Under the pieces are notes generated by a model. The model was not told the DNA's origin. It saw only the letters and a program-made list of their open reading frames with translations, and did no database searches. This document shows positions 1 to 32,963 of a stretch of DNA of 32,963 nucleotides, piece by piece. Origin of the DNA: Candidatus Nitrosotenuis sp. GTDB lineage: Archaea > Thermoproteota > Nitrososphaeria > Nitrososphaerales > Nitrosopumilaceae. The stretch covers positions 1 through 32,963 of the forward strand of contig JAENJF010000011.1 of the NCBI GenBank assembly GCA_016844685.1. Direction: 5' to 3'. The stretch's first letter is position 1. Every line of letters starts with the position of its first letter. The position numbers were made by a program, and so were the translations under genes.

Positions 1-202
1 TTAGATTATCAATGTAAAGATCACCTACCTTGCCAAGCTTTGGTGGCGGTGGACCATCGCCAGTCCAAACCCGGTTCTTTTTGGCAGGGTTACCATCATG
101 TTGATCATCATCACTGTCTGCAAATGCAAACGGTAATGACGTTGTAAAAGCTCCAGATATTAGTACTAGAATAGTTAAAAAAACAATTATTTTGTTTGCC
201 AA
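1..202 (-). CDS. Secreted protein, N-terminal fragment (runs off the left edge)
   Basis: Reverse complement from a TTG at 202 reads MANKIIVFLTILVLISGAFTTSLPFAFADSDDDQHDGNPAKKNRVWTGDGPPPPKLGKVGDLYIDNL..., a signal peptide followed by a low-complexity linker; open to the window edge. Confidence 0.7.
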   Translation of the reverse strand, partial: MANKIIVFLTILVLISGAFTTSLPFAFADSDDDQHDGNPAKKNRVWTGDGPPPPKLGKVGDLYIDNL

Positions 203-370
203 GGCCAATTTTTGGGTCGTTTAACGCTATTTAAATATGATCGTAATAAGATGAGGTTTTACGATCAGAACAATATTAATCAAAAATTCTAATTTTGAGT
301 ATTTTGATGTCAGATTGGTAAGATTTGTTTTGTTAACAAAAGCATTTTGTAGGAATTATTAAAATGCAAT

Positions 371-1462
371 CTATCCTTTGATAAATTTCTCTAGTTCATT
401 TTTTGCATCAGGATCACTCATTTGTTTTGGAGGATGCTTCATCAAATAAGCGCATGCAGGAATTATTGGTCCCCCCATTTTTCTATCCAAGGCCAGCCTT
501 GCCAAACGTACTGCGTCAATTACTATGCCAGCAGAGTTTGCCTTATCGTCTACTTCTAGTCTTACTTCCATGTTGTATGGGATGTTTGCCCACTGTCTTC
601 CTTCAATTCTCATAAACATTAGTTTTGTATTTCCTAAAAATGGAATAAAGTCAGACGGCCCCACATAGATTTGATCATCGTCAAGTCTTTGCTTTAGTTG
701 GCTTTGAACACTTTCAGTCTTTGAAATTCTTTTGCTCACCAGTCTTTCTTGTTCTTTCATGTTCAAAAAGTCTGTATTACCACCAACGTTGATTTGGTAA
801 GTTTTTTCAATTTTTGTTCCACGATCGTCACATAATTTGGCAAGTGTCCTATGAACTATGGTTGCCCCGACCTGACCTTTTATGTCATCCCCAATTACTG
901 GGATTTTCTTTTCTGCAAATTTTCTGCCCCATTTTCCTTCTGATGCAATAAATGACGGAATACAATTTACAAATGCAGTGTTAGTGTCAAGACACATCTG
1001 AGCCCAATACTGGGTTACTTTATCAGAACCGACAGGCAAATAGGAAACAATTATTTCAACTCCGGTTTCGTCGAGTTTTTGTTTAATTTCTTTTGTGATT
1101 TGTTCTTGGGTTTTTTTACTTTTTAGTGGCTTTACCCTGTTTTCAACCCAAATTCCAACTCCGTCAAGAAGTGGGCTTTCATGTACACGTCCCGTTGATT
1201 TTGGCATCTTTTGCTTTGAAACCCAGTTCACCATGTTTGGGTATTCATAAATTGCCTCGTTGATTGTCTTGCCAATTTTGTTTATGCCGACGTCAAAGCC
1301 GGCTACAAAATCAAGATCATAAATTGAATAATCCCCTATTTTCTCATGCATTAGTCCTATTACTTGCTGCTTTGGATTTTTCCTATAGTATTCAATTCCT
1401 TGAATTAGTCCAGAAAAACAGTTACCAATTCCAACCAGTCCTACTTTGATTTTTTTTCCCAA
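371..1462 (-). CDS. Inositol-3-phosphate synthase (myo-inositol-1-phosphate synthase)
   Basis: 363 aa; N-terminal Rossmann GLVGIGNCFSGLIQG and family motifs DDIKGQVGATIVHR, NVGGNTDFLNM. Confidence 0.9.
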   Translation of the reverse strand: MGKKIKVGLVGIGNCFSGLIQGIEYYRKNPKQQVIGLMHEKIGDYSIYDLDFVAGFDVGINKIGKTINEAIYEYPNMVNWVSKQKMPKSTGRVHESPLLDGVGIWVENRVKPLKSKKTQEQITKEIKQKLDETGVEIIVSYLPVGSDKVTQYWAQMCLDTNTAFVNCIPSFIASEGKWGRKFAEKKIPVIGDDIKGQVGATIVHRTLAKLCDDRGTKIEKTYQINVGGNTDFLNMKEQERLVSKRISKTESVQSQLKQRLDDDQIYVGPSDFIPFLGNTKLMFMRIEGRQWANIPYNMEVRLEVDDKANSAGIVIDAVRLARLALDRKMGGPIIPACAYLMKHPPKQMSDPDAKNELEKFIKG

Positions 1463-1529
1463 GGCCTAGTTTGGATGTCGATGGACTTGTTTTAAATTTT
1501 CCTGCTAGGCTGCCTTTAAAATCTGGCAA

Positions 1530-1973
1530 TCACTCGAGTACGTTAATGGTAATCGAGTCGGTAATTTTTTGCTCATTTTCTGTAAATATGCTGGATTCCA
1601 CGACATATCGACCGCCGATTACTTGGGTGCCGTCATTTTTTGTTTGATTCCAGGCAAATAACGACTCTTGTTTTGGCTCGAGCCTTGAATTTTGAATATC
1701 TGATGAAAAGATTGTAGTGCCATCAAGTGCCCTGATGTGCAATTTTGGGGCATTGTCAGAAAACATCAAGACTTGTGTCCCGGAATTGATTATTCTAATT
1801 TGTACACTCTCTCCGGCCAGATAGTTTTGCTTGTCTGTTATAATAGACAGTGATGGGCCCTCAATGAATTCCAGTCCTTGTTTTTTGGAATGTACTTGTT
1901 CTAGATAGATACCAAATATTACTGCAGATATTATTCCGGTGCAGACTGCAATTACAAGTCCTTTTGGAAACAT
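1530..1973 (-). CDS. BsuPI-like (intracellular proteinase inhibitor domain) membrane-anchored protein
   Basis: 147 aa; N-terminal TM, then Ig-like pattern SIITDKQNYLAGESVQIRIINSG...FAWNQTKNDGTQVIGGRYVV. Confidence 0.6.
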   Translation of the reverse strand: MFPKGLVIAVCTGIISAVIFGIYLEQVHSKKQGLEFIEGPSLSIITDKQNYLAGESVQIRIINSGTQVLMFSDNAPKLHIRALDGTTIFSSDIQNSRLEPKQESLFAWNQTKNDGTQVIGGRYVVESSIFTENEQKITDSITINVLE

Positions 1974-1974
1974 G

Positions 1975-2973
1975 TTACTTTGGGCGAACGGCCTTTGTAC
2001 GCCAGCTTTTTGGATAGGTGTTTGGCGCCATAATTATTCTATTTGTGGTAAACGCGTATCCCTTTGTTGCATCCTTGATTTCGTTTTCTGACAAAAGAGC
2101 TTCTGCAAGTGCTACAATTTCTCCCTTTTGCGTGTATATTCCAACAAGATCTCCCTTTGAGAGATTTGGTGAGATTTGAAGAATTCCAGGTATTGCAAGT
2201 TGTGCTCCATGGCACAGTGCGTCAACTGCAGAATCCCTTATTACAACTGACTTTATTTCAGTCAACGCAAATTCTATTGGAAGAATTAATTTGTATAATT
2301 TGGAATCGTCCTTTTTTTCCTCCCATTGTGCATATGCGTCTGTAAGCTCATGGAGGGTGACTAGCTTGTGAGATTCATTGAATTGGTGTACACGCGAACG
2401 GCGAAGTTCAATCATTGTTGCTCCCGGTCCCAGTATTTCACCGATGTCGTAGTATAGTTTACGGATGTAGGTTCCAGCTTCGCACAATACTCGCAAAAGC
2501 AAGAGTCGCTCTTTTTGTTCCATCAGTTCTAGTTCGTATATGGTTCTTGTTCTGGTTTTGCGCAAAACTGCAGAGCGTTGAGGTGGCTTTTGATAAATTT
2601 CTCCAAGAAATTGATTTAGGACGGCATCGAGTTTTTCTTTGCTTGGAAGAGAGTGTAGTCTTCCCAATCCATAGTATTCCTTTGGTCCCAGCAACAAAAC
2701 ACCAAGCGCCTTTGTTGCCTCTCCAAGACCAAGTGGTAATATGCCCGATACCTGCGGGTCCAAGGTTCCACTGTGACCAATCTTTGGGAGTTTTAGGATT
2801 CTTTTTGCCCAGGCAACTGCTTCATGGCTTGTCGGTCCTGGCGGCTTGTCCAGTAGAATCAGGCCGTAATTTAGAAGGTCTTTGATTGTCCTTTTGTTGT
2901 AGTATACGCCATGCTGGTCATTTGTGATATCATCATCAAGTACAACCAAATTTTGCAGTTGTGGAAGCTTCAA
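1975..2973 (-). CDS. tRNA/rRNA pseudouridine synthase Cbf5/TruB family
   Basis: 332 aa; LLDKPPGPTSHEAVAWAKRIL, KIGHSGTLDPQVSGILPLGLG, C-terminal PUA-like region. Confidence 0.95.
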   Translation of the reverse strand: MKLPQLQNLVVLDDDITNDQHGVYYNKRTIKDLLNYGLILLDKPPGPTSHEAVAWAKRILKLPKIGHSGTLDPQVSGILPLGLGEATKALGVLLLGPKEYYGLGRLHSLPSKEKLDAVLNQFLGEIYQKPPQRSAVLRKTRTRTIYELELMEQKERLLLLRVLCEAGTYIRKLYYDIGEILGPGATMIELRRSRVHQFNESHKLVTLHELTDAYAQWEEKKDDSKLYKLILPIEFALTEIKSVVIRDSAVDALCHGAQLAIPGILQISPNLSKGDLVGIYTQKGEIVALAEALLSENEIKDATKGYAFTTNRIIMAPNTYPKSWRTKAVRPK

Positions 2974-3530
2974 AATATTTTGTGCACCTTTTCTATTGCA
3001 GTTTTTAGAACATTTCCTGCATCGAGCCCATCAGTATCTATCATAATGTCAAACACGGATAAATCATCTCCAAAGTCAAAGCCGTATAATTTTTTGTATA
3101 AACTCTTGTTTTCTTGGTATCTCTTTTTGACAATGTCAAGTGCTTCTGAAAGTGGCATGTTGTCTCTAATTTGCATGCGTTTTGCGCTGTTTTCCTGCGA
3201 GCCCGCAAGCCAGATTTTCACTCCATCTTTGACAAGCCACGGTAGAGTATAACTTGTTATGACCACGTTTCCTTTAAGAAAAATATCTTTTAATTTTTCA
3301 TCTACCTTTTTGTCAAATGTATAGTTGTCTTTTCTTTGGTTTAGGAATTTCATTCCGTCTTTTGTGTCCCACCAGTCATCACCTTCTGTTTGAAATCCCT
3401 GCTCTTTTGCAAAGTTTTTTAGAACATCGCCGCCACTCAAGCTTTTTAGGCCAAATTCTTTTGCAAGTCCTTTTGAAATTGTGGTCTTGCCAATAGCTGG
3501 AGGTCCAGAAATGATTATTGATTTTATCAA
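2970..3530 (-). CDS. cmk: Cytidylate kinase (archaeal type)
   Basis: 186 aa; P-loop ISGPPAIGKTTISKGLA; position between DUF106 and Cbf5 genes as in other archaea. Confidence 0.85.
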   Translation of the reverse strand: MIKSIIISGPPAIGKTTISKGLAKEFGLKSLSGGDVLKNFAKEQGFQTEGDDWWDTKDGMKFLNQRKDNYTFDKKVDEKLKDIFLKGNVVITSYTLPWLVKDGVKIWLAGSQENSAKRMQIRDNMPLSEALDIVKKRYQENKSLYKKLYGFDFGDDLSVFDIMIDTDGLDAGNVLKTAIEKVHKIF

Positions 3531-3531
3531 G

Positions 3532-4155
3532 TTACGATAAATCCATCGAGGTTTTAGTTAGTTTCATTACTATACCACTAAATGTAATTGATGCCAAAAA
3601 GTACCAGGCCCAGAAATAAACATCATTTACATTGTTGCATATTTTTCCGTCAATTTTTTCAGCAATACAAGTAAGCTCAAAGAATCCACCAGGAATTACG
3701 TTTAATGAAATTGGAGATACCGCTACAGTGTATGAGAATAGTGGTGGCAATACAAAATAGAAAACGAGAATCAGAGGAACAAATGTAATCATCATTGGCC
3801 TCATGTTCATTTGCATCATTTCTTGGTTGAGTTTGCTCATGTAAGTGGATTTTTTGTTTAGCTCTGCCTGTTTTTCAGTATCCTTTGCTCTAAATGCCGC
3901 CATGCGTTCTTTTTGCCAAGCCTTTGTTTCTTTCATGATTCGTTTTAGTTTTTGCTGATCAACCAGCTTTCTTCGCACTACAGCATTAAACAAATTTAGA
4001 AGAATTGCTATCCCTGTGATTCCAAACATTGCTGGAATCATTCCCTTGACTAACGGATCTGCACTGCCAAGTGGCCCACTTTGTATGCCAAGTAGATCAC
4101 CTTGGAGAAATATCGATTGTAAAAACTGTAATATTATAATTGGCTCCATGTTCAA
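3532..4155 (-). CDS. EMC3/TMCO1 (DUF106) membrane insertase-like protein
   Basis: 207 aa; multiple TMs, cytosolic coiled coil, QMNMRPMMITFVPLILVFYFVLPPLF; next to SecY/AdkA. Confidence 0.8.
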   Translation of the reverse strand: MNMEPIIILQFLQSIFLQGDLLGIQSGPLGSADPLVKGMIPAMFGITGIAILLNLFNAVVRRKLVDQQKLKRIMKETKAWQKERMAAFRAKDTEKQAELNKKSTYMSKLNQEMMQMNMRPMMITFVPLILVFYFVLPPLFSYTVAVSPISLNVIPGGFFELTCIAEKIDGKICNNVNDVYFWAWYFLASITFSGIVMKLTKTSMDLS

Positions 4156-4730
4156 AATCCTATTGCGCTTATTACCTCTTCAGCTGCCTCTTCAACTTTT
4201 CCTTCCGTGTTCAATATGGATTTCATTGGGGAGCCAGTCAATACTGCACAGCTTGAAAGCATTGCGTCTTGGACAGCCAGTTCCTTTTTTATGCTATCTA
4301 TTGAGACTATGTCTCTGTTTCTTGTGGTGTCTTTCATTCTTCGATTATAGATTTCCTCAGGCCTTGCAGAAACTGAGATAAAGTTTTCAGGTTTGAGTTC
4401 CTCAAGAACACGATGGGGCAGACCGGGGTAGAATCCTTCTTTGGTTGAGATGAATGCGTGTGTGTCAATGATTACAACATTATCGTTAAATCCCGAGATT
4501 TTTTTGGCTGCTTTTGTTTGAAGTTCTCTTTGTTGGGCTACAGACAATTTTCTTAGCTCGTCTCTGTCTTGAATTCCCATTTTCTTTGCTTCTTCAAACA
4601 TTACTGTTCCAAAACTGTGAACGCTGACACTTTTTTTGCGATTGTTTAGGAGTTCAACGATTTTTGCCACAAGTGTTGTTTTGCCAACACCGGCAATTCC
4701 AACCATTACGACTTTTTTACTTTCGCCCAA
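4152..4730 (-). CDS. adkA: Adenylate kinase, archaeal type
   Basis: P-loop VVMVGIAGVGKTTLVAKI; the track starts at 4757, but the TTG at 4730 (MGESKKVVMVG...) is the more likely start. Confidence 0.85.
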   Translation of the reverse strand: MGESKKVVMVGIAGVGKTTLVAKIVELLNNRKKSVSVHSFGTVMFEEAKKMGIQDRDELRKLSVAQQRELQTKAAKKISGFNDNVVIIDTHAFISTKEGFYPGLPHRVLEELKPENFISVSARPEEIYNRRMKDTTRNRDIVSIDSIKKELAVQDAMLSSCAVLTGSPMKSILNTEGKVEEAAEEVISAIGF

Positions 4731-6144
4731 GTAACGCACCCAGACGTGGCATAACAACTTCGACTTGTTCTCGAATCAACTGCTGGTAATAGTTAATCAG
4801 AATATCTACCATAAGCAATATGCCTACTCCACCGCCTATAACTCCAAGGACATCAGACACGCCTGCTAACGCACCAAGTATTGCCGAACCAATTATTGTT
4901 ACAGATGGAATGTATTTGTTAAGGAGTGCTTCTACTGGTTGATTTGATCTTCTAAATCCTGGAATTTGTACGTCTGCATCAAGTAAGCTTTTTGCTGCGC
5001 TTTTTGGAGACAGGCCGCCAAGCTCTACCCATAATTTTCCAAATATGATTACAATTGCAATCATAAACAAAACGTAAAGTAAGGCCCGTATGGGATCAAG
5101 TGCGGCTATTGTAAATCCCCTTGGAGGAGTGATGTAGTAAATGATTCCTCCTATCGGTGTTGAGGGGCTTGTAGGATCAAACTGTCCAATTATGTTGAAA
5201 AGCTGATTGTTGTTTCGTGGATTAAGGTTTGACCACAGCATCTGGCCCATAAACACTGCGTTTGCAGTAAGTGCGGATGCAAGAATGACTGGGATGTTTG
5301 AAACATACATTAGTTTGATTGGATATGTTGCAGAAAATCCCCTGTATTTTGTAGAGACTATTGGGATTTCAATTTTCATCCCTTGCGTGTAAACTAGAAT
5401 CAACAGTATGCCAGCAGTCATTGACATGCTAAGTAAGCTTGGTAAGTTATTGCTCCTAAATATTATGTCGGATAAATTAGCACTTGTAATAGATTGCCCA
5501 ATAAATGGCACAAGCCCAACCATGCTTCCGTCTCCTGCAGGAATTGGACTAAAGAGGCTCCACACTATTTGTTGTGCAACTCCTGCCATGATGAAAACGC
5601 TGATTCCACTGCCTAGACCCCATCCCTTCTGGACAAGCTCGTCAAGGAACATTATCAGTACAGATGCTGCGATTAATTGTCCTATTATCACATAGAGTAC
5701 ATTTGGGGTAACTCCAGGTCCATAAACTGCAGCAGCATACACTACGGCCTCAGCTGTAATGACAATATACGTGACTAGTTTTGTGGCAGTCTGAAAGATT
5801 CCTCTTTCATCAGGCTTTGTAAAGTCAAATTTGAGAATTTCCGATCCCTTTAGCAACTGCATCAAAAGTCCGGCCGTGACTATCGGTCCAATTCCAAGCT
5901 CAATCAGTGTTCCTTGCTGGGATGCAAAAATTACTCTGGCGAATGCTAAAAAGTCAAATTGCGGTGTAGTTGCTCCAAAAAGCGGAGTCTGTCCCATTAT
6001 TTGGTAAATCAGTAAAACAAGTCCTGTCCAAATAAGCCTAGTTTGTAATGAGAGTTTCTTTTTTGGTTTTGGTACTTGGACGAGATATGGTTCGGTTTTT
6101 TCTACTATTTTTTTAACTAGATGTTGTATTGTGCTTTCAGCCAA
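4717..6144 (-). CDS. secY: Preprotein translocase subunit SecY
   Basis: 475 aa; ten-TM SecY/Sec61-alpha signatures. Confidence 0.97.
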   Translation of the reverse strand: MAESTIQHLVKKIVEKTEPYLVQVPKPKKKLSLQTRLIWTGLVLLIYQIMGQTPLFGATTPQFDFLAFARVIFASQQGTLIELGIGPIVTAGLLMQLLKGSEILKFDFTKPDERGIFQTATKLVTYIVITAEAVVYAAAVYGPGVTPNVLYVIIGQLIAASVLIMFLDELVQKGWGLGSGISVFIMAGVAQQIVWSLFSPIPAGDGSMVGLVPFIGQSITSANLSDIIFRSNNLPSLLSMSMTAGILLILVYTQGMKIEIPIVSTKYRGFSATYPIKLMYVSNIPVILASALTANAVFMGQMLWSNLNPRNNNQLFNIIGQFDPTSPSTPIGGIIYYITPPRGFTIAALDPIRALLYVLFMIAIVIIFGKLWVELGGLSPKSAAKSLLDADVQIPGFRRSNQPVEALLNKYIPSVTIIGSAILGALAGVSDVLGVIGGGVGILLMVDILINYYQQLIREQVEVVMPRLGALLGRK

Positions 6145-6559
6145 CGACTAACACCTCTCCCCCGACCTTTTTGATCTTGTCCTCTGCAGAGGCTGTGTAT
6201 TGTTCAACCTTGACTAGATAGGCATTCTTTACCTGGCCTCCGCCAAGAAGTTTGTCATATCCTAGACTAGTAAGATCTATTAGCTTTCTGTTTCCTTCCA
6301 GTTTTCCATGTTTTGCAAATAGATCGTCCAAGTCCCTTACACTAGCCCATTTTTTTATTATATTTGGGTGAGGTGGATGAGTGGAATCATGACCAAAGTG
6401 ATCAGGATCAAATTTTAGTAAAGTGCTGTATAGATGCTTGTGCAATCCTGATTGTCCTAGTCCTCCTTTGTGACCACTTGCTCTGTGTTGTCCAATTTGT
6501 CCCCAGCCATGAGTTCTAGAACCCCTGAACTTTCTTGTTTTTCGCAGTCTTGTTGCCAT
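6137..6559 (-). CDS. Ribosomal protein uL15
   Basis: 140 aa; TRKFRGSRTHGWGQIGQHRASGHKGG... Confidence 0.95.
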   Translation of the reverse strand: MATRLRKTRKFRGSRTHGWGQIGQHRASGHKGGLGQSGLHKHLYSTLLKFDPDHFGHDSTHPPHPNIIKKWASVRDLDDLFAKHGKLEGNRKLIDLTSLGYDKLLGGGQVKNAYLVKVEQYTASAEDKIKKVGGEVLVVG

Positions 6560-7027
6560 CTAAATCATTTTCCTAACAAGTTCGATTAGATCTTTGTTTT
6601 TTCCAAGTATACCGCCTTCTCCATATGTTTTTCTTGTGCTTCGCTTAAAGCCACGTCTTGGTGGAGCAAGTGCAAACCATGGTTTGAGTGGTTTTACTTT
6701 GTTTAATGCAATGGTACCTTCGTTTAGTGAAACTGCAAGATCATCTATTGTTTTAAAACCAAGTTTTTCCATGTCTTCATTTGTGATTTTTTTGTATCCT
6801 TCTTTTCTGCCCTTTTTGTTTAGAAGTTCTTTTGTGATGTCAAGGCTTGCCTCTTGGTATGAGATATAGTGTTTTACTTTGTCCAGCATTCCCAGAGTAT
6901 TGTCTTTGGCTGGAATTATTGTAGCTCTAAATTTTTTATCTAGTTTTAAGAGTTCTAGCGTTGTTTTTGCCCAGTGTGGGACATTAATTTGCCCGCTCAT
7001 TCTTACTACAAGATATGCTTTTGCCAT
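6560..7027 (-). CDS. Ribosomal protein uL30
   Basis: 155 aa; AYLVVRMSGQINVPHWAKTTLELLKL; spc operon position. Confidence 0.95.
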   Translation of the reverse strand: MAKAYLVVRMSGQINVPHWAKTTLELLKLDKKFRATIIPAKDNTLGMLDKVKHYISYQEASLDITKELLNKKGRKEGYKKITNEDMEKLGFKTIDDLAVSLNEGTIALNKVKPLKPWFALAPPRRGFKRSTRKTYGEGGILGKNKDLIELVRKMI

Positions 7028-7033
7028 TTTTTA

Positions 7034-7723
7034 TCAACCCTGACTAAATGTCTGTCTTAGACACTCTAGTATTGCTTTTGATGTAGAATTCATTGTGGCA
7101 GTGGAACCCTTTGCTGTGGTCCACGCATCTTTAAGACCTGCAAGTTTGAGAAGATTTCTGATTTTTCCGCCAGCAACCAAACCTAGTCCTCTTGGTGCAG
7201 GTACGATTTCAACAACAACACTGCCGCCCTTTCCACGCACTTTGAATGGAACGGAATGGGGTTTGTCACATCTGCATTCCCAGCTTCCACAGCCAAGTTT
7301 TACTGGACTGACATTAAGGTAAGCATTAGTTGTTGCTTTTTCAATTGCAATTCTCATTTGTTTTGATTTTCCTTGACCAATGCCAAGATAGCCGTTTTCG
7401 TTTCCTGCTGCAACCAGTGCCTTGAATTTTGTTCGTTGTCCGTTTGGCGTCATTGTTTGAACCATTCCGACATCGATTACTTCGCTTTTCAGATCAGGTA
7501 ATAATTTTTTGATTATTCCTGCTTCTTGTATTCTAAGTCCATTAGCATAAATTTCAGCCATTGTTGTTATGAGACCGGTGGCAACTTTTTTGCCAAGCTC
7601 TGTACGAGGCACCCAAACCTCTTCTTCTTTTTTGTATGAACCACGTCTGTCTGATCTTGGTCTGTCTGATCTTGGTCTGTCTGATCTTGGTGCAGCTGAT
7701 CGTGGTGTTTGTGTTCCACTCAT
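7034..7723 (-). CDS. Ribosomal protein uS5
   Basis: 229 aa; MVQTMTPNGQRTKFKALVAAGNENGYLGIGQGKSKQM, VEIVPAPRGLGLVAGG; low-complexity N-terminus. Confidence 0.96.
   Translation of the reverse strand: MSGTQTPRSAAPRSDRPRSDRPRSDRRGSYKKEEEVWVPRTELGKKVATGLITTMAEIYANGLRIQEAGIIKKLLPDLKSEVIDVGMVQTMTPNGQRTKFKALVAAGNENGYLGIGQGKSKQMRIAIEKATTNAYLNVSPVKLGCGSWECRCDKPHSVPFKVRGKGGSVVVEIVPAPRGLGLVAGGKIRNLLKLAGLKDAWTTAKGSTATMNSTSKAILECLRQTFSQG
7647..7690. repeat. 15-bp tandem repeat (about 3 copies) coding RSDRP in the uS5 N-terminus
   Basis: TGTCTGATCTTGGTC repeated in phase with the reading frame. Confidence 0.8.
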
Positions 7724-7725
7724 GT

Positions 7726-8208
7726 CTACTTGACCTCACTATCAATTGCTGATTTGATTTTTGCAATATCATTTTTTACTTTAAGGTGTTCTCCGTTTAT
7801 TCTGTCATCACTTGGAAGCGATTCTTCGCCTGCAGGAATTGCTAATCCTGCGTCAATTATTCCTTTTAGTGCAGCAGACATTCTCTGGGTGTACCTTCTT
7901 GTTCCGCTATACATTATTGCGTCCTTGGCTCCTTTTGAGAGTGCTTTTTTTCCTGCAAGATAGCCTGTAAGATATGCTGCTGGGACATTTTTTCTTGAAC
8001 CCATCCAACCCTTTTGTATTAAGAATCGTGAGTGTGCAGATGCTATTACCAAATCGCCCTTCATTTCTGGTTTATGAATTTGAACTAGAGTATTTTCATT
8101 AGAAATCTGAATTGTAACAAAATCACGCCTGCCCATTAGCATTAGCTTGCGCTTCTTATAGTTAGTTTTCTCATTACGTAATCGTCGTAGTATGGTGGAA
8201 TAAGCCAT
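7726..8208 (-). CDS. Ribosomal protein uL18
   Basis: 160 aa; LRRLRNEKTNYKKRKLMLMGRRDFVTIQISN...AAYLTGYLAGKKALSKG. Confidence 0.96.
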   Translation of the reverse strand: MAYSTILRRLRNEKTNYKKRKLMLMGRRDFVTIQISNENTLVQIHKPEMKGDLVIASAHSRFLIQKGWMGSRKNVPAAYLTGYLAGKKALSKGAKDAIMYSGTRRYTQRMSAALKGIIDAGLAIPAGEESLPSDDRINGEHLKVKNDIAKIKSAIDSEVK

Positions 8209-8246
8209 GCGATATTGATGAAATTTTTGAACTACTCTTATAAACG

Positions 8247-9152
8247 TTAGATAGAAAGAGATACAAGTAATGCCTTTTGGGAATGAAGCCTATTTTCTGC
8301 CTCATCCCAGACAACAGATTGTGATCCATCAATGACAGAGGCAGTTACCTCCTGACCTCTTTTTGCTGGAAGGCAGTGCATGAAAATGGCATTTTCGTTA
8401 GCTTTTGCCATAAGTAAAGAATTCACTTGATACTTTGGAAGGAATTTTTTGAGTTGTTTTGGATCGTCGTGAATTGATACGAATGTATCTGTAACTATAA
8501 CATCAGAATTGGACACTGCCTTTTGTGGATCTAGAGTTAGTTCAATGTCGATTAGTTTTTTGCAATTTTGGATTATTTTGTGATCAGGTTCAAATCCCTT
8601 TGGGGTTGCAATAGATAGGGAAATTTCTGCCTTGGCACAGCCATAAATCATCGAATTACATACATTGTTTCCATCGCCAATCCAAGCAAGTTTTAGTCCT
8701 TTGAGTTTTCCTTTCTTTTCTTTGATAGTCATTAGATCTGCTAGAATTTGGCATGGATGGAATGAATTAGACAAACCATTGATTACTGGAACTTTGGAAT
8801 GTTTTGCCAAAGTCTCAACGACAGAATGCTCGTAAACTCGCGCCATGATGACATCTGCATATCTAGAAATTGTTTTTGCAGTATCCTCAATTGTTTCTCC
8901 TCGCGATAGCTGTAATTCCTGTGAGGAAAGATTCAGCGCATGACCTCCAAGTTGGAACATTCCTATTTCAAAGCTTATACGTGTTCGAGTTGACGGTTTT
9001 TGAAATATCATTGCAAGTGTTTTATTTTTTAATAGTGGTTTTGAGATTCCTTTTTTGAGATCTTTTTTTAGTTTTATTGCAAGGTCTAGTATTTGCAATA
9101 GCTCTTTTTTGTCAACCTCATCCAGTGTTAGTACATTTTTAGATTTTATCAT
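8247..9152 (-). CDS. argF: Ornithine carbamoyltransferase
   Basis: 301 aa; FQKPSTRTRISFE, HPCQILADLMTI, FMHCLPAKRGQEV. Confidence 0.95.
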   Translation of the reverse strand: MIKSKNVLTLDEVDKKELLQILDLAIKLKKDLKKGISKPLLKNKTLAMIFQKPSTRTRISFEIGMFQLGGHALNLSSQELQLSRGETIEDTAKTISRYADVIMARVYEHSVVETLAKHSKVPVINGLSNSFHPCQILADLMTIKEKKGKLKGLKLAWIGDGNNVCNSMIYGCAKAEISLSIATPKGFEPDHKIIQNCKKLIDIELTLDPQKAVSNSDVIVTDTFVSIHDDPKQLKKFLPKYQVNSLLMAKANENAIFMHCLPAKRGQEVTASVIDGSQSVVWDEAENRLHSQKALLVSLSI

Positions 9153-10387
9153 TTAAACCAACCAAAACGCCGCCTCTTCTTTGGTTCCTCTTCTTTTTTA
9201 TCTTCTTTTTGTTTTTCTTTAACCTCAGGTTCTTTGGTTTCCGGTTTTGATTCGAGTTTTTCCTGTTTCTTTGGTTGCTGGCCTGGCATTGGGCGACTGT
9301 TAGCTATCCAATTTCTAATATTTTTGGAAAGAGTAAACGCATCATCATCATTTTCAGGGGGCGGAACGTCGTACAAATCAGCGTATGTAGAGATGTCTTG
9401 ATCTTTAATTCCTTCAAACGGGTCTGAGCCTTTTTTTGACATTGGTTCTGGTTTTGGTTCTGGTTTTGGTTCTGGTTTTGGTTCTGGTTTTGGTTCTGCC
9501 TCAAGAAACACTTGCTTGTCAAATGGCTTTAGGTCTGAATATTCCTGACCTACTCCGACATACAAGATTGGTTTTGAGGTGATTTTAACTACAGATAGTG
9601 CTGCCCCTCCACGAGCATCAGCATCGCTTTTTGTCAGTATTGCACCATCAAACTGTACATGCCGATAGAATTCCCTTGCTTGGTTGACAGTATCATTTCC
9701 AGCTAATGAATCGCCTACAAAGATCTTTAGATCTGGTTTTACTACCTTGGTAATTTTTTCGATTTGATCCATGAGGTTTTTGCTTGTCTGCATTCTTCCT
9801 GCAGTATCAATCAAAACGCAATCAATTTTGTGGGATTTAGCATAAAGTACGGCATCTCGTGCCACTGCTGCAGGATCAGAGCCATAATTTTGAGCAATTA
9901 TTCTAATGTTTAATCGGTTTGCGTGTTCCGTTAGCTGCTCTATTGCTCCTGCTCGGAATGTATCTGCAGCTGCAATTACTACTGAGAATTTATTTTCCTT
10001 TAAAAGATACCCGAGTTTTGCAAGAGTCGTTGTTTTTCCAGTTCCATTAATTCCAACAAACAAGATCACACATGGCTCGCCAGAATTTTTCTTTGAGTTG
10101 ATGTTTGATATTATATCAACAGAGCCTACAGCATCAAACAGTCCAGAAATACTTTGAATTAGACTATTTTTGATAAAGGATTCAATTTCTTTTTTATCAA
10201 CAGATGTGCCGATTAACTTTTTTTTAAGGTCAGACTTGATTGTATCAATTACTTCAGTTGCAACATCTGACTCCATTAATTCGATTTCTAACTGGAATAA
10301 AATGTTGTCAATGTCATTTTCTTTTAGTTCCTTTTCACCAAGACTTTTAGCTACGGATGAAAAGGTGCTACGTAATTTATCAAACAT
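9149..10387 (-). CDS. ftsY: Signal recognition particle receptor FtsY, with an unusual C-terminal extension
   Basis: 412 aa; GINGTGKTTTLAKLG, DTAGRMQTS, TKSDADARGGAALSV; GTPase core ends near FDKQVFLEAE and is followed by an EPKP-repeat charged tail. Confidence 0.95.
   Translation of the reverse strand: MFDKLRSTFSSVAKSLGEKELKENDIDNILFQLEIELMESDVATEVIDTIKSDLKKKLIGTSVDKKEIESFIKNSLIQSISGLFDAVGSVDIISNINSKKNSGEPCVILFVGINGTGKTTTLAKLGYLLKENKFSVVIAAADTFRAGAIEQLTEHANRLNIRIIAQNYGSDPAAVARDAVLYAKSHKIDCVLIDTAGRMQTSKNLMDQIEKITKVVKPDLKIFVGDSLAGNDTVNQAREFYRHVQFDGAILTKSDADARGGAALSVVKITSKPILYVGVGQEYSDLKPFDKQVFLEAEPKPEPKPEPKPEPKPEPMSKKGSDPFEGIKDQDISTYADLYDVPPPENDDDAFTLSKNIRNWIANSRPMPGQQPKKQEKLESKPETKEPEVKEKQKEDKKEEEPKKRRRFGWFK
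9444..9497. repeat. 12-bp tandem repeat coding EPKP units in FtsY
   Basis: Repeated ggttctggtttt (minus-strand GAACCAAAACCA), about 4.5 copies in frame. Confidence 0.9.
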
Positions 10388-10393
10388 AAAATC

Positions 10394-10816
10394 TCACTGT
10401 TGAGGAGTGTTTGCAGATTGTATTAATCGATTCATTTCTTGTTTTAGTTGCTCTAATCTCATCAAGGCTTGATGTTTTTGCGAAGCAGTCTCGTTTAGTG
10501 CTACTTGGAGTTCCTTTATCCTTGATTCAAGATAGTTAATGGCAGAATCGTGCTCCTTTTCTACTAGGATTCCTGCACCCACATCGAGCAATACCTTTGA
10601 TGTTCCAGAAACGCTGGCCTTGACGTATGTTCCAAGTCCTACAGGAATTAATGATTCAAATTCTTGATTTTGGTTAATTCCCCTGATTGATTCAACTGAA
10701 GATATTGCTTCCCGCAAAAAAGTCATAATTGCCTCTTCTTTTTGATCCAAGCTTGTTGTGTAGGATTCAAGCATTTGCATTTGGTAAAGAAGCTGCTGGG
10801 CTTGTTCTTCGCTCAT
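10394..10816 (-). CDS. pfdA: Prefoldin alpha subunit
   Basis: 140 aa; paired coiled coils around PVGLGTYVKASV...VLLDVGAGILVEK. Confidence 0.9.
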   Translation of the reverse strand: MSEEQAQQLLYQMQMLESYTTSLDQKEEAIMTFLREAISSVESIRGINQNQEFESLIPVGLGTYVKASVSGTSKVLLDVGAGILVEKEHDSAINYLESRIKELQVALNETASQKHQALMRLEQLKQEMNRLIQSANTPQQ

Positions 10817-10875
10817 TTACAAAAAAATCAGTTCAGATGCCTATAAATGCATTTGTTGGATGAAAACCAATACAA

Positions 10876-11294
10876 ATGATTTCAAAGAGAAATTGATTAT
10901 TTGTCAAGTCAAAAACAAAATGGATTCACCCATACAAGGATCATCCAACAGACAGATTAAAGATCAAGTTAATTCTTAATGAAAAAATCAGAGGGAATAG
11001 AATAGTTGGACTTGAAGCACGAATTGAATCAGGAGATGTGCATCAGTTGCACATTCACAAAAATGAGTATGTTCTTGTTTATTCTCTTAAAGGGAAATGT
11101 ATTGTAACGGTTGGAAGAAAAACGAAAACAGTTTTTCCTAATACAATGATTTTCATCCCACCCATAAATGATGTGGGTTTTCCCGCTCGTCATTTCATAA
11201 ATTCTCAAATCCTTGGAAGGGCATAGCGTTTGCAATAGGAACTAAAGCAAGGATCAATAACGTCTGGATGGAAGACAATAAAAAAAGAAGATAA
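10876..11294 (+). pseudogene. Degraded cupin-domain gene
   Basis: ATG at 10876 reads MISKRN*LFVKSKTKWIHPYKDHPTDRLKIKLILNEKIRGNRIVGLEARIESGDVHQLHIHKNEYVLVYSLKGKCIVTVGRKTKTVFPNTMIFIPP (TGA at 10894-10896). Cupin-like sequence then resumes in another frame as CGFSRSSFHKFSNPWKGIAFAIGTKARINNVWMEDNKKRR*. Confidence 0.65.
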
Positions 11295-11295
11295 A

Positions 11296-11916
11296 TTATT
11301 TAGCTTTGGAATAACGTTTTTCTACTTCATCCCAATTTACGACATTCCACCATGCAGTAACATAGTCTACTCTTTTGTTTTGATATTTGAGATAGTATGC
11401 GTGTTCCCAAACATCAAGACCAAGCAATGGAACCAGTCCCTCGGTTCTAGGACTTGTTTGATTTGGCATTGATTTGTATTCAACACCATTTGATTTTAGA
11501 TTGAAGACTAGCCAGCCCCAACCGCTTCCTTGAACACCGGTGGTTTTTGTCGAAAATTGTTCCTTGAAGGAATCAAAACTGCCAAATGTTTTGTTGATTG
11601 CGTCTGCAACTGAGCCGCCTGGTTTGCCTCCACCATTTGGTTTCATGTTGTTCCAAAATAGCTTATGATTGTCATATCCACCACCGTGGAAGTTGATTGC
11701 ACCGCGTATTGTATCTGGTACTTGGTTTATGCTTGCAAGAACATCAAGGAGATCCTTTTGTTGTAGGTCAGAGCTAAGCTTGTCCCACGCATCATTTAGG
11801 CCATTTGTATAAGCTTGGTGATGTTTTGTGTGATGGATTTCCATTGTTTTTGCGTCAATGTGTGGTTCTAATGCATCATATGCATATGGTACTTCAGGAA
11901 GTGTGAATTTTCCCAT
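11296..11916 (-). CDS. Superoxide dismutase (Fe/Mn family)
   Basis: 206 aa; [52 protein letters not shown]. Confidence 0.96.
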
Positions 11917-12000
11917 GACGTATTAAACAAATGTTCATAATTTAATGATTTGTCCCATGTTCACCACTATGGAATAATTTACCACAAGTAAAATCCAAGC

Positions 12001-14070
12001 ATGAGTTTTATTCCGTTAGGAGAAGGACAAATAGTGAAATATCAAAAGATAATTTTTTGCGCATTTGTTGTTTTGATTGGAGTTATTCTAGTTTCCCAAA
12101 AAATACAGCCAGATATCACACTAGAAATTCTTCTTGATAAGAGTAGCAAATATGTCGGTGCAGACTATCCCCATGATTTAGGTTTTAATGGAAATGGGAT
12201 CAAGGTTGCAGTAATTGATACTGGGGTAGACTATAATCATCCTGACCTTTTTGGGTTTGGTCCGTCTGGTAAGGTAGTTGGAGGATATGACTTTATTGAA
12301 AACGATTATTCCCCAATTGACACAAATGGACATGGAACTGAGGTTGCCGGAATAATTGCTGCAAATGGAACTCTAAAAGGAATTGCGCCATCTGCAAAGA
12401 TTCTAGCTTATCGCGTTTCAGATACTGGTGAAGGGGTATCATCAGATCTTATCATAAAGGCAATACAACAGGCAGTTACTGATGGTGCAAACGTGATTAA
12501 CATAAGCCTTGGTGTTAATCGAACAAATGAAAGAATTGATGAGGCAATCAACTATGCAGTAAAAAAGGGAGTCATAGTAGTAACAGCTGCGGGGAACGGC
12601 GGTCCTGATCTAAAGACCATAGGCAGTCCAGGAAAGGATCCCAATACGATTACGGTTGGTGCCACGTATAATAATATCACATCTAGTCTTGTTGCAACAC
12701 TTCAAATCGATGGCGAGCGTGTGCAGGTCTTACCAATGGCTGGGATTAAACCAACAAGCGAGCCAGTTTTGGCCGAAATTATTTTTGGCAAATACGGTAG
12801 AGTTGAGGATCTTGTTGGAATTGATGCAAAGGGCAAAATTTTGTTAATTGAAAGAGGCAGTGATAAAAAAGGCGAGCTTGTTTATTTTTCAGACAAAGAA
12901 AAAAATTCTGCAATTGCAGGTGCCAAAGCCATAATAGTGTATAACAATGAGCCTGGAATATTTCTTGGGGAATTAACCCACAAGCTTACAGGTCCTGATT
13001 ATATCCCGATGATCCCTACAGTGTCCATGTCAAGAGAAGACGGCTTGTGGTTGAGAAACATAATTCAAAACAAGACAATAGGCACGCTCAACATGTTTTA
13101 CCATCCCGACTTTGTTTCATTTTTTAGTTCACGCGGCCCTGTTTCTCCGTTTTATATCAAGCCCAACTTGGTAGCACCGGGGGTTTTTGTGAACGCCACC
13201 TCAATCAAAGGCAGTTATAATCTGACAAGTGGAACTAGTTTTGCAGCTCCCCATGTTTCTGGTACAGCCGCCATTTTACTGCAAAAGAATCCAAAGTTGA
13301 CACCGCATGAGGTTAACTCTATAATTTCAACTACTGCTGATCCAATATCGGATACATATGGAACGCCATTTCCACTTGAAATAAGTGGAGTTGGTAGACT
13401 AAATGTAACAAAGGCATTTAATGCAAATCTTGTCATAATGCCAAACTATGTTATTTTTGATTTGTCGCCATATGCCAAAACACAGACTAGTTTATTGCAG
13501 CTAAAAACAATCAACGGTGAGGCTCCAACGGTAAAAGTAGATTTCAAAATAAACACGGATGCAGTAAATTTTGATTATTCTCTTGACGGTAATCGTCTTT
13601 ACATTATATCCAAGCTTTCAAAGGAAATTACAGGAGAGTATCAAGGAATGATAACAATAGACGGCGGTATCATACAATATCATGTTCCCATATTGGTAAG
13701 AATAGGAACAAGCTCAGTTGGCGTCATAACAGATGATGGGAAATTAGACTTTAGAGTTTACTCTAATGACATTTGGACCTATGCAAAAATCACAGTATAC
13801 AATGACGATTACAATCTTATTGATACTACATCGATAACACCCACAAAAAATGCACCTGTGTTTATTCGTGAATCGGGGCAGTACTGGATTGAGGCAAATA
13901 TTAAAGATGGAAATAATACAATCAATGCGTACAATACTATATTTGTCGAATCGCCTATAAAAGATCAAATTGATTTTAGTACAATTGGAATACCTCAAAG
14001 GCAGCTATTGGTCATAATTGGAATTATTGTTACAATAGCAACAGCTGGAATGATAATTAAGAAGAAATGA
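12001..14070 (+). CDS. Subtilisin-like (S8) serine protease with PA-type insert, membrane-anchored
   Basis: 689 aa; catalytic motifs VAVIDTGVDYNHPD, GHGTEVAGIIA, GTSFAAPHVSGTAA; hydrophobic N-terminal segment and C-terminal TM plus KKK. Confidence 0.93.
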   Translation: MSFIPLGEGQIVKYQKIIFCAFVVLIGVILVSQKIQPDITLEILLDKSSKYVGADYPHDLGFNGNGIKVAVIDTGVDYNHPDLFGFGPSGKVVGGYDFIENDYSPIDTNGHGTEVAGIIAANGTLKGIAPSAKILAYRVSDTGEGVSSDLIIKAIQQAVTDGANVINISLGVNRTNERIDEAINYAVKKGVIVVTAAGNGGPDLKTIGSPGKDPNTITVGATYNNITSSLVATLQIDGERVQVLPMAGIKPTSEPVLAEIIFGKYGRVEDLVGIDAKGKILLIERGSDKKGELVYFSDKEKNSAIAGAKAIIVYNNEPGIFLGELTHKLTGPDYIPMIPTVSMSREDGLWLRNIIQNKTIGTLNMFYHPDFVSFFSSRGPVSPFYIKPNLVAPGVFVNATSIKGSYNLTSGTSFAAPHVSGTAAILLQKNPKLTPHEVNSIISTTADPISDTYGTPFPLEISGVGRLNVTKAFNANLVIMPNYVIFDLSPYAKTQTSLLQLKTINGEAPTVKVDFKINTDAVNFDYSLDGNRLYIISKLSKEITGEYQGMITIDGGIIQYHVPILVRIGTSSVGVITDDGKLDFRVYSNDIWTYAKITVYNDDYNLIDTTSITPTKNAPVFIRESGQYWIEANIKDGNNTINAYNTIFVESPIKDQIDFSTIGIPQRQLLVIIGIIVTIATAGMIIKKK

Positions 14071-15672
14071 TTATGGTTTTGTCCCTGCGTTTACAATTTC
14101 TGTGGCCACATTCTTGAACTTGGCAAAGTTGTCTACAAACATTTGAGCCAGTTTTTTTGAAGAAAGGTCGTATGCGCCCTTGTCTTGCCAGGTAGCTTTT
14201 GGATCCAAGACCTCTGATGGTACCCCGGGGCATTCTGTTGGAACGTCAAGGTTGAATAAATCATCATGTCGATACTTTACAATATCTAGTGATCCTGTAA
14301 GTGCAGCAGTAACCATTGCCCTGCTGTACTTTATGCTTACTCGCTTTCCTACGCCATATTGTCCACCAGACCAGCCTGTGTTGATCAGGTACACTACGGT
14401 GTTGTGCTTTCTGATTTTGTCACCCAAAAGATTTGCATAAACTTCTGCAGGTCTGGGCATGAATGGTGCTCCAAAACACTCTGAAAATGTTGCCTTTGGT
14501 TCTTTGATGCCCCTTTCTGTTCCTGCCAATTTACTTGTATAACCAGACATAAAGTGAAACATTGCTCCTTCTTTTGTGAGTCGTGATACTGGTGGCAACA
14601 CTCCTAATGCATCTGCTGTAAGAAACACTATTACTTTGGGATTTCCTCCAACACTTGGAAATATTGCAGTTGGAATGTATTCCAGTGGATATGCAGCTCT
14701 TGTGTTTTCGGTAAGTGAGCCATCATCAAAGTTTGGCTTGAGGGTTTGTTTGTCAATTACAACATTTTCAAGTACTGCGCCTGACTTTATCGCGCTCCAG
14801 ATTTGTGGTTCCGATTCTTGGTTTAGGTTGATGCATTTTGCATAACAGCCACCCTCAAAATTGAAAACGCCCCTGTCTGACCAGCCATGCTCATCATCGC
14901 CAATCAGCATTCGGTTTGGATCAGCAGAAAGACTTGTCTTGCCTGTCCCGGAAAGACCAAAGAACAATGCAGTGTCACCTTCTTTTCCAATGTTAGCAGA
15001 GCAGTGCATTGGAAAGATTCCCCTCTTTGGGAGTAGGTAATTCATTATTGTAAACATTGACTTTTTCATTTCACCAGCATAGCTTGTGCCGCCAATCAGA
15101 ACAATCTTTTTTGTCAGGTTAATTAGAATGAAAATGTTCGACGTGGTTCCATCTACTTCTGGGATTGCCTCAAAATCATTTGTGCACATCATAGTAAAGT
15201 CGGGCTCGTGATTTTCAAGCTCTGCTGCAGATGGCCTTACAAACAATTGCCTTGCAAAAAGACTTTGCCAGGAATGATCATTGATTACTCGAATTCCAAG
15301 ACGGTTTTCAGTGTCTGCCCCTACAAATCCATCAAATACAAACAGTTCCTTTCCTTCAACAAATTTTTTCATCTTGTTGAGAATTTTATCAAATCTGTCT
15401 AGCGGAAATGGATGATTAATCTTTCCCCAGTCAACAGTATCATGAGTTTCATCGTCATCTACAATATAACGGTCATCAGGAGACCTTCCTGTGAATTTGC
15501 CTGTCTTTACAGCAAGGGAACCAGTAGTTATAAGCATGCCCTCGTTTTTTTGCACTGCTATTTCGACTAATTTCTCAGACGAGAGATTTCGGTGAATTTT
15601 TGATGGTTTTATGCCAAATGCCTCAATCTGAGAAACAAACTTGGTAGTAATGGTAGATTTTGGATCATTCAT
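14071..15672 (-). CDS. pckA: Phosphoenolpyruvate carboxykinase (ATP)
   Basis: 533 aa; GRSPDDRYIVDD, FFGLSGTGKTSLSADPNRMLIGDDEHGW. Confidence 0.96.
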   Translation of the reverse strand: MNDPKSTITTKFVSQIEAFGIKPSKIHRNLSSEKLVEIAVQKNEGMLITTGSLAVKTGKFTGRSPDDRYIVDDDETHDTVDWGKINHPFPLDRFDKILNKMKKFVEGKELFVFDGFVGADTENRLGIRVINDHSWQSLFARQLFVRPSAAELENHEPDFTMMCTNDFEAIPEVDGTTSNIFILINLTKKIVLIGGTSYAGEMKKSMFTIMNYLLPKRGIFPMHCSANIGKEGDTALFFGLSGTGKTSLSADPNRMLIGDDEHGWSDRGVFNFEGGCYAKCINLNQESEPQIWSAIKSGAVLENVVIDKQTLKPNFDDGSLTENTRAAYPLEYIPTAIFPSVGGNPKVIVFLTADALGVLPPVSRLTKEGAMFHFMSGYTSKLAGTERGIKEPKATFSECFGAPFMPRPAEVYANLLGDKIRKHNTVVYLINTGWSGGQYGVGKRVSIKYSRAMVTAALTGSLDIVKYRHDDLFNLDVPTECPGVPSEVLDPKATWQDKGAYDLSSKKLAQMFVDNFAKFKNVATEIVNAGTKP

Positions 15673-15811
15673 GGTGATTATACCTCAATTTCAAAGAACA
15701 TAGGCATGAACATCAAATATTCGATCCGAATGCGAATTCATTATTATCTCTTACTTTTTTACGCAATTACTTATTCAAGTAACCTATTTATTGTAAAATC
15801 TAAGAGCTTGT

Positions 15812-16219
15812 GTGTTGACCATCAATAAGGAAAAACTGGCATTAAGAAAAACAATTGCCGAACACAGACCAGACTTTGTAAGACAGGAAAGTTGGAGATA
15901 TGTAAGAATTGGGCTAGCTTGGAGAAAACCAAAGGGAATAGACAACCATCAAAGAAAACAAAAGTTCAGAAGTCGACCTGGACTAGTCAAGGTGGGATAT
16001 GGTGGTCCAAAAATAGCAAAGGGCTTGCATCCATCCGGATTTACAGATAATTTAGTTCACAATGTTACTGATTTAGAAAAACTAAACTCAAAGACAGACG
16101 GCGTAAGAATTGGCCATGGGGTAGGAACAAAGAAAAGATTACAAATAGTTACAACGGCAATGGAAAAGAAATTCAAAGTTTTCAATGCGAGAGTGAGGAC
16201 TAGTGGTAGTAAATCTTAG
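15812..16219 (+). CDS. Ribosomal protein eL32
   Basis: 135 aa; RQESWRYVRIGLAWRKPKGIDNHQRKQ...PKIAKGLHPSGF. Confidence 0.95.
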   Translation: MLTINKEKLALRKTIAEHRPDFVRQESWRYVRIGLAWRKPKGIDNHQRKQKFRSRPGLVKVGYGGPKIAKGLHPSGFTDNLVHNVTDLEKLNSKTDGVRIGHGVGTKKRLQIVTTAMEKKFKVFNARVRTSGSKS

Positions 16220-16658
16220 GGCCAAAAAACGCCTCGTATCTCGAGTCGTTGGAGTAGGACTAAGCAGAATTAAATTTGATACTGAGAGTTCAGATGATAT
16301 TGCAGATGCAATTACTCGTGAGAACATTCGAAGTCTCATAACTGCAGGCGCAATTACAATCAAACCAGCCAAGGGAACATCTCGTGGAAGATCAAAATTC
16401 AAGAAATCACAAAAATCCAAAAGAGGAGCTACTACTGGTTCAAAGAAAGGAAGGAAAGGAGCTCGTGTCGGAAAGAAAGAAGTCTATGTAAAGAGAACAC
16501 GTGCGTTACGATATAGACTCAAAGTAGCAAAGGATAGAAAAGAAATTACAAATCCTGAATTCTGGGAACTTTACAGAAAGGTAAGTGGAAATACCGTAAA
16601 AGACTCTGCTCACCTAAGAGGCTTAGTTGAGGAAATAAAGGCTAGACGTAAAGCTTAG
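16203..16658 (+). CDS. Ribosomal protein eL19
   Basis: 151 aa; LRAKKRLVSRVVGVG...SRGRSKFKKSQKSKRG; overlaps the end of eL32. Confidence 0.95.
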   Translation: MVVNLRAKKRLVSRVVGVGLSRIKFDTESSDDIADAITRENIRSLITAGAITIKPAKGTSRGRSKFKKSQKSKRGATTGSKKGRKGARVGKKEVYVKRTRALRYRLKVAKDRKEITNPEFWELYRKVSGNTVKDSAHLRGLVEEIKARRKA

Positions 16659-16957
16659 AATCGAAAAACCGTTTTTTCCCAATTTTGAATTTTTCCGCTT
16701 TTAATTGTAATTCCTTCTTTTGAGAGCATGTTAGTTTTTACGCCTTCGCCGTAAAAATAGCCGCCAATTTTTCCATCAGACTTGACAACGCGGTGACATG
16801 GAATTATGACTGGAAACGGGTTTTTGTTCATAATTTGACCAATCACTCGCTGACCGTTTGGTAGAGAAATTGCTCTTGCAAGCTCACCATATGTTGTGAC
16901 TTTTCCTTTTGGCACCTTGAGCAATTTTTGATAAACTCTACGTTCAAGATCATTCAA
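16655..16957 (-). CDS. ogt: Methylated-DNA--protein cysteine methyltransferase, C-terminal domain only
   Basis: 100 aa; VPKGKVTTYGELARAI, IIPCHRVVKSDGKIGGY active site. Confidence 0.9.
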   Translation of the reverse strand: MNDLERRVYQKLLKVPKGKVTTYGELARAISLPNGQRVIGQIMNKNPFPVIIPCHRVVKSDGKIGGYFYGEGVKTNMLSKEGITIKSGKIQNWEKTVFRF

Positions 16958-17727
16958 AGTTTTATCATCTCAATATCTGCATCTTTGCATAAATTCATTA
17001 CCTTTTGTTTGTTTGATCCCAGTCCTCCCCAATCAAGCAATGCGGTTTTTACCTTGTTTCTATCCAAAATATGAGAAAAGAGGGATTTGTCAAGAAATTC
17101 AAGCGCGTGTTTTGGAATTACTGTCCCCAAGGCATGTTTTCCTTCAATGAGTTCTTTTGTGAATTTTTCAGGATAGTGAGTACCGCCAAAACATATTGCT
17201 ACAGGATAGGTCTTTATTGATTCAGACAAGGTTTGCAGTACTAGTTTTGCAACAGAGTTGCAGAGTGATTCATTGTTCCACTGTTTTTCTGTGGTGCCAA
17301 TCTCAATGAATATGGCAGGCTTGCTCAGAGCAGTAGGCCCATGATGAGTGGCCTCTATAGTGATTTGAAATTCGGAAAAACTGCGTCTATTTTTCCATAG
17401 CGTTTGTAGGTATGATTTTTGCAGGTGCGGATGTGGAACTGCAACTTGTCTTTCATTTCCGCCAAATTGCGCAGTATCAAAGTTTCCAGTGCTATGGCAC
17501 GTTAGAGCGAGTTCTCCAGATTGTGCTGCATGTTTTGACAAAAAGACAAATCCATCATAATGATATTTTTCCTCAAGCCAGTCTGCAGAAATTGCAGGAG
17601 TTGAAATAACTACTAGATCAAAATTTTTTCCCCGATAAATGTCACCATCTTTTTTCATTTGTTTTGAGAGGAATTTTGCCATGTTATGGCCAGCAGGGTC
17701 TTGCTCATACGCAACTAGTAATTCCAT
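16954..17727 (-). CDS. dtdA: D-aminoacyl-tRNA deacylase (archaeal DtdA type)
   Basis: 257 aa; VFLSKHAAQSGELALTCHSTGNF, ATHHGPTALSKPAIFIEIGTTEKQW, CFGGTHYP. Confidence 0.9.
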   Translation of the reverse strand: MELLVAYEQDPAGHNMAKFLSKQMKKDGDIYRGKNFDLVVISTPAISADWLEEKYHYDGFVFLSKHAAQSGELALTCHSTGNFDTAQFGGNERQVAVPHPHLQKSYLQTLWKNRRSFSEFQITIEATHHGPTALSKPAIFIEIGTTEKQWNNESLCNSVAKLVLQTLSESIKTYPVAICFGGTHYPEKFTKELIEGKHALGTVIPKHALEFLDKSLFSHILDRNKVKTALLDWGGLGSNKQKVMNLCKDADIEMIKL

Positions 17728-17766
17728 GAGATAAGAGATATAAGGCCACTTTATTAATTTCCAGCG

Positions 17767-17937
17767 ATGGATCTAGTAAACACCTTCAAGAACATGGCAA
17801 ACACATTGAAGCTTGCCAAAAAGTCAGATAAAGAGGACTATATGCAACACTTGAGACTGGTTCTTTTAGGAGTAGCTGCCATCGGGACAATTGGATTTAT
17901 AATTCAGTTTGTTTTTTCAGTGTTTAGATTCGGATAG
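17767..17937 (+). CDS. secE: Protein translocase subunit SecE/Sec61 gamma (not in the supplied ORF track)
   Basis: ATG at 17767: MDLVNTFKNMANTLKLAKKSDKEDYMQHLRLVLLGVAAIGTIGFIIQFVFSVFRFG*, 56 aa, one TM; stop abuts the Spt5 start as in other archaea. Confidence 0.93.
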   Translation: MDLVNTFKNMANTLKLAKKSDKEDYMQHLRLVLLGVAAIGTIGFIIQFVFSVFRFG

Positions 17938-18399
17938 ATGGAATTGTCACAAGAAATTAAATCACATCTTTTTGCAATCAGAACCACAGGAGGTCAAGAA
18001 AAAGTCGTATTGAACTTGTTACAAAACAAGATCAAGACAAACAAGATTAACGTTCTTTCAGTTTTGCTAGTTGATAATCTAAAAGGCTATGTTGTAATTG
18101 AGGCAAAAGACGCAAATGCCGCTTTTCATGCTCTGCAAGGAATTAGACACATTCGTGGCCAGCTCAGAGGAGAATTGGAATTCAAAGACATTGAAGGTTA
18201 TTTGGTAACTAGAACAAATGCGATCCAGTTGGCAATAGATAACATTGTAGAAATCATTGGCGGGCCGTTCAAGGGAATGAAGGCAACAGTCACAAGAGTA
18301 GATAATGAAAAGGAAGAGGCCACTGTTATTCTCTTAGATGCGCCATACCAGTTACCAGTCACGGTTGATAGTAACTATCTCAAAATATCCACGGCTTAG
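17938..18399 (+). CDS. spt5: Transcription elongation factor Spt5 (NusG-like, NGN + KOW)
   Basis: 153 aa; FAIRTTGGQEKVV...IVEIIGGPFKGMKATVTRVD. Confidence 0.95.
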   Translation: MELSQEIKSHLFAIRTTGGQEKVVLNLLQNKIKTNKINVLSVLLVDNLKGYVVIEAKDANAAFHALQGIRHIRGQLRGELEFKDIEGYLVTRTNAIQLAIDNIVEIIGGPFKGMKATVTRVDNEKEEATVILLDAPYQLPVTVDSNYLKISTA

Positions 18400-18435
18400 G
18401 AAGGATTAAATCTTCACTCAAAAAAAGATGAAAAT

Positions 18436-18918
18436 ATGTCTGATACTCAATCTGTTTCTGCACTAGTAACAGGTGGGCAAGCTTCTGCAGGCCCGCCATT
18501 AGGTCCAGCACTAGGTCCGCTTGGTGTGAACATCATGCAGATTATCCAGACAATAAACGACAAAACTAAAGATTTTGAGGGAATGAAGGTACCAGTAACA
18601 GTTAACGTCAATACCAAAACAAAACAATGGGATGTAGTTGTCGGAATTCCATCTGCCGCTGCATTGCTTCTAAAGGAGGCAGGAATTCAAAAAGGCTCAG
18701 GAGCTTCTGGCTCTACATGGGTTGGAGACATTAAAGTGGAATCTATTGTCATGGTAGCAAAGGCAAAACAAGAAAAATCTTATGCGAGCTCCCTAAAATC
18801 AGTTGCAAAAGAAGTTGTTGGAACTTGTCTTCCACTAGGAATTAAAATTGAAGGTAAAACTCCCAAAGAATTCACTGCAGAGATTAATGCAGGAAAATGG
18901 GATGAGAAGCTAAACTGA
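18436..18918 (+). CDS. Ribosomal protein uL11
   Basis: 160 aa; ALVTGGQASAGPPLGPALGPLGVNIMQII. Confidence 0.97.
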   Translation: MSDTQSVSALVTGGQASAGPPLGPALGPLGVNIMQIIQTINDKTKDFEGMKVPVTVNVNTKTKQWDVVVGIPSAAALLLKEAGIQKGSGASGSTWVGDIKVESIVMVAKAKQEKSYASSLKSVAKEVVGTCLPLGIKIEGKTPKEFTAEINAGKWDEKLN

Positions 18919-19377
18919 GTTTTTAGAAACCAGATAGGAATGCTCTTTGTCAGTCTTTTGTAGCTCAACAAAAGTTTCAGTGCTTTGAATTCCGTCTATT
19001 TTGCCAATTTTTTCAATGACAATTGTGTGTAGCTGTTCAAGGCTTTCTGCATGAACGTTAACCATGATGTCAAATCTTCCAGTGACTTCGGAGATTGAGA
19101 CAATCTCTGCGGTTTGGAATAATTGCTTGTGAATCGCATCCTTTAGTTTTGGGTCCCTGTTGATCCCAATTGTTGCCTTCACAGAAATGCCAAGTTGTGC
19201 CTCATCAACTAGGACAGTGAATTTTTTGATGATCTTCTTTTTGGTCAGTCTTTTGATTCTGCTATACAAGACAGACGCATTGATTCCCATCTTTTTTGAA
19301 AGATTTGGAACAGAAATGCTTCCATCCTTGGTTAATTCGTAGAGGAGATTCATGTCCAAATCATCTAATTTATGCAA
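18910..19377 (-). CDS. Lrp/AsnC family transcriptional regulator
   Basis: 155 aa; N-terminal HTH (LDDLDMNLLYELTKDGSISVPNLSKKMGINASVLYSRIKRL) and RAM-like domain. Confidence 0.93.
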   Translation of the reverse strand: MHKLDDLDMNLLYELTKDGSISVPNLSKKMGINASVLYSRIKRLTKKKIIKKFTVLVDEAQLGISVKATIGINRDPKLKDAIHKQLFQTAEIVSISEVTGRFDIMVNVHAESLEQLHTIVIEKIGKIDGIQSTETFVELQKTDKEHSYLVSKNSV

Positions 19378-19430
19378 TGTTTACAAAATTGTCGATTTGA
19401 TGTTAATAAATGTAATTTTTATTATCAGAA

Positions 19431-19447
19431 TTTGTATATAATACAAA
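19431..19447. promoter_or_regulatory. Palindrome upstream of the Lrp gene (candidate operator)
   Basis: TTTGTA-TATAA-TACAAA, perfect 6-bp arms with a 5-nt AT-rich centre. Confidence 0.4.
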
Positions 19448-19521
19448 GCGACAGAGTCAATTTAGAAAATTTTACAATTTTTGTCAAGTTTTGGCTTACA
19501 AGCGACAAACGATTTTAAATA

Positions 19522-19539
19522 GGCTTTCGCGGAAAAGCC
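19522..19539. promoter_or_regulatory. Inverted repeat just upstream of the uL1 start
   Basis: GGCTTT-CGCGGA-AAAGCC, perfect 6-bp stem ending 3 nt before the TTG start; TATA-like TTTTAAATA just upstream. Confidence 0.5.
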
Positions 19540-19542
19540 GTA

Positions 19543-20196
19543 TTGATCAACGAATCTGAATTAACCAAGATGATAAAGGATGCTAAAACAACAGACAAGG
19601 AACGCAAGTTCAGGCAGTCTGTGGAAATGTATGTAATTCTAAAGGATATTGATGTTAAGAAAGGATTTGCAATGAATGAGACAATCCAATTGCCAAAAAA
19701 ACTCAGCACCCCAACAACAGTTTGCATAATGGCAGGCGGAGACATGGGACTAAAGGCAAAAAGTGCAAATGCTGACAGAGTTATCAGCGGTGATGAAATC
19801 AACGCACTTGCAGCAAACAAGCGTGAGGCGCGTAAATTCATCAACAATTATGATTTCTTTTTAGCAGATACACAGCTCATGACAACTGTAGGTAAGGTTT
19901 TAGGTCAGCTCTTGGGTCCAAGAGGAAAGATGCCAGTACCAGTCCCATTTAATGCCCCAATTGAATCGTTCTTGGATAGATTTAGATCATCAATTAGAGT
20001 CAAGGTGAAAAACTCATTATCATTAGCATGCAAGATTGGCGATGAATCAATGGATGATGCAGATTTGGCTTCAAATGCACATGCGATACTAAGTGCCATT
20101 GAAAAAAAATTGCCAAATGGAGAGAGAAACATTAGAAAAATAATAATCAAGACATCAATGGGAAAACCAATCAAACAAGTACAACAGATGAAATAG
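19543..20196 (+). CDS. Ribosomal protein uL1
   Basis: 217 aa from TTG; QSVEMYVILKDIDVKKGF, GQLLGPRGKMPVPVP. Confidence 0.95.
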   Translation: MINESELTKMIKDAKTTDKERKFRQSVEMYVILKDIDVKKGFAMNETIQLPKKLSTPTTVCIMAGGDMGLKAKSANADRVISGDEINALAANKREARKFINNYDFFLADTQLMTTVGKVLGQLLGPRGKMPVPVPFNAPIESFLDRFRSSIRVKVKNSLSLACKIGDESMDDADLASNAHAILSAIEKKLPNGERNIRKIIIKTSMGKPIKQVQQMK

Positions 20197-20197
20197 T

Positions 20198-21064
20198 ATG
20201 AGAGAAAACAGAACACAGTATCCTAAAAAGAAAATGCAGATGTATCAAGAATTGCAAGAACTCCCAAAAAAATACAAAGTTACTGCACTAGTCCGAATGG
20301 AAAAGGTAAGATCATCTCAGCTTTTACCGCTCAGAAAAAAGTTTCTCAGTGATGTAAAGATAGTAAGCATAAAGGACCAAGTTGCCAAAAAGGCACTAGC
20401 CACGCTTGATGTTCCCGGAATTTCAAAAATGATAGAATCCCTTACTGGCCAGTGCGTTTTGATGTTTACAAACATGTCACCCTTTAAGCTAAATGTTCTT
20501 CTTGGCAAGAACAAAGTAATGATGTTTGCACGTGGCGGGGATATCGCAAGCATAGACGTTACAGTTCCAGCAAAGAACACAGGAATTGCCCCAGGCCCAA
20601 TGTTGACAGAATTCAAAGAGGCAGGAGTTCCAACAAAGATTGATCAGGGAACAATTTGGATTACAAAGGATGTGACTCCAGTCAAAAAGGGTGGAGCCAT
20701 ACCGGATAAGCTAGCTACATTATTGCAAAAGCTTGACATAAAGACAATCGAGGCAGGAATTGCTCTAGAGGCAGCACTTGAGGAAGGACTGTCATACAAA
20801 CGAGAAGAATTGGCAATTGACCTTGACAAATACAGAGAACTGTTTGCAAGAGCACACCAAGAAGCGGTATCACTGTCAATTGAGGCAGCATATATCACAC
20901 AGGACAACATAAAGCTCATTCTTGCAAAGGTAGCTCAGGGCTCACGCTCAGTTGCAATTGAGGCAGGCTATGTTACTGACGATACCAAAGATGCAGTATT
21001 GCAAAAGGCAAATGCCCAAGCACAGTCAGTTGCCTCAAAGGCAAAAGGCTACACTCCAGCATAA
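20198..21064 (+). CDS. Ribosomal protein uL10 (P0)
   Basis: 288 aa; KKYKVTALVRMEKVRSSQLLPLRKK, NTGIAPGPMLTEFKEAGVPTKI. Confidence 0.95.
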   Translation: MRENRTQYPKKKMQMYQELQELPKKYKVTALVRMEKVRSSQLLPLRKKFLSDVKIVSIKDQVAKKALATLDVPGISKMIESLTGQCVLMFTNMSPFKLNVLLGKNKVMMFARGGDIASIDVTVPAKNTGIAPGPMLTEFKEAGVPTKIDQGTIWITKDVTPVKKGGAIPDKLATLLQKLDIKTIEAGIALEAALEEGLSYKREELAIDLDKYRELFARAHQEAVSLSIEAAYITQDNIKLILAKVAQGSRSVAIEAGYVTDDTKDAVLQKANAQAQSVASKAKGYTPA

Positions 21065-21067
21065 AAA

Positions 21068-21697
21068 TTATTTTTCTCTGGCTCTTGGCAGATTCCAGTT
21101 GTATTTCATTGCAACAAGTCTTAGAGAGGTAGTAATTATGATTCCACTAACAGATGCAATGTACATTGGCGCATCACCAGCCAACAAAAGATAAAAGCCT
21201 ACAATTCCCACAAAGCTTGCCGTTGCGTACAATTCTTTTATAAAAATAATTGGAACTTCGTTCACAAAAACATCTCTAAGTATTCCACCACCAACTGCGC
21301 TAAGAATACCTGCAAATGCCATTGCAAGAAAATTTAATCCAAAGATATCATATGCAAAGGTTGCGCCGGTTATGGAAAAAACACCAAGTCCGATTGCATC
21401 AAATTTCAAAAATACGTTCCAATGCTTTTTCAAATGTGGATAAAGGAAAAACAAGGCAATGCCAGACGCAACAGAAACTATCACGTATGACGGATCAATG
21501 ATTGAGTTTGGTGGGAATTTTCCAATTATGACATCGCGGATTGTACCACCGGCAACACCTGTGATTACTGAGAGAATTATTATTCCGACAATGTCGGATT
21601 TGTGCTCAATTGCCTTGAATGCGCCAGTCACCGCAAATGCCATTGTGCCAAAAAGATCAAAGGCATAGATCAAAATAGCAAATGGTATGTCTTGCAA
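21068..21697 (-). CDS. TRIC/UPF0126-family membrane protein
   Basis: 209 aa; two repeats of about three TMs, GVAGGTIRDVIIGKFP and AVGGGILRDVFVNEVP. Confidence 0.9.
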   Translation of the reverse strand: MQDIPFAILIYAFDLFGTMAFAVTGAFKAIEHKSDIVGIIILSVITGVAGGTIRDVIIGKFPPNSIIDPSYVIVSVASGIALFFLYPHLKKHWNVFLKFDAIGLGVFSITGATFAYDIFGLNFLAMAFAGILSAVGGGILRDVFVNEVPIIFIKELYATASFVGIVGFYLLLAGDAPMYIASVSGIIITTSLRLVAMKYNWNLPRAREK

Positions 21698-21757
21698 CTA
21701 GAATTGATAATACGTAATGATAAATAAGAATAAGGTAAAAATGAAAATTTTGATGAT

Positions 21758-22057
21758 TTAGCCGAACAGTGAAGCGAGGCCTTCCATTGCTTGCTCTTCA
21801 GACTTTCCTGCTGCTGCCTCATCTTTCTTTGCTTCTCCGCCACCTGCTGGTGCTGCTGCAACTGTTGCTGCTGCAACTGCTACTGGTGCTGCCTTGATTG
21901 CCTCTTCGATGTTAACATCGGCAAGTGCAGACACTAGAGCCTTCACCTGGGCATCATTTGCTGATTGGCCAGTGGCTTTGATTATACTAGTAATGTTAGC
22001 TTCACTAATTTCTTTTTTTAGTTTGTGCAAAATTAATGCGGCGTAGACATATTCCAT
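21758..22057 (-). CDS. Ribosomal protein P1 (archaeal L12)
   Basis: 99 aa; MEYVYAALILHKLKKEISEANITSIIKATG, Ala-rich hinge, acidic C-terminus ending MEGLASLFG. Confidence 0.95.
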   Translation of the reverse strand: MEYVYAALILHKLKKEISEANITSIIKATGQSANDAQVKALVSALADVNIEEAIKAAPVAVAAATVAAAPAGGGEAKKDEAAAGKSEEQAMEGLASLFG

Positions 22058-22099
22058 TGTATCGTGATTTTCTTTGGGGATAATATAAAACTATGTAGA

Positions 22100-22609
22100 C
22101 TAGACGAGGATCTTAAGACTTCGACAAACAGAGTAAAGGTTTTGTTTTAGGTTCTTGTCGTATAGTGTTTCCATTCTTCGTTTTAGGATGCGCTTTGCTT
22201 CCTCTTTTTCAGTGCCTTCTGGCAGCGACAAAACATTGTTGATTAATTCAGGCAGTGATTCTCTTATCCATCCATCCAAAACAGAATGTGCTTTTTCAGA
22301 AATTGGAATTATCCTACCAGAATCCAAATCAATGATGTCGTTAAAGTTTTCATGTTCAGTTCGATAGATAAATGCAAATATACAATTTTCAGGAGTTGGA
22401 GATTTTAGAATCTCTTCAGATCTCAGCCCTGCCTTTCCCTGTGATACTTTATTTTTTAGACCTATAGGATTGACAATTAACCCGCTGATGCCAATTTTTG
22501 AGCCATCTACGCCACTAACCATACCAAAAATTATGTTTTTGTAATCACCGTCTTGTTTTGATGAAAAAACATAATCTCCTTCTTGAATTCCTTTTTTACG
22601 GCCAAACAT
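22100..22609 (-). CDS. Hypothetical protein, no family recognised
   Basis: 169 aa continuous ORF with coding-like composition, ending in a charged helical region. Confidence 0.75.
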   Translation of the reverse strand: MFGRKKGIQEGDYVFSSKQDGDYKNIIFGMVSGVDGSKIGISGLIVNPIGLKNKVSQGKAGLRSEEILKSPTPENCIFAFIYRTEHENFNDIIDLDSGRIIPISEKAHSVLDGWIRESLPELINNVLSLPEGTEKEEAKRILKRRMETLYDKNLKQNLYSVCRSLKILV

Positions 22610-22687
22610 GATTCGATGTCATTAGGTATTGTATTTAATTTCTTGGAATCGACAGTTCTTAATATTGGTCAGTTTGAACCTCAGAAG

Positions 22688-25393
22688 ATGGACAAGGAAG
22701 AGATCCTTGCAAAGTTTTCAAGTGAGCCGGACAGATACTACAAGGTAAAATTATTTTCCGAGCAGGGCTTTGAGCGCAAATCGTGCTCAGTTTGCAAGAG
22801 ATTTTTTTGGACCTTGGAGCCACAAAGAAAGACTTGCCCGGTTCATTCTGAAGACACTTATTCGTTTATTGGAAATCCTCCCACAAAAAAGAGATTTGAT
22901 TACACCGAAGCATGGAAGCAGGTGGAATCATTTTTTGTGAAAAACAAACACACATCGGTCTCAAGATATCCTGTTGTGTGCAGATGGCGAGATGATCTTT
23001 ACTTTACTATTGCGTCAATTGTTGATTTTCAAAGAGTAATGGGCTCAAAGGTTGTTTTTGAGTTTCCTGCAAATCCACTAGTAGTGCCACAAACGTGTCT
23101 TCGATTCAAAGACTTGGAAAACGTAGGAGTAACGGGAAGACATTTTTCTAGTTTCTGCATGATAGGACAGCACAGTATTCCAAACGGAAATGGCTACTGG
23201 AAGGATGAATGCGTTGATTTGGATTTTAGACTATTGACAGAATCTTTTGGAATAAACAAAGAAGAAATTGTTTTTGTTGAAGATGTTTGGGCCGGAGGGG
23301 GCTCTTTTGGATCATCACTTGAATTCTATGTCAGAGGATTAGAATTAGGAAATGCCGTATTTACGGAATTTCAAGGAGAGCTTGGACAACACACAACGTT
23401 AGATCAAAGAATTATCGATATGGGTGCTGGCCTTGAAAGATTTGCATGGATTACCATGGGAACACCGACTGCCTATGATTGTTGTTTTGGACCAGTAACA
23501 CAAAAGCTGATTCAAAAAGTAGGAATTGATACAGACTCGAACATTCTAACAAAATACTTTACAGAAATTGCAAAGAGTTTTGAAAAATATTCCGACCTCT
23601 CACAAGTAAGAAAAGCTGCAATAAAGGCAACAAATCTTTCTGATGATAAGGTAAACAGAGTCATCACACCGCTTGAGGGAATTTACACAATAGCAGACCA
23701 TCTAAGGACATTAATTTTTGCAATATCTGATGGAGCACTTCCAAGTAATGTTGGCGGAGGGTACAATCTAAGAATTATTCTGCGAAGAATCATGGCTACG
23801 ATTGACAGACTAGGCTTGAGTTTAGATTTGAATGATCTAATTGACAGCCACATTGACTACCTCAAGGCAACATACCCTGAGCTTGAACAATACCGAGAGG
23901 AAGTCAAGACAATAATTGGAATCGAAGTGGAAAGATACCATGATTCCAAATCAAGAATGGTAAAGATTGCAGAGAATCTCAAAAACAAGAATCTAAACGT
24001 CGATGACATGATTCGATTGTACGAATCAGACGGTGTGACTCCAGATTATCTAAAGGAATACAAAATAATTGCTGAAATTCCAGATAGTTTTTACACCAAA
24101 CTATCGGACCTTCACCAATCAGAAAAAAATAAAACGCATGAGGAATTTGATCTAAAAGGAATTCCAGATACCGATTTATTGTTCTACAAAGACGACCCAA
24201 TGAAATTTGATGCCAAGGTAATCAGGGTAATAAAAAACAAGTTTGTCATATTGGATAAAACTTCATTTTTTGCAAGAGGCGGGGGTCAAGAACCAGACCA
24301 TGGAAAAATAAATGGCTCTGAAGTACATGATGTGACAAAACACGGCAACATCATACTACACGAAATAAAGGGAGCCATTCCAAGTGATGGCGCTACAGTC
24401 AGCTGTGAAATTGACATTCCAAGAAGAGAAAACATAACAAAACACCACACAAGCACTCATGTGGTAAACTCGTCTGCAAGAAACGTTTTGGGCTCTTGGG
24501 TATGGCAACATTCTGCATTCAAAGAAAAGGAATACGGTAGACTTGACATTACACACCACTCCAGCCTAAGTGATGAGGACGTAAAAAAAATTGAAAATTT
24601 TGCAAACTCAATAGTTCAAAAAAATCTCCCAGTTACAATAAAAGAATATGATCGTGGTCAGGCAGAACAAACATTTGGTTTTAGAATATACCAAGGGGGG
24701 GTCGTTCCTGTAAAATCGGTAAGAATCGTAAAAATCGAGGACTTTGATGTGGAGGCGTGCGGTGGCACACATGTGAGAAGAACTGGAGATCTGGGACTGA
24801 TCAAAATTACAAAATCAGAAAGAATTCAGGATGGGGTTGTAAGACTAGAGTTTGTTTCCGGGGAGGCTGCAATCAGATATGTGCAAAAACAGGAAAGTGA
24901 CATGTCCATAATAATAAAATCACTTGGGTCAAATAAAGAAAAACTAGTCAAATCATTTGAGCATGCCATGAATGATTCAGAGTTTGCAAAAAAGAAACTA
25001 AGGCAGTTAATCAAGAGGACCAGCAGTACTGTAGCAAAGCAGGCAGTTGATAATGCCAAAGTCTTTGGAGCATTGAAATTTTATTCTGTAATTGATGAGG
25101 AGTTGGACGAAGAGTTTCACATTGCAGTGGGCCAGGACGTAATCATGCAAAGTCCATCTGCCATTTACTGCGCATTGATTGTAAAGGAAGGAATCAGAAT
25201 TATTGTTTTTGCGGGAGCAGAGGCATCAAAGACATTCAAGGCAGGAGATTTGGTAAGGGAGATTTCTGCAAAACTTGGCGGCTCTGGTGGAGGTGATGCA
25301 AGATTTGGACAGGGTGGAGGAAAGGATGCATCGAAGCTTGCTGACGCACTTGCATACGCAGAATTGTTGATAAAAAAGACCGTGAATCTATGA
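22688..25393 (+). CDS. alaS: Alanyl-tRNA synthetase
   Basis: Archaeal AlaRS; likely start MDKEEILAKF at 22688 (track starts at 22583); VEACGGTHV editing motif, LGGSGGGDARFGQGGG C-terminal glycine motif. Confidence 0.96.
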   Translation: MDKEEILAKFSSEPDRYYKVKLFSEQGFERKSCSVCKRFFWTLEPQRKTCPVHSEDTYSFIGNPPTKKRFDYTEAWKQVESFFVKNKHTSVSRYPVVCRWRDDLYFTIASIVDFQRVMGSKVVFEFPANPLVVPQTCLRFKDLENVGVTGRHFSSFCMIGQHSIPNGNGYWKDECVDLDFRLLTESFGINKEEIVFVEDVWAGGGSFGSSLEFYVRGLELGNAVFTEFQGELGQHTTLDQRIIDMGAGLERFAWITMGTPTAYDCCFGPVTQKLIQKVGIDTDSNILTKYFTEIAKSFEKYSDLSQVRKAAIKATNLSDDKVNRVITPLEGIYTIADHLRTLIFAISDGALPSNVGGGYNLRIILRRIMATIDRLGLSLDLNDLIDSHIDYLKATYPELEQYREEVKTIIGIEVERYHDSKSRMVKIAENLKNKNLNVDDMIRLYESDGVTPDYLKEYKIIAEIPDSFYTKLSDLHQSEKNKTHEEFDLKGIPDTDLLFYKDDPMKFDAKVIRVIKNKFVILDKTSFFARGGGQEPDHGKINGSEVHDVTKHGNIILHEIKGAIPSDGATVSCEIDIPRRENITKHHTSTHVVNSSARNVLGSWVWQHSAFKEKEYGRLDITHHSSLSDEDVKKIENFANSIVQKNLPVTIKEYDRGQAEQTFGFRIYQGGVVPVKSVRIVKIEDFDVEACGGTHVRRTGDLGLIKITKSERIQDGVVRLEFVSGEAAIRYVQKQESDMSIIIKSLGSNKEKLVKSFEHAMNDSEFAKKKLRQLIKRTSSTVAKQAVDNAKVFGALKFYSVIDEELDEEFHIAVGQDVIMQSPSAIYCALIVKEGIRIIVFAGAEASKTFKAGDLVREISAKLGGSGGGDARFGQGGGKDASKLADALAYAELLIKKTVNL

Positions 25394-28266
25394 TAGACTG
25401 GAATGGAATAGAGGAAAAGTGGAGGAGAAAATGGCAAGACTCTAAAAATTTTGAGACCGACCCAAATTCCAAAGAAAAAAAATTCATCACGGTGGCATAT
25501 CCGTATCCAAATTCACCTCAGCACATTGGCCATGGAAGAACCTATACACTTGCAGATGTCCATGCAAGGTTTTTGCGCATGAAGGGCTACAATGTGCTTT
25601 TTCCAATGGGATTCCATTATACTGGAACACCCATTTTGGGAATGGCAAAAAGAATCCAAGAGGGCGACAAAGAGCTAATACAAAACTTTAGGGAGTTATA
25701 TCACGTTCCTGAGGACAAGATAAAGGAATTCGTAGAGCCGGTAAAAATTGCAGACTATTTCCATGAAGAAATAAAATCAGGAATGATAGAGATGGGATAT
25801 TCTATTGACTGGAGACGGGAATTCACCACAATTGATCCTGCCTATCAGAAATTCATCGAGTGGCAAATCAACACACTAAGAAAAAAGAACCTCATCATCC
25901 AGGGATCTCATCCTGTTGGGTGGTGTCCAAAGGACCAAAACCCAGTATCACAACATGATACGCTTGGAGACGTAGAGCCAGACTTTACCGAATACATTTT
26001 GATAAAATTCCGCCAGGAGGATTATGTCATACCAACTGCAACACTAAGACCGGAAACGCTCTTTGGTGTAACAAACCTCTGGGTGAATCCGGATATTGTT
26101 TACAAAAAGATCAAAGTTGATGGGGAAAACTGGATAGTCAGCGCAGAGTGCGCCCACAAACTGGAATATTTGGACAAAAAAATAACATATGAGGGAGAGA
26201 TCAAGGGCTCTGAGCTTTGTGGAAAGAAAGTCCAGATTCCACACAGAAATGATTCTGCGATAATGCTTCCAGCTAGTTTTGTTGAATCCCATACTGGCAC
26301 TGGCATAGTGATGTCAGTTCCTGCCCACGCGCCATTTGATTATCAGGCCTTGCAGGATTTGAAAAATTCCAATAATCTAGATGTCTCCCTTGCAGGCGAA
26401 ATTCAAAAAATAGAGGCAATTTCCATCATAGAAACAGAAGGATATGGAAACATTCCAGCAAGAGAAGCAATTGACAGACTTGGAATAAAGGATCAAAACG
26501 ATTCCAGATTAGAAGAGGCAACAAAAGAAATCTATGGAAAAGAATTCTATGGCGGAAAGCTAAAGCAGAATACGGGTCAGTTTGCAGGAAAAAAGGTAGC
26601 CGATGCAAAAGATGTCGTAAAAGACTGGCTAATCAAGGAAAAATTTGCAGATATTCTATTGGAGTTGACAAATGCTCCGGTTCGATGCAGGTGTGGTGCC
26701 GAATGTGTTGTCAAAATTCTAAACAACCAGTGGTTTTTGAATTATTCAGATAAGGCATGGAAGGAAAAGGCAACAAAATGTCTTGATGGCATGAGTGTTC
26801 TTCCCCAAGAAATAAGGCCAGAATTCAATTATGTTATTGGATGGTTACGAGAAAGAGCGTGTGCAAGACAGCACGGCCTTGGAACAAAACTTCCATGGGA
26901 TAAAGACTGGATAGTGGAGAGTCTCTCAGATTCTGTTATTTACATGGCGTACTATATTATTGTAAAATTTGTCAATTGTAACGAGATAAAGCCAGAAAGT
27001 CTTGAGCCGGAATTTTTTGACTATGTGTTTTTGGGGCTAGGTAGTTCCGACTTGGTATCAGAAAAGACAAAAATTCCAAAAGAAAAAATTGAACAAATTA
27101 GAAATGAGTTTTCGTATTTTTATCCCGTAGATTCAAGACACTCGGGGCGTGATTTGGTGCCAAACCATTTGACATTTTTCATTTTGAATCATGTAGCTAT
27201 TTTCCCAGAAGAAAACTGGCCGCAGGAAATTGTGGTAAATGGCTCTGTTCTGATGGATGGAAAAAAGATGTCAAAGTCCATGGGAAATATAATTCCCTTA
27301 CGAAAGGCAATTCGTGACTATGGTGCAGACCCAATTAGATTGGCAATAATTATATCAGCAGAACTGCTCCAAGATGCAGATTTTAATTTAGAATCAGTGT
27401 CAGGGATAAAGCACAAATTAGAAGCATTACTGGAAGAATGTTCAAGACTAAAGCCAGAAGCCCAGGACAAGCTAGAGCCAGAAGACAAGTGGATAAAGAG
27501 TAAATTGCAAAGTGTTGTGTCTGAACTTACTTCATCAATTGAAAAGATGCGGCTGCGAGAAGCACTTCACAATATTTTATTCTCATTTGAATCAGACCTG
27601 CAGTGGTATATGAAAAGAGTAAATGTAAAACAAAGAACCAATACTTTGGGCATTTTACATGAGATAAACTCTGCCAGAGTTGCAATGTTGTCCCCATTTG
27701 CACCACATATTGCAGAGGAAATGTGGGAAAAACTAGGTCATTCTGGAATGGTGTCAACATCAGGCTGGCCCCAGGCATCAGGGAAAATTGACGGATATGC
27801 GATACAATCAGAAGAACTGCTAAAATCAATCATTGACGACATTACAAATATTCTCAGGGTAACTAAAATCACGCCTCAAAAAATTACCATATATACTGCA
27901 GATTCTTCCAAGTCAAAGGCATACCATGTGATTTTGGATAAAATCATGAGTGGCCAGACCAATATGGGCGTAATAATGAAAGACTTGATTGCAAATAAAG
28001 AGACGGAAGAGATAAAGAAAAATCCAGACTTTGTACAAAGAACCATCAAAGATATTTTGTCAGAGCCAGTCAATCTAAGAAAGACGAAGCTGGAGACTTT
28101 GGATTTTGATGAAAAGGAACTGATTGCAAGCGAACTCTCAGGACTGGTCAGGACTGACTTTGGTGTTGAACTGCAGGTGTTTTCCGAATCAGACCCCCGC
28201 AAATATGATCCAAAAAACAAGGCAAAAACAGCAAGGCCTTTCAAGCCAGCCATATTGATAGAGTAG
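25390..28266 (+). CDS. leuS: Leucyl-tRNA synthetase
   Basis: 958 aa; AYPYPNSPQHIGHGRTYTLADVHARF (HIGH), GKKMSKSMGN (KMSKS). Confidence 0.97.
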   Translation: MIDWNGIEEKWRRKWQDSKNFETDPNSKEKKFITVAYPYPNSPQHIGHGRTYTLADVHARFLRMKGYNVLFPMGFHYTGTPILGMAKRIQEGDKELIQNFRELYHVPEDKIKEFVEPVKIADYFHEEIKSGMIEMGYSIDWRREFTTIDPAYQKFIEWQINTLRKKNLIIQGSHPVGWCPKDQNPVSQHDTLGDVEPDFTEYILIKFRQEDYVIPTATLRPETLFGVTNLWVNPDIVYKKIKVDGENWIVSAECAHKLEYLDKKITYEGEIKGSELCGKKVQIPHRNDSAIMLPASFVESHTGTGIVMSVPAHAPFDYQALQDLKNSNNLDVSLAGEIQKIEAISIIETEGYGNIPAREAIDRLGIKDQNDSRLEEATKEIYGKEFYGGKLKQNTGQFAGKKVADAKDVVKDWLIKEKFADILLELTNAPVRCRCGAECVVKILNNQWFLNYSDKAWKEKATKCLDGMSVLPQEIRPEFNYVIGWLRERACARQHGLGTKLPWDKDWIVESLSDSVIYMAYYIIVKFVNCNEIKPESLEPEFFDYVFLGLGSSDLVSEKTKIPKEKIEQIRNEFSYFYPVDSRHSGRDLVPNHLTFFILNHVAIFPEENWPQEIVVNGSVLMDGKKMSKSMGNIIPLRKAIRDYGADPIRLAIIISAELLQDADFNLESVSGIKHKLEALLEECSRLKPEAQDKLEPEDKWIKSKLQSVVSELTSSIEKMRLREALHNILFSFESDLQWYMKRVNVKQRTNTLGILHEINSARVAMLSPFAPHIAEEMWEKLGHSGMVSTSGWPQASGKIDGYAIQSEELLKSIIDDITNILRVTKITPQKITIYTADSSKSKAYHVILDKIMSGQTNMGVIMKDLIANKETEEIKKNPDFVQRTIKDILSEPVNLRKTKLETLDFDEKELIASELSGLVRTDFGVELQVFSESDPRKYDPKNKAKTARPFKPAILIE

Positions 28267-28459
28267 AGATGAAATCTAGATTCCACTAAGAATTATCTTT
28301 TCATACGGTAAATTGGTAATGATCTATTCTTCTTGTTCTTGGGATTCTGAGAATGGATTATGACCATTTGTTAGAATGAGTTACTGTCTTTTAGCTTAAC
28401 TGAGAAACCATATACTTTGAGGAATTTAACGTTGTAATGATTTTGTTTTCCTTTTAGAG

Positions 28460-28588
28460 TCAATTACAAAGCAAGTAAGGAAGATTATCAAAACAAATCT
28501 GACCTAGTATCGCAAACCCGATAAATCCTACCAGTATTGGTATGGATATGGCAATTGTGATGTCTCTCCATAGTTTTTTTAGCATCAT
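28460..28588 (-). CDS. Small single-TM protein (not in the ORF track)
   Basis: Reverse complement: MMLKKLWRDITIAISIPILVGFIGFAILGQICFDNLPYLLCN*, 42 aa; TTAAATAC box about 28 nt upstream suits a leaderless transcript. Confidence 0.5.
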   Translation of the reverse strand: MMLKKLWRDITIAISIPILVGFIGFAILGQICFDNLPYLLCN

Positions 28589-28726
28589 AATGTCTGTTAC
28601 AATTTTTGTATTTAACAAATCTCCAACAAATCACCCTTACGTAATGATTCTAGTTATGGCGAAAAAATTACGCACTGATGAAGCGTTCCTTTTTTACTCT
28701 TTATCAATGAATTCGTTTGTGGTCAG

Positions 28727-28750
28727 GTTCGAATCTATCTAGATTTGAAC
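28727..28750. repeat. Near-perfect inverted repeat
   Basis: GTTCGAATCTA-TC-TAGATTTGAAC, 11-bp arms, one C/T difference. Confidence 0.6.
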
Positions 28751-28853
28751 TAAGTTTTGCGAGAAAATTAAATGCATTTGGATATATTTGCAATTTTTCA
28801 ATAACCGTACAAACAAGTGTTAAAGTTGACTTTTGCTCTAATTTAGTTTTTTG

Positions 28854-28949
28854 TTATGATATTTCTCTAGCGCATTCAGAGGAACATGTGCCTTTATTGA
28901 ACACACTCTCAAATTCTCTTCCACAGTGAACACATTCTCTAAAACTCAT
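28854..28949 (-). CDS. C2C2 zinc-binding microprotein (not in the ORF track)
   Basis: Reverse complement: MSFRECVHCGREFESVFNKGTCSSECAREIS*, 31 aa; CxxC...CxxxC; TATA-like CTTAAATATAATAAA about 25-30 nt upstream of ATG. Confidence 0.6.
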   Translation of the reverse strand: MSFRECVHCGREFESVFNKGTCSSECAREIS

Positions 28950-29204
28950 GCCTCATACAGTTCACATTTATTATATTTAAGAGATCTTTGCCCGATGATC
29001 ATACCGCTAAATATTACACAAAACAAAACAGAAATTAGAAAATCTTTGAACAAGAATTCAATTTGTGTATACGATTCAAACATCATACTAGATAATAGCT
29101 TGAATCACTTTACAGTAATTGGCATTTGTAGCTGTCGTCAAATTACTAACATTTTTGGCCTTAAGCTGTAGATGCCGATTTTTTCGCTTATGATTTCAAA
29201 ATAT

Positions 29205-29263
29205 CTTTCATTCTAGACTAGCCAAGAAAAATCAATATTGTATTTATTAGGTTAGAATGAAAG
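29205..29263. promoter_or_regulatory. Inverted-repeat pair around the promoter of the downstream flavoprotein gene
   Basis: CTTTCATTCTA (29205-29215) and exact reverse complement TAGAATGAAAG (29253-29263), with TATA-like TGTATTTATTAGG between. Confidence 0.5.
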
Positions 29264-29273
29264 TCATTCAGAA

Positions 29274-30284
29274 TTGAAAATTGCTATTTGTGGAATGGGT
29301 GTTGCTGGAAGCTACCTCCTTTCAAGACTAAAAAACGATCATGAGGTTGTGGGATTTGAGAGAATGCCGCAGGACAGACACGATTCCATTTGCGCCTGGG
29401 GTGCATGCAAGCCGAGGATGGAAGAATTGTGCGCCAAATCAGGGGTTGATTTTAACGATTACGTGATTCATAATGGAAAAAACATGTATGTTGAAATGAG
29501 CAACAATGAAAAATTCAACATTGGACTACATGGTCTTTGCACCTATAATAAAATTGGATTAATCAAGGACTTCATCAAAGATTGCAATGTCCACTATGGT
29601 ACCAGTCCAAAACTCGAAGACCTGGAATCAGAGTTTGACATCATAGTTGATTGCACAGGATTTCATAGAGTGTATCTGCCAAAATTAGAAAAAGACTTTT
29701 TCTTGCCAACATATGAATACAAAGTTGAATACGAAGACAAGGTTCCATATGATGACTTTTTCATAAAACCATTTGCCAATATGACTGGTTATTTCTGGTA
29801 TTTCCCACTTGGCGATAAGCATGCCCACATAGGTGCAGGAGACTATATGAAAAGACACGTTGAGGAAACTGATGACTTTTTCAAAAAATATGGAGGAAAG
29901 ATTATCAAAACAGTTGGAAGGCCAATCAGACTGGCCACCCCCAATCTCTGCAAGCCATTTTACAAGGGTAAGGTAGTCGGAGTCGGCGAGTCAATTGGAA
30001 CAGTTTACCCCCTCTTAGGTGAGGGAATTATTCCAAGTATGGAGTGTGCAGATATTTTTGTTAGAAATCTAGGCAACAATGAAAAATACGAAAAAGAGGT
30101 AATGGAGCACTTTAAGATTTACGGAAAAGTGTTCAATTTTGTAAAAAGTAAACTGAATAAGGACTTTAGTTTGATCAAACAACTACCAGACGTGCTCTCC
30201 ATTTTCAGATACATGAAAAAGAATGAAGCTCGTTTTGGAATGGAAATTCACATGCGAGATTTAATGAAAGTGGCAAAAGCCTAG
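29274..30284 (+). CDS. FAD-dependent oxidoreductase, geranylgeranyl reductase family
   Basis: 336 aa from TTG; KIAICGMGVAGSYLLSRL, GLIKDFIKDC, VVGVGESIGTVYPLLGEGIIPSMECA. Confidence 0.85.
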   Translation: MKIAICGMGVAGSYLLSRLKNDHEVVGFERMPQDRHDSICAWGACKPRMEELCAKSGVDFNDYVIHNGKNMYVEMSNNEKFNIGLHGLCTYNKIGLIKDFIKDCNVHYGTSPKLEDLESEFDIIVDCTGFHRVYLPKLEKDFFLPTYEYKVEYEDKVPYDDFFIKPFANMTGYFWYFPLGDKHAHIGAGDYMKRHVEETDDFFKKYGGKIIKTVGRPIRLATPNLCKPFYKGKVVGVGESIGTVYPLLGEGIIPSMECADIFVRNLGNNEKYEKEVMEHFKIYGKVFNFVKSKLNKDFSLIKQLPDVLSIFRYMKKNEARFGMEIHMRDLMKVAKA

Positions 30285-30985
30285 ACGAAATTAGCCAGAC
30301 TAAATCCTTCCCTTGTTGTTCTGGTGTATTTCATGTTGTAATCATAAATTGTTACAGAATATTCTTTGAGCACTTCCTTCATTGGATCAAGTGTCTCAGA
30401 AAGATAAAACCCTGGACAGTCTCCAGTAAATTGAAATGTAGAGTGGACTCTTGCCCTATCATTGTCATTTTCAAGCCATGTTGAAAACGGATACAAAAAG
30501 CACACACCCGGCCTGCCCGGATGAATGGAGCATGCACCAGTTTTATCAAGGAATCTGCATGGGATATGAGTTCCATCGTCTGATTCGGTTTCGTCTGATT
30601 TGCGTTTTAGGTTAATCGATGTCATTATGGTATCAGTTGATGCTGGTCCTGCCTCTTTCCATGTTGCAATGAGTGTTTCCTTTTTGATAAAGTCCGAGGT
30701 TTTTTGGTATTTGAGTCCCTTGCCAATTGCAATTAGATCATCCGATGTAAGAGGCAGCCTTCCCTGGCGCTCACAGCAGTTGTGGCAGTCAGGCCAAAAA
30801 CATTTCCACAAGATGAACTTTTTTTCATTTGCCAAGTATGGAATATGAAATATTACATCTTTTACCTTAACTGGATAATCAGAAACATCGGTGCATTTTC
30901 CAAGCATAAAGTCTTTTAATATTGGATCAATTTGCCAATTCTTTTCTAAAAGCTGCAAAGATTCTTCGATTTCTTTTTTAAACAA
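30281..30985 (-). CDS. YkgJ-like cysteine-cluster protein (predicted Zn/Fe-binding)
   Basis: 234 aa; CFWPDCHNCCERQGRLPLTSDDL...IPCRFLDKTGACSIHPGRPGVCFLYPF. Confidence 0.8.
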   Translation of the reverse strand: MFKKEIEESLQLLEKNWQIDPILKDFMLGKCTDVSDYPVKVKDVIFHIPYLANEKKFILWKCFWPDCHNCCERQGRLPLTSDDLIAIGKGLKYQKTSDFIKKETLIATWKEAGPASTDTIMTSINLKRKSDETESDDGTHIPCRFLDKTGACSIHPGRPGVCFLYPFSTWLENDNDRARVHSTFQFTGDCPGFYLSETLDPMKEVLKEYSVTIYDYNMKYTRTTREGFSLANFV

Positions 30986-31012
30986 CTATGTAATTATATC
31001 TAAATTGTCCAG

Positions 31013-31342
31013 ATGTTATTAGTGTTGGGCGAAAAAGGCAAGCATGCATCGGGAACTGAGAACAGGAGACTTGTATGGAAGGAAGTCGTATGGCCTCTTA
31101 TACTGGAACTAAACAATGTCTCATTTACTTTATCAGAATATCAGAGAAAACGTAACGAAGTTTGCACAAAGTTTGGAATACCAGTCACTGTTACTTCAAG
31201 GGGACTAGTCTCGCTTTTGCAAAAGAACATCCTGTTTAAAGAAAAGGATCTTTATTCCATTCATTATAAATTGATCCCATATATGCGATTGAAGGTAGAA
31301 TGCAACTATGCAACTATAATTAAAGAAGTGCGCTCCAAGTAA
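31013..31342 (+). CDS. Hypothetical protein, possibly winged-helix-like
   Basis: 109 aa ORF; helical pattern FTLSEYQRKRNEVCTKFGIPVTVTSRGLVSLLQKNILF. Confidence 0.65.
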   Translation: MLLVLGEKGKHASGTENRRLVWKEVVWPLILELNNVSFTLSEYQRKRNEVCTKFGIPVTVTSRGLVSLLQKNILFKEKDLYSIHYKLIPYMRLKVECNYATIIKEVRSK

Positions 31343-31379
31343 TAATTTTATATTCCAACACATATGCAGTTTTTTCAGT

Positions 31380-31483
31380 AGCCCGATAGTCTAGCGGCCA
31401 AATGAATTTCAGGTTATGGATTTCGCGCTCTGGATCTTATGAGAGGATACGCGGAGACGGCAGTTCGAATCTGCCTCGGGCTA
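31380..31483 (+). tRNA. tRNA-Gln (CTG) with two predicted introns (31402-31417 and 31434-31448)
   Basis: Acceptor AGCCCGA/TCGGGCT + A73; T arm GGCAG-TTCGAAT-CTGCC; anticodon stem TCGCG/CGCGG; loop CTCTGG|A after intron removal; D stem GTCT/GGAT forms only after removing ATGAATTTCAGGTTAT. Confidence 0.88.
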
Positions 31484-31484
31484 C

Positions 31485-32084
31485 TTATCTAGATGCTTGT
31501 GCTATTCTTTCTAGCTCGTTCTTTTTCCTGACAGATGGAGCGTTTCCATCATTTGTTGATGCAGCGATAAGATGGTCTGCAAGGTATTCTTCCATTGACC
31601 TTGGATTTGAAAATGTTGCTTCTTTTACGCCATCTGCGATAAATCTCAATGCCAAGTCAACTCTTCTTAGAGGAGATACATCAACTGATACATGGTATGC
31701 AGTGCCGCCGTAAACTATTCTTGTAGTATCCTCGTTTGGCGCCGAATATTCGATTGCTCTAACTAGTACCTCGACTGGATTCTTGCCAGTCTTTAGGTGA
31801 ATTATATCAAATGCTGCTTTTACGGTATTGATTGTACGAGCTTTTTTACCGCCCATTCTTCCAGTGTTCTTTGCATATTTTTTTCCAAAGTGCATTAGCT
31901 TGTTTGCAAGTCTCTCTGCAATGTTTACTTCGAGTTTGTTGAACCGCTTTAGTGAGGAGCGGCCAAATGTCAACGGCATTACTGATTTTTTAAGTGAGAT
32001 TGTGGTTTTGAGTCCAGGATCCTTTATCTCGATTCCAGAAAGATCCCATTTTCTAAATAACAAAAGATTTGGTGTGTCTGTCAT
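31485..32084 (-). CDS. Ribosomal protein uS7
   Basis: 199 aa; VNIAERLANKLMHFGKKYAKNTGRMGGKKARTINTVKAAFDIIHLKTGKNPVEVLVRAIE. Confidence 0.96.
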   Translation of the reverse strand: MTDTPNLLLFRKWDLSGIEIKDPGLKTTISLKKSVMPLTFGRSSLKRFNKLEVNIAERLANKLMHFGKKYAKNTGRMGGKKARTINTVKAAFDIIHLKTGKNPVEVLVRAIEYSAPNEDTTRIVYGGTAYHVSVDVSPLRRVDLALRFIADGVKEATFSNPRSMEEYLADHLIAASTNDGNAPSVRKKNELERIAQASR

Positions 32085-32086
32085 TT

Positions 32087-32524
32087 CTATCTCCTTGGCT
32101 TTTCTTTTCTTCCTCTGACTAGTTCTCTTAGCGAAGTTCCGTTTACCTTGAATACTTTGAATCTAACTCCGGGGATATCTCCCATTGCTCCACCTTGTGT
32201 TGCTCCCATTCCTTCTAGGTGAACCTCGTCGTGTTCGTCAATAAAGTTCATTGCGCCGTCTCGCGGTAAAAATGCCGTAACAGTTTTTCCGTTTTTGATT
32301 AGTTGTACTCTAACACATTTTCTTACAGCAGAGTTTGGCTGTTTTGCCTCAACTCCTACTTTTTCTAAAACAATACCTCTTGCCTGTGGTGAGCCGCCAA
32401 GTGGGTTTGATTTTCTGTCAAGGCCAAGCGTTCTTCGCTTATATCTTCCAATTGACCAGCGTTGTCTTTTTCTTTTTGACTTTAGTACGCGACCTGCAAA
32501 TAGACCAAGTGGAGACTTTGCCAT
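32087..32524 (-). CDS. Ribosomal protein uS12
   Basis: 145 aa; [31 protein letters not shown]. Confidence 0.97.
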
Positions 32525-32528
32525 ACTA

Positions 32529-32954
32529 TCACTCCATCATTTTATCAGGACTGTTAATTAAAACGCTTGTAATGTCAAAATATCTTTTTGCAAGCAAGCG
32601 TGCCTTTTCGGCATTTCGTCCTTCTCGTCCAACTACAATTCCTTTCTTTTTTTGGTCGACCAAAACTATTGCCTGGGTTGTTCCATCAAGTCTTTTGTTT
32701 AGCTTTACATCAGTAACAAGTTTTGGGTTTAGCATATTTTTCAAAAATTCAATAGGATCATTAGAATATTCAACAAGCTCAACACTTTTTTTGACAATGT
32801 TTTGAAGATTTTTAATATGTGAGCCGCCCTTGCCAATTGCAAGTCCCATTTTTCCTTCGCTGACTACAAAAATAACTCGGTTCTGTTTTTCATCCTCCAC
32901 ACAATCACGAGCTGATGCACCTGTAACATTTTGAAAAAGTGAGATTAAACGCAT
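32529..32954 (-). CDS. NusA-like KH-domain transcription termination/antitermination protein
   Basis: 141 aa; [20 protein letters not shown] and [24 protein letters not shown], two KH motifs; upstream of uS12-uS7 as in other archaea. Confidence 0.9.
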
Positions 32955-32963
32955 TTGATCAGT

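Follow-up and report, generated by a model that had tools for sequence, protein, structure and literature searches.

A tRNA-Gln(CTG) gene with two putative bulge-helix-bulge introns in a Nitrosotenuis-like archaeon and the history of its D-loop intron

Archaeal tRNA genes with more than one intron have been known for a long time (PMC4090602, PMC3218864). In Thermoproteales such as Pyrobaculum a tRNA gene can carry two to three introns at canonical and non-canonical sites and, as far as this work is summarised in a later paper, similar introns have spread recently to many sites (Sugahara 2007/2008, via PMC4090602). For Thaumarchaeota, 107 non-canonical introns have been reported together with a dedicated model in tRNAscan-SE 2.0; these introns are short, lie in the tRNA body, are cut within 3-nt bulges that flank a 4-bp helix and often occur together with an intron at position 37/38 (PMC8450103). 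The tRNA-Gln(CTG) gene analyzed here has the same features and does not differ in kind from these thaumarchaeal introns, which are already known and of which it is one more case. What it adds is the long conservation of one intron at one site, held across the order in contrast to the recent spread in Thermoproteales, and a clean series of losses. A preliminary description of the DNA was right that multiple and non-canonical tRNA introns are known in archaea, but its framing of them as mostly a matter of Thermoproteales does not fit a host that is itself a thaumarchaeote (Nitrososphaerota), a group in which such introns are documented. In the open-access literature searched, we found no paper on the history of this gene. 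Based on comparative sequence evidence, we regard it as highly probable (about 95%) that the locus is a functional tRNA-Gln(CUG) gene whose transcript contains two archaeal bulge-helix-bulge (BHB) introns.

The window, i.e. the whole stretch of 32,963 nucleotides that was analyzed, belongs to a Nitrosotenuis-like MAG of the Nitrosopumilaceae (1.33 Mb, 84% complete, 153 contigs). A tRNA covariance-model search of this genome returned the unspliced gene at exactly 31380-31483 on the plus strand (Rfam RF00005, 38.6 bits, cut-off 29, E 6.9e-7), the alignment placed insertions in the D loop and the anticodon loop, and homologues were found in about 120 genomes of the family. Removal of 31402-31417 and 31434-31448 leaves 73 nt, which ARAGORN calls as a clean tRNA-Gln(ctg). 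Exon 1, AGCCCGATAGTCTAGCGGCCAA (31380-31401, plus strand), provides the 5' strands of the acceptor and the D stem and the D loop up to A21. Exon 2 (31418-31433, plus strand) consists of the 3' strand of the D stem (GGAT), the 5' strand of the anticodon stem (TCGCG) and the anticodon loop CTCTGG with the anticodon CTG at 31430-31432, and exon 3 (31449-31483, plus strand) continues with A38 of the anticodon loop, the 3' strand of the anticodon stem, the variable loop, the T arm, the 3' strand of the acceptor and the discriminator A. Sequence and coordinates agree to the base with the preliminary description. The convergent gene for ribosomal protein uS7 (31485-32084, minus strand, Pfam PF00177) adjoins the tRNA in most loci of the family and served as syntenic landmark for comparing the locus across genomes; beyond it follow uS12 and a NusA-like KH protein. 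In the 84% complete host genome, tRNA-Gln is represented by a single CTG gene and a single TTG gene without introns (L019), and a second intact tRNA-Gln(CTG) was not found in it.

The first intron, ATGAATTTCAGGTTAT, comprises 16 nt (31402-31417, plus strand) and interrupts the D loop at position 21/22. Its BHB motif extends from 31396 to 31418 on the plus strand and consists of a central helix of GGCC (31396-31399) and GGTT (31412-31415), the bulges AA/A (31400-31402) and AT/G (31416-31418), where the slash marks the cut, and the inner hairpin TGA-ATT-TCA (31403-31411). These elements had originally been recognized by eye, and the unconstrained minimum-energy fold of the unspliced RNA likewise contains the GGCC:GGUU helix, the AAA bulge of 3 nt and the hairpin of UGA and UCA. 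In this predicted precursor an exon-side helix, formed by the D stem and one extra pair, is present as well, and the modelled motif is in this respect fuller than previously described.

To this we can add a comparison of 78 distinct D-loop introns from the family and the order, which follow a common pattern of GGYC, AA/N, an inner hairpin, a 4-nt stretch that pairs with GGYC, and NN/N. All four central pairs are formed in 75 of them, and the 3-nt bulges are kept while the sequence drifts; the three exceptions belong to one lineage (g5) with an intron of 11 nt and an incomplete helix. The third central pair is C-G in 35, T-A in 27 and T-G in 16 introns. Pairing in the central helix reaches 99.0%, compared with a mean of 95.1% and a maximum of 97.1% in 2000 re-dealings of the 3' strands among the sequences, and a shift of the 3' strand by 1-3 positions lowers it to 3.5-61%. 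As only few columns of this helix vary, and the fourth pair never does, the covariation comes mostly from the third pair and from the inner hairpin, which is 3 bp or longer in 56 of 70 introns (5.9 expected from shuffles) in variants such as TGA/TCA, TAA/TTA, CAA/TTG, CTC/GAG and CGGGCGC/GCGCCCG. With a standard tRNA after its removal, a 4-bp helix between 3-nt bulges and covarying pairs, intron 1 has the sequence signature of a BHB intron. The ribozyme core of group I and group II introns is considerably longer than 100 nt; this class was rejected because the two inserts measure only 16 and 15 nt and the window had no hit to an Rfam intron family. The smallest form of the D-loop intron that we found, 11 nt with no inner hairpin, occurs at three loci of g5 (L110, L121, L124) in genomes of about 0.8 Mb.

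The second intron, ATCTTATGAGAGGAT, has a length of 15 nt (31434-31448, plus strand), lies at the canonical position 37/38 and is present in all 106 genes of the family whose exons and introns could be delimited. Like other archaeal introns at this position it pairs with the first bases of the anticodon, but the central helix has mostly 3 instead of 4 bp. In the window the motif is of this relaxed type, with a 3-bp helix between U33-C34-U35 and G-G-A of the intron, which is in line with the imperfect BHB noted earlier. The same three loop bases pair with RGA near the 3' end of the intron in 58 of 65 distinct versions, and only 13 of the 65 have a strict 4-bp helix, the window copy not being among them. 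A strict register with pairs to positions 32-35 was rejected, as it breaks at C34 in most taxa. Relaxed BHB forms are recognized substrates of alpha2beta2 enzymes (PMC4090602, PMC6379350), and therefore intron 2 would work like a BHB intron.

From a practical point of view, simple callers miss or mis-name this gene. ARAGORN with default settings called no tRNA at 31380-31483, neither in the window nor in the unspliced gene, with introns allowed it reported a false His(atg) for the unspliced gene, and after removal of the D-loop insert alone it recognized Gln(ctg) with a 15-nt intron. An Rfam search of the whole window at the gathering threshold with fast filters also missed the gene, which was found when the region was restricted or the genome was searched. 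The suspicion that default gene callers overlook the gene is correct for ARAGORN, but tRNAscan-SE 2.0 includes an intron model for Thaumarchaeota (PMC8450103), so that the gene need not escape current archaeal callers.

Our search of the family covered 151 genomes, most of which contain the gene; genera are labelled g1 (Nitrosotenuis), g9 (Nitrosotalea), g12 (containing Nitrosopumilus), g15 (Nitrosarchaeum), g16 (Cenarchaeum) and so on. Among the 106 splittable copies, 88, from every one of the 21 genera represented, have a D-loop intron at one shared site, with lengths from 11 to 25 nt. Exon sequence has hardly changed across more than 20 genera, whereas the introns drift yet keep the motif. 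In g12 only three of 21 copies have the D-loop intron, and the other 18 show the natural empty site AGYGGTCAA/GGAT, which is the exact join predicted from cuts after the second base of each bulge, as proposed in the preliminary description. Outside the Nitrosopumilaceae but within the order, an intron at this position is also found in f3, f6, f9 and f10, which are other families, and the class-level outgroups G173 and G182 have an uninterrupted D loop and the 37/38 intron only. Thus, the D-loop intron dates back at least to the ancestor of these order members, and the Nitrosopumilus copies without it have lost it.

Gains and losses were counted on a small tree of the ribosomal-protein locus (uS7, uS12 and the NusA-like KH protein), in which copies lacking the intron occur only within one supported Nitrosopumilus clade. 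The tree, too weak for an exact number of losses, requires a minimum of five changes, two of them forced by well-supported branches, and therefore more than one loss, or loss followed by re-acquisition, is likely. In the TTG gene, which has no intron, the D loop has the sequence TAGNGGTCAAG, as at the empty site of Nitrosopumilus, so that loss mediated by a reverse transcript and loss by a short conversion tract would look alike here.

In many genomes of f3 (L301, L302, L304, L305, L309, L310, L312, L314 and others) the D stem is interrupted by a third intron, located at 10/11, for example AGCCCGGTCG/AACCAATTTTGTTGGTGCCGAA/TCTAG, where a helix of CGGT:GCCG and the bulges CG/A and AA/T can be recognized by eye. 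A 10/11 intron is also present in f2 and f5 (L316, L325), there together with a D-arm insert that, read by eye, apparently lies at 24/25 and not at 21/22 (example GGA/AGGGCTAGATCCCCCTTGAG/TACCAGG, CAAG:CTTG). It is possible that this insert represents intron sliding or an independent intron.

A different picture was obtained for g19, a genus with reduced genomes of 0.8-1.2 Mb that is probably Nitrosopelagicus. BLAST with the two-intron gene gave no convincing match in g19; complete loss of tRNA-Gln(CTG) was rejected, as a CTG gene with a TTG-type body is present. In G019 this gene has no intron and differs from the tRNA-Gln(TTG) of the same genome at 3 of 72 positions, compared with 22 positions and a gap relative to the spliced window gene, and the tRNA sequences of the CTG and TTG genes of G036 are identical outside the anticodon. 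At every g19 CTG locus examined the gene is found at the old place, between the same upstream ORFs and uS7, uS12 and the KH protein. Such intronless, TTG-bodied tRNA-Gln(CTG) genes were observed at L378-L387, L390, L395 and L397-L400. The simplest account of these sequences would be an in-place conversion by the intronless TTG sister gene, which erased both introns while the CTG anticodon was kept or regained. We consider it likely that tRNA introns of these archaea are lost by two routes, namely by precise loss of a single intron in Nitrosopumilus and by replacement of the whole body by tRNA-Gln(TTG) via gene conversion in g19, where a sister tRNA would have acted as the donor. In some Nitrosopumilus genomes and in G022 (L138, L139, L140) the TTG gene has a T arm and an acceptor of the CTG type, with a 3' end (GGCAGTTCGAATCTGCCTCGGGCTA) that is identical in both genes and differs between them in the genome of the window. 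This is a sign of exchange between the Gln tRNA genes in the direction opposite to that in g19.

The host genome also encodes two splicing-endonuclease proteins (PF01974). The catalytic-type subunit of 177 aa resembles the solved archaeal catalytic subunits 2cv8, 3p1z_B and 3ajv_B and contains the Tyr and the His motif, the His motif reading GPGIDHAPY, and the second subunit is, judged by its sequence, devoid of the catalytic His. A gap-free alignment to 3p1z_B, from the splicing endonuclease of A. pernix, places a Lys of the catalytic subunit at residue 44 of 3p1z_B. In A. pernix, K44 is the residue of the specificity loop that is tied to a broad substrate range (PMC6379350), and an alpha2beta2 enzyme has been reported for Thaumarchaeota (PMC4090602). 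With two paralogous subunits and the Lys in the predicted specificity loop, the host enzyme fits the broad-specificity alpha2beta2 type.

For the proposed pathway we infer that the gene is transcribed, that the precursor is cleaved, in whichever order, and ligated, and that the product is charged. In the precursor, GGCC of the D loop would pair with GGUU of intron 1 and UCU of the anticodon loop with GGA of intron 2. The two-subunit endonuclease would then release intron 1 by a cut behind the second base of each of its bulges and intron 2 by a cut at either end, and the three exons would be joined by a ligase to the 73-nt cloverleaf. G18 and G19 are needed in the mature tRNA for the contact between D loop and T loop; as intron 1 pairs with both, it would have to be removed for the tRNA to fold. 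On an evolutionary scale, the D-loop intron is an old element, present in several families of the order. It would have been kept by descent while selection maintained no more than its splicing motif, and some lineages have lost it.

The presence of an intronless tRNA-Gln(TTG) (L019), which could in principle cover CAG codons by wobble, leaves room for the idea that the gene is a dead copy disabled by the D-loop insert. Decay is not expected to leave exons almost unchanged across more than 20 genera, next to introns that vary in sequence and retain the motif. Moreover, the stems stay paired with compensated changes in the anticodon stem (CGGCG/CGCCG, CTGCC/GGCAG, CCAGG/CCTGG), and the lineage that has neither intron still maintains a gene with CTG anticodon at the locus, and we consider a pseudogene very unlikely.

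It is also hard to reconcile the data with a transcript in which the 37/38 insert is the sole intron and the 16 nt of the D loop are retained as an enlarged loop. ARAGORN can force a cloverleaf that keeps the insert, but only as the false His(atg), and nothing direct speaks for retention. The insert ranges between 11 and 25 nt within the family, and most Nitrosopumilus lack it and have a standard loop, which is difficult to understand for a part of the mature tRNA; what the relatives conserve is the helix of the splicing motif, in which G18 and G19 are sequestered. Retention is in our view extremely improbable. The fragmentation of the MAG into 153 contigs might also raise the question of an assembly error or a recent insertion restricted to this lineage. 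Relatives with complete genomes on a single contig (G017, G034, G076 and others) have an insert at the same site, and so do named isolates, among them Nitrosotenuis chungbukensis MY2 and Nitrosotalea devanaterra. Contig NZ_AVSQ01000013.1 of N. chungbukensis MY2 and the G082 locus have the same tRNA sequence. An artefact or a recent event is already refuted by these genomes, and its probability is practically nil.

One tRNA gene can be followed here through four states, with three introns in many f3, two in most Nitrosopumilaceae, one in most Nitrosopumilus and none in g19, so that gain, upkeep and loss of archaeal tRNA introns become testable at a single gene. One locus of Nitrosotalea sp. t3.48 (L134 in G097, identical to L223) has a 14-nt deletion between two GGATCT repeats that removes the anticodon of tRNA-Gln, and this is either an assembly error or a dead gene. 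Furthermore, two other tRNA genes of the host genome, both under the Rfam cut-off, appear by eye to contain introns in the tRNA body. A tRNA-Glu(TTC) (L144, G000:C55:948-1007, 21.3 bits) has an apparent 16-nt intron in the T loop near 59/60, read as GGGTCCAAA/TTCTTCGTGATGGAAA/TCCCGG with TCCA:TGGA, and a tRNA-Arg(CCT) on the minus strand (L143, G000:C60:24701-24764, 25.3 bits) has an apparent D-loop intron, read as AG/AGTCAATTATGACGCGAA/ACATGGATA.
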